A stretch of 64,000 nt of DNA. Origin: Limosilactobacillus oris. GTDB taxonomy: Bacteria; Bacillota; Bacilli; Lactobacillales; Lactobacillaceae. A program made the position numbers and the translations under genes. This document shows positions 1-64,000 of this stretch, piece after piece. The stretch spans positions 558,001 through 622,000 of the forward strand of contig NZ_CP104398.1 in NCBI RefSeq assembly GCF_025311495.1. The letters run 5' to 3'. The notes below the pieces were generated by a model. That model searched no databases. It was not told the origin of the DNA and saw only the letters and a list, made by a program, of their open reading frames with translations. Numbering within the stretch: the first letter of the stretch is position 1; each line of letters starts with the position of its first letter.

Positions 1-404
1 TCACGACCGATATCCTTGTGCGTGATGGCACGACCCCGGAAACGGAGTGAAACCCGGACCTTGTCACCCTTCTCAATGAACTTGCGAACCCGCTTCAGCT
101 TAACGTTGAAGTCGTTCGTGTCGATTGAGGGGCTCAGGCGAATTTCCTTGACCGTCACTGTCTTCTGTTTCTTCCGAGCTTCCCGCTCTTTCTTTTGCAT
201 CTCAAAACGGTACTTACCGTAATCCATGATGCGGGCAACAGCTGGACGAGCCTTTGGTGCAACCAGCACCAAATCAAGGTTGGCATCTTCTGCTAATTGC
301 AGCGCTTCACGCTTTGACTTGATCCCTAATTGTTCGCCATCCTGGCCGATCAGCCGCACTTCGCGTGCACGAATACCGTTATTGACAATCATATCTTGTG
401 CTAT
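1..404 (-). CDS. infC: Translation initiation factor IF-3 (3' end outside window)
   Basis: IF-3 binds the 30S subunit, keeps 50S away and proofreads the initiator tRNA-start codon pair. The visible protein has the N-terminal domain ([20 protein letters not shown]), the lysine-rich linker ([13 protein letters not shown]) and the start of the C-terminal domain ([14 protein letters not shown]). About 134 of the usual ~172 residues are present. Start choice: the first in-frame ATG is at 392, but the GGAGG ribosome site (414-418) lies 21 nt from it and 9 nt from an in-frame ATA at 404. Starting at ATA gives the conserved IAQD prefix. infC genes are known for rare start codons that allow IF-3 autoregulation, so ATA is my preferred start. 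It would normally be followed by rpmI and rplT. Confidence 0.95.
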
Positions 405-574
405 GGCAACGCACCTCCAATTTTATTAGCGAAAGATCAAGCAAAAAAGCGGAGTGCCAAACGCACCCCGCTCAATAGGAACAGACCTTCCTCGTCTGCT
501 CAATTTCATCTCGTCAGCCCGGCAATCCTAATCACCAAGGCGAGAAGCGGGTGCTTCTGCTTTTTCTTTCAACG
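405..574 (-). promoter_or_regulatory. infC leader RNA with attenuator (L20-leader type)
   Basis: About 170 nt of untranslated leader separate the infC promoter from its ribosome site. It contains GC-rich helical segments and, just before the ribosome site, an intrinsic terminator: a 10-bp stem (448-457 with 463-472, one G-U pair) followed on the minus strand by a run of U (443-448). A terminator ahead of infC-rpmI-rplT is the layout of the Firmicute L20 leader, where ribosomal protein L20 promotes termination. Family assignment is by position and architecture; I could not run a covariance model. Confidence 0.65.
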
Positions 575-580
575 TTTATT

Positions 581-609
581 AGAATACCGAATCTCCAGAT
601 AATTGTCAA
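581..609 (-). promoter_or_regulatory. Promoter of infC operon
   Basis: On the minus strand a perfect -35 TTGACA (604-609) and -10 TATTCT (581-586) are separated by exactly 17 nt. The promoter begins only a few bases after the dnaI stop, so infC has its own transcription start near 574 and need not depend on the upstream replication operon. Confidence 0.75.
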
Positions 610-614
610 GGACA

Positions 615-1556
615 TTATCCCTTAGAACGCAAATTATCTCCCGTCATCGGCAATTCCCGGGACAGGAACTTGACCCGTTCCATGATTCGCTGGGCCTTCA
701 AGGGTTCATGGTCACCCTGGGTGTCAATCGCCAAGTGGTTCTTTTCCAGTTCATCCATGGAGAAGTTAGAACTAAAGAAGGTCGGGAGCTCTTCCTGCAT
801 CCGGTACTCCAGGATAATTCCCAAGACGTCGTCACGAACCCACTTGCTCATCGCGTCGGCACCGATGTCGTCCAGCATCAGGACCGGTGCTTTCTTGACT
901 GCTTCCAGCTTCTCGCTGGTATTGTTCTTCTTAATCGAGTTGCGCATCTCAACGGCAAAACTCGGGAAGTGCAGCATCGTCGTCGCCACACCCTTTTGCT
1001 TTGCCAGCTCGTTGGCGATTGCTCCTAGGAGGTAGGTCTTGCCAACTCCAAAATTCCCATAAAGGTAAAGCCCGGGCATGAAGTGGTCCGCGGAATAGTG
1101 GTCGGTAAAGTTGATGGCCGCTTTTAGGGCTGCCATCCGGGTCGCGGTCTGGTGCTGCTCGTCAATGTAGAAGTTATCCAATGAAGCGTTCTGGATAAAC
1201 TTTGGCATGTTGATTGAGCGGACGAGCCGCTGAATGTGCCGCTGCCGTTCCTTTTCCAGCAGTTGCTGGGTGGGCACATAGGTGACATCTATTTGCCCGG
1301 AGTTCAGCACTAGCTGCGGCGAATAGCCTGGAGCCACCGTGGTTTCTCCCTTCTTCGCCAGCTGTTTTTCATGGTAAAACTCATACAGCTTGGATTGCCC
1401 GCTTTGGACCATCTCCCGGGAAATCCGCTCCTGATTGTCCTGCAAAAAGGCCTGGACATCCGGATCGGCTAGTACTCGCTTCATCAGCTGGTCGACACTG
1501 GCAGTCACGTTTTGATTTTTCATTAGCCCTTGGAGGGTTTCATTTAACGACTTCAT
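615..1556 (-). CDS. dnaI: Primosomal protein DnaI, helicase loader
   Basis: AAA+ ATPase that loads the replicative helicase DnaC at the origin and at restarted forks, working with DnaB/DnaD. Counted from an upstream GTG at 1568, Walker A GNFGVGKT is at about 171-178 and Walker B VLMLDDIGAD at about 229-238. The N-terminal ~130 residues are the helicase-interacting part. I prefer the ATG at 1556 (MKSLNETLQ, 313 residues), which follows a GGTG-type site, over the two tandem GTG codons at 1568/1565. It is the last gene of the polA-mutM-coaE-nrdR-dnaB-dnaI block, separated from dnaB by a few bases, the usual Lactobacillales arrangement. Confidence 0.93.
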   Translation of the reverse strand: MKSLNETLQGLMKNQNVTASVDQLMKRVLADPDVQAFLQDNQERISREMVQSGQSKLYEFYHEKQLAKKGETTVAPGYSPQLVLNSGQIDVTYVPTQQLLEKERQRHIQRLVRSINMPKFIQNASLDNFYIDEQHQTATRMAALKAAINFTDHYSADHFMPGLYLYGNFGVGKTYLLGAIANELAKQKGVATTMLHFPSFAVEMRNSIKKNNTSEKLEAVKKAPVLMLDDIGADAMSKWVRDDVLGIILEYRMQEELPTFFSSNFSMDELEKNHLAIDTQGDHEPLKAQRIMERVKFLSRELPMTGDNLRSKG

Positions 1557-1570
1557 TGCTTTCACCACCC

Positions 1571-2932
1571 CTATTTCTGCTTTCGTTTAGCCAGCAGGGC
1601 CTGAACCTCTTGAACCTCTGCCTGCGACGCTTTCTTGGTGCGCTCCGCCTGACTAGTCTTGGTCCATTCCGGCATCTGCTCTTCAATCTGTGGCCGGCCC
1701 CGGTAATTTTTCCGCTGGCGGGGCCGCCCCTTTGACTGACCAGCCGCCCGTTGCTGGTTAAAGTTCTTGAGCTGGAGTAAGGCACTGGCCCCATCATGGA
1801 CCCCCGCTTTGACCCAACTATTGGCAATCGCGTCAACAAAGTTAGCCTTCAAAAGGTCATTATCCAATTCAGCAATCACGTACCAGGAAAGGACGTTGAT
1901 GACTTCCGGGCTAAGTTTGACGTCCGCCAACAGGTGGGTCAGGATATGCCGCTCGCTGGCGGTTACAAAGCCCCCGGTCTGTTCTTTAAGCCCCTGGAGG
2001 AAGTCCACCGGGGCATACCCGGTCACGCTCTTTAACAGCTGCTGGTCCTTAGCAGTCAATCCCTGGTCCTTCTTGGCCGGCTGGTTGGCCCCCGTCGAGC
2101 TGCCAGTTGAACTGCCGGTAGGCCGGTAGGCCGCGGCAACGACCCGTTTAAACTTCGCCGCGTCAAAATGATTATCAGCCAGGTTGACCGCCTTCAGGAT
2201 CAGGTCCTTCATCGTTGGGACGTCAATGCCGTACAGCTGGTGTTCGACCTCGATTAACTGCCGGTGGGCGTCCAGATCCTTTTTGACAAGCGGCTGGTTA
2301 GCGAGGAGCTGAAAAAGGGTCGGCCAGTCAAAATCACTAGCTGCGAGTGACGGGCGAGCGGTCTCCACGCTGAACTGCTGCCGTGCTTCTTTGACGGGTA
2401 CTGGTGCCGTGATAACTGACTCCGCGGCAACATGGAATTCATCCAAGAAGCGATGGCTGACTTCCCTTAGCTGGGGCCGCGAGGTCAACTCGTAACGCCG
2501 AGCCCACTTCGCCAGGTGAGCAAAGGCAGCGCTCCCCACCGCCTCAAGGAGGAGGACGCTCAGCAGGTCATCTTCAATAAAGGCGGCAGGGGAAAGGGTC
2601 GGCTGGAGCTGGTAAACGTAAAAGTCCCCCTGCTCATCATTCCCGGCGAAGGTTCTTACCAGTCCCACTGCTTCCAAACGGTGAAGGGCGTGGGTAATCT
2701 GCTCCGCCCCCGCGTTCATCTGTCGAATAAGGACAGCTTGCAGGCGCCGGTCAGCCAGAGTTGGCCGTTCCAACAGCTGACTATGCAGGGCATAGAACAG
2801 GCTAAAGGCGGTTGGCCCCACCACCGGCTGGTAAAAACGGGCCAGGGTCGTGGCATTAAAGTTCACAAAGTCGCCGGCCGCCGTCACGAGGAAGGCTGCC
2901 TGTGGTGCAAACTGGTCCTCCTGCTTAGCCAT
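1571..2932 (-). CDS. dnaB: Replication initiation/membrane attachment protein DnaB
   Basis: Firmicute DnaB (not the helicase) is a DnaD-family remodeller that helps recruit DnaI-helicase to oriC and tethers the origin to the membrane. The N-terminal part is winged-helix-like. A DnaD-type helical domain near residues 350-400 contains the family motif in the form FVDAIANSW. The C-terminal tail is basic (KGRPRQRKNYRGRP). A start at the second ATG (2932) is favoured because AGGAGG lies 7 nt upstream, whereas the first ATG (2938) sits almost on that site. About 453 residues, normal for the family. The stop lies 14 nt before the dnaI start. Confidence 0.92.
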   Translation of the reverse strand: MAKQEDQFAPQAAFLVTAAGDFVNFNATTLARFYQPVVGPTAFSLFYALHSQLLERPTLADRRLQAVLIRQMNAGAEQITHALHRLEAVGLVRTFAGNDEQGDFYVYQLQPTLSPAAFIEDDLLSVLLLEAVGSAAFAHLAKWARRYELTSRPQLREVSHRFLDEFHVAAESVITAPVPVKEARQQFSVETARPSLAASDFDWPTLFQLLANQPLVKKDLDAHRQLIEVEHQLYGIDVPTMKDLILKAVNLADNHFDAAKFKRVVAAAYRPTGSSTGSSTGANQPAKKDQGLTAKDQQLLKSVTGYAPVDFLQGLKEQTGGFVTASERHILTHLLADVKLSPEVINVLSWYVIAELDNDLLKANFVDAIANSWVKAGVHDGASALLQLKNFNQQRAAGQSKGRPRQRKNYRGRPQIEEQMPEWTKTSQAERTKKASQAEVQEVQALLAKRKQK

Positions 2933-2943
2933 CCTCATTCCTC

Positions 2944-3414
2944 CTAATCATTACTTTTGTGCTCCGTCTTCACCATGGTTTCCAGTTCGCTCATAAAGGC
3001 GTCAACGTCCTTAAACTGGCGGTAAACACTGGCAAAACGAATGTAGGCCACCTCATCGACGTCCTTTAGTTCGTTCATCACGTACTTGCCGATCAGCTGA
3101 CTGGAAACTTCATTTTCGCCCAGGCTCCGCACCTTCTTCTCGACCTTATCCGTCAGCTTGGTGAGGCGCTCCATACTGACCGGCCTTTTCTCGGCGGACC
3201 GGACAATCCCATTAAGAATCTTTTGCCGGCTGAATTCTTGCCGGGTCCCGTCCTTCTTCACAACTAACAGCGGGGTCTCTTCATAGCGTTCAAACGTGGT
3301 AAAGCGGAAGCCGCAATGCACACACTCCCGTCGCCGGCGTATAAAGCTGCCATCTTCACTCGGCCGACTGTCAACGACCCGTGAACCATTCTGGTGACAA
3401 TGTGGACACTTCAT
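2944..3414 (-). CDS. nrdR: Transcriptional repressor NrdR
   Basis: Represses ribonucleotide reductase genes by binding NrdR boxes, sensing dATP/ATP through an ATP-cone. The zinc ribbon is intact (C3, C6, C31, C34 in MKCPHC and CVHCGFRF), followed by the ATP-cone at roughly 49-139. Full length at 156 residues. It lies between coaE (50 nt upstream) and dnaB (11 nt downstream), the standard Firmicute position. The 50-nt gap to coaE contains TACAAT/TATAAG-like hexamers, so a local promoter is possible. Confidence 0.96.
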
Positions 3415-3464
3415 GCGCTTACCTCCCTTATAATACTTAACACTTTATTGTACCATACCTCGGT

Positions 3465-4058
3465 CTAGTTTAATCGTTTAACAAGCTGGGCCACCTGCTG
3501 CCGCAAGTGATTATCGTCTCCGTTGTTATCAATCACGATGTCCGCCCGCGCGGCCTTCTCATTTAACGGCATTTGAGCCGCTACCCTGGCTTGCGCTGCC
3601 GCTTGGGATAGGCCATCCCGCTTCATCAGGCGTGCGAGCTGGGTCGCCTTATCGACGGTCACCACCACGACTAGGTCGCAATCCTCGTCGTAACCCTGCT
3701 CAAACAGCAGTGGCACGTCTAAAATGACGACCGGGACAGCAGCCTTCGTGAAACCCGTGAGCTGGCCCATAATGGTTTCCCGAATCAGGGGCTGCATTAC
3801 TTGGTTCAGCTGGTTGCGAGCATCCTGGTTATTAAAGACGAACTGGCCGAGCCGCTGGCGGTCAAGGCTACCATCCATGGTCACGATTGACCGGCCAAAC
3901 CGCTCTACCAGACGTTCAAAACCTGGTTGACCAGGCTGCTGGAGGCGGTGGGCAACCAGGTCAGCATCGATGATTGGAAAGCCAACTTGACCCAGCAGCC
4001 CGCTGACGGTCGACTTACCGCTGGCAATCCCGCCGGTTAATCCCACTACTTGTGTCAT
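3465..4058 (-). CDS. coaE: Dephospho-CoA kinase
   Basis: Last step of coenzyme A synthesis: ATP-dependent phosphorylation of the ribose 3'-OH of dephospho-CoA. The P-loop GLTGGIASGKST is at residues 6-17, the DADLVAHRL substrate motif follows, and the LID-region LFEQGYDEDCD and basic RLMKRDGLS are visible. 197 residues, full length. It starts one base after the mutM stop (4060), so the two are probably translationally coupled. Confidence 0.96.
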   Translation of the reverse strand: MTQVVGLTGGIASGKSTVSGLLGQVGFPIIDADLVAHRLQQPGQPGFERLVERFGRSIVTMDGSLDRQRLGQFVFNNQDARNQLNQVMQPLIRETIMGQLTGFTKAAVPVVILDVPLLFEQGYDEDCDLVVVVTVDKATQLARLMKRDGLSQAAAQARVAAQMPLNEKAARADIVIDNNGDDNHLRQQVAQLVKRLN

Positions 4059-4059
4059 C

Positions 4060-4893
4060 TTAATCCTCCACTAACGGCTGACAACGCGGACAGAAAGTCG
4101 TTCCCCGCTGGGCCACCTTGATTTTGACCATCTTGGCACCGCACCGGGGACATTTCTCGCCGCCCCGCCCATAGGCGTTCAACCGCTCCTGGAAGCCCCC
4201 AGCATCACCAAAGGCATTGGTAAAACTGTGCACAGTCGTCCCCTTATACTTAGTTGCGACCGCTAATTCCTTAATGATGTTGTCATGCAGGACTGCAGCC
4301 TGGTCAGGGGTAAGGCTGTTGGCCGGCTGTTCTGGGTTGATCTTGGACATCCAGAGGACCTCATCGACGTAGATGTTGCCGAGACCAGCGACGTGCCGTT
4401 GGTTCAGCAGGAATGGCTTGATCTTGCCCCTGCTCCTGCCCAGCTCATCCTGGAAAAAGGCCAGCTTAAAATCAGCGGCGGTCGGTTCAGGTCCTAAGGT
4501 TTTCAAGCCGCCGACTGTCTTCTCATCTCCCGTCTTGACCAGGGTCATCCGGCCAAACTTACGGGTATCGTGGTAGCACAGCTCGGTGCCGTCTGTAAAT
4601 TGAAAAACAACGTGGGTGTGCTTGTCGATCGGTCCCCCAATCGGCTGGTTATAATACTTCCCTTCCATCCGTAAATGGGACACCATCGTTAGATTATTAC
4701 TAAAGCGGAACAGCAGATACTTTCCCCGCCGGTCAACGTCTTCAATCGTCTGCCCAATCAGGGCCTGGCGAAAGTCTTCCACGTCATTAGTAATCGTTTT
4801 GCCGTAGTAAACATCAATTGCGTTAATTTTGCGGCCCTTGGCGATTTTTAAAAGTCCCCGCCGGACCGTCTCAACTTCAGGTAATTCTGGCAT
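4060..4893 (-). CDS. mutM: Formamidopyrimidine-DNA glycosylase
   Basis: Bifunctional base-excision enzyme that removes 8-oxoguanine and formamidopyrimidines and nicks the abasic site. The catalytic N-terminus MPELPEVETVRRGL (Pro2 Schiff-base nucleophile, Glu3) is intact. The helix-two-turn-helix region (GLGNIYVDEVLW) and the C-terminal zinc finger (CPRCGAKM ... CPRCQ) are present. 277 residues, normal. It follows polA by 12 nt, coupling repair glycosylase and repair polymerase. Confidence 0.96.
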   Translation of the reverse strand: MPELPEVETVRRGLLKIAKGRKINAIDVYYGKTITNDVEDFRQALIGQTIEDVDRRGKYLLFRFSNNLTMVSHLRMEGKYYNQPIGGPIDKHTHVVFQFTDGTELCYHDTRKFGRMTLVKTGDEKTVGGLKTLGPEPTAADFKLAFFQDELGRSRGKIKPFLLNQRHVAGLGNIYVDEVLWMSKINPEQPANSLTPDQAAVLHDNIIKELAVATKYKGTTVHSFTNAFGDAGGFQERLNAYGRGGEKCPRCGAKMVKIKVAQRGTTFCPRCQPLVED

Positions 4894-4905
4894 TTTCTAC
4901 CGCCC

Positions 4906-7563
4906 CTATTTCAAGTCGTACCAAGTATCGCCAATCTTGCTCTCAACTTTCAGCGGCACGTTTAATTGAACCGCGGAGTCCATGACCTGGGGAACCAGCT
5001 TCTGGAGGACCGGGATTTCTTCCGCCGGTGCTTCAAAAACCAGTTCGTCATGGATTTGCAAAAGCATCCGGGCTTGGAGTTGACGCTGCTTGATTTCTTC
5101 CTTCATCCTAATCATTGCAATTTTAATGATATCCGCCGCGCTCCCCTGGATAGGGGTGTTCATCGCCGTCCGCTCAGCAAAGGACCGCCGGCTAAAACTC
5201 TTTGCATGAATATCCGGCAGGTAACGACGACGGTGGGTAATGGTTTCGACATAGCCGTGCTCACGGGCAAAGGCAATCGTATCATCAATATACTTCTTTA
5301 CGCCCGGGAACTCCTTAAAGTAATTCTGGATAAACTCGTGGGCCTGGGAACGGCTAACGTGAATTCGCTGGGCCAGCCCGTAGTCACTGATTCCATAAAC
5401 GATCCCGAAGTTAACCGCCTTGGCTCGCCGTCGCATATTGCGGTCAATTTCAGCATCGGCCGGCAGATGGAAAATCCGCCGGGCCGTGCTGGCGTGAATG
5501 TCCTCCCCGTTCTTAAAGTCCTCCTGGAGATTCTTATCACTGGTGATGTGGGCCAGTACCCGCAGTTCCACTTGGGAATAGTCAGATGAAAAAATCTGCC
5601 AGCCCTCATGGCTCGGTACAAAGGCCTTCCGTATCAAGCGGCCTTCCGGCAGGCGAATCGGGATGTTTTGCAGGTTAGGATCCACGGAGGACAGACGGCC
5701 CGTCTGCGTTAGGGTTTGCAGGTACCGGGTGTGAATCTTCTGGTCGCTAGAATGGATGACCTTCAGCAGGCCGGTGATGTAAGTCGACTGGAGCTTGGCG
5801 ATTTGGCGGTACTGGAGGATGTCCTCCACGATTGGCGCCTGGTCAGCCAGCTTCTCCAGCACATCCACCGCGGTCGAGTACCCGGTCTTAGTCTTCTTGA
5901 TGACCGGCAGTTTCAGCTTTTCAAAGAGGATGTGCCCCAGCTGCTTAGTAGAATTGATATTAAATTCCTCGCCAGCGGCCGCGTAGATCTGGTCTTCAAT
6001 GTCGGCTAAGCGCTCGGTCAGCTTGCTGCCCATATCTTTGAGTGTCTGGGCATTAACCTTGATCCCGGTGATTTCCATCGCCGCTAAGACCCGGGTCAGC
6101 GGCACTTCGATTTCCGTATAAAGCGGCGTCTGCTGGTTATCGTCAAGTTTCTTAAACAGCGAGTCCCGCAGGTCGTTAATCGCCCGGGCTTTTTGTGCCA
6201 GGTGGGTATAGAAGGTCTGGTCATCGTCAGGGATGGCCCGCTTAGCCCCCTTACCATAGACCTCCTCGTCAGTAGCGACCTCATGATAATCGTGCTCCAG
6301 GGCGACCTGCCCAAGGTCATTGCTGTTGTCGTTTGTGTTCAGCAGGTAGGAAGCCAGTAGGAGGTCAAAATCAACGTTCCGCAAGTCAATCCCCAGCCGG
6401 TGTAAGCCGACAATCTGGGCCTTAGCGTTAAAGACATTCTTCGCTACCGCTGGTGACTCCAACAGCTTTTTGAGCCGGTCCTGTTTTAAGAGTTCTGCGT
6501 CGCGACTGACCAGCCAGGTCGTGCCATCACCGATTACAAAGCCGGCAAAGGGAGAGGTGTGGTAGTTAGCGTCCGGCATTTCGAGGTAGAAACTCAGTTC
6601 ACCCTTGAGCTGGTCGACTGCCGCCAGGTTATCCGCGGTTAGTTCCGTATACTTCACCGGCGCGCTATCATCCGCCCCTTCTTCGGGGGCCAAGTCCATC
6701 TTCGCGAGGAAGGACTTAAAGCCCATCTGCTGGTAGAACGCCACCAGTTTCTCCGTCTGCTCGCCCCGGTAGGCGATGTCGTCTAAGCTAATTTCCAGCG
6801 GTGCGTCCTGGAGGATGGTTGCCAGGGTCTTGCACTGCCGCGCAATCTCTTCGTCTTCGACCAGGTGTTCCTTCATCTTGCTCTTTTTAAGGTCATCAAT
6901 GTGGTCGTAGAGGTTTTCAACGGAGCCAAACTGCTTGACCAGCTTGATGGCCGTCTTTTCACCGATCTTGGTGACTCCGGGATAATTATCCGAGCTATCG
7001 CCCATCAGCGCTTTCATGTCGATAATTTGCCGCGGCGTAATGCCGAGTTTTTCTTCTACGTGGGCCGGAGTGTAGTGCTCGGTGTCGGTGACCCCCTTAT
7101 GGGTAACGGCGACCGTGGTGTGGTCGCTGGCCAGCTGGGTCAGATCGCGGTCCCCAGTAACGATCAGGGTTTCATAGCCCGCTTCGTCCCCCTCCTTCGC
7201 CAGGGTCCCGATAATGTCGTCGGCCTCGTAATTCTTTAGTTCGTAACTGTGGAGACCGCACGCTTCCACCAGTTCGCGAACGTAGGGAAACTGCTCCGTC
7301 AGCTCGTCCGGGGTCTTGTTCCGACCGCCCTTGTAGTCATCGTACATTTTCGTCCGAAAAGTGACCTTTCCGGCATCGAAAGCTACCAGGGCAGCGTCCG
7401 GGTGAAACTTATCCAAGACGTGGTCCAGCATCAGCTTAAAGCCATAAATAGCTGCCGTATGCAGACCATCCTTATTGGTAAACTTGTCAATTTGGTTGTG
7501 CATCGCAAAAAATGCCCGAAAGACAATGCTGTTTCCATCGATTAGCAATAATTGTTTTGCCAT
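4906..7563 (-). CDS. polA: DNA polymerase I
   Basis: Gap-filling and Okazaki-fragment-processing polymerase. Residues 1-~290 form the 5'-3' exonuclease (LLLIDGNSIVFRAFFA, GDRDLTQL, MGDSSDNYPGV). Residues ~300-470 are a 3'-5' exonuclease fold lacking the usual DEDD residues (a YLEMPD-like segment where FDTET is expected), so proofreading is probably absent as in Bacillus PolA. The polymerase domain follows with motif A DYSQVELRVLAHI, motif B RRAKAVNFGIVYGIS and motif C HDE at about 838-840. 885 residues. First gene of the replication/repair block. Confidence 0.97.
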   Translation of the reverse strand: MAKQLLLIDGNSIVFRAFFAMHNQIDKFTNKDGLHTAAIYGFKLMLDHVLDKFHPDAALVAFDAGKVTFRTKMYDDYKGGRNKTPDELTEQFPYVRELVEACGLHSYELKNYEADDIIGTLAKEGDEAGYETLIVTGDRDLTQLASDHTTVAVTHKGVTDTEHYTPAHVEEKLGITPRQIIDMKALMGDSSDNYPGVTKIGEKTAIKLVKQFGSVENLYDHIDDLKKSKMKEHLVEDEEIARQCKTLATILQDAPLEISLDDIAYRGEQTEKLVAFYQQMGFKSFLAKMDLAPEEGADDSAPVKYTELTADNLAAVDQLKGELSFYLEMPDANYHTSPFAGFVIGDGTTWLVSRDAELLKQDRLKKLLESPAVAKNVFNAKAQIVGLHRLGIDLRNVDFDLLLASYLLNTNDNSNDLGQVALEHDYHEVATDEEVYGKGAKRAIPDDDQTFYTHLAQKARAINDLRDSLFKKLDDNQQTPLYTEIEVPLTRVLAAMEITGIKVNAQTLKDMGSKLTERLADIEDQIYAAAGEEFNINSTKQLGHILFEKLKLPVIKKTKTGYSTAVDVLEKLADQAPIVEDILQYRQIAKLQSTYITGLLKVIHSSDQKIHTRYLQTLTQTGRLSSVDPNLQNIPIRLPEGRLIRKAFVPSHEGWQIFSSDYSQVELRVLAHITSDKNLQEDFKNGEDIHASTARRIFHLPADAEIDRNMRRRAKAVNFGIVYGISDYGLAQRIHVSRSQAHEFIQNYFKEFPGVKKYIDDTIAFAREHGYVETITHRRRYLPDIHAKSFSRRSFAERTAMNTPIQGSAADIIKIAMIRMKEEIKQRQLQARMLLQIHDELVFEAPAEEIPVLQKLVPQVMDSAVQLNVPLKVESKIGDTWYDLK

Positions 7564-7687
7564 TTATTCTCCGTCCCTTCTCTTGATAGTGTTATTGTAC
7601 CAAAGATTAAGGTCGACCGTTAGTTCCCTGTTTAGTCTTCTAAGTGTAATATAATGAGGATGTACCAATTTGCAAGAAGGGATTATT

Positions 7688-8035
7688 TTGGACAAACTGC
7701 TAAACAAACGTCACGTCGAGGAGGCCCGGCTCTTTGCCATCCTCCTCACCTTTTGCGGCGGCTTTTTGGACGCCTTCACCTACATCCAGTGCGGGCACAC
7801 CCTCGCTGCCGCCCAGACCGGGAACATCGTCTTCCTCAGTGCCGCCCTGGTCAACCACAATGTCATCGGCATCGTTGACCGCTGTGGCGCCATCATCCTC
7901 TATATTCTAGGCATCATCGTCGCCATCGGCTTTCAGGCCCACATCAAATACTGGCGAATTTTCTGCCTCTTCCCAATCCTCATCATCGGTGGTTTCGTCG
8001 GTGCCATGCCGGAGGACTTCCCCACTCGCTCCCTT
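7688..8035 (+). pseudogene. Truncated DUF1275 (YoaK-type) membrane protein
   Basis: The reading frame from a TTG at 7688 (AAGGG site 6-7 nt upstream) gives a clear DUF1275 N-terminus: LLTFCGGFLDAFTYIQCGHT then AQTGNIVFL, followed by two hydrophobic helices. Family members are about 220-230 residues with six helices. Here similarity stops after roughly 110-115 residues (near GAMPEDFP), where the frame runs into the antisense 3' end of the next gene. The second half appears deleted, so the gene is probably non-functional. Confidence 0.7.
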
Positions 8036-8239
8036 TCATCGCCGCTTAAATTTAACCGTCTTCTTTTTCAGAGAAATCTTTTCCACCTGCCAGCCGTAGT
8101 CTATCAACTCCTTCTTGTAGGAAAGAAAAGAATGATCCAACGCCACCCCCGCAACCTGTTCAATTTCAGCAAATGATAGCGTGACAGTTGTCCCATCCTG
8201 CTGGCTTACAAACGACCAAAGTGCATTATACTTACTCAT
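8036..8239 (-). CDS. Small conserved protein, DUF7662-like
   Basis: 67-residue soluble protein beginning MSKYNALWSFV and containing FAEIEQVAGVALDHSFL, a pattern typical of short proteins annotated as DUF7662 in Firmicutes. The function is unknown. The ATG at 8239 is preceded by GGGGATA; a longer upstream frame has no good ribosome site. Its 3' end abuts the broken end of the DUF1275 fragment on the other strand, suggesting a deletion brought the two tail to tail. Confidence 0.65.
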   Translation of the reverse strand: MSKYNALWSFVSQQDGTTVTLSFAEIEQVAGVALDHSFLSYKKELIDYGWQVEKISLKKKTVKFKRR

Positions 8240-8257
8240 TTTGATTATCCCCAAGAA

Positions 8258-8291
8258 AAGACTCCTGCGGCCCAATCGCCACAGGAGTCTT
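8258..8291 (-). terminator. Intrinsic terminator after the Bax-inhibitor-like gene
   Basis: A 14-bp stem with one C-A mismatch (arms AAGACTCCTGCGGC and GCCACAGGAGTCTT) with a short loop, followed on the minus strand by TTTTCTT. It sits 12 nt after the stop of the gene at 8303-9016. Confidence 0.8.
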
Positions 8292-8302
8292 TGCAAAATA
8301 TA

Positions 8303-9016
8303 TTAGTCCCGGTCGCTCATCCCAAAGATTTGCAGGAAGGAGATGAAGAGGTTGACGAAGTCCAGGTAGAGCTGGAGTGCGCCCACGATTGCCAGACCCA
8401 TCACTGAATTTTCATTGCTGTAATTCAGGTAGATCTGCTTCATCTTCTGCGCGTCCCACGCCGTTAGCACTACGAAGATAATCACGGCAATGTAAGAGAA
8501 AATGTAGGTAATTGCCGAGCTCTTCAAGAAAATGTTGATGATTGAAGCGATAATCAAGGCTACCAGTGCCGCCATGGCGTGGGCACCAAACTTGCTGAGA
8601 TCCCGCTTAGTAACCGTCCCGTAGAGGGCCATCGTCGCGAAGACCGCCGCCGAAGAAATAAAGGCCGCCGTGATATTAGCCGCCGTAAATGCTCCCGCAA
8701 TCAGTGCAAACTCAACCCCGTAAATAATCGCCACCAGCATCAGCATGATAAAACCGCCGACCGGGTTCCGGGTGGCGCTAAAGCTAATCCCCATCGACAG
8801 TGCGATTGGCAAGAGGAGAATCAGCCAGACCATCCCCTGGTGCTGTTGGAAGTAGCCCAGCACCTGCGTAGCAAAGACGTTCATCGTCAAGTAGGCGCTC
8901 AGTGCGGAAACTAAAACTGCCAGGGTCATGTTTCCGTACATCTTAGTCAGGAAACTATTCAACCCCGCCTGGTCGGCAACCACGCGCCGGCCAGAATCAT
9001 TTGGAAAATTATCCAT
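8303..9016 (-). CDS. Bax inhibitor-1/YccA family membrane protein
   Basis: 237 residues with about seven hydrophobic helices and the C-terminal family signature (FVVLTAWDAQKMKQIY, then LYLDFVNLFISFLQIFG). Family members are calcium-leak or stress-related membrane proteins (YccA, YetJ); YccA also interacts with FtsH. The substrate here is unknown. Monocistronic, with its own terminator. Start ATG at 9016 is preceded by AGGAGG. Confidence 0.9.
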   Translation of the reverse strand: MDNFPNDSGRRVVADQAGLNSFLTKMYGNMTLAVLVSALSAYLTMNVFATQVLGYFQQHQGMVWLILLLPIALSMGISFSATRNPVGGFIMLMLVAIIYGVEFALIAGAFTAANITAAFISSAAVFATMALYGTVTKRDLSKFGAHAMAALVALIIASIINIFLKSSAITYIFSYIAVIIFVVLTAWDAQKMKQIYLNYSNENSVMGLAIVGALQLYLDFVNLFISFLQIFGMSDRD

Positions 9017-9084
9017 TATTTAATTCCTCCTAAAGGCTTATTGAAATACAATACCACATTTGGACTTGCCAGTGGTCCTTTTGA

Positions 9085-10392
9085 CTACTTATTAAGCAAT
9101 TCTTTGAACTTCTCTTCATACTTTTCGATGTCGCCGGCCCCCATGAAGATCAGCACCGCGTTATGGTACTTCGTCAGCTTGTCAATGCTATCCATGTCTA
9201 CCCCTTCACTGCCCGGAATCTTGGCTTCAAGGTCTGCACTGGAAACTGACCCGTCCTGCTCACGAATGGAAGAGAAGATCGGCGTTACAAAGACCTTGTC
9301 CGCCTTGCTCAGACTAGCAGCAAAGCCATCAATGTACGCCGCCAGCCGGGAGTACGTGTGGGGCTGGAAGACCGCCACGATTTCCTTATCCGGGAACTTC
9401 TGCCGCGCAGCGTCAATCGTTGCCTTGATTTCGTTTGGGTGGTGGGCGTAGTCGTCGATCAGCTTGTCGTCAGCAACATCGGTCTCACTGAACCGCCGTT
9501 TAACCCCGGAGAAGTTGGCGAGTTCCTGCTTGATCTTGTCCATGTCGACTTTTTCCATGTAAGCCACCGCCAGAACTGCCAGGCTATTCAGGATGCTGTG
9601 TTCACCATAGAGGTGGATGGTGAAGGTTCCCAACTTCTGGTCGCGGAAGTAGGCGTCATAGGTCGAACCAGCTGGGGTCCGGCGGATATTCTCAGCCCGG
9701 AAGTCGTCGTCATCCCCGGTCCCGTAGTAGTAAACCGGCACGTCGACGTCCAACTTCCGCAGGTTGGCATCATCACCCCAGGCAAAGATGGCCTTCTTGA
9801 CCTGCCGACCATAAGTTTCAAATGAACCACGCACGTCATCAATGTCTTTGAAGTAGTCCGGGTGGTCAAAGTCAATATTGGTCATAATGGCATAGTCCGG
9901 GTGGTAAGCCAAGAAGTGATCCCGGTATTCATCCGCTTCAAAGACGAAGAAACGATCGTCATCGTTCCCCTTGCCGACACCATCACCAATCAGGTAGCTA
10001 GTTGGTTCAACCGCGGCGAGGACGTGGGACAGCAGAGCCGTGGTACTGGTCTTGCCGTGGGCACCGGCAATTCCGATACTGGTGTGGTCCGCCACTTCCT
10101 TTTCGACCGCTTCCGGATAGGTCAGCACCGGCAGACCCATTTCCTTAGCCCGCAGCACTTCTGGATGATCTTCGGCAAAGGCATTTCCCTTGATCACCGT
10201 CATCCCCTCCTTGAGGTTGGCAGGGTCAAACGGCAGAATCTGGATGCCCGCCTTGAGCAGGGGCCCCTGGGTGAAGGTTTCCTTCGCAATGTCTGAGCCT
10301 AAGACTTCGTTTCCTTGATCATGTAAAACACGGGCGAGGGCCGCCATCCCGGTGCCTTTAATGCCGATGAAGTAATATGTCTTCTTTTCCAT
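9085..10392 (-). CDS. murC: UDP-N-acetylmuramate-L-alanine ligase
   Basis: Adds L-alanine to UDP-MurNAc, the first peptide-stem step of peptidoglycan synthesis in the cytoplasm. The nucleotide-binding GIKGTGM is at 10-16 and the ATP loop GAHGKTST at 110-117. The central-domain motifs [12 protein letters not shown] and [10 protein letters not shown] and the C-terminal [13 protein letters not shown] are intact. 435 residues, full length. It follows ytpR by 27 nt, so the two are probably cotranscribed. Confidence 0.97.
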
Positions 10393-10419
10393 TCTCTCTT
10401 TTCCTTTCCGTGTTCCTGC

Positions 10420-11067
10420 CTAGTTTGCTGGGAAGAAGGTATCAGCCTTGGCAAAGTCGACCGCCTCGCCAACCTCCTGCCAATCATCAGGAATAATCCA
10501 CAGGCCCTTCTCGTCCGGAGCATTCTTCATTCGCAATTCACGGAAGCCACAGAGCATCCCATCGCTTTCGACCCCCATCAGTGCGCCAGGCCAAATGAGC
10601 TTACCATCGGGCATCATGGCACCGGGGCGCGCCACGACCACCTTAATGCCGGTAGCGACGTTCGGCGAACCACAGACGATTTGAACTGTCTGGTCAGCAC
10701 CGATCCGGGTTTTGGTGACCTTGAGGTGGTCGGACTTCGGGTGGTCTTCCATCTTCTCGACGTAACCGACCACGAACTTTGGTGTATGGTCGGCCGTTAA
10801 TTGCTGGTCAAACCCGGCTTGAGTCAGTTTCTGGTTGAGCTTGGCAACCTGGTCATCGGTCAGGAAGACCTGACCATTTTCCTTTGTCAATTCCGGCAAC
10901 AGCTTGCTGGCGTCCATAAAGTTGTAGCCAAGCAGCTGCTGGTCCTTGGCACTCACGATTTGGACAACCCCATCCTTGATCGTGCTTGTCTGGTCACCAT
11001 TATTAGGCGCGGTAATCGTTACTAGGATGTCGCCCATCTCTGCTGGATTATAGCTTGCAATTAACAT
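10420..11067 (-). CDS. ytpR: YtpR-type tRNA-binding domain protein
   Basis: 215 residues: an N-terminal DUF4479-like half and a C-terminal OB-fold tRNA-binding domain similar to the N-terminus of the PheRS beta subunit (VGYVEKMEDHPKSDHLKVTK, QIVCGSPNV, GVESDGMLCGFREL). The exact role is unresolved. Located directly upstream of murC in the same orientation. Confidence 0.88.
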   Translation of the reverse strand: MLIASYNPAEMGDILVTITAPNNGDQTSTIKDGVVQIVSAKDQQLLGYNFMDASKLLPELTKENGQVFLTDDQVAKLNQKLTQAGFDQQLTADHTPKFVVGYVEKMEDHPKSDHLKVTKTRIGADQTVQIVCGSPNVATGIKVVVARPGAMMPDGKLIWPGALMGVESDGMLCGFRELRMKNAPDEKGLWIIPDDWQEVGEAVDFAKADTFFPAN

Positions 11068-11099
11068 TCTCTATTCATGTCTCCTTTACTTTCAAACCG

Positions 11100-11280
11100 C
11101 TGAATTAGAAAAGGGAGTGGGACTGAACCAAACCACCTGGTTCGTCGTCCCACTTCTACCAATCCACAGCAGGATCAGCGCAGGTCGGGGTCAATACCGG
11201 CTAAGCTGCTAACTGCCCTGCTGCTCTACTTATCTCCATCAAGAAAAAGGAGGCTGAGTGGTCCCAGGCCTCCTTATAAA
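11100..11280. repeat. Intergenic palindromic segment with terminators
   Basis: Non-coding stretch between ytpR and the thioredoxin gene. One hairpin has arms GTGGGAC...GTCCCAC around 11116-11152. A second, AAGGAGGC...GCCTCCTT around 11247-11276, can terminate transcription of the converging-side genes. No open frame of interest. Confidence 0.5.
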
Positions 11281-11317
11281 TCTAAAAAAGCGGGCCATTT
11301 TGACTTGCTTTTTTATT

Positions 11318-11638
11318 TTACTTCAAATTCCGCAAAAAATCTTCAACTTGTTCCTTAGTTTTGCGATCTTTATTGACTAGCCGACCAATTTCCTTGCCGT
11401 GGTCATAAGCGATGAAGCTGGGAATCCCAAAAACGTTTAGTTCTGCTGCCAAGTCAATGTTTTCATCGCGGTCGACGGTGTAGAAGGTATAATCCGCAAA
11501 ATCCTGTTCGATTTCCGGCATGGCGGGTTTAATAAAGCGGCAGTCGGGGCACCAGCCAGCGGTGAAGAACAGGACAACCTTGCCCTGACCAATCTTGTCG
11601 ATTAACTGGTCATCTTTAATTACAGGTAACTTTTCCAT
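11318..11638 (-). CDS. Thioredoxin-like protein
   Basis: 106 residues from the ATG at 11638, which has GAGGAGGG 8 nt upstream; an earlier ATG at 11656 overlaps that site. Thioredoxin fold with the active site WCPDC (Cys30, Cys33) and the cis-proline region FGIPSFIAYDHGKEI. The CPDC centre differs from the CGPC of classical TrxA, so it may serve specific partners rather than general reduction. Flanked by hairpins and apparently monocistronic. Confidence 0.88.
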   Translation of the reverse strand: MEKLPVIKDDQLIDKIGQGKVVLFFTAGWCPDCRFIKPAMPEIEQDFADYTFYTVDRDENIDLAAELNVFGIPSFIAYDHGKEIGRLVNKDRKTKEQVEDFLRNLK

Positions 11639-11775
11639 AGAAGTATCCCTCCTCATTGATTACAATGTTACTATACCATAACTGCTTCTTAATTACTCGT
11701 GAATAGCACCTGCTTGGCTTTTTACCGCTGTTAATGTTAGAATTGGGTAATCATTATATTAAAGGAAGCGTTGCA

Positions 11776-12111
11776 ATGAACGATTCAAACAACACACTCA
11801 ATCCATGGCTGGTCCCAGTAACGCTGGGCGCCTCCGGGGTCGCAGGATTTCTGGCCGGCAAGCTCTTCGGCAAACGGCCCTACCCGGCTAACCGGGCGCT
11901 CAAACAAATTCGCCGAGACTTTGCTAAGGAGGGTACCATCACCGGCAGTTGGATCGACCACCGGCAGACTCCCTTCCAACGCTTCGCCGTTAAGACCAGC
12001 GCCTACCAGGGCGGCTTAACGCGCTTAGAAGATGGTGAACCGGTAAATTACGAGTTTAAGGTTGACGCCTTTACCGGCAGCCTGCTGGAATTAAAACGGC
12101 TGGAAAATTAG
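11776..12111 (+). CDS. Small membrane-anchored protein, unknown function
   Basis: 111 residues from the ATG at 11776, preceded by AAAGGAAG. An N-terminal hydrophobic stretch (WLVPVTLGASGVAGFLAGKLFG) is followed by a basic segment and a soluble domain (GSWIDHRQTPFQRFAVKT ... YEFKVDAFTGSLLEL) whose last part resembles a PepSY-like strand pattern. I do not recognise a named family. Monocistronic, ending in a strong shared terminator. Confidence 0.7.
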   Translation: MNDSNNTLNPWLVPVTLGASGVAGFLAGKLFGKRPYPANRALKQIRRDFAKEGTITGSWIDHRQTPFQRFAVKTSAYQGGLTRLEDGEPVNYEFKVDAFTGSLLELKRLEN

Positions 12112-12121
12112 TTTATAAATG

Positions 12122-12171
12122 TAAAAGGGTGGGACAGAACTAGCTCAGCTAGTTCTGTCCCACCCTTTTAC
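12122..12171. terminator. Bidirectional terminator
   Basis: Near-perfect palindrome (arms beginning TAAAAGGGTGGGACAGAAC) with A and T runs on both sides, between convergent genes. The last codons and stop of the HxlR gene (12149-12151) lie inside it. Confidence 0.9.
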
Positions 12172-12502
12172 TTTTTAGAGCATTATATTGACGTCCCCAC
12201 TGTTCCATTGCCATAATCACTGGTGACAGGCTCTTGCCCAGGGATGTTAGTCGATAATCAGTCTTAGGCGGCACAGCCGGATAAACTCTTTTCACAATAA
12301 TATTATCTTGTTCCAACTCATTAAGTTGCAGGGCCAGCATCCGTCGCGAGCAATGTGGCATTAATTTCTGCAATTCACTAAAACGGCACACCTGCTTTTT
12401 CATCAGATGATATAAAATGACGCTTTTCCATTTTCCCGAAATAATTTGAAGCGTGCTTTCTACCGGGCAGCCGGACGCACAATCATAAATATGTCTTTGC
12501 AA
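12149..12502 (-). CDS. HxlR-family transcriptional regulator
   Basis: 117-residue winged-helix protein (STLQIISGKWKSVILYHL, FSELQKLMPHCSRRMLALQL, YRLTSLGKSL). HxlR-family members of the YodB/HypR type sense quinones or oxidants through an N-terminal cysteine. Here Cys8 and Cys12 flank the start of helix 1, so redox sensing is plausible but not shown. Divergent from an oxidoreductase gene with a palindromic operator candidate between them. Its C-terminus is encoded within the terminator stem. Confidence 0.88.
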   Translation of the reverse strand: MQRHIYDCASGCPVESTLQIISGKWKSVILYHLMKKQVCRFSELQKLMPHCSRRMLALQLNELEQDNIIVKRVYPAVPPKTDYRLTSLGKSLSPVIMAMEQWGRQYNALKSKRVGQN

Positions 12503-12610
12503 GCTAATACCTCCTCAGTTGTAATGATATAATTATTGACTTTCCTCAACCATAGTGAAATATTTGTTACTTAGGCATTTTTATTTCTCCTCTTGTGCTC
12601 CCATCACGTT

Positions 12611-12633
12611 CCTTTACTATTAGTAAGTAAAGG
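12611..12633. promoter_or_regulatory. Candidate HxlR operator
   Basis: Perfect 8-bp inverted repeat CCTTTACT / AGTAAAGG with a 7-nt spacer. It overlaps the ribosome site (AAAGGAG) of the oxidoreductase gene at 12645. HxlR regulators typically bind such dyads next to the divergent target gene. Confidence 0.5.
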
Positions 12634-12644
12634 AGTGAACTTTA

Positions 12645-13663
12645 ATGAAAGCAATCGGATTTACCGAGCATTTACCAATTGATAATCCCCACAGTCTCTA
12701 TGAATTTCAGGCAGCAGTCCCCAAACCACACCCTCATGACCTACTCGTTAACGTAGCTGCCAGCTCAGTTAACCCCGTTGATACCTATATTCGCAAAGGC
12801 GGACGAGGAAAACTGAAGTCACCAAAGATCATTGGCTATGACGCTTGTGGAATTGTAGTAAAACAGGCGCAGCGGTCACCTTATTTAAACCCGGGGACCG
12901 AGTCTTTTACGCCGGCTCAATCCTGCGTCCTGGAAGCAATAGCGAATACCAGTTGGTCGATGGGCGAATTGTCGGTCACGCCCCACAAACACTATCAGAT
13001 GCTCAAGCGGCCGCAATGCCCTTAACCTCGTTAACCGCATACGAGGCTTTATTCGAACAGTTGGGAATCAGTCAATCTTCACAAACTAACAGTGGAAAAA
13101 CAATCCTAATCATCAATGGTACCGGCGGGGTCGGCTCAGTCGCAACTCAGCTCGCCCACCTAGCTGGACTAACCGTCATTGCCACTGCTTCACACCCCAA
13201 GGGAATTCAGTGGACAACAGAACATGGCGCTCAGCTGGTGGTCAACCACCACCAAGACCTAGTTAAGCAAGTTCGTTCCCACGGTTATAAATACGTTGAT
13301 TATATCCTCGGACTAAGCAACATTGACGCCCATTGGAAAGAAATGTGCCAACTCATTAAACCCAACGGCTCAATTGCATCGATTACCGAAAATAGGCGAC
13401 CAATTAATCTCAGCTTATTGACCAAGAAGCGCGCTCATTTTGCCTGGGAATGGATGTACACCAAGTCTTATTATTCGACACCCGATATGATCACGCAACA
13501 CCAAATTTTAGACCGCGTCGCCCAGTTGCTTGATGACAACCTTCTTTCGTGTACCTTAACCAAAGAACTTACTCCTTTTACTGCTGCTAACCTCCGGAAA
13601 GCACACCAATTAGTCGAAAGCGGCCATATGATTGGCAAGGTTGCTATTTCAGCTTGGGAATAG
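12645..13663 (+). pseudogene. Zinc-less alcohol dehydrogenase/quinone oxidoreductase, frameshifted
   Basis: NADPH-dependent MDR-family oxidoreductase. The N-terminal part (MKAIGFTEHLPI ... SSVNPVDTYIRKGG ... IIGYDACGIVVK) is read in one frame and the rest (TGAAVTLFKPGDRVFYAG, Rossmann NGTGGVGSVATQLA, C-terminus GKVAISAWE) in another. The break is at the A run 12860-12863: one additional A would restore a continuous ~340-codon gene. The downstream frame is otherwise intact, so this is a recent mutation, a sequencing error or a slippage-switchable gene. The divergent HxlR gene probably regulates it. Confidence 0.85.
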
Positions 13664-13672
13664 TTTGCAAAC

Positions 13673-13730
13673 AATAAGGCGGATAACGGCAGTTCCATCG
13701 TAGAAATGCTGTTATCCGCCTTTTCTTATT
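13673..13730. terminator. Bidirectional terminator
   Basis: Stem AAGGCGGATAACGGCAG paired with CTGTTATCCGCCTT (one wobble), flanked by A/T runs, between convergent genes. The trmB stop at 13726 lies in the distal arm. Confidence 0.85.
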
Positions 13731-14376
13731 CGTCCTTTTTAAAGTGCGCCGTAAGCTTATAGATTGGCTGGCCCTTGGCCGCAAACTTTTGCTCGTACTC
13801 GGTCTCAACGTTATGCTCGTTCTCATCACTATTGTGGAGGTCGAGCCAAACTCCATCAAAGAGCATTCCATAGTTGTTCATGCTTTGGAGGGAAAATTCA
13901 AAGAAGCCCATGTTATCGGTCTTCAGTTCAATTGCCCCTTCATCTTTGAGCACCTGCTGGTAGCCAGCTAAGAAGGTGTGGTAGGTCAGCCGCCGCTTGG
14001 CATGACGCGTCTTCGGCCATGGGTCCGAAAAGTTCAGATAGAGACGGTCAAGCTCGTGGTCCTCGAAGTAGTTGGTGATGTCAGAACCATCACCACAGAT
14101 CAGCTGGAGGTTGGACAGCTCCTCTGTGAGGGCCTTCTTCAAGGCGATAGCTGCTACCGTCCGCTGGATTTCCAGGCCGATAAAGTTGATCTCCGGATGG
14201 GCCTTCGCCATCCCAATGATAAACTGCCCCTTCCCCATACCGACTTCAACGTGAATTGGCTGCTTCTTGGCAAAACGGTCCTGCCAGTGACCCTTCACCT
14301 CCTCGGCATTGGTTACGATCATCTCCGGGTGGTCCGCAATCAGCGGATCCGCCCACTTTTTATGTTTCACACGCAT
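13726..14376 (-). CDS. trmB: tRNA (guanine-N7-)-methyltransferase
   Basis: SAM-dependent methylation of G46 in the tRNA variable loop. SAM-binding motif [11 protein letters not shown], then FIGLEIQ and the family motif [18 protein letters not shown]. 216 residues, full length. Stop-to-start distance from ecsB is 2 nt, so it is probably in the ecsA-ecsB-trmB transcript. Confidence 0.95.
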
Positions 14377-14378
14377 AA

Positions 14379-15596
14379 TTAGTATTCCTCACTTAACTTT
14401 TTTCTTCGTAATTTGAAGTAGAAGCGGGTCAAGACCCAGACCTCAATTGTGGCAAAGACCAGGTTGAGTAAAAAGCCTCGCCAGTCGAAATGCAGACCAA
14501 TACTTGCCAGGACAATAAGTGCCGCCTCAATCACTGTTACCCGGGTCAGGAGCCGTTGGAAGTCCCTGACCCGTTCCTCAGTTTGAACCGGGTAAAGGTG
14601 GGTCAAGACGTTGGCTTCGTACTGGCCATACAACGGCATTAACTGAGTTGCAATCAGGTAGATAAACAGGACGACCAGCGCGGTGTTTAGCCACTGGAGC
14701 GGAACCAGGAACGCCAGGACCATCCCCAGCAGGGTCAGCCGGATCACAATCCCACTGATGTCCGTATTGCGGACAAAGCCCCGCGCGTAGAGGTACGCCC
14801 ATGGCCGGTGGCCGTTTGACAGCCACCGCACCAGTCCATTCGCCCAGCGACGGCGCTTGACATTCCCCTGAACGCTCGGCACATCGGTAAAGAGGTTGAA
14901 AAAGCGGTAAACGCTGTACATCCGGTTACTTTCCATTTTGACCGCCACCTGCCAGTCAATTGTCAGTTCACGGTAAACTAGCCGCATCGCAACATCTAAG
15001 ATTACCGCCACTGCCAACCCCAGCAAGGGACTGACAAGCCAGGTCGCCGCAGCCGCCAACAAGGGATTCAGCCAATACTCCGCTTGGGTTCGCCAGCCCT
15101 GCTTTGACCAACGGAGGCTGATGGACTTGCGGGCGGTAAACAGCCAGTCATCCTTTGTCACTACCGCCGTCAGAAAAACGGCTACAATATCAACTGTCGA
15201 TAGTCGTTCCGTTATAAGGGCGAACGGTAGGGCAGCAAAGGTTCCCGCCAGGGTCATTCCCTCCGCGAGCACAAGGCTGTAAAGGTAGGCCCGTCTCAAA
15301 TAGCCATCCATGGCCCGAACCTGAGGCAAGAGGAAAACCGGGTCCGGCCGCTTGATCAGGGTCGCCAGCCGACCAATTTGGGCTAGCAGGACAAACCAGG
15401 CAATCAGTAGGAAACGGGGCCACCACTGGTTAGCACTGAGGGTTGGCAACCATTCTGAATACCCGTAGGCCAGCGCGCCAAAGAGGAAGAAAAGGGCGAT
15501 GACAAAGTGGTCGTTGAACACCAGCCGCCAATACTTCAGGAGCATCATAAAGTGACGCTGGCGCCGTTTCGTAAATAGTCTACTCATCTTGATCAT
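14379..15596 (-). CDS. ecsB: ABC transporter permease EcsB
   Basis: 405-residue polytopic membrane protein of the EcsB family (N-terminal [21 protein letters not shown], repeated hydrophobic helices, C-terminal [10 protein letters not shown]). With EcsA it forms an ABC transporter of undefined substrate; in B. subtilis ecs mutants are defective in secretion and in intramembrane proteolysis by RasP. It overlaps ecsA by 17 nt. An ATG at 15587 (MSRLFTKRR) is an alternative start. Confidence 0.9.
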
Positions 15597-16317
15597 CCCT
15601 TGCTAAGCCGAGATAAATTTCGTCTAGCGACTCATCCGGCCGGTCTTCCTGCTCACGGAGTTCCGCCAGGGTTCCGTGGGCCCGGACCTGCCCGTTAGCT
15701 AAGAGGACAAAGCGGTCACAGTAGCGCTGCGCAGTATCGAGGACGTGGGTCGACATCAGTACGGCCACCCCCTCCTTTTTCTTTTGCTCAATCAGCTTCA
15801 GCAAGTCATGGACGGCCAGGGGATCCAAACCATAGAAAGGCTCGTCCACAATCAGCAGTTTGGCATTGGTCATGAAAGCACAGCAAATCATCACCTTTTG
15901 CTTCATTCCCTTGGAGAAGTTCGCCGGGAACCAGTCCAGCTTATTGTCGAGCCGGAACAGTTTAAGCAGCTTATGAGCCCGCTGCCAGGCTGCCTCATGG
16001 TCAAGTCCGTACGCGTTCATCGTTAATTCGAGGTGCTCCCGCAACGTCAACTCGTCATACAGGATTGGCGTCTCGGGAACGTAGGCAATCTGCTGCTTAT
16101 ACTCGGCCGGATTTTCGGCCAAAGTCAGTCCGTTGAGGGTGATCGTCCCGGAAAACGGCCGCAGCAAACCGATAATGTGGTTTAAGGTCGTGGACTTTCC
16201 CGCCCCGTTTAAGCCGATCAGGCCCACTAATTCCCCCGGCTGGACCGCCAGGCTAACCTGCTTTAGGACGGGAATCTGTGAATATCCCCCCACCAGGTTC
16301 TTTACTTCAAGTGCCAT
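15580..16317 (-). CDS. ecsA: ABC transporter ATP-binding protein EcsA
   Basis: ATPase subunit partnered with EcsB. Walker A GLNGAGKST near residue 37, signature-like FSKGMKQK, Walker B LLIVDEPFYGLDP and the H-loop STHVLD are present. 245-246 residues. Of the tandem ATG codons (16320, 16317) the second has the better spacing (7 nt) from AAGGGGG. Divergent from hit. Confidence 0.93.
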   Translation of the reverse strand: MALEVKNLVGGYSQIPVLKQVSLAVQPGELVGLIGLNGAGKSTTLNHIIGLLRPFSGTITLNGLTLAENPAEYKQQIAYVPETPILYDELTLREHLELTMNAYGLDHEAAWQRAHKLLKLFRLDNKLDWFPANFSKGMKQKVMICCAFMTNAKLLIVDEPFYGLDPLAVHDLLKLIEQKKKEGVAVLMSTHVLDTAQRYCDRFVLLANGQVRAHGTLAELREQEDRPDESLDEIYLGLARDDQDE

Positions 16318-16433
16318 CATCGTTCCCCCTTGCTAGTCTTAATTTCAACCATTAATTATAACATATCCGGTGCAGCCCTCCCGCTTTTTCGGTATACTAG
16401 GGATAGACACAAAAGTTAAAGGAGTGCGATCAC

Positions 16434-16868
16434 ATGACTGACTGTATTTTTTGCAAGATAATTGCTGGAGAAATCCCAAGCTACACGGTATACGAGGACG
16501 ACGTTGTCAAGGCCTTCCTCGATATTTCCCAGGGCACACCAGGGCACACCCTCGTGGTTCCTAAGAAGCACGTCAAGGACCTCTTCGCCTACGACGAGGA
16601 CCTGGCTGCCGCTGTCTTTTCCCGCCTGCCAAAGATTGCCCGCGCCGTTAAGAAGTCCAACCCGGCAATTAAGGGAATGAACATCATCAACAACAATGGT
16701 GAAGTGGCCTACCAATCAGTCTTCCACTCCCATATTCACCTGGTGCCCCGCTACACTGACCAGGACGACTTCAAGATTATCTTTAAGGATAATTCCGCTA
16801 AGTATGACGAGGACAAGTACAAGGAAATTCAGCAAGCAATCGTCAAGCAGATGGAAGATGAACAGTAA
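16434..16868 (+). CDS. hit: HIT-family protein
   Basis: Histidine-triad nucleotide hydrolase/transferase. The triad HSHIHL (His98, His100, His102) and the N-terminal CIFCKIIAGEIPSY with its metal-site-like cysteine pair are visible. 144 residues, typical of B. subtilis Hit. The physiological substrate (adenosine-phosphoramidate-like nucleotides) is inferred from the family. In Firmicutes hit often lies next to ecsAB, as here. Its stop overlaps the next ATG. Confidence 0.93.
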   Translation: MTDCIFCKIIAGEIPSYTVYEDDVVKAFLDISQGTPGHTLVVPKKHVKDLFAYDEDLAAAVFSRLPKIARAVKKSNPAIKGMNIINNNGEVAYQSVFHSHIHLVPRYTDQDDFKIIFKDNSAKYDEDKYKEIQQAIVKQMEDEQ

Positions 16869-17092
16869 TGTTTAAGGCAATCAAAGAAACGGTGACTGAC
16901 GTTCGGCAGCTCGTCCGTTCCTGTCAGGGATTGACCACTAACGTCAAACAACTCCAGGATAGTCTGCCCGCGGTCAATAAGTTCCAGGCAGAAGTGCAAA
17001 AGGACATTGCCAAGTGGCAGTTTAAGGACCAGCCGCGCCTGGATAAAATCCGGGAAATTACTGAACGGTTAAGCAAACAAAGCAAAGCATAA
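16868..17092 (+). CDS. Small helical protein downstream of hit
   Basis: 74 residues, charged and predicted helical (VRQLVRSCQGLTTNVKQLQ, EITERLSKQSKA), with no membrane segment. Its ATG overlaps the hit stop in a TAATG arrangement, implying translational coupling. Small helical genes in this position are common in lactobacilli; the function is unknown. Confidence 0.7.
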   Translation: MFKAIKETVTDVRQLVRSCQGLTTNVKQLQDSLPAVNKFQAEVQKDIAKWQFKDQPRLDKIREITERLSKQSKA

Positions 17093-17094
17093 TA

Positions 17095-17129
17095 AAAAAC
17101 ATCGGGCAATAAAATGCCCGATGTTTTTT
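17095..17129. terminator. Bidirectional terminator
   Basis: Stem AAAAAACATCGGGCA / TGCCCGATGTTTTTT between the convergent hit-cistron and prsA; the T/A runs serve both directions. Confidence 0.92.
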
Positions 17130-17134
17130 ATTAC

Positions 17135-18091
17135 CTAGTTATTAGCATTGCTGGAAGAGCTACTGTTGCTCGAATTGCCCAAGGTACCACTGTTGCTCGT
17201 CGCACCGTTGGAATTCAGGTAGTCATCCAGGATGTTCTTCTCATCGTTTTCCTTAATGGAAACATTCCCCTTCTTGAGGACGTTAGAAACGACCTTGTGG
17301 AGGAAGGTCCGGTTGTTCATGTTTTCCTGAACAATCTGGGTCCGCAGGTCAGCGATGTGCTGGCTCTTCTTCCCCTTAGCCGGGTGTTCGATCATGTAGA
17401 TCACCTGGTAACCGTCATCGGTCTTGACCGGGGTCGTGGTGTATTCACCAGTCTTGAGCTTAAAGGCAGCTTCCTTGTATGCCGAATCTAGCGAGTTATC
17501 CGTATTGTCAAAAGCAGGAACCCGCCCACCATTATCCTTGTTGGAAGTGTCAGTCGACTTTGACTTTGCCAGTTTCTTGAAGGTCTTGTACTTGTCGCTT
17601 GAGTTGTTCAGCTGGTCGATGATGTCCTGGGCATCGTTCTTACTGCCGACCAGGATCTCAGCTGTTTGAACTTTTGGCTGGTACTTCTTCCACTGGGCAT
17701 TGATCTGCTTGTTCGTAATGTGGGAGTAATCACGAACCGCGGCTTCCAGCAGGAGGTTAGACCGCAGCTGCTGCTTGAGTGACTTTTCGGTCATCCCATT
17801 TTGCTGCAAGAAGGAGCTGAACTGGGAGCCGTACTGGGACTTGTAGCTGTTGTACTGGGCATTGACCTGCTTGTCAGATACCTGTTTGCCGTACTCCTTT
17901 TCCAGGACCTTGTCCAAAATCATCTGTTGCAGGACCTGCTTACCATTGCTGGTGGCCTTCATACTGGAATAGTATTCGCTCTGGGTAATCTTTCCCCCGC
18001 TGGTTGTGGCTACCGCCTTATTTCCGCAGGCAGCCAGTGGCAGCATCAGGGCCGCCCCCGCAATTACCGCAATTAACTTCTTTGATTTCAA
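17135..18091 (-). CDS. prsA: Foldase lipoprotein PrsA
   Basis: Membrane-anchored peptidyl-prolyl isomerase that folds exported proteins, including penicillin-binding proteins, outside the membrane. Signal peptide with lipobox LAAC (lipidated Cys22). SurA-like N-domain, then a parvulin domain around 140-245 ([43 protein letters not shown]). The C-terminal tail is Ser/Asn-rich. 318 residues. It lies in the conserved neighbourhood with yhaN/yhaO and a PBP gene, consistent with envelope assembly. Confidence 0.94.
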
Positions 18092-18126
18092 AAAAACACA
18101 TCCCTTGTAGTATTTTAACTTTCACC

Positions 18127-18164
18127 CTGACGAAAAACGTCAGCCGGTGGTCTTCGCCCCACCG
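18127..18164 (-). terminator. Hairpin pair between yhaN and prsA
   Basis: Two adjacent hairpins on the minus strand: CGGTGG...CCACCG, then CTGACG-TTTTT-CGTCAG. They could end the yhaO-yhaN transcript or act in the prsA leader; the U-tract is weak. Confidence 0.4.
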
Positions 18165-18241
18165 TTTTGTACCTTCTCAATATACCACAATTCCCCCCTC
18201 CGCCGAGGCTTTCAAGAAAAAGTTTAAGTGATTTTCACAAT

Positions 18242-20710
18242 TTATTCACTATCTAGCCGTTCAAGGTCAATTACGCCCGTTAGCTGACGGGCCCGGTGGT
18301 CGGCAGTAAAGTAAAGGACCTGGTTATGGCGGGCTAATCGGGTCAAAATCGCGAGTACCCGCTCCTTGCGTAGATAGTCAAAGTTGACAAAGCCATCATC
18401 AATAATAATCGGCAGGGAGACCTGGTCACTCATCACGCTGATAAAGCCCAAACGCAGCGCAACATAAAGCTGTTCGGCGGTCCCAGTCGACAGCTCTTCG
18501 ACCGCAAACCGCTCCTGCCCAGCGGTCAACACCGCGACGCCTTCTTCATTAAGCAAAATCTTGGTATACCGCTGGTTCGTTAAGGTCGCAAAAAACTCCT
18601 CCGCGGCCTTAATGATGGCCGGGTACCGGTCCGCGGAAGCTAAAATCAGTGCCTGGTTGATCCACTGGGCCGTCAGCTGGTAGGTCGTCCACCGCCGAGC
18701 CTCCTGCCAAATCCGGGCCGCAAGGTTGGCCGCCCGCTGTTCTAGTTCTGGCAGGGTCCCGTCAGCTGCCAGCCCCCGAATTTCCACCTCCGCGGCCTGC
18801 TCCTGCCGGTGCGCCGCTTCTAAGGTTGCCTGTTCACGGGCCACCCTATCGCTCAGCCGCTCCCGCTCTCGTTTTAGCGCCGCCTCATCCGTAAAGCGCG
18901 CAAGTGCTGCCTTGTCCTCATCCGCCAGCTGCTGGTCATATACCGCCGTGGTAACTTGCTGCTGGTGGGCCCGGGTCCGCTGCTGGAGGAAGCGGTCAAA
19001 ATCCACGTCACTATTGACACCAGCCGACTGGTAGATAGCCCACTTATCATTCTGTACCTCCCGGAGCTGGCTTTTTAGGGCCGTTAGTTGCCGCTGGGCC
19101 CGTTCTAGCTGCTGGCGGATAGCTTGCCAGGACCGCCACTGGTCGGCCCGGCGATTTTCCCAAGCGAGCAGGTTGCGGGCCAATTCCCCGGCGTGCTCCC
19201 CACTGACTTTACCAGCCAGCCGCCGCTTGATAGTCAGCAACTGTTCATGGCTCTGGCCTGCCCCTAACGCGGAGTCTGCCAACTGGTTACTGAGTTCAGC
19301 ATAGCGATGAAGGTCCGCCTGCATGGTCAGCCACTGGTCTGGTGAAAAGCTGCTGAGCCCGTGAGCCCGGCCAAAAGATGCTAAGGCCGCGTCCCGCCGC
19401 GCTAACTGTTGTTTTTCCTGCCGGTAGCTGTAGTAGCCCCAACCGCCAGCTGCGATTACCAAGAGCAGGCCGAGGTTGCGCAAACCACCATGCTGGCTGG
19501 CCAAGCCGAATAGGCAGAGCAGGCCGCCAAACGCCAGCAAAGCTAAAATGACCCCCTGGTTAGCTAGCTGCGCCGGGGCTTTCCTGAGCTGCTCCAACTG
19601 GGTCAGTTCCCGTTCGCTCAGCGGCTGGGGGGGTACCTGTCCATACCGCTCCTGCAACTGCTTTTTCTCCTGGGCTCGGTGTTCCTGGAAGCGTCCCTGC
19701 TGGCGTTGCTGGGCATCCCGAGCAGCTAGTTGGAGCAGTTGGCCCCGCATTTCCTGGTACTCTGCCAGGTGGTCATGGTAGTCATTCAACTGGGCCTGGT
19801 CAAACTGGCTGAGCCGACCGTTGAGCTGGGCCAGTTCAGCTTCCTGACTTTTGATTTGCCGCCGCAGCTCCTGCTCCTGGATACCGAGCCGATCGGCTGC
19901 TGCCACTTGTTCATCGCTGATTAGCTCAGCCCGCGAACTATCCTGGCCCTGCCGCCACTGCTGAAAGACAGGCCAGAGACGGGCCAAGCGTTCCAAATCA
20001 TTTTGGCGGGCTTGATCTTTTTTCAGCTCTGCCTGCCCAGTCTTCATCTGCTCTTGGGCCGCTCCGCGAGTCTTCAACAGACGCTGGTAGTCATCATACT
20101 TGCCCCGCGCCTGCTGAATCCGTTGCTGTAAATCCTGGTACTCGGTAAGGTGTTGGTTGAGCGTCGGCTTGCGTCCCCGGGGTTTGAAGACTTCATCCCC
20201 CTTTTTGAGCAATTCCGCGACCAATTGGCGCCACTCACCACTATCGACCGCCCCGACCTGCTGTAATTGCCGTTGCACATCTTCCCGGCTAAGGTCACCG
20301 ATCCTGGCGAGGTCCGCTTGCCGAATACCAAAGATTGCCTGGTAGAGCTCCAGGTCAACGTTCCCCAAGAGGGCCGCTAACTTCTCCTGGCCAAATTGCT
20401 GGCCCCGCTGGTCGGTGACGGTTACCCTGCCGCCGTCGCGCCCCGCCGTCCGGGTAATCCGGTACTGCTGACCGTCAGCTTCCACCAGCAGGCTGCCGCC
20501 ATATGCCGCGGTCGTTCGCGGTCGGTACTGCTGAAATCGGTTTTTCCCCTTCGCGTTGGCAAAACCAAATAAAATGCTGCGGATAAAGACGGCGAGCGTC
20601 GTTTTCCCGGCCTCGTTTTCACCATAAATCACCTGCGGGTTTGCCGCCAAGGAAAAATCCTGGTCGACCCACTTTCCAAAACCATCAATGTGAACACTTT
20701 TAATTCTCAT
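18242..20710 (-). CDS. yhaN: Rad50/SbcC-like ATPase YhaN
   Basis: About 822 residues: N-terminal Walker A (YGENEAGKTTLAVFI), long coiled coils rich in Q/R/L, and C-terminal Walker B (LPIIIDDGFVNFD) with the ABC-type LSTGTAEQLY signature upstream. Two hydrophobic helices (GVILALLAFGGLLCLFGLA and LLLVIAAGGWGYY) interrupt the coiled coil near the middle, so the molecule is probably membrane-tethered. It overlaps yhaO (ATGAGAATTAA), the usual SbcC/SbcD-style pairing. The start is ATG 20710 with GGGAGAAGCAGG upstream. The precise role is undetermined; DNA repair is inferred from the fold. Confidence 0.85.
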   Translation of the reverse strand: MRIKSVHIDGFGKWVDQDFSLAANPQVIYGENEAGKTTLAVFIRSILFGFANAKGKNRFQQYRPRTTAAYGGSLLVEADGQQYRITRTAGRDGGRVTVTDQRGQQFGQEKLAALLGNVDLELYQAIFGIRQADLARIGDLSREDVQRQLQQVGAVDSGEWRQLVAELLKKGDEVFKPRGRKPTLNQHLTEYQDLQQRIQQARGKYDDYQRLLKTRGAAQEQMKTGQAELKKDQARQNDLERLARLWPVFQQWRQGQDSSRAELISDEQVAAADRLGIQEQELRRQIKSQEAELAQLNGRLSQFDQAQLNDYHDHLAEYQEMRGQLLQLAARDAQQRQQGRFQEHRAQEKKQLQERYGQVPPQPLSERELTQLEQLRKAPAQLANQGVILALLAFGGLLCLFGLASQHGGLRNLGLLLVIAAGGWGYYSYRQEKQQLARRDAALASFGRAHGLSSFSPDQWLTMQADLHRYAELSNQLADSALGAGQSHEQLLTIKRRLAGKVSGEHAGELARNLLAWENRRADQWRSWQAIRQQLERAQRQLTALKSQLREVQNDKWAIYQSAGVNSDVDFDRFLQQRTRAHQQQVTTAVYDQQLADEDKAALARFTDEAALKRERERLSDRVAREQATLEAAHRQEQAAEVEIRGLAADGTLPELEQRAANLAARIWQEARRWTTYQLTAQWINQALILASADRYPAIIKAAEEFFATLTNQRYTKILLNEEGVAVLTAGQERFAVEELSTGTAEQLYVALRLGFISVMSDQVSLPIIIDDGFVNFDYLRKERVLAILTRLARHNQVLYFTADHRARQLTGVIDLERLDSE

Positions 20711-21905
20711 CCTGCTTCTCCCGTTCACTAATCAAGGCCGCCGCCCATTGCTCAAATTCCGCCAAGTTTTGGTGGTCAGCAAACTGGTCATAGAGTGGCT
20801 GGTGCTTAACCAGCGGTTTGATCACCGCCGCCAGGTTCTCCGTCGTGAAAACCGCCTGCTTGGCCTGGGCCCAGTAGCGCTGGTCCAAGGATGGCAAGTG
20901 CGGTTCCCCTTGCCGCGTGGCCAAGGTCAGCTGGTAAGGCCACCACTCAATTGTTTCTTCCATCCGCAAACGACTTTGCAGGTGAGTAAGCAGGCTGCCG
21001 TTCTCCACTAGCAGCCGCCACTGCTGCCTGCTTGCTGTTACCTGAACCGCACAAAGCTGCAGGTGGCCGACCGCGTTGCTGGTGGCCGCACTGGTAATTG
21101 CCCGGTCAACTGCCGCTTCCGTTTGACAAGCGTCAAGGTCAACGCTCACTGTCCGCCAGCCGATGCCAGCAACCGGTTTGAACTCCGGAATCAGTCTGGA
21201 ACCCTCGCTGTGAACCAGGTAGTAGCCATGACTGCCAGCCTCATTTTTATGCCGCCCCTGGGGATTTCCACTATACGCAATCGGCGGTGTGGTAGCCAGC
21301 TCCTGGTGCTTGTGGATATGGCCTAGTGCCCAGTAGTCATAGTGCTTGCTCTCTAACTCATCCACCGTAAAGGGGGCGTAATGGTTGTCGGCCCCTGCCT
21401 GGTATGGTGCGCCATGCAAGAGCCCGATTTGCCAGTCAACGGCACCTTTTACCGGGTATTTTCTCGCGACATCCGTGCTGATCCACCGCTGTCCGTAACT
21501 AAAACCGGTTATAGCGACCTGTTCACCGGTTGCTAGTGTAAGGGCGGCCGTTGTGACCTGGTTGCCCAAAACATGGGTATTCGCCGGGAAGGATTGGTTG
21601 GCAGCGGTCACCTGCTGAAAGTCATGGTTGCCATAGCACATGAAAACCGGAATGTGCTGCTGATCCAACCGGGTCAGCTGTTCGTTGAAAAAGTCAACGG
21701 CCGCAATGCTTTTCCCTTCACCATCGTAAATATCGCCCGCAATCACGACAAAATCGACCCGTTCCGCAATCGCGGCGTCGACGATCCTACGCAAGGCGGC
21801 AAAAGTGGAGTCATAAACCTGCCGCCACAGCTGACTAGGCATCTCGGTCAATCCTTGGAAGGGACTGGCAAGGTGTAAATCTGCCGTATGAATAAACTTC
21901 ACCAT
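20700..21905 (-). CDS. yhaO: Metallophosphoesterase/exonuclease YhaO (SbcD-like)
   Basis: Calcineurin-like phosphoesterase with all metal motifs: TADLHLASPF, AGDIYDG, CYGNHDF, LLHGAPY and LGHIHKHQ. About 401 residues from ATG 21905 (MVKFIHTADLH); a longer upstream frame lacks family similarity. Homologous to the Mre11/SbcD nuclease. It would act with YhaN, whose gene overlaps its end by 11 nt. The C-terminal part (cap domain, EFEQWAAALIS) probably contacts YhaN. Confidence 0.87.
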   Translation of the reverse strand: MVKFIHTADLHLASPFQGLTEMPSQLWRQVYDSTFAALRRIVDAAIAERVDFVVIAGDIYDGEGKSIAAVDFFNEQLTRLDQQHIPVFMCYGNHDFQQVTAANQSFPANTHVLGNQVTTAALTLATGEQVAITGFSYGQRWISTDVARKYPVKGAVDWQIGLLHGAPYQAGADNHYAPFTVDELESKHYDYWALGHIHKHQELATTPPIAYSGNPQGRHKNEAGSHGYYLVHSEGSRLIPEFKPVAGIGWRTVSVDLDACQTEAAVDRAITSAATSNAVGHLQLCAVQVTASRQQWRLLVENGSLLTHLQSRLRMEETIEWWPYQLTLATRQGEPHLPSLDQRYWAQAKQAVFTTENLAAVIKPLVKHQPLYDQFADHQNLAEFEQWAAALISEREKQDEN

Positions 21906-21929
21906 CTTCACCCCATTCTTCACTGAACA

Positions 21930-21975
21930 ATACAAAAGCCCCCACCGTTCTAGCAAAGCCGAACGCTGGAGGCCA
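21930..21975. repeat. Hairpin related to the 53-bp intergenic palindrome
   Basis: Non-coding hairpin (GCCCCCA.CGTTC / GAACGCTGGAGGC) with the core AGCAAAGCCGAAC, resembling the palindromes at 27773-27825 and 55398-55450. It lies between yheA and yhaO. Confidence 0.4.
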
Positions 21976-22028
21976 AGTAGTATCATGAGCCGGGAAAACT
22001 TTCCAAGCCCACTTACTAGCGGGTCCTG

Positions 22029-22400
22029 CTAGTTATTTTCGTTAGACTGCGGCATGATTTCACTGTACAGATCCTGAATTGGGCTGGTAATCGTCTTGTT
22101 CAGCTGTTGCAGCATCTGGTCGATTTGCCGTTCTTGGTTCATCAAGTTTTGCACTGCCTGCTTGCCGCTGATTTCCTTAGCCAGGGTCTGGATAGCCTTG
22201 ATTTCGTCTTCGCTTGGCTGTTGACCCTTCATCTGCTTTTGCTGTGCTTCGGCCTGCATCTGTTGGAACTTCTTGAATGAAGCAAAGGCTTCGCTATCCG
22301 CCTTCAGTTCGTCTAAGGCCTTCTTCAAGCCTTGGTATTCTTGCGTTTCAACTAATTGCCGGCTCATGTCATTCGCCGTGTCATAAATATTTATAACCAT
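22029..22400 (-). CDS. yheA: YlbF/YheA-family protein (UPF0342)
   Basis: 123-residue helical protein (IYDTANDMSRQLVETQEYQGLKKA-type start, central QMQAEAQQKQMKGQ, C-terminal QLNKTITSPIQDLYSEIM). Related to B. subtilis YheA and the YlbF/YmcA regulators that associate with RNase Y; the molecular role of YheA itself is unclear. It is often encoded next to yhaON and a PBP gene, as here. Confidence 0.85.
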   Translation of the reverse strand: MVINIYDTANDMSRQLVETQEYQGLKKALDELKADSEAFASFKKFQQMQAEAQQKQMKGQQPSEDEIKAIQTLAKEISGKQAVQNLMNQERQIDQMLQQLNKTITSPIQDLYSEIMPQSNENN

Positions 22401-22470
22401 CTTCGATAACTCCTTTTCGGTTCATTATTATAAATTGTATCATGTTTTGCCTAGTGGTGAAACGGCGGGG

Positions 22471-24633
22471 CTAAAAGAGGGACTTAACGTTGTTCCAGAA
22501 CTGGCTGGCCTTGTCGCCGATATTGTTGACCGATTGGTTGAACCGGTTCATCAGGGCGTTGTCCCCACCATTAAAGAAGGACTTCCACCCCGACGTGTTT
22601 TTGACCCGCTTGTTGGCCCGGATCTGGGCGTCCTGGACCGTAAACCTGGTTCCCGGTGTATTCGCCAGAATCCCGGACATTTCATTCTTAAAGAGGCCGT
22701 TGATATTTCGCTCGGAAATATCGTTCAGCACATGACTTGAATTGGTATCATCATAACCTTCCCAGGTGGCGACCACCACGTCAGGAGTGTAGCCAACGAT
22801 CCACTTATCACGGTCATTGGACTCGTCACCCTTGACCCCAGAATTAGTCGTCCCGGTCTTTCCAGCTAGGGTATATCCTGCCGGCTTGGCGGTTTCCCCG
22901 GTTCCGTGCTCGTACACCCCGATCAGCATACTGGTCATCTCACGGGCCGTCTTGCTGGAGATGACGTGTTTGACCTTGGAACCCTTATTCTGGGCGACGA
23001 CCTTTCCCGAAGCATCCTCAATCTTAGTGATGTAGTACGGGGTCGGCATCTGCCCGTCATTATCAAAGGTCGCGTACGCGCGGGCAATTTGCTGGGGCGA
23101 GACCCCCTTAGTCATCCCACCGAGGGCCAGGGCCAGGTTTTTATCGCCCTTCTCTACCGGCAGGCCGAATTTTTCCGCCATCTTGTAGCCCTGGTTGACC
23201 CCAATCTTATTGAGTAGCCAGACCGCCGGGGCGTTCAAACTCTCGTACAGGGCCTTGTACATCGGCACTTTGCCACTATACGTATCATCGTAGTTCTTCG
23301 GCGTGTAGTTGTTAGTCCCGTATGACTGCTTCTTGTCCTGGAGCTCCGAATCATAGAAATAACCGTGTTCCAATGCCGGCGCGTAGACAACGATTGGTTT
23401 GATTGTTGACCCCGGCTGCCGGCGCATCTGGGTAGCCCGGTTGAAGCCCCGGAAAACGTGCTTGCCCCGGCCACCAACGACCGCGGTCACACCCCCTGTT
23501 TTCGGGTTCATCGCAATCGACGCTGACTGCACCATCGTCCCATCGGCAGAGTCATCAGGGAAATTATTGTCATTATCATAGGTATCCTGCATTGATTGCT
23601 GCTGATCCTGGTCCAGGGTCGTGTAGATTTTGTAGCCATCGTTCATGATCGACTTTTCAGAAATGTTATACCGGCTGGCCGCCTCAGAAATCACCGCGTC
23701 AAAAAAGTAGGGGTACTTGTAGCTGTCATTAGCCACGTAGCCGCTATTGATTCCCAGGGACGTTTTCTTATAGGCGTTTGCGTCTGACTGGCTGAGCTTT
23801 TTATTCTCTACCATCAGCTGTAAGACCATGTTCCGCCGTTCCCGCGTTGCTTCCGGGTGGTCGATCGGGTCGTAAATTCCCGGCGAGGTCAGCATCCCCG
23901 CCAGAGTGGCTGCTTGGGGAACCGTCAGCTGGCTAGCATTGACGTCAAAGTACCGCCGGGCCGCGTCCTGGACCCCCCAGACCCCGTGGCCGAAGTAGGC
24001 ATTGTTGAGGTACATGGTCAGAATCTCGTTTTTGGAATACTGGTTCTCGACCTCGATCGCAATAAAAATTTCCCGGGCCTTTCGCGAGAAGGTCTGCTGC
24101 TGGGTCAAAAAGGCATTTTTGACTAGCTGCTGGGTCAGAGTACTCCCCCCACCAGAAATGTAATCACGGTGGAGAACCTTATTCTTGACTAGCAGGAAGG
24201 CTGCCCGACCCAAGCCCTTTACCGAGAAGCCGTGCTCATGGTAAAAATTCCGGTCCTCAGTCGACAGTACCGCGTCAGGAACACTTGACGAGATGTTATT
24301 CAGCTTCACGTAGGTTCCCTTTTGCGAGTACAGACTGCCGGCCGACTGCTTCTTATTATCGTAAATCATCGTCGGCCGTGACAGGCGGTTTTGCAGGTTC
24401 TTGACGTCCGAAGTCTTCGCCACGAAGGTCAAGTGGATGCTCATCAGCAGGAAGAGGCTTAGGAAAACGACTATTAACCAACGGGTCAGCTGGTAGCGGT
24501 GCCAGACTTGTTTGAGTTTTTTCTTAAAACGCTGCCAGGCATCTTGCAAAAACGCCAGCAGCCGTTTGCCCACCTTCTTTAACCAGGCCACCAGGCGGTC
24601 CTTGGTAGAATTTGTTTGTGGCTCACGTTTCAT
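22471..24633 (-). CDS. Class A penicillin-binding protein (PBP1A/2A family)
   Basis: Bifunctional peptidoglycan synthase. Short basic cytoplasmic tail, one membrane helix (~52-74), a GT51 transglycosylase domain (STEDRNFYHEHGFSVKG, GGSTLTQQLVKN, NAYFGHGVWG) and a transpeptidase domain with STIK (in QPGSTIKPIV), the SLNAPA triad and AGKTGTT. The C-terminal tail (~630-720) is Asn-rich. 720 residues, normal. PrsA, encoded in the same cluster, is a known folding factor for such PBPs. Confidence 0.93.
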   Translation of the reverse strand: MKREPQTNSTKDRLVAWLKKVGKRLLAFLQDAWQRFKKKLKQVWHRYQLTRWLIVVFLSLFLLMSIHLTFVAKTSDVKNLQNRLSRPTMIYDNKKQSAGSLYSQKGTYVKLNNISSSVPDAVLSTEDRNFYHEHGFSVKGLGRAAFLLVKNKVLHRDYISGGGSTLTQQLVKNAFLTQQQTFSRKAREIFIAIEVENQYSKNEILTMYLNNAYFGHGVWGVQDAARRYFDVNASQLTVPQAATLAGMLTSPGIYDPIDHPEATRERRNMVLQLMVENKKLSQSDANAYKKTSLGINSGYVANDSYKYPYFFDAVISEAASRYNISEKSIMNDGYKIYTTLDQDQQQSMQDTYDNDNNFPDDSADGTMVQSASIAMNPKTGGVTAVVGGRGKHVFRGFNRATQMRRQPGSTIKPIVVYAPALEHGYFYDSELQDKKQSYGTNNYTPKNYDDTYSGKVPMYKALYESLNAPAVWLLNKIGVNQGYKMAEKFGLPVEKGDKNLALALGGMTKGVSPQQIARAYATFDNDGQMPTPYYITKIEDASGKVVAQNKGSKVKHVISSKTAREMTSMLIGVYEHGTGETAKPAGYTLAGKTGTTNSGVKGDESNDRDKWIVGYTPDVVVATWEGYDDTNSSHVLNDISERNINGLFKNEMSGILANTPGTRFTVQDAQIRANKRVKNTSGWKSFFNGGDNALMNRFNQSVNNIGDKASQFWNNVKSLF

Positions 24634-24742
24634 TGTTTCTCTCCATTATCCGTTCATTTTAGAATGCAAACCATTTTAGCACACTTTCCACTGGTTGCTG
24701 CACTTTCGGCGATTTTTTTAGCAAGGCTTAACAAGTGCATAT

Positions 24743-24780
24743 AAAAAACGGCTGGACTTGGAAACCAAATCCAGCCGTTT
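24743..24780 (-). terminator. Terminator downstream of argS
   Basis: Stem AAACGGCTGGA / TCCAGCCGTTT with a 13-nt loop, followed on the minus strand by a T run. It lies about 40 nt past the argS stop. Confidence 0.88.
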
Positions 24781-24823
24781 GCTAGTTTATTTCTACAATG
24801 AAGTCCGGTCAAGTTCTCCCTAA

Positions 24824-26512
24824 CTACATCTCGTCCGGAGCCTTGATGTCCAGCATTGCCAGGGCATCCTTGAGGACGTGGCTAACGGCCTGGACAAGGG
24901 CTAAGCGGGCCGGTTGGCCTTCGTCGTCCTGGAGAATCCGGTTGTGGGCGTAGTACTGGTTAAACTTCTTGGACAACTCCAGAGCGTACTTGGCGATTAC
25001 GGACGGGTCGTAGTTGACCGCAGCCCGTTCCACCACGTCACTGTACTGGCCCAGGAAGCTCAGGATGTCCCAGGCAGCGTCCCCAACAGTCGTCAGGTCA
25101 ACATTGCTGAAGTCACGTAAGCCACCCTTGCGGAGGATGCTCTCAGCACGGGCCCGGGCATATTGAACGTACGGGCCGGTTTCCCCTTCAAACTTAACCA
25201 CATCTTCCAGCTTGAAGTTAACTGCGTTCCGCCGGTCGTTTTTGAGGTCGTGGAAGATGACGGCGCCGACACCGACCTGCTTAGCCACCTCATCGGCGTT
25301 TGGCAGATCCGGATTCTTTTCGGCAATCTGTTGGCGGGCCAGCTTGATGGAGTCGTTCAAGACGTCCTCCAGGTTGACTACGTTCCCCTTCCGCGTTGAC
25401 ATCTTTTGCCCGTTCAGGTTCATCAGGCCAAAGGAGATGTGTTCCAGTTGGTCCCACCAAGTGAAGCCCATTTCCTTGAGAACCGCCTTGAGCTGCTTAT
25501 AGTAGTTTTCCTGTTCGGCACCAACGACGTACAAGGACTTGGCATGACCAAACATCCGCTTCCGGTAGAGGGCCGTCGCCAGGTCCCGGGTGATGTAGGT
25601 GGTCGTCCCGTTGCTCTTGATAATCAGCGGTGGCGTCAACTTGTAGGCGTCCAGGTCGACAATTTGGGCGCCCCGGCTGGCCTTGAGCAGGTGCTTGTCC
25701 TTCAACAGCTGAATTGGGTCATCCATCTTTTGGGCCGAGAAGGCTTCCCCGTTAAAGGAGTCAAAGTGGACGTCCAGCATATCGTAAACCTTTTGGAACC
25801 GTTCAATGGAAATTTGGCGGAACCAGTGCCACAGGCGCCAGGCTTCCTTGTCACCATGTTCAAGCTTGGCAAACCATTCCCGGCCAGCGTCAGTGTACTC
25901 CGGATGTTCTTCGGCTTCGGTGTTGATGCGGACGTAGTACTTCAGCAGGGTGTTGATTGGGTCCTTTTTGACCTCTTCTTCGCTCCCCCACATCTTGTAG
26001 GCCGCCATCAGCTTCCCAAATTGGGTTCCCCAGTCACCCAGGTAGTCAATCCGAACTGGCGTGTAATTTTCCTTCTCCAGAATCCGGGCGATGGCTTCAC
26101 CGATCATGGTCGAACGGAGGTGGCCCATCCCCATTGGCTTGGCAATGTTCGGTGATGAGTAGTCAATCGTCACGTTGGCCCCGTGACCGAGGTCCTTCTT
26201 ACCATAACCAGCCGGGTCAGCCAAAATCGCCTTGATAATCTCCGCCCCAACCTGGGCCTTGTCCAGGAAGAAGTTGATGTAAGGACCAGCGACAACGACC
26301 TTTTCAAAGCCGGTCTGGTCAATCTTTTCCACCAGGTCCGCCGCAATCATCTGCGGAGCCTTGTGCAGCGTCTTAGCTAGGAAGAAGGTTGGGAAAGCGT
26401 AGTCCCCGTTGTTGGCATCCTTTGGCCGTTCAATCTTGTCAACAATTTCTTCTAATGATAAGTCTGGCAGGGCAGCAGCAACTGCCGATGCTACTCGTTG
26501 TTTTTCGTCCAT
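24824..26512 (-). CDS. argS: Arginyl-tRNA synthetase
   Basis: Class I synthetase charging tRNA-Arg. N-terminal arginyl-add-on domain, HIGH-type signature in [22 protein letters not shown]-loop equivalent [10 protein letters not shown] and the C-terminal DALR anticodon domain ([12 protein letters not shown]). 562 residues, full length. A T-box leader sits immediately upstream, so expression should rise when tRNA-Arg is uncharged. Confidence 0.97.
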
Positions 26513-26529
26513 TCGATTTCCTCCTCAAA

Positions 26530-26735
26530 TAAAAAGTCTCCAGTATGAAAAAACATACTAGAGACGAGATTTCCCGCGGTACCACTCTAATTGAATTGGC
26601 TTCCACTCTTTAAAAGACTAATTTAGCTGTCCTGACGCGCACGCCTTCACTGAAACCACTCCCCCAACTCACACCAAATTTGGGGTCGCTGCATAGTGGT
26701 CATCCGTTACTACTCACGCCAGCTTTTACAGTCAT
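26530..26735 (-). promoter_or_regulatory. T-box riboswitch of argS
   Basis: On the minus strand the canonical T-box sequence AGAGTGGTACCGCGG (26574-26588) is followed by a terminator (26536-26565; arms GTCTCTAGTATG / CATACTGGAGAC plus T run). Upstream is a ~150-nt stem I region containing an AGTA-type box. Arg codons (CGT, CGC) occur in the descending side of stem I, but I could not place the specifier loop with certainty. Uncharged tRNA-Arg should stabilise the antiterminator. Confidence 0.9.
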
Positions 26736-26769
26736 TTATTATAGCAAAGATTCGTGTAAATACAAGCGA

Positions 26770-26797
26770 CAAAAAAAGCCAAGTGAAATTCACTTGA
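26770..26797 (-). terminator. Terminator after tRNA-Gly
   Basis: Short hairpin CAAGTG/CACTTG followed by GGCTTTTTTT on the minus strand, 10 nt beyond the tRNA 3' end. Confidence 0.75.
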
Positions 26798-26807
26798 CTC
26801 TCAACTA

Positions 26808-26878
26808 AGCGGGTAACGAGAATCGAACTCGCGACGCAACCTTGGGAAGGTTAAGTTTTACCACTAAACTATACCCGC
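26808..26878 (-). tRNA. tRNA-Gly (anticodon CCC)
   Basis: 71-nt cloverleaf: acceptor GCGGGTA pairs TACCCGC, discriminator U73 (normal for tRNA-Gly), D-loop with GG, anticodon loop TTCCCAA on an AACC/GGTT stem (so CCC, reading GGG), and T-arm CGAG-TTCGATT-CTCG. CCA is not encoded. The D-loop GG argues for a normal elongator rather than a cell-wall-specific tRNA. Confidence 0.9.
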
Positions 26879-26919
26879 ATAACTAACTTAATCATTAACA
26901 CTAAGTTAGTATACACCAA

Positions 26920-27231
26920 TTAGTCTTTCTTGTCAGCCTTTTTTGTGGTTTTTTTCCGCTTAGCTGGCTTTTTCTTGGTATCCTTGCTTTCGTCCGCATC
27001 GTCAGCGTCGTTATCTTCCCGTGGGACAGCTTTGATTATCTTGGCTTCATCCTGCCGAATCACAGCTCGGCCATTCAACTCATTGACGCCGCTCTTGTCA
27101 GCTGGATCAAAATCATTAATCGAAACCATTACAGAATTATTGTAAACTTTCTCCACTACTCCCTGGAAGTCGTGATCCATCGGCCCAAACTTCTTGCAGC
27201 CAACAACATCACCGATTTCAAAATCAGCCAT
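26920..27231 (-). CDS. DUF2187-family protein with lysine-rich tail
   Basis: 103 residues from ATG 27231 (MADFEIGDVVGCKKFGP). The first ~65 residues match the small KOW/SH3-like DUF2187 family (EKVYNNSVMVSINDFDPADKS, ELNGRAVIRQDE). The C-terminal ~35 residues are an acidic then strongly basic tail (DADDADESKD, KKKPAKRKKTTKKADKK), which suggests nucleic-acid contact. The function of the family is unknown. Confidence 0.8.
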   Translation of the reverse strand: MADFEIGDVVGCKKFGPMDHDFQGVVEKVYNNSVMVSINDFDPADKSGVNELNGRAVIRQDEAKIIKAVPREDNDADDADESKDTKKKPAKRKKTTKKADKKD

Positions 27232-27369
27232 AGTTTTCACCTCGCTAATAATTTCCAATGGGATAACAGGAAACACTTTACACTTTTTTTAATCCTTTTT
27301 CAAGTCTAACGACCGGTTGGTCACTGCCCAGCATTAATGGTAAAATCATCGTAGAAAGGAATTACTGTT

Positions 27370-27705
27370 ATGATAAAACCAATTGCTGAAGTGATGGTCG
27401 TGATCTTAATCATCGCTACCATTGGAGGAAACCACTCCAAAAAGGAAAAGCACGTTGCCGACTGGCTCGGCATTGCACGGATTGCCTACTTCATCCTGCT
27501 AACCCTCTCCGTTATCAAGCTGATTACTAATTATCCGGTTGTCCTCATCACCAATATTCTCTGGCTGCTCTACCTAATTATCGTCTACATTTACCTTGAA
27601 AACACCTTCCGCCTCAAACGGGAGACGTTTGGCAACCCCCTGCGGACCACTGGGGTTACGATTGCCCTGATCATTGCAATGATCGTAATTATCGTCTTTT
27701 TTTAG
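27370..27705 (+). CDS. Small four-helix membrane protein, unknown
   Basis: 111 residues with about four hydrophobic segments (EVMVVILIIATIGG, IARIAYFILLTLSVI, NILWLLYLIIVYIYL, IALIIAMIVIIVFF) separated by short charged loops. ATG preceded by AAAGGAAT. No family recognised; no operon partner. Confidence 0.7.
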   Translation: MIKPIAEVMVVILIIATIGGNHSKKEKHVADWLGIARIAYFILLTLSVIKLITNYPVVLITNILWLLYLIIVYIYLENTFRLKRETFGNPLRTTGVTIALIIAMIVIIVFF

Positions 27706-27730
27706 CATTTTTCTTCATTAAAAGGTAAAA

Positions 27731-27885
27731 GAGGCTGTGACGTAAATATTATTACTTAGATAAAAGACGAACAGCGCAGTACACAAAGGGGCTTCAGTGC
27801 TCGGCAAAGCCGAACTCTGAAGCCCTCTTTCTGTTTGCGGGGGCGTGAAGACGAAGTCATAAATGACTTCTGTCACGCTCCCTTT
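27731..27885. repeat. Intergenic palindromic element with 53-bp repeat, 3' of the ribose permease
   Basis: Contains two hairpins. 27773-27825 is identical over 53 bp, in inverted orientation, to 55398-55450. A second hairpin at ~27839-27883 (arms GGGGGCGTGAAG..GAAGTCAT / ATGACTTC..GTCACGCTCCC) followed by a T run lies just beyond the permease stop and should terminate the rbs operon. Confidence 0.75.
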
Positions 27886-27900
27886 TTCAATGAAAATTAA

Positions 27901-29262
27901 TTAGTGTTCTTCAACTTCGTCCGGGTGCGCTAATTCGTAGCGGTGTTCCGTCCAGAAGTAGAAGGTAATCAGTGCAAAGCAGATTGCTGGCACGATGAAT
28001 GACAGCTGCATCGAACCAGAAAGGTCGGAAACCCGGCCCTGGATAGTTGGCACGATGGCACCACCGATCAAGGACATCACGATGAAGGCCCCACCCATGG
28101 CAGTGTGCTTCTTTTCGTGAATTTGGTCCAAAGTGTGGGCGTAAATCGTTGGCCATTCTGGGCCAAAGAAGAAACTCGTGGCAATTGCCGCCACAACCGC
28201 CGTCATGTTTGGCACGGTAAAGGTAATTACCAGAGAAACCGTTCCGAGCAGTGAGAACCAGGTCAGAACCTTGGTGATGGAGTAACGCTTCAGGAACCAG
28301 TTAGCAACCAGCTTACCGAAGAACCAGGCAACGTAACTGTAAATCATGAAGGTCGAAGCGTCGGCATCGGAAATGTGACTGTCAATCCGCAGGGCCAGCC
28401 GGATGGTGAATGACCATACCGTCGTCTGCATCCCGGCGTAGATGAATTGGCAAAGAACCCCCTTCATGTAACGCTTGTTGTGTGACAGGTAGTGGAATGA
28501 CTCCCGAATACTTGGCTGGTCTTCCTGGGCCTCTGCACCAGCTTCACCATTGGCACCGGTAGCCAGCGCCTTGGCCCGCGGCATCTTCGTCACTGCCAGG
28601 ACGATGAAGATAATGATCAAGACAATCAAAATGTACTTGTACGGCCGCAAGGTCAACTGGAGCATGTGCTGGTTGAATGCTTCGGCCTCAGCCGCGCTCA
28701 TTCCCTTGACCTTGTCCGCAATGTTACCACCTTCACCAAAGATCAGGTACTTCCCAAGGACGATCCCCGTAATGTCTCCCAGTGGAATCAGGACGTTGGC
28801 AATGTTCAACCGCATGTTGGCCTGGGCCTTTGGACCGAACATCGTAGCGTAGGTATCACAGGAAGTTTCCAGGAAACTCAAACCGATGGCGATGGCAAAG
28901 ATGGCCGCCAGGAACATACTGTAGGTCGCCACGTGGGAAGCCGGGAAGAACATCCCACACCCGATAATGTAGAAGAGCAACCCGACTAAGATTGAGAGCT
29001 TGTAGGAGGTCTTCTTAATCAAAATCGATGCCGGGATGGCCATCAGGAAGTAACCACCATAAAAGGCACTCTGCACGAAGGCGGTCGCGGTATCGTTCAA
29101 AGTAAAGACGGTCTTAAACTGCGTAATTAAAATATCGTTTAGACTTGCTGCGGCACCCCAAAGTGGAAAAATCAAACATAAAATTACAAATTGGAAAATT
29201 GGGGTCCGGTTTAAGTAACCGTCAGGAAGCTGAATCCAGCTCTGTTTTCTTTCCTTATCCAT
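27901..29262 (-). CDS. FucP-family sugar:H+ symporter, probable ribose permease
   Basis: 453-residue, 12-helix major facilitator of the FucP branch (FPLWGAAASLNDILITQFK, SFLETSCDTYATMFGP, PEWPTIYAHTLDQI). FucP itself carries L-fucose, but here the gene is third in an operon with rbsK and rbsD (18 nt after rbsD), so D-ribose is the likely substrate. No fucose genes are nearby. Integral membrane protein; start ATG with an AAGGAGA site. Confidence 0.85.
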   Translation of the reverse strand: MDKERKQSWIQLPDGYLNRTPIFQFVILCLIFPLWGAAASLNDILITQFKTVFTLNDTATAFVQSAFYGGYFLMAIPASILIKKTSYKLSILVGLLFYIIGCGMFFPASHVATYSMFLAAIFAIAIGLSFLETSCDTYATMFGPKAQANMRLNIANVLIPLGDITGIVLGKYLIFGEGGNIADKVKGMSAAEAEAFNQHMLQLTLRPYKYILIVLIIIFIVLAVTKMPRAKALATGANGEAGAEAQEDQPSIRESFHYLSHNKRYMKGVLCQFIYAGMQTTVWSFTIRLALRIDSHISDADASTFMIYSYVAWFFGKLVANWFLKRYSITKVLTWFSLLGTVSLVITFTVPNMTAVVAAIATSFFFGPEWPTIYAHTLDQIHEKKHTAMGGAFIVMSLIGGAIVPTIQGRVSDLSGSMQLSFIVPAICFALITFYFWTEHRYELAHPDEVEEH

Positions 29263-29279
29263 TTTCTAACTCTCCTTGT

Positions 29280-29675
29280 TTAGAATGTAACGCCTGATTC
29301 GAGGATGATGTTGGAGTACGGAGTCATTTCCCCAGTCCGAATAAAGGCGTGGGTCTTAGAAAGGCTCTTCTTCAAATCGCTGTGGGGCATAAAGGCAATT
29401 TCCACGTCTGGCAAAGCAGCCTTAATGTTTTCCAGCTGCTGTGGATTTTGGTCCTTAATCTCGTCTGCCAGGTAGATTTTTTGAACCTTGAGCTCCTTGA
29501 GGACGTTTTGCAAAACATCCATGAAACTCGGCAGTTCCTTGTCGACACAGAGGTCGATCTTCTTGGTGTCGGCCGGCACCGGCATTCCGGCGTCACCGAT
29601 TGACAACCAGTCCATGTGGCCCATGCCAGCAACGACGGCAGCAACTTCTGAATTTAAAATACCAGTTTTCTTCAT
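29280..29675 (-). CDS. rbsD: D-ribose pyranase
   Basis: Interconverts beta-pyran and beta-furan forms of D-ribose so that ribokinase can use it. N-terminal [22 protein letters not shown] with catalytic His20, and the C-terminal [17 protein letters not shown] motif. 131 residues, normal. It sits between rbsK (11 nt) and the permease gene. Confidence 0.96.
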
Positions 29676-29685
29676 TACTATTCTC

Positions 29686-30609
29686 CTATTCTTGCTTCAA
29701 TGCTGCTTTAACGTCTTCACCGGTTGGGATTGACGGCATCGCACCCATCCGTTGCACGGTCAGGCTAGAAGCCCGCTGTGCGTAGCGGAGTGAATCCTCC
29801 ACGTTGGTCAGGTCCTTTTCCAGTTGAGAACACAGGGCACCGATGAAAGTGTCACCGGCAGCGGTCGTGTCAACCGCCTTGACCTTGAAGGCGGGAACCA
29901 GCCCATGGTCGTCTGGGGTAGCGTAAAAGACACCCCGGTCACCTAAGGTAATTAGCAGGTGCTTAACCCCGCGTTCACGGAAGTAGTCCGCACTCTTGAG
30001 CATTGAATCTTCATCCGTGAGTTCAATCCCCGTCAGCAATGCACATTCGGTTTCATTCGGTGCAATCACGTCCGTGTACTGAAGCAGTTCCGGCATAATT
30101 TCGTGAGCTGGTGCGGGGTTCAAAACCGTGGTGACCCCCTGTTTCTTTGCCTGCTTGAACAAATCCAGGGCCACTGCCTGCGGTGTTTCAAACTGGGCAA
30201 TCAGGAAGTCCGTGTGCGCAAGCAGCTCAGACAGGTCACCAAATTCACCTGGCTGCATCGCCTGGTTGGCACCACCATAGACCATGATGTCATTTTGACC
30301 ATTGGCGTCCAGGGTAATGGCCGCGCTCCCCGTTCCATGATACTTGTCGATGTTGATGTGACTAGTATCAATATCATTTTCCTTCAGTGCTTCCAGCATG
30401 TACTGGCCTTCGTTATCGGAACCCACGGCCCCGACGAATGCAGTTTGCGCACCGGAACGGGCGGCAGCTACGGCTTGATTAGCCCCTTTGCCACCGGGAG
30501 CTGAACTCTTACTCTGCGCAGCGATTGTTTCACCGGGCTGCGGGAAACGGTTCACGTGATAGGTAGTATCCACATTGATACTGCCCAGAACCACGACATG
30601 GTTAACCAT
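29686..30609 (-). CDS. rbsK: Ribokinase
   Basis: PfkB-family kinase phosphorylating D-ribose at O5. N-terminal [20 protein letters not shown], substrate motif [10 protein letters not shown] (39-48) and the anion hole/catalytic TTAAGDTF (Asp253). 307 residues. First gene of the ribose operon; the promoter region carries LacI-type and cre-type palindromes. Confidence 0.95.
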
Positions 30610-30650
30610 CTTTTAGTCCTCCATTTCAAACAAAAAATAATCTAACGTTT

Positions 30651-30708
30651 CATAAAAACGTTTTCAAGATGACTTTTGTATAGTAACGCGTATTAAAACG
30701 TTTTACAA
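30651..30708 (-). promoter_or_regulatory. rbsK promoter with LacI-type operator and cre-like site
   Basis: Minus strand: -35 TTGTAA (30703-30708), 17-nt spacer, -10 TACTAT (30680-30685). A perfect 12-bp palindrome TAAAACGTTTTA (30694-30705) overlaps the -35 and spacer. A cre-like TGAAAACGTTTTTA (within 30651-30666) matches the CcpA consensus at 13 of 14 positions and lies downstream of the start. No LacI-type regulator gene is in the window. Confidence 0.65.
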
Positions 30709-30847
30709 GCCTAAAGATAGCCAAACACATAAATTCACAAAGTTTTAGGTAAATCGTTTTATCACCCGTGCCCGCCATTTTCCTGATTTAAATTACAAAT
30801 AAAATAATTTGTGAAATTTAAACTTTTTTGATTGCTGTTAAAAACAC

Positions 30848-30889
30848 AACCGGCCCGTAGCACCCTGATTGGGGATACTACGAGCCGGT
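30848..30889 (-). terminator. Terminator after ezrA
   Basis: Stem ACCGGCCCGTAG / CTACGAGCCGGT just past the ezrA stop, with T-rich sequence following on the minus strand. Confidence 0.75.
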
Positions 30890-30910
30890 AAAAGCCAACT
30901 GATTCTAATT

Positions 30911-32605
30911 TTAATGGTTTTCGTTGTAATAACTGTCTTCGAGTCGTTTGAAGGAACCGGGTTCCACCTCTTCCAGGGCTGTCCCAATCTTTTCAAGACT
31001 CTTTGCGTATTCGTATTCACTAAACAACTGGCGCGCCTTCTGGGCAGCTTTTTCAACCGTTTCATCATTCGGGAAACGGTTGGCGTATTGCAGCAGTCGT
31101 TCCGTGAGCTCGACACTGTCCCGCAGGTCGTTTGTCTTAGTATGCAGGGTCTCCAAATCAGCTTCTACCATAATCAGCTGTTTGGTGACGTCGTCCATAT
31201 CGACCTTGTATTGCCCCAAGGCCGCGGCTAGTTTCTTTATCTCGTCACTAACTCCCTTGAAGTAATCAAGGTAATCACTTGACAGCCCTGGCAGGTTAAG
31301 TTGCTCCACCTGGCGCTTAATGGTCCGAATATCGACCGAGTACCGTTGGAGCATTTTTTTGGCCCGTTGTTCATCAGTTTGGAGTTTAGCAACCTCATCG
31401 TTGATTTCCCGCTGTTTTTCCTCGACCGCGGTCAGCTCCTGCTGGTTCGCCTTTTGGCTTGCGAGGATCTGACTATACAGAGCTTGATCGTCCTTGATGG
31501 CCTGGGCATCACGCTGGTAGTCCTTGTCGATCGCCTTGATCCGTTCATCAAGCCGGCGGGCAGCCTCAATTTCATTATTATTGAACGTATAGCTAAGGTT
31601 GAGCCGCTTTAGTTCCTTTGTCAGCTCATCATTCTGCCGGCGGGCGTGACTGATGAATTCACCCATCACCTTCATTAAGTGCTGGGCTTCTGGCTTGGCA
31701 TCCAATTCCTTTTGCATTATATCATACAAGTGGTCGATTTCGGTAGAAAGGTCCTGGTTAGACTGCTCGACCACATCCACTTGAAGGTCATTCAGCTGCT
31801 TAACGGTTTGCGTCAATTTTGCCTGCAACTGGTCAATTTTTTGTCCCAGCTTTTTCTCTGTAAAGTGATAATGCTGCTTGGTCAAGGTTTCGTAACCACT
31901 TCGCAATTCCGCCAGCTGATCCGGAAATTCAGCCACCAGCGGTTTGTAAAGTTGGGGAACCTTTTTGAGCAAGTCGTCAAATTCCTGGTTATCAGTCTGG
32001 AGGTCGGTTAGGATTTCCTGGGCGGCTTCTAAATCGCCCTTGGTCGTCAGGTCGGTAAATTTAGCATAGCGGTCCTCTAAGTCAGCCAAGCGTTCATTCA
32101 ACTGGTCAGTCGTCTCGCCGTACTCAAAACTCTTATCATCAAGCTGTTGGTGGTACTGCTGGTAACGCTGCTTCAGCTGGTCAACGGCTTCGTGGTGGTT
32201 CTCTTCTTGTTGATGGAGGGTCCGCAACTGCTTTTGCAAGCGGTCAGCCTGCTTACTGGCCTTTTCGATTGCCTCACGGTAGTCGCTAATCGCCGAATTA
32301 ATCGTTACTAACTGGCTAGTCTTAACAGCTGCCTGGAGGTCCTCGCCCTGCTTATTCAGCCGCTTAATGGCGGGGGCCAATTGATCGTATTCCTTTTGCA
32401 ACTTTGCCAGCTGGTCGCGGGCATCCCCCACCAGCTGCATTTGCTGCGCCTTCTTCAGGTTAGCCGCCAGTGGTTGCTTACTAAGGTGCGCACTGACCGC
32501 CTGTAATTCACTAATTTGCTGAATTGCCCGTCGTTGGAACCACACGATTCCTAACAGCAGTAACAAAACAATCACTAAAATTGCAATTAAAATTTGAAAC
32601 ATCAT
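30911..32605 (-). CDS. ezrA: Septation ring formation regulator EzrA
   Basis: Negative regulator and organiser of FtsZ rings at the membrane. One N-terminal helix (about residues 3-22, ILIAILVIVLLLLLGIVWF) is followed by ~540 residues of spectrin-like coiled coil. The C-terminus has YANRFPNDETVEKAAQKARQ and YEYAKSLEKIGTALEEVEPG, conserved in the family. 564 residues, normal. Confidence 0.95.
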   Translation of the reverse strand: MMFQILIAILVIVLLLLLGIVWFQRRAIQQISELQAVSAHLSKQPLAANLKKAQQMQLVGDARDQLAKLQKEYDQLAPAIKRLNKQGEDLQAAVKTSQLVTINSAISDYREAIEKASKQADRLQKQLRTLHQQEENHHEAVDQLKQRYQQYHQQLDDKSFEYGETTDQLNERLADLEDRYAKFTDLTTKGDLEAAQEILTDLQTDNQEFDDLLKKVPQLYKPLVAEFPDQLAELRSGYETLTKQHYHFTEKKLGQKIDQLQAKLTQTVKQLNDLQVDVVEQSNQDLSTEIDHLYDIMQKELDAKPEAQHLMKVMGEFISHARRQNDELTKELKRLNLSYTFNNNEIEAARRLDERIKAIDKDYQRDAQAIKDDQALYSQILASQKANQQELTAVEEKQREINDEVAKLQTDEQRAKKMLQRYSVDIRTIKRQVEQLNLPGLSSDYLDYFKGVSDEIKKLAAALGQYKVDMDDVTKQLIMVEADLETLHTKTNDLRDSVELTERLLQYANRFPNDETVEKAAQKARQLFSEYEYAKSLEKIGTALEEVEPGSFKRLEDSYYNENH

Positions 32606-32722
32606 TACCCCACCTAATTATTCAACCAGTTGACAATCACTGCCAGTGGTATATTCTAGGTAAAATTATACCATAGTACCGCCTGCTTGCCGGTGCTTAT
32701 CTGAAAGAAGGGTGAATTCACC

Positions 32723-33190
32723 ATGAAGAATGACCAATTACTGCTTAGCCAGCTGACAAGCCTCCTTGCGGGCGAACCTTCCCCGCTGGCAATCCTCGCC
32801 AACGCCAGCGCGCTGATCAACCAATCTGTAAGCCAGCTCAACTGGGCCGGGTTTTACCTCTATGACCAGGCAAACAATGAACTGGTCCTCGGCCCCTTCC
32901 AAGGACAGGTCGCCTGTATGCACATCAAAATGGGAACCGGAGTTTGTGGAATAGCGGCCCAAACTCAGACAACGCAGGTGGTCGCTGATGTCAGCCAATA
33001 CCCCGGCTACATCTCCTGCGACGCTGCAGCAAGGTCAGAGTTGGTCGTCCCCCTTGTCAAATCGAATGGCGAGCTTTATGGGGTCCTAGACCTTGACGCT
33101 CCGGTACTGGACCGCTTCGACGACCAGCTGGTTGCCTGCATGACCGCCGCGGCCGCGATTATTATGAAAGCCATTGACGAGGCAGCGTAA
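32723..33190 (+). CDS. msrC: Free methionine-(R)-sulfoxide reductase (GAF domain)
   Basis: 155-residue GAF protein. Three cysteines (65, 75, 99) in ACMHIKMGTGVCG and YISCDAAARSE have the same 10- and 24-residue spacing as the catalytic cysteines of the E. coli enzyme (84, 94, 118). Reduces free Met-R-O using thioredoxin. Upstream of rpsD; the rpsD promoter overlaps its 3' end. Confidence 0.92.
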   Translation: MKNDQLLLSQLTSLLAGEPSPLAILANASALINQSVSQLNWAGFYLYDQANNELVLGPFQGQVACMHIKMGTGVCGIAAQTQTTQVVADVSQYPGYISCDAAARSELVVPLVKSNGELYGVLDLDAPVLDRFDDQLVACMTAAAAIIMKAIDEAA

Positions 33191-33377
33191 ATCATGGTAT
33201 TCTATACCTTGTGTAAAATAATGCAGCAGTGAGGGGCAAGCTCGTCAACAGACTGGTGCCGCAAGGTGTTTTTAGTAACCCAGCTGCAAGGGTGAAAAAT
33301 TCAAATCAGCCTGCACGAATGTCAAGCTCACAATCGGATTATTTTACTCCAAGAAAAAATATTGGAGGAATTCATTT
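33174..33377 (+). promoter_or_regulatory. rpsD promoter and leader (probable S4-binding)
   Basis: -35 TTGACG (33174-33179) and -10 TATTCT (33198-33203), 18-nt spacing, overlap the end of msrC. About 165 nt of structured leader follow to rpsD. Firmicute rpsD is autoregulated by S4 binding its leader; the length and position fit, but I did not fold it against the known family. Confidence 0.6.
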
Positions 33378-33983
33378 ATGTCTCGTTATACTGGTCCAAG
33401 CTGGCGTGTATCACGTCGTCTTGGCGTTTCACTTTCTGGTACTGGTAAGGAATTAGCACGTCGTCCATACGCTCCTGGTGACCACGGTCGTGACCGCCAT
33501 GGTAAGCTTTCCGAATATGGTACGCAACTGCGGGAAAAGCAAAAGCTGCGTTTCATGTACGGCATGACTGAACGGCAATTCGCTAACCTCTTCGTTCGTG
33601 CCGGCAAGATCAAGGAAGGTACCCACGGTGCTAACTTCATGGCATTGTTGGAACGCCGTCTGGACAACATGGTTTACCGTCTCGGTTTGGCTACTACCCG
33701 TCGTCAAGCTCGTCAACTGGTTAACCACGGTCACATTACTGTTGATGGCAAGCGCGTTGACATCCCTTCATACGAAGTTGATGTTAACCAGGTTATCGGT
33801 GTTCGCGAAAAGTCCAAGAACCTGGACATCATCAAGAACGCTGTTGATGCCGTTGTTTCCCGTCCTTCATACGTTGACTTTGATGCCGACAAGCTGGAAG
33901 GTAAGCTGAACCGCATCCCTGCCCGTGAAGACATGGACGCTGACATCGACGAAGCTCTGATCGTTGAATTCTACAACAAGTAG
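33378..33983 (+). CDS. rpsD: 30S ribosomal protein S4
   Basis: Primary 16S rRNA-binding assembly protein. N-terminal [15 protein letters not shown], the S4 RNA-binding domain ([21 protein letters not shown]) and VDIPSYEV are present. 201 residues. Codon usage is biased as expected for a ribosomal gene. Monocistronic with its own promoter, leader and terminator. Confidence 0.98.
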
Positions 33984-34003
33984 TCAAGATTACTTGTTCA
34001 AAT

Positions 34004-34035
34004 AAAAACCGTCTGCGATTTGCAGGCGGTTTTTA
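34004..34035 (+). terminator. Terminator of rpsD
   Basis: AAAAACCGTCTGC-GATT-TGCAGGCGGTTTTT hairpin with T run. The IS30 element begins about 14 nt downstream. Confidence 0.92.
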
Positions 34036-34048
34036 TTTAACGCCGTTT

Positions 34049-35110
34049 GTAAAATTAAGTTAGAAAAATAAAAAAGCCATTTGTGATAGACTTTTGAATA
34101 ACCACAAACAAAAGTAAAGGAACATCACAAATGACTTATAAACATCTTACCACACGTGAACTAACCCTCATAGCTAATTTTTGGCACCAAGGTACGAAGG
34201 CTTATCAAGCTGCTAAACTGCTTAAACGAAGCCAAGAAACTATTTACCGAGTCTATCGATTTCTTGATAGCGGTAAGACCATTGCACAGTATCTTAAGGC
34301 TTACCAACGGAATAAGCAGCGTTGTGGTCGTAAGCAGGCTCAGCTAGCCAAAGATGAGATCAGCTACATCAATGAGCAGGTTAAAGCGGGCTGGACACCT
34401 GATACGATCATTGGTCGAGCAGAACGGACAATTAGCTGTAGTATGCGGACACTTTATCGGATGTTTGCTCGTGGACAGTACAATTTTGCCGTCCAGCAAT
34501 TACCGATGAAAGGCAAGCGACACCCCAATGGCTATGTCGAACGACGTGGTAAGGCGGGGCATCTCGGTCGGAGTATTTACCAGCGATACCATGATTTTCC
34601 TCACTACCAACACGAGTTTGGTCACTTTGAAGCTGATACTGTTCAAGGAAAAGCTCATCGTGGTGCGGTCATGACCTTGGTGGAACGTCAATCTAAGGTG
34701 ATGATTGTGCTTAACGTTCATCGTAAAACTGATGAAGCAGTTAACTATCACTTGGATAAATGGCTTTCTAAAATGCCTCGTCATTTCGTTAAGTCGATTA
34801 CCTTTGATAATGGTAAGGAATTCGCGGGCTGGCGTGAGATTGCCAATAAACATGACCTTCATACTTATTTTGCGGAGGTTGGAGCGCTCAATCAACGCGG
34901 CCTGAATGAAAACAATAATGGTATCTTACGTCGTGACGGTCTCAGTAAACGATTAGACTTCCGTAATTTACCAGATGAACTAATCACCCAGCTGATGCAC
35001 AAACGAAATACTATTCCACGGAAGTCACTTCACTACCGCACACCACTTGAAGTATTCCTAAGTCACGTCACAGATGAACAGCTTTCAACATTTTTCTAAT
35101 TTAAATTGAC
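34049..35110 (+). mobile_element. IS30-family insertion sequence (copy A)
   Basis: About 1062 bp with imperfect terminal inverted repeats: left GTAAAATTAAGTTAGAAAAA, right (reverse complement) GTCAATTTAAATTAGAAAAA. One transposase fills it. No clear target duplication is visible. It sits directly behind the rpsD terminator, a harmless site. Confidence 0.8.
34131..35099 (+). CDS. IS30-family transposase (copy A)
   Basis: 322 residues. N-terminal helix-turn-helix (LTTRELTLIANFWHQG, AAKLLKRSQETIYRV) and DDE catalytic domain with D169 (FGHFEADT), D226 (ITFDNGKEF) and E260 (RGLNENNNG). Frame intact, so the element may be active. Distinct from the second IS30 transposase at 60768-61691. Confidence 0.93.
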   Translation: MTYKHLTTRELTLIANFWHQGTKAYQAAKLLKRSQETIYRVYRFLDSGKTIAQYLKAYQRNKQRCGRKQAQLAKDEISYINEQVKAGWTPDTIIGRAERTISCSMRTLYRMFARGQYNFAVQQLPMKGKRHPNGYVERRGKAGHLGRSIYQRYHDFPHYQHEFGHFEADTVQGKAHRGAVMTLVERQSKVMIVLNVHRKTDEAVNYHLDKWLSKMPRHFVKSITFDNGKEFAGWREIANKHDLHTYFAEVGALNQRGLNENNNGILRRDGLSKRLDFRNLPDELITQLMHKRNTIPRKSLHYRTPLEVFLSHVTDEQLSTFF

Positions 35111-35126
35111 ATTTCGGGTCATAAGA

Positions 35127-35338
35127 AGAGAGTGGGAATTAACTCAACCTCTTTAATATTTTAAAGTTAGTAATGCCTCAGCGCAGTAGCTGGCTGGCAG
35201 TTCAAACGCTGATAAATCAGCGTTTAACTAACCCCAAATAGGCTTGCTACGCGGCGTAGCCATCCTTGCGGAGGTTCGAAGACAAACACCCCAAATCAGC
35301 TTGCTAGCCGATTTGGGGTGTTTTTTCTCACTCTCTTT
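35127..35338. repeat. Intergenic repeat element bounded by short inverted repeats
   Basis: Non-coding stretch framed by AGAGAGTG and CACTCTCT. Internal parts, in reverse orientation, match the segment at 36322-36385 (shared CAGCCAGC-ACTGC, GGCATTACTA, CTTTAAAATA). A hairpin CACCCCAAATC / GATTTGGGGTG with T run is at 35288-35325. Confidence 0.55.
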
Positions 35339-35348
35339 TTATCATTTA

Positions 35349-35537
35349 CTATTCAAAGACTAAGCGCTGCTGAGCAAGTGAAGGAACAAAGCTAACGTCA
35401 TCCAGCCCCAAATCAGCCGAGTCAGTGCTGCTGTCATCAGTGGCCGTCCCTTCATCAAACGGATTATCCGAATTGTCCACGTCGTCCATAGTATCCAAGA
35501 GCTTTCCAATGTCATTGAGGCTGCCCAGTCCTGCGGT
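35349..35537 (-). pseudogene. Orphan reading frame after two in-frame stops
   Basis: 62 sense codons without an obvious start, encoding an acidic Asp/Ser-rich tail (LLDTMDDVDNSDNPFDEG, SADLGLDDVSFVPS, ending QQRLVFE). It is in the same frame as the upstream gene (35550-36260), separated by TAA-GGA-GCC-GAA-TAA. Either the 3' part of a longer gene broken by stop codons, or a small ORF started internally at the ATG in LLDTMDD. Confidence 0.4.
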
Positions 35538-35549
35538 TTATTCGGCTCC

Positions 35550-36260
35550 TTACTCCCCCCGGTAAAAGAGGAAGTACTTTTCGCCCGTTCCGACGGTCAT
35601 TTTTCTCCAACCGGGGGCCAGTTCGTTTTCTTTACTGTAAGTGCCATTTCCGTAAAGATCCTTAGTGAAGTCCTTAATGTCACTTTGCGAGTAACCCGCC
35701 TCCTTGAAGAGGGCGGATTGGTACTGAAGATACCATTTCCCCTTATGCTTTACCGCTTGCATTGGGATTTTCGCCTCAGTCAAGTAATCCTTATACAGTT
35801 TACTATTCATTAAGTTCTTCGCTTCCAAAGCCGTACTGTCCTTATCAGCAAGCTCACTGATGACTTGATTGTTCCTATCAAGCGCCTTTGTCAACCGCTT
35901 GATCGCCCGGCCAGTATCAGTTGTAGAAACATACTGAAGGTAACCTAATTTCTTGTTCTTACCATCTTTTTCAATCACGATTTTGACATTTTTCTTACCA
36001 TCAATGTAACCGTAATAGGTCCCGCTGACCCGTGGATGAGCAACCCACACCGCTAGCAGGATGGCAAAAAGGACGACCAGCCCGCTAATAATGCCAAGTT
36101 TAGCGTGGCTTTTTAGCCACATTCCAAAGTTCTGTCTACTATTTTCATTATCTGCTTTTGCCAATTGCGTTATCCGCCTATAATCGTTTCTCCTTAGTGA
36201 ACTGATTATGGAGGGTTCTTGATTTGAATCATATTTTAGATAGCACCTTTTTGCTATCAA
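35550..36260 (-). CDS. Single-pass membrane protein, unknown function
   Basis: Up to 236 residues. Hydrophilic N-terminus, one membrane helix (LGIISGLVVLFAILLAVWVA, ~75-94), then an extracellular domain (GTYYGYIDGKKNVKIVIEKDG, YKDYLTEAKIPMQAVKHKGKW, YLQYQSALFKEAGYSQ). The true start is unclear: ATG 36260 lacks a convincing ribosome site, and a TTG giving LAKADNENSRQNF is an alternative. No family recognised. The downstream frame and repeats suggest a disturbed locus. Confidence 0.55.
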   Translation of the reverse strand: MIAKRCYLKYDSNQEPSIISSLRRNDYRRITQLAKADNENSRQNFGMWLKSHAKLGIISGLVVLFAILLAVWVAHPRVSGTYYGYIDGKKNVKIVIEKDGKNKKLGYLQYVSTTDTGRAIKRLTKALDRNNQVISELADKDSTALEAKNLMNSKLYKDYLTEAKIPMQAVKHKGKWYLQYQSALFKEAGYSQSDIKDFTKDLYGNGTYSKENELAPGWRKMTVGTGEKYFLFYRGE

Positions 36261-36280
36261 TTGATAATCAAAAGTCTAAC

Positions 36281-36400
36281 AAAAAGGAGTGGACCAGCCC
36301 GAACTCCACTCCTGTCGCCGCGCAGCCAGCCACTGCTTTGCGGCATTACTAGCTTTAAAATAGCAAAGAGGCCGGTCAGCCAGCCTCTTCACTCCGTCTA
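36281..36400. repeat. Intergenic repeat and pntB terminator
   Basis: Two hairpins: AGGAGTGGA / TCCACTCCT (36284-36312) and AAGAGGC...GCCTCTT (~36364-36389), the second placed to terminate pntB. The middle section belongs to the CTTTAAAATA repeat family seen also at 35127, 39540 and 44395. Confidence 0.6.
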
Positions 36401-36404
36401 TCTA

Positions 36405-37820
36405 CTATTCATCCAGGTACTGCTTTGCGGCAGCGATAATATCTTTCAGCCCCTTCTTGGCATCCGCGAAGAACATCCGGGCCTGGTCATCACTGAACAG
36501 TGGGTTAGCAATCCCAGCATAGCCAGGGTGCATCGACCGCTTGATAATGACAACTGACTTGGACTTATCCACGTCCAGAATCGGCATCCCGGAAATAGCA
36601 TTGCCGGACTTCCGGGCCATCGGGTTCGTAACGTCGTTCGCCCCGATAACCAGGGAAACATCGGTGTTTTCAAACATCGAGTTGGCCTCATCCATCTGCT
36701 TCATCTCTTCATACGGGACGTTAACGTCCGCCAGCAGGACATTCATGTGCCCTGGCATCCGTCCGGCAACCGGGTGGATGGCGTAGTTAACGTTAATCCC
36801 GTGGTCGGTCAGCAATTTAGCCAGTTCAGCAACCTCGTGTTGTGCCTGAGCGGCAGCTAACCCATACCCAGGAACAATCATGACGTTGTGGGCATAAGCA
36901 AGCTGGAGGCCAATGTCATCGGCAGAGGTTTCCTTAACGTTGACCGGAACGTCATCGGCAGCCCCGGCATCGCTGGCACCGCCACCGAAACCACCGGCGA
37001 GGATGTTAGCAACGGACCGGTTCATCGCTTCCGCCATTTGCAAAGTCAGGATCGTCCCAGCGGCCCCAACTAAGGCCCCGGCAATAATCAGGACCTGGTG
37101 ATCAATGACGAACCCGGCAAAGGCAACTGCTAGTCCGGTGAAGGCGTTCAGCAGGGAAACAACAACTGGCATATCGGCACCACCAATTGGCAAGGTCATT
37201 AAGAGACCGAAGACCAGGGCGGCGACTAATTCAAGAACCAGTGCCCAGTAATTTTGTGGGAAGCCAATCATCCAGACTGCACCGACAACCATGGCAATAA
37301 TGGACAACGCGTTGCAAAGCCGACTGCCGGGGAAGATAATCGGCTTACCAGAAACGCGTCCGGCCAGCTTCCCGGTGGCAATCAGTGAACCAGAGAAAGT
37401 CGTCCCACCGATAATGACATCTAGGACAACCGGGATGGATAAAATTAGTGCCAAGTGCGTTCCGTTAGCAACTTGCAGGTAGTCAAAAATCCCAATCGTT
37501 GCCGCGGCACCACCACCAACGGCGTTAAAAAGGGAAACCAGCTGGGGAACGTCGGTCATCTTGACCTTGCGGGCCTTAACAACCCCATACAAGATTCCAA
37601 GGACCAGACCAGCGACCAGAGCAATCCAGCCAGCAGCAGTAATCTTGCCATCAGCGATAATGGTGACGACAATCATCACGACCGCCAACGCCATCCCCAA
37701 GCAGGAGAGCCCGTTCCCTTTCCGGGCAGTCTTTGGCGACCGCATCAGGTGAACACCGATGACGTAGCAGACAGCGGAAACCAGGTAAACTAATGATGAA
37801 CAGGTTTGTAATCCAGTCAT
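36405..37820 (-). CDS. pntB: NAD(P) transhydrogenase subunit beta
   Basis: Membrane subunit of the proton-translocating transhydrogenase. About eight to nine hydrophobic helices in residues 1-~280, then the NADP(H)-binding dIII domain (IVPGYGLAAAQAQHEV, HPVAGRMPGHMNVLLADV, NDVTNPMARK). 471 residues. Its ATG overlaps the pntAB stop (TAATG). It uses the proton gradient to reduce NADP+ with NADH. Confidence 0.95.
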   Translation of the reverse strand: MTGLQTCSSLVYLVSAVCYVIGVHLMRSPKTARKGNGLSCLGMALAVVMIVVTIIADGKITAAGWIALVAGLVLGILYGVVKARKVKMTDVPQLVSLFNAVGGGAAATIGIFDYLQVANGTHLALILSIPVVLDVIIGGTTFSGSLIATGKLAGRVSGKPIIFPGSRLCNALSIIAMVVGAVWMIGFPQNYWALVLELVAALVFGLLMTLPIGGADMPVVVSLLNAFTGLAVAFAGFVIDHQVLIIAGALVGAAGTILTLQMAEAMNRSVANILAGGFGGGASDAGAADDVPVNVKETSADDIGLQLAYAHNVMIVPGYGLAAAQAQHEVAELAKLLTDHGINVNYAIHPVAGRMPGHMNVLLADVNVPYEEMKQMDEANSMFENTDVSLVIGANDVTNPMARKSGNAISGMPILDVDKSKSVVIIKRSMHPGYAGIANPLFSDDQARMFFADAKKGLKDIIAAAKQYLDE

Positions 37821-38152
37821 TATTGTTCACCCCCGTCCTGCTTAGTATCCTTAGCGGGTGCTTTTCCACCCCGCGGGCGGTCAAACATTCCCAGCATCCG
37901 GTCAGTCACCGTATAACCACCGGCAACGTTCACGGCCGCAAAGAAGGCACATAGGAAAGCCAAAATGTAGAAACCCCAACTGTTGGCTTCTGCGGCAACC
38001 ACAAAGGCCCCCACGACAACGACCCCGTGAATTGCGTTTGCACCGGACATCATTGGCGTTTGCAAGGTTGCGGGAATCTTGCTCATCACTTCAAAGCCGA
38101 CGAGGAGACTTAAAACAAAAATTGCTAAATTAGAATATAATTGCTCACTCAT
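37820..38152 (-). CDS. pntAB: NAD(P) transhydrogenase subunit alpha-2 (membrane part)
   Basis: 110 residues, three to four hydrophobic helices (SNLAIFVLSLLVGFEVMSKIP, GVVVVGAFVVAAEA, FLCAFFAAVNVAGGYTVTDRML). This is the membrane part of the alpha chain encoded separately, as in Rhodospirillum-type three-gene operons. Coupled to pntB by a one-base overlap. Confidence 0.93.
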   Translation of the reverse strand: MSEQLYSNLAIFVLSLLVGFEVMSKIPATLQTPMMSGANAIHGVVVVGAFVVAAEANSWGFYILAFLCAFFAAVNVAGGYTVTDRMLGMFDRPRGGKAPAKDTKQDGGEQ

Positions 38153-38169
38153 ACAATCGCTCCCCTTTC

Positions 38170-39363
38170 TTATTTTTGAGCTTGCTGCTCATCATCAGCA
38201 GGCTCTTGCTCTTCTTGCTTAATTTCCGGGAGACCCATCTGAGACCGCAACCGACCCGAGATGACTTCACCCTGATAAGTGGCAACTAATTCGGACATCA
38301 CATCGTCAGTCGTGTCGATTTCAATATTGCCTTCCTTATTCAGCAGGGCCTTGATAACCGCTTGCACGTTCTTGGAGTACATCTCGGAAGAACTGGTTGC
38401 CAGGTCACTCGGCAGGTTATCCGCACCGACAATTTTGGCGCCATTAGCCGTTTCAACTACTTCGCCGGGCTTAGAACCAGCAACGTTCCCGCCGAGGTCA
38501 CTCGCCGCGATGTCAATGAAAATCGAACCCGGCTTGGCTTCTTCCACGGACTTGGCGGTAACCAGCATTGGCGGCTTCTTGCCGGGAACCCGGGCCGTCG
38601 TAATCACGATGTCGCTGTCGGCAATAAAGCCGGCTAGTTCATCCTGCTGTTGCTGTTGCTCTTCCTTTGTCAACTGCCGGGCATAACCGCCCTTGCCAGC
38701 AGCGGAAACAGAACTGGTCAAGAACTTAGCCCCGAGTGATTCAACCTCACCCCGGGAAGCAGGCCGAACGTCATAGCCGGAGACAATCGCCCCGAGCCGT
38801 TTGGCGGTCCCAATCGCTTGCAGACCAGCAACCCCAGTCCCTAAGACAAGCACTTTTGCCGGTTTAGCGGTCCCAGCAGCAGTAATCATCATCGGAAAGT
38901 AGCGCATAAAGTGGTCAGCAGCAACCAGGGCGGCCTTGTAACCAGCAACCGAAGACTGCGAACTCAAAGCGTCCATGCTTTGCGCCCGGGAAACCGTCCG
39001 GGGCAGCAATTCGAATGAAAGGGCCGTTACCTGTTTTTCAGCTAACTGCTTGGCAACATCGTGGTCAACTGCCAGGGAAAGCAGGCCCAAAATTGCCTGC
39101 CCTGCCTTGAGCTGGTCCAGCGTCCCGTCGTCTGGGCGGTTCACCACCGTCACCAGGTTTGCTTGCGTCAAGGCGGCGTCCCGGTCGACAACCTTGGCCC
39201 CCGCCTCTTCATACTGTTGGTCAGCAAAGTTGGCTGCCGCCCCAGCACCCTTTTCAATGAGCACTTGGCAGCCCTGCTTAACCAATCTCTTAACAACACT
39301 TGGCACTAGGGAAACCCGGTGTTCAGCCGGTGCTTCCTTCAGCGCTGCAATTGTAATTGCCAT
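38170..39363 (-). CDS. pntAA: NAD(P) transhydrogenase subunit alpha-1 (NAD-binding)
   Basis: Soluble dI domain binding NADH, related to alanine dehydrogenase. N-terminal LKEAPAEHRVSLVPSVVKRL, the PRTVSRAQSMDALSSQSSVAG loop region, Rossmann motif VLVLGTGVAGLQAI and DIAASDLGGN. 397 residues ending in an acidic Gln/Glu tail. First gene of pntAA-pntAB-pntB. Confidence 0.95.
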   Translation of the reverse strand: MAITIAALKEAPAEHRVSLVPSVVKRLVKQGCQVLIEKGAGAAANFADQQYEEAGAKVVDRDAALTQANLVTVVNRPDDGTLDQLKAGQAILGLLSLAVDHDVAKQLAEKQVTALSFELLPRTVSRAQSMDALSSQSSVAGYKAALVAADHFMRYFPMMITAAGTAKPAKVLVLGTGVAGLQAIGTAKRLGAIVSGYDVRPASRGEVESLGAKFLTSSVSAAGKGGYARQLTKEEQQQQQDELAGFIADSDIVITTARVPGKKPPMLVTAKSVEEAKPGSIFIDIAASDLGGNVAGSKPGEVVETANGAKIVGADNLPSDLATSSSEMYSKNVQAVIKALLNKEGNIEIDTTDDVMSELVATYQGEVISGRLRSQMGLPEIKQEEQEPADDEQQAQK

Positions 39364-39479
39364 ACTGATTCCTCCTCATCTTTAATAATCAACCGCTTTC
39401 ATTACCAATGATAGTCTACTTTGTATTTTAAATCACACTTTTTCAGACATTTTTGTGATTTTTTAGCCCTTTTTATCAA

Positions 39480-39645
39480 GGAGGGGCTAGTACAGCATAT
39501 TGGTCTAGCTCATTCTTCGAATTCTCCCTGAACGCCACAATGAGCAAGCAGGCTCTGGTGGACAGCTCCCGTACCAGCTCGCTAATTAGCTTTAAAATAA
39601 CAAAGAGGTCGAGTTAGCTCCCCCACCTCTTTAATAATTCTTTTC
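39480..39645. repeat. Intergenic repeat upstream of pntAA
   Basis: Non-coding. Carries the repeat-family core (TTAGCTTTAAAATAACAAAGAGG) near 39587-39609 and a nearby palindromic AAAGAGGT...ACCTCTTT that can terminate yaaA or block read-through. Confidence 0.5.
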
Positions 39646-39648
39646 TAA

Positions 39649-40392
39649 TCAAAGGGTAAACGCAAGGCTGTCAGCAGTAGAGAATTCGGGACGAAAACGG
39701 TAGCCACCGACCGCAAACTTTTTGACCCCCGCTAGGTCATGAATGTCGTTTTCCGCAAGGTAACGCACCATCGTTCCCCGGGCCATCTTTGCTCGGGTGG
39801 CCTTTTGCTTGACCCTGCCAGCAACCTCCTCGCCAAAGATACACTTGACTAACCGCCGTTCGCCAGTCACATAGGGACGGATGGCCTGTTCGTATTCCAC
39901 TGACGCGAGGTCTAAAACTAGCTGGTCGTCCCAGTACAAACTATCCGCCAGCCGGCGCCCCCAAAACTGGTAGAGGCTCGCTGTTCCGGCTACGTGAGCA
40001 CGGTCGCCCATCCCCAGGCGGTACGGCACGATTCCGTCAAAGGGCCGCAGGAGTCCGTAGAAACCGGAAAGGATCCGGAGGTGGTCCTGAATATACTGCA
40101 GTCCCTGATCAGAAAAGACGTCCGGCGCCATGTGCTGATACTGCAAACCGGTAAAGGCAATGATTGCTGGTGTAAGCTGGCGGTGTAAATCCAGCACCTG
40201 CAACCAGCGGTAATTTTTCTCCGCCAGTCGGGTGCTGCAATTCCACCATAGCCGGTGGAGTTCTTCGTAGCTCAGCGACCGCATCCAGGCTAAAATCTGC
40301 TCGGTTTCGGGCAAGAACTCCGGCAGGTCCTGGTAGGGAAAACTATCCTCATCAATCTTCATCGTACGAGCGGGCGCAATAATAATTTTCAT
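39649..40392 (-). CDS. yaaA: Peroxide stress protein YaaA
   Basis: DUF328/YaaA family; in E. coli it lowers free iron during peroxide stress and binds DNA. N-terminal KIIIAPARTMKID, central FTGLQYQHMAPDVF, and YRLGMGDRAHVAGTASLYQFW. 247 residues, complete. Monocistronic. Confidence 0.92.
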   Translation of the reverse strand: MKIIIAPARTMKIDEDSFPYQDLPEFLPETEQILAWMRSLSYEELHRLWWNCSTRLAEKNYRWLQVLDLHRQLTPAIIAFTGLQYQHMAPDVFSDQGLQYIQDHLRILSGFYGLLRPFDGIVPYRLGMGDRAHVAGTASLYQFWGRRLADSLYWDDQLVLDLASVEYEQAIRPYVTGERRLVKCIFGEEVAGRVKQKATRAKMARGTMVRYLAENDIHDLAGVKKFAVGGYRFRPEFSTADSLAFTL

Positions 40393-40487
40393 CAGTGCTT
40401 TATCCTCCTTTTCAAGCCGTCAGGCAAGGCTTATTTACTAATTCAATGGTACAATAAAAACATTATTCTGACTAAGGAGGAATTAAC

Positions 40488-40973
40488 GTGGCAGAAGAGA
40501 AAAAATCAGCACTAGAGCAGCGGCTCGATAACGGAATCTACGGGACGCCCCAACTCAAGCCAGACGAACAGCGCCGCTACCTGGGAACATTCCGGGAGCG
40601 GGTCTGCCTAACCATCAGCGTGGCGGAACTGCATGAACAGAATTGGGAATCCGCAATGGCCGCCGAATTCAAGCGGGGCATCGGCAACTTAGTCTTTTTA
40701 AACGGCAACCTCCCCCATGAGGAAATCCGCCCCTATGTCCGGGCAGCTTCCCAAGCCGGTGCCAGTTTTACTATGAAAACCGACCCTGAGTTTAAAACCG
40801 CTCCCGACTCCCTGGCCGTGGTGGTGGCAGCTAAAGAAGCTGTTTACCAAAGTCCAGTCGACGTCAAGAAACGCTACCCCCAGCTAGTCGCAACCGGAAC
40901 GGCTAACGAACAGCAGACTAAGCAGCAAGAGACCGGTGGCTTCTTCCACCGCCTCTTCCACCGGGAGGGATAA
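40488..40973 (+). CDS. yueI: YueI-like DUF1694 protein
   Basis: 161 residues: start LEQRLDNGIYGTPQLKPDEQRRYLGTF-type motif, then LTISVAELHEQNWE and a variable C-terminus ending FFHRLFHREG. Family of unknown function. GGAGGAA site upstream. The stop overlaps the rarA start, so the pair is coupled. Confidence 0.88.
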   Translation: MAEEKKSALEQRLDNGIYGTPQLKPDEQRRYLGTFRERVCLTISVAELHEQNWESAMAAEFKRGIGNLVFLNGNLPHEEIRPYVRAASQAGASFTMKTDPEFKTAPDSLAVVVAAKEAVYQSPVDVKKRYPQLVATGTANEQQTKQQETGGFFHRLFHREG

Positions 40974-42277
40974 TGATGGAACCACTCGCCTATCGAATGC
41001 GGCCCCGGACACTTGAAGAAGTCGTCGGCCAGCAACACCTGGTCGGCCCTGGCAAAATTATTGCCCGGATGGTCAAAGCCCGGATGCTTTCCTCAATGAT
41101 TCTCTACGGCCCGCCGGGTACCGGAAAGACCAGCATTGCCAGCGCCATCGCCGGTTCCACCAAGTACGCCTTCCGCAAGCTCAATGCCGCAACGGATAGT
41201 AAGAAGGACTTACAGGTCGTAGCCGAAGAAGCCAAGATGAGTGGGACCGTTATCCTCCTGCTGGACGAAATCCACCGCCTGGACAAAGCCAAGCAGGACT
41301 TCCTCCTCCCCCACCTCGAGAGCGGGCGGATTGTCCTCATCGGCGCCACGACGGAAAATCCTTACATCAGTATTAATCCCGCCATCCGGAGCCGAACCCA
41401 GATTTTTCCGGTTCATCCCCTGAGCAGCGACGACGTCAAGGTGGCAATTGCCCGGGCGCTGACCGATAAGGAGCGGGGGCTGGGAAAGCTGCCGCTCGTG
41501 CTGGAAGCCAATGCTGAGGAACAATTGGCCCGGGCAACCAACGGGGACTTGCGCAGCGCCCTCAATGGTCTGGAACTGGCTGCCCGGTCAACTGATCCTG
41601 GTCCTGACGGAAAGATTCATCTGACGCTGCCAGTAATTGAAGAAAGCGTGCAAAAGAAAGCCCTCACCGCCGACAAGGATGGGGACGCCCACTACGACGT
41701 CATCTCCGCTTTTCAAAAGTCGATTCGCGGTTCTGATGTCGACGCGGCCCTCCACTACCTTGCCCGTTTGATTGAAGCCGGGGACCTCACTTCAATCGTC
41801 CGCCGATTGATGGTGATCGCCTATGAAGATATTGGCCTGGCAAATATGCCGGCAGTCCAGCGGGCAGTCACCGCGGTTCAGGCAGCCCAGCAGGTTGGCT
41901 TGCCAGAGGCACGAATCCCGCTTGCCGACGTGGTAATCGAACTCTGCCTCTCGCCAAAGTCTAATTCTGGAATCAGCGCAATTGACCGGGCCCTCGCCCA
42001 GGTCAAGCAGGGCGGCTACGGTGATGTCCCGGCCTACCTGAAGGATGCCCACTATAAGGGCGCCGCCAAGCTCGGCCATGGGGTCGACTATCAGTTCCCC
42101 CATGATCATCCCCAAGACTGGGTGGCCCAGCAATACCTTCCCGACCGGATCAAGGATGCCCAGTACTTCCAGCCAAAGCAAAACGGCCGCTTCGAGCAGG
42201 CCCTCGGCAAGCAGTACTGGCAACTGCGGCGTGCTCAGCGGCAGGCCCTCGGTGGTCACCACCACCCGACGAAATAA
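40973..42277 (+). CDS. rarA: Replication-associated recombination protein A (MgsA/RarA)
   Basis: AAA+ ATPase acting at stalled replication forks. Walker A GPPGTGKT (46-53), Walker B LLLDEIHR near 94-101, sensor GATTENPYI, then the tetramerisation domain ([27 protein letters not shown]). 434 residues. Followed by the 6S RNA candidate, an arrangement I recall for Lactobacillales. Confidence 0.95.
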
Positions 42278-42278
42278 T

Positions 42279-42306
42279 TGCCACCCGGACCAAAAAATGC
42301 TAACAT
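42279..42306 (+). promoter_or_regulatory. Promoter of the 6S RNA candidate
   Basis: -35 TTGCCA (42279-42284), 17-nt spacer, -10 TAACAT (42301-42306); the start would be near 42313. It lies immediately after the rarA stop. Confidence 0.6.
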
Positions 42307-42312
42307 AAGAAT

Positions 42313-42520
42313 TGAAAATTCTGTGGTGTACGCGTTGTCTAAACGCAGGTTTGCCTTACAGTCTTTTTACTTTGGGACTAGTGTCATGTCTTCTTTTACA
42401 ACATGCCTTTTCACTTGGTAGTTGGCGACTAGACAACCGTGTCCCACCTGTTTTACACACAGGTCAACACTGAATGACAATTAACGGCACTAACGGAGTT
42501 TTCGTACATAACAGCGGCCG
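42313..42520 (+). ncRNA. ssrS: 6S RNA
   Basis: About 200 nt without a reading frame. The ends form a long closing stem: CTGT (42321-42324) with ACAG (42511-42514), and GTGTACG with CGTACAT just inside. A second helix in the middle (TGGGAC with GTCCCA) flanks an open central region, the promoter-mimic shape of 6S RNA, which binds vegetative RNA polymerase holoenzyme. Own promoter and terminator. Location beside rarA supports the call. Confidence 0.8.
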
Positions 42521-42558
42521 GTGACATGGTAGCCATTTGTCACCAGCCGCTTAATTAT
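42512..42558 (+). terminator. Terminator of the 6S RNA candidate
   Basis: 14-bp stem AGCGGCCGGTGACA / TGTCACCAGCCGCT with one mismatch, followed by TTAATTATT. Confidence 0.75.
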
Positions 42559-42579
42559 TAAATAAAGGACTGTCGACTG

Positions 42580-42873
42580 ATGCTTTTACCAATCTTAGTG
42601 ACCCTTTTCGGGCTAATTGCCCTGTTTGAGGGTGTTTTCTTCCTGACCCACCTCCATAAGGACTTCCTGATCCTTGAACCCACGCGCAGCCCCTTCGTCG
42701 CCCGCCAATTAAAAGTCTGGGGAATCATCCTAACCATTTTGGGACTGATCACGGTTGGCGCGGCGTGGACCGATAACATTACTTTTATTGTAATCATGGT
42801 CGTCCTTGGCTGCATTTTAGAAACCCAGATGGCTTTTTCGGTCACCAGCGAATTTCGGGCTAAGTACCACTAG
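42580..42873 (+). CDS. Small three-helix membrane protein, unknown
   Basis: 97 residues with three hydrophobic segments (PILVTLFGLIALFEGVFFL, KVWGIILTILGLITVGAAW, ITFIVIMVVLGCILETQMA). Polar loop HLHKDFLILEPTRS between helices 1 and 2. It follows the 6S terminator and precedes uspA. No family identified. Confidence 0.7.
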   Translation: MLLPILVTLFGLIALFEGVFFLTHLHKDFLILEPTRSPFVARQLKVWGIILTILGLITVGAAWTDNITFIVIMVVLGCILETQMAFSVTSEFRAKYH

Positions 42874-42937
42874 GTTCTTTACCGCCAATGGTAGAAAAGT
42901 GTATAATAATAGTAAATAAGTTTAAGGAGGCACTATT

Positions 42938-43429
42938 ATGGCACAAACATACAAGCACATTTTGGTTCCTGTCGATGGCTCTGCGGAAGCTGAACTGGCC
43001 TTCAAGAAGGCCGTGGCCGTTGCTAAGCGGAATGGGGAAGATGCGGAATTACGGCTGCTGCACGTTGTCGACACCCGGGCGTTCCAAAATATTTCCAGTT
43101 TTGACACCTCAATGGTCGAACAAGTAACGGATACCGCCAAGAAGACGCTGGATAAGTATATCGATTACGCCAAGAAACAGGGCGTTAAAAACGTCAACTA
43201 CTCAATTGAATACGGTGCACCAAAGACCATTATCGCCCGTGATGTCCCTAAGGAAATGGGTGCTGACTTAATCATGATCGGTGCTACGGGGCTTAACGCG
43301 GTCGAACGGATTCTAATCGGTTCTGTAACTGAATACGTTACCCGGACGGCAATTTGTGATGTCCTGGTAGTTCGGACCGATTTGGACAACAAGCCAATTG
43401 CTAACCCTAAGAAGCGCAACAAGCGTTAA
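42938..43429 (+). CDS. Universal stress protein, UspA family
   Basis: 163 residues, Rossmann-like fold: KHILVPVDGSAEAELAF start and ATP-binding motif GATGLNAVERILIGSVTEYV (G-2x-G-9x-GS), so an ATP-binding Usp. The C-terminus is basic (NPKKRNKR). AAGGAGG site; monocistronic with a strong terminator. Confidence 0.93.
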   Translation: MAQTYKHILVPVDGSAEAELAFKKAVAVAKRNGEDAELRLLHVVDTRAFQNISSFDTSMVEQVTDTAKKTLDKYIDYAKKQGVKNVNYSIEYGAPKTIIARDVPKEMGADLIMIGATGLNAVERILIGSVTEYVTRTAICDVLVVRTDLDNKPIANPKKRNKR

Positions 43430-43449
43430 TTAGCGATTAATTTAACTTC

Positions 43450-43498
43450 AAAAATGCTTCATATTGTCGATAAGCGACGCGGATATGGAGCATTTTTA
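43450..43498 (+). terminator. Terminator of the usp gene
   Basis: Stem AAAAATGCTTCATAT / ATATGGAGCATTTTT (one wobble), about 20 nt after the stop. Confidence 0.88.
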
Positions 43499-43531
43499 TT
43501 TCACCCTTAAATTTTAAAAGGAGGAACCAGC

Positions 43532-44374
43532 GTGAATTCCAAAACCAATTTACTAACCCTTGCCGATGGTCAGCAAATGCCGCAAGAAGGGTTCGGCCTC
43601 TATAAAGTTACCGGCCAGCAAACGATTTCCGCGGCAATCGCCAGTGCCTACCAGGCCGGCTACCGGCTGTTTGACACCGCCCAGCTCTACCAAAACGAAG
43701 CCGAGGTTGGGCAGGCCCTCGCTGACCTGCGCGTCCCCCGGGAAGAACTGTTCGTGACCACTAAAGTCGCCGAAGAAAACCAAGGCTACCAGCGGACGAT
43801 TGCTTCGGTGAAGGATTCCCTTCATAAGCTCCAGCTTGACTATGTTAACCTCCTGATGATCCACTGGCCGATTGAGCGGGCCTTCTTCGATAGCTGGCAG
43901 GCCCTAATCGACCTTAAAAAGGCGGGCCTAACCAAGTCCATCGGGGTCAGCAACTTTCAAATGATCCACCTGCAACACCTCGCGACCCAGGCGAGCGAGC
44001 TGCCAGTCGTCAACCAAATTGAACGGCATCCCCGGTTAAACCAGGCCCCCCTGGTCAAGTTTGACCGTGAGCACGGCATTGTGACCCAGGCCTGGAGTCC
44101 GCTGGGCCGGGGAACCATCCTCGCTAATCCGGTTCTCAAGCAAATTGGCGACCACCACCATAAGTCCCCTGCCCAGGTGGTCCTCCGGTGGCACCTGCAA
44201 AGCGGGGTCGCCTTTATTCCTAAATCTGTCCACCAGGCCCGAATCGAGCAAAACATGGATATTTATGACTTCGAACTAACGGCTGACGAAATGGCTAAGA
44301 TCGACGCCCTCAATGATTTTCACCGGACAGGCAAGGAACCCGCACTGGTCTACGAATATAATAAGAAGTGGTAA
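43532..44374 (+). CDS. Aldo/keto reductase
   Basis: NADPH-dependent carbonyl reductase of the 2,5-diketo-gluconate reductase type. Catalytic residues visible: Asp and Tyr in FDTAQLYQNE, Lys in VTTKVAEEN and His in LLMIHWP. Cofactor-site ending FIPKSVHQARIEQNMDIYDF. 280 residues, complete. The substrate cannot be inferred from the context. Confidence 0.93.
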   Translation: MNSKTNLLTLADGQQMPQEGFGLYKVTGQQTISAAIASAYQAGYRLFDTAQLYQNEAEVGQALADLRVPREELFVTTKVAEENQGYQRTIASVKDSLHKLQLDYVNLLMIHWPIERAFFDSWQALIDLKKAGLTKSIGVSNFQMIHLQHLATQASELPVVNQIERHPRLNQAPLVKFDREHGIVTQAWSPLGRGTILANPVLKQIGDHHHKSPAQVVLRWHLQSGVAFIPKSVHQARIEQNMDIYDFELTADEMAKIDALNDFHRTGKEPALVYEYNKKW

Positions 44375-44394
44375 ACGCGAGCGGCTGTGGTCAA

Positions 44395-44488
44395 GCGCTG
44401 GTTCAACAACGTTTGATCTGCTAGTCAGCGATTAGCTTTAAACTAATAATGAGGCAGAGAGAAAACAAGTTTTCTCTCTGCCTCATTT
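44395..44488. repeat. Intergenic repeat with bidirectional terminator
   Basis: Ends in a perfect hairpin (44448-44488; arms AATGAGGCAGAGAGAAAAC / GTTTTCTCTCTGCCTCATT) between convergent genes. The segment GATTAGCTTTAAACTAATAATGAGG before it is a variant of the CTTTAAAATA repeat family. Confidence 0.7.
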
Positions 44489-44491
44489 AAC

Positions 44492-44818
44492 TTATTGATG
44501 GCTAAACTGCGCTTTGATTCGGCGCGGCTGGTGTTGGTGCCAGTAGCCGATTCCATTAACGTGGCGGTAATGATCCCACTCATGCTTTTTAATCAGGAGA
44601 CGTTTCTCTGGTTCACCCACTGGCGATACGTCCACCTTATCCATGCAGTATAAGTACATAGCAAGCAGGATCGTGTCGGAAACGATGCCCACTCCGGTAA
44701 AGAGGAGCAAGAAGCCAACTACGGAGAAGACCTTTTCAAACTTTGTCCACCGCCGGTAGTAAATTACCCCTTCTTGGAGCCTATCTGTCTCGACTGGTTT
44801 TAACTTATGAAACTTCAC
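44492..44818 (-). CDS. Small membrane protein under an AraR-type operator
   Basis: 108 residues from a GTG at 44818 with GGAGG upstream. Cytoplasmic N-terminus (HKLKPVETDRLQEGVIYYRRW), two hydrophobic segments (VFSVVGFLLLFTGVGIVSDTILLAMYLY as one long or two short helices), then a basic C-terminus (KRLLIKKHEWDHYRHVNGIGYW). No family recognised. Its promoter holds an AraR-type operator between -35 and -10, so it probably belongs to the arabinose regulon. It might be a transport accessory or regulator; this is inference. Confidence 0.72.
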   Translation of the reverse strand: MKFHKLKPVETDRLQEGVIYYRRWTKFEKVFSVVGFLLLFTGVGIVSDTILLAMYLYCMDKVDVSPVGEPEKRLLIKKHEWDHYRHVNGIGYWHQHQPRRIKAQFSHQ

Positions 44819-44851
44819 TAATCCTGCCTCCAGTTCTTATTTACTAACCAT

Positions 44852-44880
44852 ATTCTATACTTATCCGGACAAATATGCAA
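44852..44880 (-). promoter_or_regulatory. Promoter with AraR-type operator (44492-44818 gene)
   Basis: Minus strand: -35 TTGCAT (44875-44880), 17-nt spacer, -10 TAGAAT (44852-44857). The spacer is filled by ATTTGTCCGGATAAGT (44859-44874), matching the operators of araA, araB and the permease. Confidence 0.75.
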
Positions 44881-44906
44881 GCGGTTCCAGATAAATCAGC
44901 TAATAA

Positions 44907-44938
44907 AAAGGCGGCCACCAGGAAAGCGGCCGCCTTTA
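44907..44938 (-). terminator. Terminator of araA
   Basis: Stem AAAGGCGGCC / GGCCGCCTTT with an 11-nt loop, T run on the minus strand, 22 nt past the araA stop. Confidence 0.88.
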
Positions 44939-44960
44939 ATATAAGGGGTGAACATGTTAA

Positions 44961-46385
44961 TTACTTGATGTCGATCAATTCGATGCCGAACAGGTTGGCA
45001 AGAGTTGCCATCTGATCCATCGTCAGGTTCATAGAAAGAACAGTGTGGTGACCACCACCATTGTGCATCCAGGCGGTAGCGCCCTTCTTTAAGCCGCACT
45101 TTGGCGTCCACATCTGCTTAGCAACTGGCAGGTTTGGCATTTCCTTTTCTGGCTTAGCACAGTCCACGTCGTAAGCAATGAACTTGTAGCCATCATCGAA
45201 GTATGACAGGGTAACGTCGATTCCTTCGCCTTCTGAACCGGTGAATACCAACCGTGCTGGGTCGGCCTTGTCACCGATGTCCAGTGGGTGAACTTCAACC
45301 CGTGGCTTGTCAGAAGCAAGGGTTGGGTCAACTTCCAGCATGTGGGAGCCCATAATTGCCTGGTGACCAGAACGCAGGTCCAGGGTGTAGTCTTCCATGA
45401 AGGCCGTTTCCTTGTTTTCAGCCGCAATCTTCAGCAGACGGGAAAGACCAGCGGACTTGAAGTCCCCTTCGGCACCGAAGCCGTAACCATCAATCATCAG
45501 CAATTGAACGGCTAAGCCTGGTAACTGTTCCAAGCCTTCCAGGTCTTGGAAGTTGGTGGTAAAGGCATCGTAGCCCTTTTCGTCTAGGAAGTGCTTAATT
45601 CCTAAGTATTCACGCAGTTGGTAACGAACGGAGTGCACGTACTTGTCGTGGTCGTTGTCGCCTTCAACCATGTCGTAGTTTTCTTCCAGCCGCTTGTACT
45701 GTTCGTCAATTTCTGCTTCGCTAACCGCGTTAACAGCGGCAACCAGCTCAGCTACTGGCCAGTAGTCAACGGTCCAGCCCAGCTTGATCTGGGCAGCGAC
45801 CTTGTCACCTTCCGTAACGGCAACGTCACGCATGGTGTCGCCGAAACGAGCAATCTTAATCTTGAAGCTCATGTCGTAGGCAATCGCAACTTTTTGCCAG
45901 TCAGCGATTTCTTCTTGAACTTCGGGATCGTTCCACCAGCCGTAAACAATCTTTTCAGGAACGCCAAGACGGGCGTTGATGTAGTCGTATTCACGGTCGC
46001 CATGGGCACTCTGGTTCAGGTTCATGTAGTCAAAGTCAATGGTGTCAAATGGGATGTGGTCCAGCATTTGGGTTGCCAGGTGCAACAATGGCTTTTGCAG
46101 CAACTGGGTTCCCCGAATCCAGTTCTTAGCTGGTGAGAAGGTGTGCATCCAGGTCATTACCCCGGCAACCTTATCATTGTAGTTAGCATCCTTCATGAAC
46201 TTCGTGATGCTATCAGCAGTGGTGGCAACCAGCTTAAAGACTACCTTGTATGGCAGCTTGCCGCTGGCGTTTAAGCCGTCAACCAGCTTGCGGCCATCCT
46301 TTTCAACCTGCTCTAAGGCTTCTGGACCATAGAGGGGTTGACTACCAACAGCAAACCAAAATTCGTAATCTGGAGTTTTTAACAT
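44961..46385 (-). CDS. araA: L-arabinose isomerase
   Basis: Converts L-arabinose to L-ribulose, first step of arabinose catabolism; Mn-dependent cytoplasmic enzyme. N-terminal [34 protein letters not shown], metal region [14 protein letters not shown] and C-terminal [15 protein letters not shown]. 474 residues, normal. Transcribed alone from an AraR-controlled promoter, separate from araBD. Confidence 0.97.
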
Positions 46386-46455
46386 AGTGAACAGATCTCC
46401 TTTATCTTAAATGATCTCGCAATCAATAGCTTGTTACTAAATCGCTTACATTAAC

Positions 46456-46484
46456 ATTATATATAATTTGTACGGATAAATCAA
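46456..46484 (-). promoter_or_regulatory. araA promoter with AraR-type operator
   Basis: Minus strand: -35 TTGATT (46479-46484), 17-nt spacer, -10 TATAAT (46456-46461); operator ATTTATCCGTACAAAT (46466-46481) fills the spacer. A cre-like TGTAAGCGATTTAG lies just downstream. Confidence 0.85.
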
Positions 46485-46526
46485 TAAGCAAATCAAAGTA
46501 ATCACATAAATTACTAACAAGAAAAA

Positions 46527-46567
46527 GAAGCGGAATCAGACTAGACAAACCAGCCCGATCCCGCTTC
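46527..46567 (-). terminator. Terminator of the arabinose permease gene
   Basis: GAAGCGG / CCGCTTC outer stem with adjoining GATC/AATC pairing, followed by TTCTTTTTC on the minus strand. Confidence 0.65.
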
Positions 46568-46582
46568 CACTTTCACTAGAAA

Positions 46583-47941
46583 TTATGCCTTCTTCTTAGC
46601 AGCAGTCATCTTGCGCATTGAAGCTTCGATCTCTTCCAGCGACTTCCCCCGGGTTTCCAGGAAGAACTTGTTGGTAAAGATGATACAAATGACACAGATA
46701 ACACCGTAGATAATGAAGGTATTCGCAATGTCAAACGCTGCTAGCATGGTTGGGAAGGTCAAGGAAACAACCATATCAGCCAGCCAGTTCGTAGCGGAAC
46801 AGAGGGAAGTCCCCAGCCCACGGATGTTCAGTGGGAAGACTTCACCAATGTAAACCCAAGTAATTGGTGCCCAGGTACATGCGTAAAAGGCAATGTAGAC
46901 GGTCAGCGCAATCGCACTGACGTAAGCAGCGGCTTGGGAACCGCTATCCATCTTCAGGATTGCGGCCATGACAAACAGTGACAGACCCATGCCGGCAGCA
47001 CCAACGGTCAGCATCTTCTTCCGGTCAACGTGGTCCATCAGCAGCATAGCAACCACCGTCACAATCACGTTAACGATCCCGATACCGATGTGGGCCAGCA
47101 AGGCAGCGGCCACACCCCAACCAACTTTGGTAAAGATGGTTGGTGCATAGAAGATAACTGAGTTAGAACCGATAATCTGTTGGAAAATGGCCGCCCCTAA
47201 CCCAGTAACCAGGGCTGGCCGAACATCAGCACCGAACAGTTCTTTCCAGCCACCCTGCTTTTGGTTGGCGGAAACCTGAATTTCTTCCAAGGCAGTGTCA
47301 ACGGCTTGTTCATCACCCTTGTTGGTGTTCATCAAAACGGCCCGGGCTTCATCAGTCTTACCAATTTTAACTAAGAACCGGGGACTTTCTGGCAGGAGAA
47401 GGGCACCGAAGAAAAGAATAATAGCAGGTAATGCAGCAAATCCCAACATCCAACGCCAACCAGTGTACATCCCTTGGAAGGTGTAGTTCAAAATGTAAGC
47501 CAACAGGATCCCAATCATGACCATCAGTTGGAACATCGTCGCTACCGCACCGTGCATCCGTTTTGGTGCCAGCTCGTGCAGGTAGGCAGGAATCAACGCT
47601 GAGGTGATCCCAACACCAATCCCCAAGATAACCCGGGTTACCAACAGTGTCCAGTATTCTGGCGCAAATCCTGAACCTAAGGCACCAATCGTAAAGATAA
47701 TTGCGGCCCAGATCAATAGCTTCCGCCGCCCGTACTTATCTAGGAACTTACTCGTTCCCAACGCACCAAGAATGGCACCAATCAGAACGGACGAAACAAC
47801 CATCCCTTGTTCCCAAGAGTTCAAACTTAACTGCTTTTGGATAAATAGAATGGCACCAGAAACGGAAGCAATGTCGTAACCGAATAGTAAACCACCTAAC
47901 GCCCCAAAAGTATAGATAAATCCATTTGAAACTTTCCTCAA
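46583..47941 (-). CDS. araE: Sugar-porter MFS symporter, probable arabinose permease
   Basis: 452-residue, 12-helix sugar porter (FGALGGLLFGYDIASVSGA, DKYGRRKLL, PESPRFLVKIGK, FLETRGKSLEEIE). The family includes AraE, XylT and GalP; substrate assigned from the AraR operator and position between araA and araR. TTG start at 47941, with GGAGTG 7 nt upstream. Integral membrane protein, proton-coupled. Confidence 0.9.
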   Translation of the reverse strand: MRKVSNGFIYTFGALGGLLFGYDIASVSGAILFIQKQLSLNSWEQGMVVSSVLIGAILGALGTSKFLDKYGRRKLLIWAAIIFTIGALGSGFAPEYWTLLVTRVILGIGVGITSALIPAYLHELAPKRMHGAVATMFQLMVMIGILLAYILNYTFQGMYTGWRWMLGFAALPAIILFFGALLLPESPRFLVKIGKTDEARAVLMNTNKGDEQAVDTALEEIQVSANQKQGGWKELFGADVRPALVTGLGAAIFQQIIGSNSVIFYAPTIFTKVGWGVAAALLAHIGIGIVNVIVTVVAMLLMDHVDRKKMLTVGAAGMGLSLFVMAAILKMDSGSQAAAYVSAIALTVYIAFYACTWAPITWVYIGEVFPLNIRGLGTSLCSATNWLADMVVSLTFPTMLAAFDIANTFIIYGVICVICIIFTNKFFLETRGKSLEEIEASMRKMTAAKKKA

Positions 47942-48042
47942 TGTTGTTCACTCCTATACTTTCTTAACAAATAACAACCTCAAAACTTAGAAACCACATG
48001 TGATAATTCTATAAATCATTTCCTTCAAGCGCTTACAAACAC

Positions 48043-48131
48043 AGTATAGATTATTTGTCCGTATAAGTCAATAAAACGGTTACAATAATTTGGCGGATTA
48101 TGCAGACAATTTTATTCTATACCGGACAAAT
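48043..48131 (-). promoter_or_regulatory. Permease promoter with two AraR-type operators
   Basis: Minus strand: -35 TTGACT (48066-48071), 17-nt spacer, -10 TATACT (48043-48048). The proximal operator ACTTATACGGACAAAT (48053-48068) fills the spacer. A second, TCTATACCGGACAAAT (48116-48131), has its centre 63 bp upstream, six helical turns, as expected for cooperative looping. A cre-like TGTAAGCGCTTGAA lies at ~48026-48040. Confidence 0.78.
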
Positions 48132-48193
48132 CCTATTAAGGCGCGCTTTAAGCGGTAAAACTTCCCCAAAACAAATAGACACACGCCAGCAAA

Positions 48194-48240
48194 AATGCCG
48201 GCTAGCAACTCCTTATTTTACGGAATTGCCAACCGGCATT
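48194..48240 (-). terminator. Terminator of araR
   Basis: AATGCCGG..AGCAA..TCC / GGA..TTGCC..CCGGCATT imperfect stem followed by TTTTTGC on the minus strand. Confidence 0.7.
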
Positions 48241-48263
48241 GGTATATTTGTCTGGTGGTTAAT

Positions 48264-49343
48264 TTACTTTGTGAGGTCTTTTACAGACTGCCGCTCAATA
48301 ATCTCGGGATGGTAAACAATCGGGTCAACCTGCTCCCCCTTGATCAGACGCAAAATCATCTTTCCGGCATCCATCCCCATCTTGTTCTTCGGGTGAACGA
48401 CGGTCGTCAAGCCGGGCAGCACAGACGCGCTCAGTAAGTAATCGTCAAAGCCGACAATACTAATATCATCGGGAATTTTCATTCCCAGCGACCGGACAAC
48501 GTCCATCACCTGAATCGCTAGCTGGTCATTGTAGCAGGCAATCGCCGTTGGCCGTTCCATCCCTTGCAGATGCTGGGCCAGCTTGGCAAAGATGGAGGCG
48601 ACATCATCGCTGGACTGGTACATAATCACATCACTCAGCAGGGTCTTATCCGGGTGCGCGGTGTAGGCATCCATGAAGCCCTGCAGGCGCCCCACCCCCT
48701 GCATATCGTCAATCTTGAAGATCCCCAAAATCCGCTCGTGGCCCTTGTCAAACAGGCCGTTTACCAGCTGCGCTTCCGTTTCCCGGTCTGCCAAGTCAAT
48801 GTACGGCAGGGACGAGTCGTTGTAGTGGGCATCAATAAACATTGCTGGGATCCGGGACTTTTCGATTTGCTGGTAGAGGTCTCGGTTGGGGTTCGGCCGG
48901 GCACTTTGGGTCGGCTCCAAGATTAGGCCATCGACATTGCTATCCAGTATCCGTTGCAAGCTGAGCCGTTCCTGGTCGTGATCGTTGTGGGTATTGCCCA
49001 AGAGAATCGAGTAGCCCTGACTAGAGAGGGCCCGGTCAATCCCGCTAATGATGCTGGGGAAAATGTAATCTGCCAGATGGGTCGTAACCACCCCGATGAC
49101 CTTCTGGTTAACCGGCTGGTCATGGTTGTTGTGCCAATCCTCGACAAACATTCCGCCACCTTGGATCCGGTAAATGTAATGCTCGTTCTCGAGTTCTCCC
49201 ATGGCCCGGCGAATCGTGTAACGACTGACCTGGTACTCCTTCATCAGCGCCGATTCCGTTGGCAACTGGTCCCCCGGCTGGTATTGTCCAGAGCTAATCA
49301 CCTCGCGAATTTTTTCCTTAACTGTTTCGTACTTAGTTGCCAT
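48264..49343 (-). CDS. araR: Arabinose operon repressor AraR
   Basis: 359 residues: GntR-type winged helix (ISSGQYQPGDQLPTESALMK, SRYTIRRAMGELE) plus a LacI/periplasmic-binding-like effector domain (IGVVTTHLADYIFPSIISG, CYNDQLAIQVMDV, SIVGFDDYLLSASVLPGLTT). This chimera is characteristic of AraR, which is released from DNA by L-arabinose. Third gene of araB-araD-araR; the 80-nt gap to araD contains a hairpin that may lower its expression. Confidence 0.95.
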   Translation of the reverse strand: MATKYETVKEKIREVISSGQYQPGDQLPTESALMKEYQVSRYTIRRAMGELENEHYIYRIQGGGMFVEDWHNNHDQPVNQKVIGVVTTHLADYIFPSIISGIDRALSSQGYSILLGNTHNDHDQERLSLQRILDSNVDGLILEPTQSARPNPNRDLYQQIEKSRIPAMFIDAHYNDSSLPYIDLADRETEAQLVNGLFDKGHERILGIFKIDDMQGVGRLQGFMDAYTAHPDKTLLSDVIMYQSSDDVASIFAKLAQHLQGMERPTAIACYNDQLAIQVMDVVRSLGMKIPDDISIVGFDDYLLSASVLPGLTTVVHPKNKMGMDAGKMILRLIKGEQVDPIVYHPEIIERQSVKDLTK

Positions 49344-49423
49344 GATGTCTCCTAACTAAACCGAGCCGTGACCCAACTATCCAGTTGTCCACGACTCAGT
49401 TAATCCTATTTTAAAAAATATCG

Positions 49424-50155
49424 TTAATTTTCCCGCTTAGCATGGTCCTTGCTGTGGGCGTTGTTTTGGCCGTAGTAAGCATTTGCCCCGTGCTTGCGGT
49501 AGTAGTGCTTATCCAACAGGTATTGTGGCAGGTGGTTGTCCGCCCGGGTCAGCTGCAGGGTGTGGTAGTCTTCTTCAGCAACGACTTCCAGCACCTTGGC
49601 ATTGTAGACCGCCTTGTCTGGAGTTGGTCCCCAGGCAAATGGCCCGTGCTGCATCACTAGGGCAGCTGGCGTCGCTTCGTAATCGAGACCCCGTTCCTTG
49701 AAGGAGCGAACGATTACCTTCCCGGTGTTGCCCTCGTAATCCTCTTCGATTTCTTCCTTGGTCAGGGCGTCGGCAGCCGGCACATCCGTGTAGAAGGTAT
49801 CAGCGTGGGTCGTGTTCATCGCTGGAATATCCATGTGAGCCGCCGCAAAGGACACTGCCCATGGGGAGTGGGTGTGGACAATCCCCCCGATCTTTGGGAA
49901 GTGGTTGTAGAGGTAAGTGTGCGTTGGGGTGTCACTGGATGGGTTGAGGTCCCCTTCGACCACTTCCCCGTCCAAGTTGACTACCACCATGTCTGAGGGC
50001 TTCAATTCTTCATACGGAACACCGGACGGCTTGATTACAAACAAGCCCTTCTCCCGGTCGATTCCGGAAACGTTCCCCCAGGTAAAAGTGACCAGACCTA
50101 ACTTAGGCAGCTTCATGTTGGCTTCGTAAACTTCTTGTTTTAATTCTTCAAGCAT
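49424..50155 (-). CDS. araD: L-ribulose-5-phosphate 4-epimerase
   Basis: Converts L-ribulose-5-P to D-xylulose-5-P, the phosphoketolase substrate. Class II aldolase-like fold: TFTWGNVSGID, KPSGVPYEEL, the zinc ligands in HTHSPWAVSFAA, and QHGPFAWG. 243 residues. 17 nt after araB, clearly cotranscribed. Confidence 0.96.
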   Translation of the reverse strand: MLEELKQEVYEANMKLPKLGLVTFTWGNVSGIDREKGLFVIKPSGVPYEELKPSDMVVVNLDGEVVEGDLNPSSDTPTHTYLYNHFPKIGGIVHTHSPWAVSFAAAHMDIPAMNTTHADTFYTDVPAADALTKEEIEEDYEGNTGKVIVRSFKERGLDYEATPAALVMQHGPFAWGPTPDKAVYNAKVLEVVAEEDYHTLQLTRADNHLPQYLLDKHYYRKHGANAYYGQNNAHSKDHAKREN

Positions 50156-50172
50156 TGTAAATCTCCTTTGGC

Positions 50173-51777
50173 TTAGTTTAACTTCATATCTTTACCGGCT
50201 TTGATTTCTGCTGGCAAAGCTGCTTTATAGTTGTCGATAAACTTTTCATAGCCCTGGACACTTTCAGGTTCAGGGTACAGGGTTGCGCTCTCGCTGTCAA
50301 CAAATACTTCGTCATCCAGGTAGTCTGCCAGGTTTTTACCCTTGTTATCACTGGCGTAGAGGGCTAAAACAGCCATCCCCCATGGGCCACCCTCACCGGC
50401 ATTGCTCATCAGAGTAATTGGGGTGTTCAGGGCGTCTGCCAAGACCTGTTGGGCAACTACCGGGGTCTTGAACAGTCCCCCTTGCGCAATCAAAACATCC
50501 GTTCGGATATGTTCTTCACGGAGGAGGATGTCCATCCCGATTTTAAGGGGTGCAAAGGCAGAGTAGAGCTGAACCTTAAAGATGTTTGCCAGGGTAAAGT
50601 GGCTGTCCGGCTTACGGACCATCATCGGCCGTCCGTCCTGAACCTTGGTGATGTTTTCACCGGACAGGTAGCTAAAGTTGACCAAGCCCCCGGCGTCCTG
50701 ATCACCCCGCAGGGAAGCATCAAAGAGCTTTTCGTAAAGCTGGTTCGGTGACAGGTTGACCCCCAGAACCTTGGCAAACTGGTTGAAGACACTGGCCCAG
50801 GCATTGATGTCGGACGAACAGTTGTTGGTGTGGACCATTGCCACTGGTGCCCCGTCCGGTGTCGTTACCATGTCGATGTCCCGGTGAACCTTATTCAGTT
50901 TCTGGTCGAGGACCACCATTGAAAAGGCGGAGGTCCCGGCAGAAATGTTTCCTGTCCGCTTCCGGACCGCGTTAGTAGCAACCATCCCGGTCCCGGCATC
51001 CCCTTCTGACGGCGCAATCAAAGAACCGGCTTGCAACTGGCCACTAATGTCGAGGAGTTTGGCCCCCGCTTCGGTTAGTTTCCCGGCTGGCTGACCAGCT
51101 AAGAGGACGTCCGGCAAGATCTCCCTGATATTCCACGGGTACTGGGCAACCTCCGGCAGACTGGCAAACTGCTCCAACATCTTGCCATCGTAGTTCTTCA
51201 TCGCTTCATCAATTGGAAACATTCCGGAAGCGTCACCGATTCCCGTGTTCTTGTTGCCAGAGAGCTTCCAGGAAACGTAGCCGTCCAGGGTGGTGATGAA
51301 GTCAATGTCCTTGACATGGTCTTCCTTGTTCAGGATAGCCTGGTAGAGGTGGGCGACACTCCACCGTTCTGGAATATTGAAGTTAAACAGCTTCGTCAGC
51401 TTTTCGGCTGCCTCGCCGGTAATGTTGTTCCGCCAAGTCCGGAACGGCACGAGCAGGTTGCCGTCCTGGTCAAACGGCATGTAGCCGTGCATCATGGCAC
51501 TGATTCCAATCGAACCGATCTTCGTCAGCTTGAGCCCGTATTCCTCACTCACGCTGGCGGCCAAGTTAGCATAGCTGGTCTGGATTCCCTTCCAGACCTT
51601 TTCCAACGGGTAGGTCCAGATGTTGTCATGCAGCTCGTTTTCCCAAACGAAGTCCCCAGAAGCAACGACTTGGTAGTCATCGGTTACCAAGACCGCTTTG
51701 ATCCGGGTCGAACCTAATTCGATTCCCAAAGCAGTGTTGGCGCTTTCAATTTTTTCTTTAATGGCACTGTTATTCAC
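50173..51777 (-). CDS. araB: Ribulokinase (FGGY family)
   Basis: Phosphorylates L-ribulose. FGGY fold: ALGIELGSTRIKAVLV at the N-terminus, IGISAMMHGYMPFD, VPFRTWRNNIT, and the C-terminal GGLFKTPVVAQQVLADAL and SNAGEGGPWGMAVLA. 534 residues. GTG start at 51777 with GGGAGG 8 nt upstream. First gene of araBDR, with an AraR-type operator in its promoter. Confidence 0.95.
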   Translation of the reverse strand: MNNSAIKEKIESANTALGIELGSTRIKAVLVTDDYQVVASGDFVWENELHDNIWTYPLEKVWKGIQTSYANLAASVSEEYGLKLTKIGSIGISAMMHGYMPFDQDGNLLVPFRTWRNNITGEAAEKLTKLFNFNIPERWSVAHLYQAILNKEDHVKDIDFITTLDGYVSWKLSGNKNTGIGDASGMFPIDEAMKNYDGKMLEQFASLPEVAQYPWNIREILPDVLLAGQPAGKLTEAGAKLLDISGQLQAGSLIAPSEGDAGTGMVATNAVRKRTGNISAGTSAFSMVVLDQKLNKVHRDIDMVTTPDGAPVAMVHTNNCSSDINAWASVFNQFAKVLGVNLSPNQLYEKLFDASLRGDQDAGGLVNFSYLSGENITKVQDGRPMMVRKPDSHFTLANIFKVQLYSAFAPLKIGMDILLREEHIRTDVLIAQGGLFKTPVVAQQVLADALNTPITLMSNAGEGGPWGMAVLALYASDNKGKNLADYLDDEVFVDSESATLYPEPESVQGYEKFIDNYKAALPAEIKAGKDMKLN

Positions 51778-51816
51778 AGGAATAGCCTCCCTTGTAATTC
51801 AATCTTCAACACCCAT

Positions 51817-51845
51817 ATTGTAAAATATTTGTCCGTACAAATCAA
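51817..51845 (-). promoter_or_regulatory. araBDR promoter with AraR-type operator
   Basis: Minus strand: -35 TTGATT (51840-51845), 17-nt spacer, -10 TACAAT (51817-51822). The operator ATTTGTACGGACAAAT (51827-51842) is the most symmetric copy in the window and matches the AraR consensus known from B. subtilis. Confidence 0.88.
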
Positions 51846-51858
51846 ACTAATTTATTAG

Positions 51859-52749
51859 TTAACTGTAAAATAATTTCATTTGCAGGCTCTCCCGGAAGTT
51901 GCCAAAGCCCTGGCCGTAAATGGTACAGCCCCCTTTATGGGTGGCCGTCTTCTTGACTTCAAAACGGAGGACAAAGCGGTCCGGATCGTAACTCAGGTCC
52001 GCCAATGAGACTGGTGACCAGGGTTGCCCATCCAGGTAAGTACCGTGGTCGGTAATCCGGAAAGTCTTTTGCAGGCCATACTGGTTGACGTTATTCGGCA
52101 CCCAGGCCGGCGTGTACTTTCCCCGGACATCCGAAAAATCCCCTGGTGAAGTCCAAAAGCCCAGCTCGGTGCCGTTCACGGAAACCGTGATATCGGACGG
52201 CCAATTATTATTAGAAAAGGGAAACTCACTCCCGAGTTCCGCCACGATATCAATCATCTGGAGGTGGTCACTGTCCTTGAGGTGGTTGGGCAGCTGGTAT
52301 TCAAGGTAGCCGTCGTTGAACCAGACCATCCCCGCTTCCATCCGGTGAGGATCCATGAAGTAGGATGGGTTGTCGACCTTGCCGATATAATCGGTGCGGC
52401 CTGCCATCCCGCAGGAGGGTTTGACGGAGAAGTTCGTAAACTGGCCGACCGGGACCTCGGTTTTATAAACATTGAAGAGTTCATAAATGGTCTTTGGAAA
52501 GGCAATGTTAATTTTATCTACCTTAATTTTGGCAACCTTCTTATGCCCGACCTGGTTAAATTGAATAATTTCCGCCTTTGCCAGTTTTTTCAGGTGACGG
52601 GCGGTAATGGTCGCACTCAGCCCCAAGTGCGCCGCCAGCTCCTCGATGCTGAGCTGTTCCTTCGACAATAATTGGATGATTTCTAACCGCACGGGGCTGG
52701 CAAGTGCCTTATACACATCCAAATAGTCCTGTGAAATGGTAGTTTCCAC
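51859..52749 (-). CDS. ArsR-type HTH regulator with C-terminal sensor domain
   Basis: About 296 residues from a GTG at 52749 (GGAGG 8 nt upstream; a TTG at 52770 is less likely). The N-terminal ~80 residues are an ArsR winged helix (YKALASPVRLEIIQLLSKEQ, ELAAHLGLSATITARHLKKL). Residues ~95-296 form a beta-rich domain (MVWFNDGYLEYQLP, ITVSVNGTELGFWTSPGDF, GCTIYGQGFGNFRESLQ) lacking the metal-binding cysteines of classical ArsR. It looks like a carbohydrate-sensing jelly-roll, which is inference. Divergent from the GH43 gene, so it probably controls arabinoside use. It begins 82 bp beyond the araB start. Confidence 0.82.
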   Translation of the reverse strand: METTISQDYLDVYKALASPVRLEIIQLLSKEQLSIEELAAHLGLSATITARHLKKLAKAEIIQFNQVGHKKVAKIKVDKINIAFPKTIYELFNVYKTEVPVGQFTNFSVKPSCGMAGRTDYIGKVDNPSYFMDPHRMEAGMVWFNDGYLEYQLPNHLKDSDHLQMIDIVAELGSEFPFSNNNWPSDITVSVNGTELGFWTSPGDFSDVRGKYTPAWVPNNVNQYGLQKTFRITDHGTYLDGQPWSPVSLADLSYDPDRFVLRFEVKKTATHKGGCTIYGQGFGNFRESLQMKLFYS

Positions 52750-53099
52750 CCTTTTCTCCTCCTTCTCCAAACCAAAAAGTTGATATTAATGCAACAACAC
52801 TACAAAGTACTGATAACTAAGCATTTTTAATAATAAATTCTTTAATACCGACGTTAAGAAACAGTCCACCTTCTTGCAAACTAGGCTAACTTGCTTAGTT
52901 TGACCCATTTTTGCTTTTTTAGCCAACTTTTTAGTTATCTTTTTCACTAATTATGACACCGGTTACAAGAAACTGTCAATCAAATTATTGAGTTTAGTAA
53001 AATTTGTTCAATAAATTATTAACAACGTCTTGAAACCCCTTTCTTCTGACGGTATCTTATGCTTGTAAAATCAATTATCTGTTTTGAGGAGGATTTCTA
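52750..53099. promoter_or_regulatory. Regulatory gap between ArsR-type gene and GH43
   Basis: About 350 bp, AT-rich, no gene. It holds a GH43 promoter (-35 TTGAAA 53030-53035, 17 nt, -10 TATCTT 53053-53058) and several dyads. One is CAAACTAGGC...TTGCTTAGTTTG near 52878-52903. Another is TTGTT(C)AATAA...TTATTAACAA near 53004-53025, directly upstream of the -35. Both are candidate regulator sites. No AraR-type operator is visible here. Confidence 0.55.
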
Positions 53100-54071
53100 A
53101 TGGCAGAAATCAACTACACCGCCCCGCTGATCATCCAGCGGGCGGATCCATACATCTATCGGCACACCGATGGCTACTACTACTTTACCGCTTCGGTGCC
53201 AGCCTACAACCGGATTGAAATTCGGCGGGCACGGACAATCGAGGGCCTGGCCCATGCTGCTCCCCGGACAATCTGGCGCAAGCATGACGAGGGACCAATG
53301 AGCCAGCTCATCTGGGCACCGGAACTTCACTACATCGATGGCAAGTGGTTCGTCTACTTTGCCGCGGCTGAAACGACGGCCTTCGACGAAAACGGAATGT
53401 TCCAGCACCGGATGTTCTGCATTGAATGTGACCAGGACAACCCAATGGTGAAAGAAGAGGACTGGATCGAACGCGGCCAAGTCAAGACGCCGATGGATTC
53501 ATTCTCCCTGGATGCCACGACCTTCGAACTGAACGGTAAGCTCTACTACGTTTGGGCTCAAAAAGATCCTGACATCAAAGGGAACTCCAACCTCTACATC
53601 GCGGAAATGGAAAATCCATGGACACTCAAGACTAAGCCGGTCATGCTGAGTAAGCCGGAATACGACTGGGAAACCAAGGTCTTCTGGGTTAACGAAGGTC
53701 CTGCAGTACTCCACCGCAACGGTCGCCTCTTCCTGACCTACTCCGCCAGCGCCACCGACGAAAACTACGCGATGGGAATGCTGACCTGTGACGATGACGC
53801 CGACGTGCTCGACGCCGCCAACTGGTCCAAGTCAAAGACGCCGGTTTTCCAAAGTGACATTGACCACGACCAATTTGGTCCCGGCCACAACTCATTCACG
53901 GTTGCTGAAGATGGCAAGACCGACCTGATGGTTTACCACTGCCGGAACTACACCGATATCAAGGGTGATCCCCTGTACGACCCGAACCGCCACACCATCG
54001 TCAAGCCTTTCACTTACGATGAAAACGGGGTTCCTGAATTTGGCAAGCCGGTTCCATACAACTACAAATAA
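53100..54071 (+). CDS. Glycoside hydrolase family 43, probable intracellular arabinosidase
   Basis: 323 residues, five-bladed propeller type. Catalytic triad candidates: Asp16 (RADPYIYRH), Asp138 (SFSLDATTF) and Glu199 (VNEGPAVL). No signal peptide, so cytoplasmic. GH43 enzymes release arabinose or xylose from oligosaccharides; location beside ara genes and an oligosaccharide permease favours alpha-L-arabinofuranosidase activity. GAGGAGG site upstream; the permease gene follows 18 nt later. Confidence 0.9.
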   Translation: MAEINYTAPLIIQRADPYIYRHTDGYYYFTASVPAYNRIEIRRARTIEGLAHAAPRTIWRKHDEGPMSQLIWAPELHYIDGKWFVYFAAAETTAFDENGMFQHRMFCIECDQDNPMVKEEDWIERGQVKTPMDSFSLDATTFELNGKLYYVWAQKDPDIKGNSNLYIAEMENPWTLKTKPVMLSKPEYDWETKVFWVNEGPAVLHRNGRLFLTYSASATDENYAMGMLTCDDDADVLDAANWSKSKTPVFQSDIDHDQFGPGHNSFTVAEDGKTDLMVYHCRNYTDIKGDPLYDPNRHTIVKPFTYDENGVPEFGKPVPYNYK

Positions 54072-54089
54072 TAGAAAGGACTGTTGATT

Positions 54090-55358
54090 TTGGATAACGC
54101 ACAAAATAACGCTCCACAAAAGCACCGGAGCAAGGATTTCTGGGGCTTCCCACTAACCGCCCTCACCTACTTCTTCTGTTGGCAAATTATCTTCGGTTAC
54201 CTGACCCTGTGGCTCAAGCAGGTTGCCCACCTGAATGGGGTCGAAGCCGGGGTTATCTTCTCCATGATGTCTGGTTTGTCACTCCTGTTCCAACCAGTCT
54301 TCGGGGTTCTCTCTGATAAGCTGCTCTTCAAGAAGAACCTGGTTTTGACCATTTCCTGTGGTTTAATCCTGGTAGGTCCATACTTTACCTTTGTTTTCCT
54401 GCCACTGATGCACGCAACTAACCGCCTCTTTGTTTCAATCATTACCGGGCTCTACCTCAGTTTTGTCCTGAGTGGTGGGGTCAGCACGATTGAACAATAC
54501 ATGCAACGTGCTAGTTTGGCCAACAAGTTCGAATATGCCCACGCACGGATGGGTGGTTCCCTTGGTGGGGCCATCGCTTCCTTCCTGGGTGGTAAGCTCT
54601 TCCTGTGGCACCCAGATGCAATTTTCTGGGGAATCACCGTTTCTGCAATTATCTTAACTTGCACCTTCTTATTCAGTGACAAGATCCATATGGAAAATGC
54701 TAGTGCCGCGGTAAGCAGCGACGACAAGCTTGACCTGTCCCTGCTCGGCTCCATCTTCAAGCTGCGTAACTTCTGGTTCCTGTGCTTCTTCTACATCGGG
54801 ACCTCAGCCCTGTACGATGTCTTTGACCAACAATTCATCATCTTCTTCAAGGACTTCTTCCACTCTGCAGCAGCTGGTACTACTGCCTACTCTTACATGA
54901 CCACCGCACAAATTGCTCTGGAATTCTTGCTGATGTTCCCAATGCCGTACATCATTAACAAGATTGGGGCCCGGAACGGTCTGATTGCTTACGGGACTAT
55001 CCTGGCAATCCGGATTATCGGTTCTGCCCTGTCACCAAATGTTTACGTCATTGTCGTCCTGCGGTTGCTCGCCGGTTTCGAAATGCCACTGATCCTGACT
55101 TCCATCATGAAGTACATCTCCGGTAGTTTCGACCTTGGCTTGTTTGCGACGGTCTACGCCATCACTTGTAACTTTGCCAAGCAAATCTCCGTCTTCATCT
55201 TCTCGTCCTTAGCTGGTCACTGGTATGACGTTTTAGGTTTCCAGCACACCTACATGATTCTGGGAATCATCGTTGCCGTTGTCACCGTGATTTGCCTGTT
55301 CGGTCTAACTAAGGAAGACCCTGTTCAGGCCGGCGAAGTTAAGGAAGCCAAGAACTAA
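54090..55358 (+). CDS. LacY-type oligosaccharide:H+ symporter
   Basis: About 422 residues, 12 hydrophobic helices, of the oligosaccharide:H+ symporter (LacY/RafB) branch (FLGGKLFLWHPDAIFW, FDQQFIIFFKDFF, GFEMPLILTSIMKYISG). A TTG at 54090 lies about 9 nt after GAAAGGA; a TTG at 54084 is too close. With the cytoplasmic GH43 it would form an import-then-hydrolyse pathway for arabino-oligosaccharides. The substrate is inferred. Confidence 0.85.
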   Translation: MDNAQNNAPQKHRSKDFWGFPLTALTYFFCWQIIFGYLTLWLKQVAHLNGVEAGVIFSMMSGLSLLFQPVFGVLSDKLLFKKNLVLTISCGLILVGPYFTFVFLPLMHATNRLFVSIITGLYLSFVLSGGVSTIEQYMQRASLANKFEYAHARMGGSLGGAIASFLGGKLFLWHPDAIFWGITVSAIILTCTFLFSDKIHMENASAAVSSDDKLDLSLLGSIFKLRNFWFLCFFYIGTSALYDVFDQQFIIFFKDFFHSAAAGTTAYSYMTTAQIALEFLLMFPMPYIINKIGARNGLIAYGTILAIRIIGSALSPNVYVIVVLRLLAGFEMPLILTSIMKYISGSFDLGLFATVYAITCNFAKQISVFIFSSLAGHWYDVLGFQHTYMILGIIVAVVTVICLFGLTKEDPVQAGEVKEAKN

Positions 55359-55390
55359 ACTACTTTACACCTACACCCCAAATACACCTC

Positions 55391-55450
55391 ACAAAGGGGC
55401 TTCAGAGTTCGGCTTTGCCGAGCACTGAAGCCCCTTTGTGTACTGCGCTT
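55391..55450 (+). terminator. Palindromic terminator, copy of the 53-bp repeat
   Basis: Long hairpin (16-bp outer stem CACAAAGGGGCTTCAG / CTGAAGCCCCTTTGTG, inner GTTCGGC..GCCGAGC) with TTTTTT about 10 nt later. 55398-55450 is identical to the reverse complement of 27773-27825. Confidence 0.88.
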
Positions 55451-55490
55451 TTTTGTTAAAGTAATAGTAGCCTGTCTGGAGTAATTTAGT

Positions 55491-56378
55491 CTACTTAAAG
55501 AAGTCTGGATCCTGGTATTCAGGGTTAGGGTAGTGATAGAAGCCCTGGCCGGCCTCAACCCCGGTATGACCAGCGTCAATCATCGGCTTTAGCTTGTCAG
55601 CAATCTTCTTAAAGAGCTCATTATGGGTCTGCTCATACTGGTTCAGCACCACCGCGTAGGTTGTCCGCAAGCCCACGATGTCCTGAATCATAAACGGTCC
55701 CAGCGGCGAACCGTTGGAAATCATCCAATCCTTATCAATCGTGTGCGGGTCAGCAACCCCGTTTGCCCACAGTGCCATGGCGGCATTCAGGAGTGGAACC
55801 AGGAGTGCATTCATGATATAGCCGTGCTGTTCCTTCTTCAATACTACCGGTACCATCTTGATTGACCGGGCAAAGACTACCAGGTCATCAATCACTTCCG
55901 GCTTCGTTTGCGGGTTGCCAACGATTTCGGCCACGTTGTGCTTCCAGATATGGTTGGCAAAGTGCAAGTGGGCAAAACGGTCGGGCCGGTCAGTAAAACC
56001 GACCAGCTCACTCGGGATAAAGGTCGAGGAATTACTGGTCAAAATCGTCTTTTCCGGCAACAGTGGGCATAGTTCTTCATAGAAAGCCTTCTTGATTTCC
56101 ACTGACTCAGAAACGGATTCAATCACCAGGTCGGCATCCGCCACTGTTGCTTTCAGATCGTTGCTAATGCTGACGATGTTGTCCATCGCCGCTTGGTAGT
56201 CTTCTTCAGTCGCATCCATCTCCTTCATGAACGGCTCCTTAATCGCTGCCAACCGTCGCTCGGCCCGGTCGGTGTGCCGGTTCCAAATCTTAACCTGGTA
56301 GCCATAGCGAGCCGCCTGAAAGGCAATCTGGCTCCCTAAGACTCCCGCACCAGCAATTACCACATTCTTAATTTCCAT
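55491..56378 (-). CDS. 3-hydroxyacyl-CoA dehydrogenase-type oxidoreductase
   Basis: 295 residues: NAD-binding GAGVLGSQIAFQAARYG, EVSEsv-type VIESVSESVEIKK, SNSSTFIPSEL, and HLHFANHIWKHNVAEIVG, followed by the C-terminal helical domain (SNGSPLGPFMIQDIVGL). Related to 3-hydroxybutyryl-CoA dehydrogenase and to L-gulonate/carnitine dehydrogenases. No beta-oxidation genes lie nearby, so the substrate may be a small hydroxy acid. Monocistronic. Confidence 0.88.
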   Translation of the reverse strand: MEIKNVVIAGAGVLGSQIAFQAARYGYQVKIWNRHTDRAERRLAAIKEPFMKEMDATEEDYQAAMDNIVSISNDLKATVADADLVIESVSESVEIKKAFYEELCPLLPEKTILTSNSSTFIPSELVGFTDRPDRFAHLHFANHIWKHNVAEIVGNPQTKPEVIDDLVVFARSIKMVPVVLKKEQHGYIMNALLVPLLNAAMALWANGVADPHTIDKDWMISNGSPLGPFMIQDIVGLRTTYAVVLNQYEQTHNELFKKIADKLKPMIDAGHTGVEAGQGFYHYPNPEYQDPDFFK

Positions 56379-56479
56379 AACAACGCCTCCTTAGTTTCTC
56401 TGTCTTTAGTCTATCATTTCTTGGAAGCGTTTTCTATAAATCTGGTTGCAGGCCCCTAAAGTTTATTTGCTAGCACAAA

Positions 56480-56520
56480 AAGGACTTCCAAAGCTGGCTG
56501 TGTCGTGCTTTGGAAGTCCT
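56480..56520. terminator. Terminator of the RDV-repeat gene
   Basis: Stem AAGGACTTCCAAAGC / GCTTTGGAAGTCCTT, about 15 nt past the stop of the surface-protein gene. Confidence 0.85.
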
Positions 56521-56534
56521 TGATATCCTAATTT

Positions 56535-59500
56535 TTAATTAAAGAAGTCGTGACCATCACCATAATTAACCATGTCCTGGTTGATTTGACCCAGGTAGTA
56601 GGACTGCTGAACGGCATCACTGCCATCCTCACCAGCAGCATAGCGACTAATCAGGGTGTAGCGGTGCCCAAAGGCAAACTGTGGCGTCTGCAAGCCAATC
56701 TTAAAGCCCGACTCGCCAGCATTCTGGTACTGGTTGCCATAGAGGCGGGCAATATCTGGGCGGCTCGTGTCCCGGGCCGGCAACATTGGGTTCCCGTAGG
56801 TCGCACCGCCGACCTGCTGGCCAGTCGTGTTATCAATTAACATGATGTCGTGGTACGGGCGACCAGTAACGGCATTCGAGGCGTGCCAGCCGCTAGCAAA
56901 GAAAAAGATCCGGTTCGGGTTATCGGAGCTCAGGGCCGGGTTGATGAAGACCGCCCACTTGTCGAGTGCGCCGACCCCATCACCGGTCCCCCGGACAGCC
57001 CGGGAAGCTGGTTGGGCCGCCGTGAATGTCTGCGGGGCAAACCAGTAGTCCGTCGCATTGCCGTTACCAGCCGGGTCAGTAGTCCAGCGACTGACGATTG
57101 CGAGCCGGTGGCCATCAAGCTGGGCCGGATCAAAGGCAAAGTTGACGTTGAAGCCGGACTCCCCAGCATTCAGAATTGTCGGGAAGGCCCGGGCGACGTC
57201 CGGACGTTGTACCAGCGGCGTTTCCACCCGGCTAACCTCGTAACCCGTTGTTTGGTCGAAGAGGATGACGTAGTGGTATTGCTTGCCAAGGGCCTGGTTA
57301 GAAGCGTGCCAGCCGGTCACGGTCAGTTGACCATTGTTGAGACTAAAGCCATCCAGGCTGGCCCGGTTGCTCTGGTCACTAACCAGCAGTTGCGGTGCGA
57401 ACCAGTAGTCGACATAGTCGCTGTTCTCGTTGCCAGCGGAAGTCCAACGACTGATGATTTGAATCTGGTCATGGGCCATTTCCGGTTGAAAATCAAAAGC
57501 GGCACTGAAACCGGAATCAGCGGCGTTATAAATCGTTGGAAAGGCCTTCGCAACGTCAGGCCGGGCCAGGCGGCCAACAGTTTGCCGACCAAGTTCCCGG
57601 TGCTGGGTGGCATCATACAGGATGATCACGTGCTCATCAGTTCCCATCTGGTTGGTAGCGTGCCAACCGCTAACACGAAGCTGGTTGCCGCTAAGAGAAA
57701 TATTATCTAAGTTAGCGTGATTTCCCTGGTCGAGCCGCATTGCAGGCATCCAGTAGTCGGTGTGATTACCTTCACCGTTAGTAGCATCATCAGAGTAACG
57801 AGAGATAATGCTCAGTGAATGCTGGCTCGTGCTTTGAAGGAGGGCAAACCGGGCCTCAAAACCGGACCGATTACTATCGAGGACGTTTTGGTACTGACGC
57901 GCAACGTCCGGCCGCTGGATCGGTTGGGTGGCAAAGTGCGGGTTCCCGTAAAAGTCACTGGCCTGGTCCTTGACTGGCATCCGAACGACCTCCTGGTGGG
58001 TATCGTTATCGTAGAGGATGACCCAGTGGTAAGGCTGGGCAAGGCTATTCCCCGCAACGTGCCAGCCGGAAACGACGAGGTCGATCCCGGTCCCGTTAGT
58101 ACCGCGCTCCGCATGGTAGTTGTCAACCCAGCCGGCATTGACCTGGCTGTTGACTAAGCGGGGAACGGCCATCCAGCAGTCGGTCCGGTTGCCCTCCCCG
58201 TTAACGGCATCATCGGAGTAGCGGGCAATCACGGAAAGGTTGTGACCCAATTCGGCACGGGACAGGGTAAAGGTGCCGTCAAAGCCGGATTGACCACTGT
58301 TGGCAATTCCCGGAAAGGCACGGGCAACATCGGGACGGCTGACAACGTAATTATCAGCATCTGAGAGCTTAACCCGCTGAATTTCGGAATTGGTGGTGTT
58401 ATCAAAGAGGATCAGCCAGTGACTGCCTTCGGTCACACTCCGGCCCGCGGCGTGCCAACCGACAACGTTCAGCTGGATATCACCATTCCGTGAATTAGTG
58501 CTTAAATGGTAGCCATCCAGGTTGGCCTTATTGGCATTCAGGTCGGTGACCGGGTTGAGGTTGTTGAAGTAGTAATCCTGGTACTGACCATTGCCGGCCG
58601 GGTCGTTGCTAAAGCGAGCAATCACCGTCAGACGGTCCCCGTAGGCATAGGTTGGGATGTCCACGTCAGCCGTAAAGCCAGCCGCCTGGCGCCCGTTGGT
58701 GTTCGGGTAAAGGCGGTCAACGTCTGGCCGGTCAACCAACTGGGCTTGGGCCCGGCCAACCTCCCGACCATTGTCCAGCACAATGATGTACGGGTACTGG
58801 TAGTCAGCGCTGGCGGAAGAAACGTGCCAGCCTGCTAAATGGAGCTTGCCGTTTTGCGCGGAGTAACTGTCAAGCCAGCCATTGTTTTGGCTGAGGTCAG
58901 GGGTATCCGGAATGCTGCTCGTTGGGGTGACATAAATCTGAATCGTATCGTCCTGGTCACCTAATTGCCAGTGCTGCCATGAGCTATCACTCGGGTCAAA
59001 TTGGTAGCCAGCTGGCGCGTGGACAGAACTTGCCGCCACCTGGTCGCCGGACTTTCCAGTAAAAGTCTGAGTGCCAACGACTTGCCCTTGAGGGTTTAGG
59101 TATTGGACTACTAAGTTCACGGTTTGAGAATTCAACAACTGGTTGAGGTGATTTTGTTCCGTTTTTAGTTTAGCTTGGTCTTTTGTTAATCGCTGTTGGT
59201 ACTGCTGTAACAGTGACTGAGCCGAATCTAATTCATTCTTAGCCTCTGTTAGTGAATTCCAAAGTGTTTTCCCTTCTTTAGTATACGTGAAGTAATCGTT
59301 AAATTCTTTTTCGTTATTTAGCTTTACAACTTCTTGATCCAACTGTTTCTTGGCAAATTCATAATTTGTTTTTGCCAGTTGGTAATCTTTGTCTAAATTA
59401 GCTAAATTTACTTTTAGATTCGTCCACTCATAATATTGGTCTTCAGTTTTGTGGTATCTGGTCATATCATGGTGGTCTTCTTCAGCAACTTTTAGGTAGT

Positions 59501-60143
59501 AATCTAAATCGGCCCGGTAATGAGTTAAAGGATCATCTGCTAACAATTTAGGATCAATGTTATTTAGAATTTGGGTGAGTTGCTCAAAACGTTCCTCTTT
59601 TGCACGTCTATTAGCAGGTTGTATTTCAGCACTTAATTTTTGATACTCCTGATTAGCTTTATCATACGAGCTTTTGTAAAATGAGTAGTCATTTTCTCGA
59701 GCAACCTTTAATGCATGGTCATAAGAAGCCTGTGCACTTTGATAATTTCTATTAGCGCTATCATAAGTTTCTTGCTGCTGATTAACCTGCTCCTGGTCTT
59801 GTTTAATGGCGGCCTGTCGTGCATCAACTACCTTTTGCTGTTCTGCCGCGGTCGATGCATTTGTGTTCTGAGTATCTAGCCAGCCAGAAACGGAACCATT
59901 AACGGTTGGGTACCCATCATAACTACCATCGACTGAACTATTAGTTGACGCTGATTGCGCAGTCGCAGTAACATTAACTGCCGGTTGACTAGTCAGCGCA
60001 TCGGTTACAACCGGTTGGCTTTGCTCGGTCGTATCCGCATGAACCGAGGCCGTTGCCAAAGCAGTCCCGGCAGCAACCGCAAAGAGGGTTGCAACCAGCC
60101 AGTTTTTGCCGGCTTTGTATAGTTTCTTATGTTCTTTTGCCAT
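56535..60143 (-). CDS. KxYKxGKxW-signal surface protein with six RDV repeats
   Basis: 1202 residues. Signal peptide 1-~36 with KxYKxGKxW (K7-LYKAGKN-W15), cleaved near SVHA-D. A Ser/Thr/Asn linker follows, then a charged coiled-coil segment (~100-340), a MucBP-like module (~342-406) and six ~110-residue repeats (~420-1180). Each repeat ends in the glucansucrase RDV motif, R-P-D-V-x12-SGF-x19-20-R-(Y/F/W)-(S/T/A); RPDV/I starts at residues 472, 603, 744, 861, 980 and 1128. Each repeat also has a GWHxxx motif. No LPxTG anchor and no GH70 catalytic domain. Secreted and probably non-covalently cell-bound; a glucan- or host-binding adhesin role is inferred. The coiled-coil DNA is much more AT-rich than the repeats. 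Confidence 0.85.
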   Translation of the reverse strand: MAKEHKKLYKAGKNWLVATLFAVAAGTALATASVHADTTEQSQPVVTDALTSQPAVNVTATAQSASTNSSVDGSYDGYPTVNGSVSGWLDTQNTNASTAAEQQKVVDARQAAIKQDQEQVNQQQETYDSANRNYQSAQASYDHALKVARENDYSFYKSSYDKANQEYQKLSAEIQPANRRAKEERFEQLTQILNNIDPKLLADDPLTHYRADLDYYLKVAEEDHHDMTRYHKTEDQYYEWTNLKVNLANLDKDYQLAKTNYEFAKKQLDQEVVKLNNEKEFNDYFTYTKEGKTLWNSLTEAKNELDSAQSLLQQYQQRLTKDQAKLKTEQNHLNQLLNSQTVNLVVQYLNPQGQVVGTQTFTGKSGDQVAASSVHAPAGYQFDPSDSSWQHWQLGDQDDTIQIYVTPTSSIPDTPDLSQNNGWLDSYSAQNGKLHLAGWHVSSASADYQYPYIIVLDNGREVGRAQAQLVDRPDVDRLYPNTNGRQAAGFTADVDIPTYAYGDRLTVIARFSNDPAGNGQYQDYYFNNLNPVTDLNANKANLDGYHLSTNSRNGDIQLNVVGWHAAGRSVTEGSHWLILFDNTTNSEIQRVKLSDADNYVVSRPDVARAFPGIANSGQSGFDGTFTLSRAELGHNLSVIARYSDDAVNGEGNRTDCWMAVPRLVNSQVNAGWVDNYHAERGTNGTGIDLVVSGWHVAGNSLAQPYHWVILYDNDTHQEVVRMPVKDQASDFYGNPHFATQPIQRPDVARQYQNVLDSNRSGFEARFALLQSTSQHSLSIISRYSDDATNGEGNHTDYWMPAMRLDQGNHANLDNISLSGNQLRVSGWHATNQMGTDEHVIILYDATQHRELGRQTVGRLARPDVAKAFPTIYNAADSGFSAAFDFQPEMAHDQIQIISRWTSAGNENSDYVDYWFAPQLLVSDQSNRASLDGFSLNNGQLTVTGWHASNQALGKQYHYVILFDQTTGYEVSRVETPLVQRPDVARAFPTILNAGESGFNVNFAFDPAQLDGHRLAIVSRWTTDPAGNGNATDYWFAPQTFTAAQPASRAVRGTGDGVGALDKWAVFINPALSSDNPNRIFFFASGWHASNAVTGRPYHDIMLIDNTTGQQVGGATYGNPMLPARDTSRPDIARLYGNQYQNAGESGFKIGLQTPQFAFGHRYTLISRYAAGEDGSDAVQQSYYLGQINQDMVNYGDGHDFFN

Positions 60144-60254
60144 TAAAAAATCTCCCCATCTCCGAAGTAAAATAACACCACTTATTTTAGCTCAATCTAC
60201 TAAAGTCACGTTTCATTCAACGGTAGTATTGTGCATTAAACGGGACTTTTTTAA

Positions 60255-60376
60255 ATCATAACCACCCGTCGAACGGGTGGTTTGCACATCGGCTATAAGC
60301 CGAAACGAAAAGCCGGCGTCTCAAGCCAAAATGCTCTGACTACTTCGCTGCTACTTTAAGTAGCGTTTGTGCTCCT
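60255..60376 (-). mobile_element. IS200/IS605 end
   Basis: Beyond the transposase stop are small hairpins typical of IS200/IS605 ends, including ACCACCCGT / ACGGGTGGT (60261-60281) and GGCTATAAGCC. The element end was not located exactly. Confidence 0.55.
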
Positions 60377-60737
60377 TCACTTACCCTTAAAAGGGTCTGA
60401 GTATTCTGTACTTGTTAACTTGTCTATTGAAATATCATGCTTTTCCTGGTCTCGGATATATTTCTTAATTGTGGCTTCATTCATGCCAACTGTACTTAGG
60501 TAATATCCTTCTGCCCAGAAGTAGCGATTCCCAAACTTATACTTCAAATTGGCGTGACGATCAAACATCATCAATGCACTTTTTCCTTTTAGGTATCCCA
60601 TGAACTGCGAAACACTCAACTTTGGTGGGATACTTACTAGTAAGTGTACGTGATCAGGCATCATATGCCCTTCTATAATTGCTACACCTTTATAGTTGCA
60701 CAATAGTTTGATGTAATCTCTGAGATCTTTTCGATAT

Positions 60738-61792
60738 GGCAGATTGCAAGAAATAACTTGAACGAATTTAATGACGTAAATTAAGCAGGAAGATCTCGAT
60801 TGGTGTGCGCCAGTTAAGACATTTAAGTGGCCGGAAATTCAGATACCAATTGATTTGAACCAGCTGGCGATCGCTCAGCTCTTCAATAGCTTGTCCCTTG
60901 GGAATAAATCGTCGCAAAACTCGGTTACGATTCTCATTACTACCGCGTTCATGTGGTGAATAAGCATGGGCAAAATAAACCGGAGTACCAGTTTGCCGTT
61001 CAATTGTCTGATAGTTAGCGAACTCTTTACCATGATCCACGGTAAGCGTCTTGAGCTTGTCTTGAAGTTGACTAGCTAGTTCAACTACGGCTTGAGTCAT
61101 GGACTGACTGTCGCGGCCATGGAGCCGTTTAACAATTGTCAGGCGACTCTTACGCTCCACAAAAGTAGCCACAGCTTGACCTTTACGCTTGCCAGAAAGC
61201 ACGGTGTCAGCTTCAAAGTGGCCAAATTCCTGGCGAGTTTCGATTTTATGAGGACGCTCCTCAATTGAGCGGCCGTGACTGAATGTACCACGCTTTTCTT
61301 TAGCGCGATGGCGACGTATTCCATGATCAGGCAAATCAGATAACTGCACATCAAGCCATTTTTGATCAATCCAGTTATAAACCGTCTTGTAGGCAATCCC
61401 CACCACATGGGCAACTTGTTCAGGGGACCACTTCTGGACTTGAATCCTTTCCTCGACCAAGTGTTTAAGGTTTTTAGTGAGCGAAGACTTCCGCCTCCGT
61501 TGACTAACCTTTTGTTCAAAGTCAGTTTGCGCTAGCTCAGCCTGGTACTCACTATTTAGCCGGTGAAGTTCGTTAAAGATGGTGGTCTTACTAAAGCCTA
61601 AGTAGTTAGCGATGTATCGCAAAGAACGTCCTTCATTATGAAGCGTTTCAATGACAACGCGGTGCTGGAATGATAAAATAGTGGTGCCCATCAAGGTCCT
61701 TCTTTCTAATGGAATGTTGAGGTAACACCATTAAAGACCTTGATGGGTTTTTCTGTCCACTTAAATGTTCAACTTAAATTTTACAATCTGCC
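60738..61792 (-). mobile_element. IS30-family insertion sequence (copy B)
   Basis: 1055 bp bounded by inverted repeats GGCAGATTG(C/T)AA (left 60738, right end 61792) and flanked by ATAT at 60734-60737 and 61793-61796, a likely 4-bp target duplication. It splits the IS200 tnpA codons for NQY and RKDL. Confidence 0.9.
60768..61691 (-). CDS. IS30-family transposase (copy B)
   Basis: 307 residues from ATG 61691 (a TTG precedes it). Helix-turn-helix (RSLRYIANYLGFSKTTIFNEL) and DDE domain: D162 (EFGHFEADTV), then LTVDHGKEF and RGSNENRNRVLRRF. The frame is intact, so the element may still be mobile. Belongs to a different IS30 subgroup from the copy at 34049. Confidence 0.93.
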   Translation of the reverse strand: MGTTILSFQHRVVIETLHNEGRSLRYIANYLGFSKTTIFNELHRLNSEYQAELAQTDFEQKVSQRRRKSSLTKNLKHLVEERIQVQKWSPEQVAHVVGIAYKTVYNWIDQKWLDVQLSDLPDHGIRRHRAKEKRGTFSHGRSIEERPHKIETRQEFGHFEADTVLSGKRKGQAVATFVERKSRLTIVKRLHGRDSQSMTQAVVELASQLQDKLKTLTVDHGKEFANYQTIERQTGTPVYFAHAYSPHERGSNENRNRVLRRFIPKGQAIEELSDRQLVQINWYLNFRPLKCLNWRTPIEIFLLNLRH

Positions 61793-61894
61793 ATATTGAT
61801 TGAATATTATTTTACGTCTATACTTTGGAATGAATACGATATGGTACTTACATAACTGTGAAGTGCAAGACAAAAGTTAGGCAAAATTGAAATA

Positions 61895-62763
61895 TTAAGC
61901 TGCTAAGGTATGATTTCGGTACTCAACCGGAGTCATACCTTTTGTTTTTAAGGTCGTTCTGACGTTGTTAAAGTACTGAACATACTTCTGGGAAAGTTCA
62001 GTTAGTTCTGTAATATCCTTACATGGTGGAAAGCCAGCCAGTAATTCCGTCTTAAATAAGTGAAAGGAACTTTCTATCGGAGCGTTATCCAAGCAGTTTC
62101 CTTTCCGTGACATTCTTTGAATAAACCGATGATCCACTAACTTTTGGGTATAGTAAGCTAACTGGTAATGCCAGCCTTGATCTGAATGGATAATTGGTTG
62201 GGCATCATCAGGTAAATGGTCGATTAATTCTGTCAGAGTTCGCATAATCAAATCTTTACTGGGTCTGGTGTTAATCTGAAAGGCCAGAATCTCTTGACTC
62301 GCTTCGTCAATCATTACCGAGATATAAGCCCATTGATGATTGGCTAAACGAACCTGCGTCACATCAGTATGAATAACCTGGTAAGGCCAAACTTCATTGA
62401 ACTCTTGCTTTAATTTATTGTCTGCAACCTGACCAACAGTGCCATGATATGATGAATATTTACCATTCCGATGGCGATTGTATAAGCTTACTTGTATGTC
62501 TAATTCACGCATTAACTTCCGAATTGTATCACCCAAATGTAATTTAAGTTTGTCCATTCTGCTTGAATGCGACGATAGCCCGCTGTCCAACGCCCTCGGA
62601 TTTGAAACTGTTGAGCGATTTGAAGAATTACTTTCTTCACTTCACGATATTTATCATGACGATTAGCGATGCGTTTCCGTTCATCGTGATAGGTTGCCTT
62701 AGCTAGTTCCGTTGCTTTAAGCAGGTCGCCAATCTTATAGCGCTGTTTCTTAGGTAGTGATGC
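61895..62763 (-). pseudogene. IS3 orfB transposase, frameshifted
   Basis: DDE integrase with IHTDVTQVRLANHQWAYISVMIDEAS, PIIHSDQGWHYQL and the Glu region APIESSFHLFKTEL. The N-terminal part (YKIGDLLKATELAKATYHD, GRWTAGYRRIQAE) is in a different frame from the rest; a single T seems lost near 62553-62558. An in-frame TAA at 62764 closes the upstream side. Confidence 0.85.
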
Positions 62764-62942
62764 TTAATCGTCCCTGATCGGATCCACTATTTGGGTTTTC
62801 TGCCTGGCTTTGAGGGTCCGAACAGGGACAGCGATTTTTTTAAGATATCGCGCTCCAGTTTGGTATCATAGAGTTCACGGTTCTTCTTCGCTAGTTCTTC
62901 TTTTAACCGTTCTAACTCACTTTTATTAGCGAGTTGACGTGC

Positions 62943-63320
62943 CTACTTTTTAGTATGTTTCATTTTAGACAGCCTACCTTTCGGGTGAGGCTTCAAAGCT
63001 GTAATCCCGACCCGTTCAAATTGTGAGCACCATACAGAAATTTGTGCTGGTAAGACATCAAAACGAGCCGCTACTTCAGCCATTGAATCCTCATGAGTTT
63101 GGTAGTAGTCTATCACACTTAATTTGAAATCAGTGGTAAAGGTTCGCTTATGTCGGTGAGGTTTAAAGGCATCAATCCCGTTCAACCGATACCTTTGAAT
63201 CCATTCAGCTATTCGACGCCTACTAATTTGATATTTGTCACTTAAAACATAAGTACTTTGCGAAGTTGATAGGTATTCATTAACAATTTGCGCCTTTAAT
63301 TCAGGTTTGTATTTGACCAT
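62943..63320 (-). pseudogene. IS3 orfA, cut by a nonsense codon
   Basis: Helix-turn-helix protein (MVKYKPELKAQIVNEYL, YQISRRRIAEWIQRYRLNG, SMAEVAARFDVLPAQISVW). A TAG at 62943 stops it after 125 residues, but the same frame continues into a typical orfA leucine-zipper region (RQLANKSELERLKEELAKKN), so the original gene was about 175 codons. Confidence 0.75.
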
Positions 63321-63401
63321 ATAAAAAGTACCCCACAATCATTAGATTTCTTGTCTAACAATTGTAGGGCACTTCAAATTCATCTCCTGGCTTTTTCATG
63401 G

Positions 63402-64000
63402 TTAATCTAATTTGGCAAGTTCTTCAATAATGTGTTCTTCGTTAATCTTCCCGTGACGGGCAATGCTAAGGCTCTTCGCTACTTCAAGTGCCTGCTTGGC
63501 CTTCTCCTTTTCACCCATGGCGATGTAGGCCCGGCCAACGTACAGGTATAATTGATCAAGGATAAAGAGCGAGTCCCGGTCCCGGCAGAGCTGAATTCCC
63601 CGTTGGGCACTTGCCAACGCCTTTTCAGGCTCACCTAAGCGCCAGTAGAGCTCGGCAATCTTGCAGTTAATTGAAGCCCACTGGTGCAGACTCCCAATCA
63701 ACTTCTTGTTGTCAATTAGCTTAACTGCCCGGTCAGTCAAACGAACAGCCCGTTCATGGTCATCCCGTTTCAGGTAGGCCAAGGCCATCCCCGCCGTGGT
63801 CATTGCCAGGTAAATGTTGGCGCTGGTCGTCGCAAATTGAGTTAAAACAAGTTCAAAGTTGAAAATCGCATCATCAATCTGGTCCTGACTAATCTGCACC
63901 ATCCCGAGCAGGTAGTAGTACCGTTGCTTATCAAAGTCGCTATTCAAACTTTTAATGCTAATCTTTGAAATGAGTTGCTTTGCCAAGTCATACTCTTGGT
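63402..64000 (-). CDS. TPR protein, probable Rgg/XRE-type regulator C-terminus (5' end outside window)
   Basis: About 199 residues visible, open to the window edge. Helical repeats with TPR spacing (YYYLLGMVQISQDQIDDAIFNFELVL, ASINCKIAELYWRLGEPEKALASAQRG, YLYVGRAYIAMGEKEKAKQALEVAKSL). Such domains form the peptide-sensing C-terminal half of XRE/PlcR/Rgg-type regulators in lactobacilli. The DNA-binding half would lie outside the window, so the class is inferred. Confidence 0.65.
   Translation of the reverse strand, partial: QEYDLAKQLISKISIKSLNSDFDKQRYYYLLGMVQISQDQIDDAIFNFELVLTQFATTSANIYLAMTTAGMALAYLKRDDHERAVRLTDRAVKLIDNKKLIGSLHQWASINCKIAELYWRLGEPEKALASAQRGIQLCRDRDSLFILDQLYLYVGRAYIAMGEKEKAKQALEVAKSLSIARHGKINEEHIIEELAKLD

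Follow-up and report, generated by a model that had tools for sequence, protein, structure and literature searches.

The closest described system to the locus studied here is the AraR regulon of Bacillus subtilis, whose repressor is a GntR/LacI-type protein of the same architecture as the one encoded in the window, by which we mean the whole 64,000-nucleotide stretch of DNA that was analysed. The B. subtilis consensus for AraR binding is At(T/A)tGTaCGTAcaa(A/T)T (PMC4218819), and operators lie at the promoters of genes for arabinose catabolism and transport; the window resembles this system in both operator consensus and operator placement. Among small proteins that modulate transporters at the membrane, SgrT is also reported to have been modelled as a helical hairpin (PMC10710835).

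In the window, the gene for AraR lies near a small gene, here called X108, whose product has 108 residues. The name araA in the list below is presumed from the family, and the names araD and araB from the family together with position.

44961–46385, minus strand: araA, with its operator at 46466–46481
46583–47941, minus strand: araE-type sugar transporter (Sugar_tr), with its operator at 48053–48068
48264–49343, minus strand: araR, with GntR helix-turn-helix and sugar-binding domains (Pfam scan)
49424–50155, minus strand: araD, by family and position
50173–51777, minus strand: araB, with its operator at 51827–51842

Further observations were made around these genes. At a distance of about 60 bases on the upstream side of the operator of araE, TTTGTCCGGTATAGAAT (48112–48130, minus strand) is half operator-like and runs into a −10-like hexamer. 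Just upstream of araB, positions 51859–52770 encode a 303-aa protein with an ArsR-type helix-turn-helix and a long C-terminal part that has no Pfam name; its gene adjoins, in opposite orientation, a GH43 glycosidase gene (53100–54071), and a role as a regulator of arabinoside breakdown is possible. A hydrophobic 97-aa protein encoded at 42580–42873, which has no Pfam match, is kept beside a universal stress protein gene in relatives. Several relatives also carry a second AraR-like regulator (L011:11925–13001, L013:9095–10165 and L014:11935–13002) that is 50–52% identical to AraR and has GntR and sugar-binding domains in L011, the one scanned. In those relatives it adjoins the X108-flanking gene for an aldo/keto reductase; the window has no such regulator at this position, although its aldo/keto reductase gene (43532–44374) is still present.

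X108 itself and its control region consist of the following parts.

44448–44487, minus strand: symmetric hairpin 3′ of X108, which could terminate transcription arriving from either side
44492–44818, minus strand: X108 open reading frame, 108 residues, GTG start, stop included, for a predicted membrane-hairpin protein
44827–44832, minus strand: Shine-Dalgarno sequence TGGAGG of X108
44852–44880, minus strand: X108 promoter, TTGCAT-17 bp-TAGAAT, read from the sequence and scored
44859–44874, minus strand: AraR-type operator ATTTGTCCGGATAAGT, within the promoter spacer, conserved at 8 of 9 orthologue loci
44876–44889, minus strand: cre-like site TGGAACCGCTTGCA for CcpA, which shares bases with the −35 hexamer and is identified by its fit to the cre consensus
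44907–44937, minus strand: intrinsic-terminator-like hairpin in the gap between araA and X108 (folding: −24.2 kcal/mol, z −5.84)

A preliminary description had marked 44492–44880 as one feature. The feature is real, with the reading frame covering 44492–44818 and the remainder to 44880 taking in the promoter. The promoter and hairpin scan of the window, which had a threshold of 9 of 12 promoter matches, left the X108 promoter (8 of 12) unflagged; this promoter was read from the sequence and scored separately. The araA–X108 hairpin, which that scan also left unflagged, was checked by folding. A search of Rfam gave no match.

The operator core TTGTCCGGATAA (44872–44861) sits inside the 17-bp spacer of the X108 promoter. 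The same layout is found in araA (TTGATT-17-TATAAT), araE (TTGACT-17-TATACT) and araB (TTGATT-17-TACAAT), with the core starting 5 bases from the −35 start in these three and 8 bases from it in X108. The operator-in-spacer design that X108 had been said to share with araA and araB is therefore seen in all of them, apart from this 3-bp shift. The same design at the araE promoter is an additional observation, as is the cre-like site on the X108 −35 hexamer; the preliminary description mentioned neither.

The pattern TTRTNCGKAYAA occurs at 5 places in the whole 2,007,883-base genome, compared with a single match for its reversed control, and matches on both strands at only 4 places, which lie upstream of araB, araE, araA and X108. 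Because the pattern was derived after seeing these four operators, the count is a test of genome rarity and not motif discovery. An operator pattern first guessed gave no matches. Looser searches did not exceed their controls, whether with one mismatch in the window (not above shuffles) or with three mismatches in the genome (60 and 60 matches versus 80 and 80 for the reversed control), and the evidence therefore rests on the strict symmetric form of the operator. The four operators of the window fit the AraR consensus printed for B. subtilis in PMC4218819.

Comparison of the upstream regions of orthologues points to a conserved control region. An AraR-type operator of its own lies upstream of X108 at 8 of the 9 orthologue loci, and the cre site, operator and −10 hexamer are recognisable in all 8 aligned upstream regions, the cre site with at most one mismatch (counted by eye). 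Of the 38 columns that span cre, operator and −10, 27 are invariant, versus 7 of 61 in the flanks, as counted in five diverged Limosilactobacillus sequences that remained of the eight rows after near-identical ones were dropped. Folding also places a strong hairpin, differing from that of the window, at the same position of the araA–X108 gap in L011, L013, L014 and L015, the four diverged loci folded in addition to the window. At the ninth locus (L007, in G041), operator, cre site and significant hairpin are all absent and the gap is only 89 nt, which suggests that X108 is there co-transcribed by read-through from araA, operator and terminator having been lost. With an operator at eight loci and an operon-like arrangement at the ninth, X108 is thus tied to arabinose control by either route.

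The proposal that X108 belongs to the arabinose regulon is, accordingly, well supported in silico: its operator and the conservation of that operator, its position next to araA at all nine loci and its operon-like form in G041 make it a very probable member of the AraR regulon. X108 would be a lineage-specific AraR target, monocistronic and in an insulated transcription unit of its own, which AraR would repress by binding the operator in the promoter spacer. The window site TGGAACCGCTTGCA fits the cre consensus without mismatch, and through this predicted site on the −35 hexamer X108 is probably also under CcpA. Since repression would come from AraR and probably CcpA, X108 would be expected to be made in the presence of arabinose and the absence of preferred sugars.

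Orthologues of X108 were found at nine distinct loci, eight of them in 7 of 50 genomes of the genus and one in L. viscerum. Two of these loci are counted for G026, where they lie on separate contigs of one metagenome assembly, and a 29% match in G013, which lies inside a longer protein and is not an orthologue, was left out of the count. The preliminary description had asked whether homologues always stand near ara genes. For the orthologues the answer is yes: they lie directly after araA at all nine loci, so that conservation next to ara genes is indeed seen in relatives. The gene araA occurs in 29 of the 50 genus genomes; 7 of these 29 also have X108, which is absent from the 21 genomes without araA. 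Because 22 of the 29 genomes with araA are without X108, it is lineage-restricted and does not belong to arabinose use in general. A degraded X108 was not observed in the surroundings of eight X108-less ara loci that were read (L091–L095 and L097–L099), or in the short araA stretches scanned at the remaining X108-less loci, and a phylum-wide search of 398 genomes returned the window plus one marginal match only.

The distribution of X108 follows that of the neighbouring permease. Of the 50 genomes, 8 encode an AraE orthologue with 84% identity or more, and X108 is present in 7 of these 8 versus 0 of the 42 without such an AraE (Fisher p 8e-8, uncorrected for phylogeny); the exception, G003, has an 84% AraE orthologue and no X108. 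As these genomes share descent and locus, the co-occurrence is a pointer to a connection between X108 and AraE, not proof of one.

At the protein level, X108 is under strong purifying selection: against five diverged orthologues at 70–79% DNA identity, pN is 0.06–0.16 while synonymous sites are saturated. Searches against the profiles of Pfam, NCBIfam and PHROGs returned no family, in keeping with the earlier statement that X108 shares no recognised one. Sequence searches of the PDB gave no match, no significant fold match came from structure searches of the PDB or of viral models, and the gene is not described in the titles or abstract openings of the papers retrieved. An AlphaFold model from eight aligned sequences has a pair of helices (residues 26–41 and 45–58), strands and a further helix (78–88) at modest confidence (pLDDT 72), whereas the single sequence, when folded, came out as one long helix; a membrane hairpin of two short transmembrane helices (about 26–41 and 45–58) is therefore likely, not settled. 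Positive residues on both sides of this hairpin suggest that both ends are cytoplasmic, and the product would then be a small protein of the inner membrane whose conserved tail lies in the cytosol. This tail, KVxVSP...KxEWxxYR, is charged and aromatic.

Such a tail, together with the position of X108 directly after araA at every orthologue locus and the operon-like arrangement in G041, could be taken to mean that X108 controls arabinose metabolism and not transport, perhaps because the tail tethers AraR, AraA or AraB to the membrane. We consider this improbable: X108 is missing from 22 of the 29 genus genomes that have araA, and nothing points to an enzymatic or DNA-binding role.

A profile search also uncovered distant relatives of X108 elsewhere in the Lactobacillaceae (genera g4, g38 and g37 of the genome set). 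When the ara-linked set was compared with eight of them, the two profiles matched with 99.1% probability (E 4e-19); weak profile matches at E 0.001 to 0.1, including L054 and L055, were taken as chance. The unnamed hairpin domain of these proteins shares with X108 the core YYRR-T, the hydrophobic hairpin, KVxVSP and WxxYR, but it is only 24–28% identical and has no ara genes near it. Moreover, the relatives in L025 and L045 end in a C-terminal SHOCT domain (PF09851) that is absent from X108. The protein in L025 (positions 826–2046, in G013) has 407 residues, with an X108-like hairpin domain and the SHOCT at its C-terminus, and is encoded near ion-channel-like, ImmA/IrrE-like and transposase-like genes, as named by eye. 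Thirteen stretches around relatives or weak matches, compared with the ara proteins of the window, contained no ara gene; in L053, a segment some 4 kb from the relative weakly matches the helix-turn-helix end of AraR, and two more stretches, L116 and L117, were listed and inspected by eye only. The upstream regions of eight distant relatives were tested, and none contained an AraR or cre site. Because its distant relatives stand away from ara genes and have no AraR sites, the hairpin domain is, judged by these sequence comparisons, not arabinose-specific.

The occurrence of the domain in Lactobacillaceae settings unrelated to sugars, by itself or joined to SHOCT, favours a reading in which X108 is a general membrane-associated protein, serving envelope homeostasis or protection from sugar or proton influx, that came under AraR control in this lineage and acts on the membrane instead of on AraE. 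This is possible though below an even chance, and nearly as likely as a role on AraE; it is weakened by the retention of X108 with its operator at the ara locus throughout the ara clade, and by the motifs WTKFEK and YWHQHQP, which are invariant in that clade and not in the distant relatives. The relatives also bear on whether X108 came to the ara locus as a passenger of mobile or prophage origin and plays no part in arabinose use, since one of them, in G559, lies beside integrase-like and ImmA/IrrE-like genes and another, in G013, near an ImmA/IrrE-like gene (all named by eye). A passenger origin is nevertheless very improbable: phage records, plasmid records and viral contigs yielded no X108 match, and both the purifying selection and the operator extend over diverged species.

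X108 neighbours the ara genes, shares their type of control site and has been retained in related species, and it therefore probably assists arabinose uptake or use. Our best guess for that help is an AraE-accessory role; for the wider proposal, that it may be an accessory component of pentose uptake or its control, the pointers are membrane topology, co-regulation and co-occurrence with the AraE orthologue. The explanation that we favour, tentatively and at somewhat less than an even chance for the whole, is that the AraR-regulated X108 hairpin lies next to the AraE-type permease, with which it is co-regulated, and modulates the activity, stability or assembly of that permease; the action on AraE, taken by itself, is possible but rather doubtful. 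A bolder version, which we regard as unlikely, is that X108 founds a new family of membrane-hairpin modulators of major-facilitator (MFS) sugar permeases and that AraE is adjusted after its synthesis by a co-induced partner. The gene would then derive from a more general Lactobacillaceae membrane domain that a single Limosilactobacillus lineage brought under the control of AraR and CcpA.

In kind, X108 is an ordinary find, a co-regulated gene whose family has no name, and it adds a conserved membrane protein without known family to a well-studied sugar regulon. If AraE is modulated, X108 would provide an example, in lactobacilli, of a major-facilitator sugar permease with a small protein as its partner. 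If it is not, the locus would illustrate how a sugar repressor can gain an unrelated membrane gene as a target within one lineage, in that case by an insulated promoter of its own or by fallback on read-through from araA. Set against the ara genes named for B. subtilis in the excerpt of PMC4218819, X108 is an extra AraR target, and the window has one symmetric spacer operator at each of four promoters where B. subtilis, in the same excerpt, has cooperative pairs at three of five. Like SgrT, which acts on PtsG, and AcrZ, which acts on AcrB, X108 would be a small, membrane-placed modulator of a transporter, its candidate target AraE being suggested by co-occurrence; it differs from both in its larger size (108 aa) and its conserved cytosolic tail.

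Follow-up and report, generated by a model that had tools for sequence, protein, structure and literature searches.

RDV repeats of a Limosilactobacillus oris surface protein belong to a widely shared module that probably binds the bacterial cell wall

RDV repeats were first described in glucansucrases (PMC11299179), in which they are published as an auxiliary domain, with five copies lying ahead of the catalytic core. A GH70 review of 2024 treated them within GH70 alone and left open the role of the repeats and of their conserved patch (PMC11299179). A second described system is EfAmi1 (PDB 8C4D), an Enterococcus faecium prophage amidase whose crystal structure leaves the C-terminal domain unresolved; in the accessible part of the 2023 study this domain was left unclassified, with the suggestion that it is a new peptidoglycan-recognising carbohydrate-binding module; that part of the text draws no link to RDV repeats (PMC10167349). 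Finally, Lactobacillus lysins use ChW, SH3b, SlpA and LysM domains as exchangeable wall-binding parts, a job comparable to the one proposed here; these are other named families, and RDV is not listed beside them in the available portion of that source (PMC10610939). The L. fermentum lysin LysMP was considered as an experimental precedent and rejected, as it is described with an SH3b domain instead.

The window, i.e. the whole 64,000-nt stretch of L. oris DNA analysed here, contains on its minus strand (positions 56535-60143) a reading frame that is open from its ATG start and encodes a protein of 1202 aa with six RDV repeats. All features of this protein given below lie on the same strand. Residues 1-39 (60027-60143) comprise a KxYKxGKxW signal peptide, matched by both Pfam (PF19258; E = 1.8e-9) and NCBIfam (TIGR03715; E = 2.2e-7), in line with an earlier note that had classed the product as a KxYKxGKxW surface protein. 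AF2 predicted the ~240 residues at aa 98-338 (59130-59852) to form long helices with low-to-moderate confidence (mean pLDDT 65), and coiled-coil families matched this region weakly in domain searches. It is followed in the AF2 model by a small beta module (aa 341-407; 58923-59123) that resembles MucBP: MucBP_2 scored below threshold (E = 0.024; 15.6 bits vs a cut-off of 23.4), and no MucBP domain exceeded the cut-off in the window protein. In an L. reuteri plasmid protein of similar architecture, a true MucBP precedes the RDV repeats. With its long helices and small beta module, the model is consistent with the coiled coil and MucBP-like module that had been proposed, though the MucBP_2 match stays sub-threshold.

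Six RDV modules of 109-134 aa each, delimited by motif, alignment and profile, occupy aa 420-1186: repeat 1 (aa 420-528; 58560-58886), repeat 2 (aa 538-660; 58164-58532), repeat 3 (aa 669-802; 57738-58139), repeat 4 (aa 808-918; 57390-57722), repeat 5 (aa 926-1038; 57030-57368) and the most divergent copy, repeat 6 (aa 1058-1186; 56586-56972). Their motifs lie at aa 472, 603, 744, 861, 980 and 1128 when the pattern is slightly loosened to R(P/N/S/T/Q)DV-x11-12-(S/A)G(Y/F)-x17-22-R(Y/F)S; two of the six follow the strict form, and variation includes ends in W, T or A and a DI in repeat 6. The loosened motif, found in all six modules that the earlier note had recognised, did not occur in any of 2000 shuffles of the protein. 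Pairwise identity between the repeats is 25-48%, with ten invariant columns. In L. oris DSM 4864 (the contig common to L049 and G028) the gene is colinear, with about 88% DNA identity across its surroundings; at the protein level, the orthologue is 88% identical in its N-terminal part, and its repeats are visibly more similar than that. Directly ahead of the repeats it bears an extra insert of ~70 aa, by its looks another MucBP-like module. Upstream of the window gene, positions 60377-63338 hold transposase ORFs of the IS200-type Y1 and rve/HTH_38 types and an rve + HTH pair.

Repeat 5, modelled by AF2 with high confidence (pLDDT 94.4, pTM 0.87), folds into a beta-sandwich with a helix inserted at the RPDV motif, and by this model the RDV domain is an Ig/FnIII-like beta-sandwich. 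Matches among solved structures were unspecific (Ig, FnIII, C2, GH2-domain and CBM21-like folds; best Z 8.4), with FnIII rows at Z of about 7 amid many other Ig-like folds and no match with E under 0.001 in this fold search. Three groups of domains, those of Limosilactobacillus, of GH70 proteins and of Enterococcus, keep residues D6, G19, W20, R55, D57, V58, G72 and F73, and clostridial domains also retain GW, RxDV and SG; D6 is present in 96% and GW19-20 in 99-100% of RDV domains. Among 359 domains below 80% identity, columns 55 and 72 read R55/G72 in 319, S55/R72 in 32, neither arginine in 8 and both in 0, these being raw counts irrespective of shared descent. One arginine is thus kept, at either of two positions, by reciprocal swap. 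D57, GW and R93 are common to both types, and the S55/R72 type occurs in Limosilactobacillus, in an Enterococcus-type chromosomal protein and in an Enterococcus phage lysin. Repeats of the S55/R72 type also make up most of an NlpC/P60 protein of the source genome (L083:4808-8413).

How do these repeats relate to those of glucansucrases? Profile comparison, on which the suggested kinship hinged, matched the repeats of five GH70 loci in four related genomes to the window profile with E values of 1e-34 to 4e-12, and the motif together with the upstream D and GW of the window repeats agrees with the published GH70 description (PMC11299179). Given that profile, motif and upstream D and GW all match, the window repeats and the GH70 RDV repeats are, as judged from sequence, the same domain; those of L. 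reuteri GTFA and Gtf180, which are FnIII-like, share the beta-sandwich type as well, in contrast to which the window protein has six copies and no enzyme. Domain and genome searches found no GH70 catalytic domain in the window protein, as had been claimed, nor anywhere in the genome. GH70 was present in 10 of 50 congeneric genomes, six of which lacked RDV, and was absent from 20 of the 24 RDV-bearing Limosilactobacillus genomes, the source genome included. Hence, the module is in wide use, and GH70 proteins are a minority among its carriers. The idea of a free-standing module holds, with RDV repeats found on many proteins without GH70; their location outside a glucansucrase is true of this protein but turns out to be the rule rather than an isolated oddity.

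A profile search of the 2.0-Mb L. oris genome returned 82 RDV copies, spread over about 16 proteins; among the 50 congeneric genomes, 24 contained between 1 and 93 copies each. Across the order, RDV was detected in 30 of 395 genomes, counts that derive from a lighter first look for many-copy genomes, mainly in Limosilactobacillus and in one other family with phage-type lysins, which we judge from phage and plasmid matches to be Enterococcaceae. In an even sample of 398 Bacillota genomes (E 1e-5), the sole match was the source genome itself, arguing that the strict RDV form is a matter of Lactobacillales. Neither Pfam nor NCBIfam has a model matching the repeat. A diverged form was seen in clostridial proteins (L073 and L074) that Pfam calls Big_7 (PF17957): hhalign aligned RDV and clostridial Big_7 with a probability of 98% (E = 7e-14), and these Ig domains of clostridial wall enzymes share GW..SRPDV..SG(Y/F) with RDV but differ towards the C-terminus and at the D-Y-W end. 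The window repeats themselves gave no Big_7 match in Pfam up to E 1, so that RDV appears distantly related to Big_7 through its clostridial members only. A literature search on Big_7 gave nothing about wall binding. An Acetobacteraceae locus (L075) was set aside as a chance match. In PHROGs, positions 223-451 of phrog_35916, to which no function is assigned there, correspond to RDV repeats.

RDV is fused to most kinds of peptidoglycan-cutting enzyme and to phage lysins, evidence that bears on function by association. Partners in the source genome, assigned on individual stretches of it, comprise GH25 (twice), M23 (a second M23 falling below cut-off), Amidase_5, NlpC/P60 with PG_binding_1, glucosaminidase and the L,D-transpeptidase domain YkuD, and further C39_2 and a beta-lactamase2-like domain. 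Both GH25 domains of the genome lie on RDV proteins; four of the five glucosaminidases and three of the four YkuD domains are without RDV, which is therefore not a general requirement for wall enzymes. A similar spectrum was found in 38 relatives, namely M23 (5), YkuD (4), glucosaminidase (3), Amidase_2 (3), GH25 (2), Amidase_5 (1) and NlpC/P60 (1), with GH53 and CotH as additional partners; all three RDV proteins from other Lactobacillaceae were lytic, and the Enterococcaceae partners were CHAP, phage lysozyme, tail lysozyme and Amidase_2/3/5. Carriers outside the peptidoglycan enzymes include GH70, GH53, MBG and DUF285. Six source-genome RDV proteins, the window protein included, lack a known enzyme. 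One of them has a SEC10/PgrA domain, which usually occurs in LPXTG proteins, and RDV repeats at its end. The gene at L083:229-3729 repeats the window layout of signal, coiled coil, small module and six RDV repeats. L. reuteri plasmid proteins combine KxYKxGKxW, DUF285, MucBP and RDV; in the records of such plasmids, L130:83-4003 among them, proteins with DUF285, MucBP and an RDV array are labelled 'BspA family leucine-rich repeat', their RDV part being without annotation.

The lysins are of both prophage and phage origin. In the source genome, the start of a gene encoding GH25 plus two RDV repeats overlaps a holin gene (PF05105) and its product has no signal peptide by eye, and for these reasons it reads as a prophage endolysin; on L. 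reuteri pLRI02, a GH25 + RDV gene likewise comes after a holin. A tblastn search with a single repeat matched 59 phage records, all from Enterococcus and spanning size classes of 18 kb, about 42 kb and 140-150 kb; the genes that were hit bear the name lysin or amidase in almost every case. Three Listeria records and one Acinetobacter record from the whole-protein search were gone with the single repeat and were excluded. Of the viral models, the phage vB_EfaP_Zip endolysin came closest in structure (E = 4.5e-8, TM 0.81). The sole PDB sequence match of RDV was EfAmi1, whose C-terminal domain, matched by repeat 1 of the window protein, hit the RDV profile with E = 4e-12. In EfAmi1, RDV is the whole C-terminal part and the only domain besides the amidase; this homologous domain thus occurs there in one copy on an enzyme, unlike the arrangement in the window protein.

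Anchoring offers a further clue. The window protein ends in ...NYGDGHDFFN without an LPXTG motif and is thus not an LPXTG surface protein, and the motif is missing from all RDV proteins of the source genome and from 40 complete ones of relatives. Yet the source genome encodes a sortase and, elsewhere, 19 LPXTG anchors; this exclusion of LPXTG from RDV proteins fits RDV as a substitute anchor.

We put the probability at about 0.75 that the RDV repeat is a non-covalent cell-wall-binding module, and read the window protein as a surface protein with a coiled coil that six such modules would anchor. The producer's own wall is the preferred target because it is what autolysins, L,D-transpeptidases, endolysins, glucansucrases and LPXTG-less adhesin-like proteins most simply have in common. 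The earlier note had proposed alpha-glucan or the cell wall; the lytic and endolysin carriers make the wall likely, while alpha-glucan as general target fits poorly with so many RDV-bearing genomes devoid of GH70. As carriers span genera with differing cross-bridges and wall polymers, a conserved part of peptidoglycan is probably the ligand rather than alpha-glucan, which we consider unlikely in a general role. A module of ~112 aa would hold the Gram-positive wall non-covalently, and Lactobacillales and Enterococcus phages would attach one to eight tandem copies of it to secreted, mostly peptidoglycan-acting proteins, with additional copies presumably adding avidity. The probable binding site is a conserved surface cluster of D6, GW19-20, R55 (or R72), D57 and SGF. 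The six repeats at the C-terminal end of the window protein would replace the LPXTG motif as anchor, displaying the N-terminal coiled coil and MucBP-like module outwards, and glucansucrases would stay cell-bound through the same module. Going by its build, our guess for the head is a role in adhesion or display. The literature searched yielded no binding experiment on any of these RDV copies.

Ig/FnIII-like beta-sandwiches are often mere spacers, and the repeats could be inert parts of this kind, their tandem arrays keeping a functional head off the wall. In carbohydrate enzymes, FnIII domains are commonly viewed as linkers, a point discussed in PMC11299179. We regard this as improbable, since in EfAmi1 and other lysins RDV is terminal and the sole non-catalytic domain, leaving nothing to space, since a polar core is conserved across families and its arginine maintained by reciprocal swap, and since most carriers would be left without a wall anchor. 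Binding to alpha-glucan, by which the cell or the enzyme would be tethered to the glucan produced, draws on the first description of the repeats in glucansucrases (PMC11299179), on their presence in the GH70 enzymes of four related genomes and on CBM21 and like carbohydrate-binding modules among the fold matches. It is nonetheless very improbable: as counted above, most RDV-bearing genomes lack GH70 and most GH70-bearing ones lack RDV, and alpha-glucan is of no evident use to endolysins and L,D-transpeptidases. Slightly less credible still is that the repeats bind host mucin or epithelium and make the window protein a classical adhesin; a gut-type genus, the KxYKxGKxW signal and the MucBP-like module would suit that role, yet prophage and phage endolysins and autolysins share the domain, and the window protein would again be without a wall anchor.

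The GH70 RDV repeats (PMC11299179) and the EfAmi1 C-terminal domain (PMC10167349) are one and the same domain, and this shared identity provides a directly testable role and grounds for naming a new domain family. We further hold it more likely than not that RDV, or GW-RxDV-SGF, stands for a broad, so far unnamed Bacillota family of wall-binding Ig-like domains, one that takes in the Big_7 relatives of clostridia, the lysins of Enterococcus phages, the autolysins of Lactobacillaceae and the glucansucrases. Such a family would draw its binding-site arginine from either of two backbone positions; in some Limosilactobacillus, where it has expanded to 80-90 copies in a single genome, it would serve as a main non-covalent anchoring system alongside sortase. 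Expansion of this kind across a genome suggests that Limosilactobacillus has a second route for furnishing its surface, one independent of sortase. In lactobacilli and enterococci, RDV modules are candidate anchors for lysins and for display.

Two loci elsewhere in the source genome deserve mention. Positions 1822000-1880800 of C1 (L082, L083 and L084) hold eight RDV genes with differing enzyme or surface heads within 58 kb, and this stretch near 1.82-1.88 Mb looks like a surface-protein island. Directly behind an intact RDV gene, L080:7614-10538 (genome 1569613-1572537) is a KxYKxGKxW-like RDV-Amidase_5 gene split by an in-frame TAG within one repeat, which may be a pseudogene.
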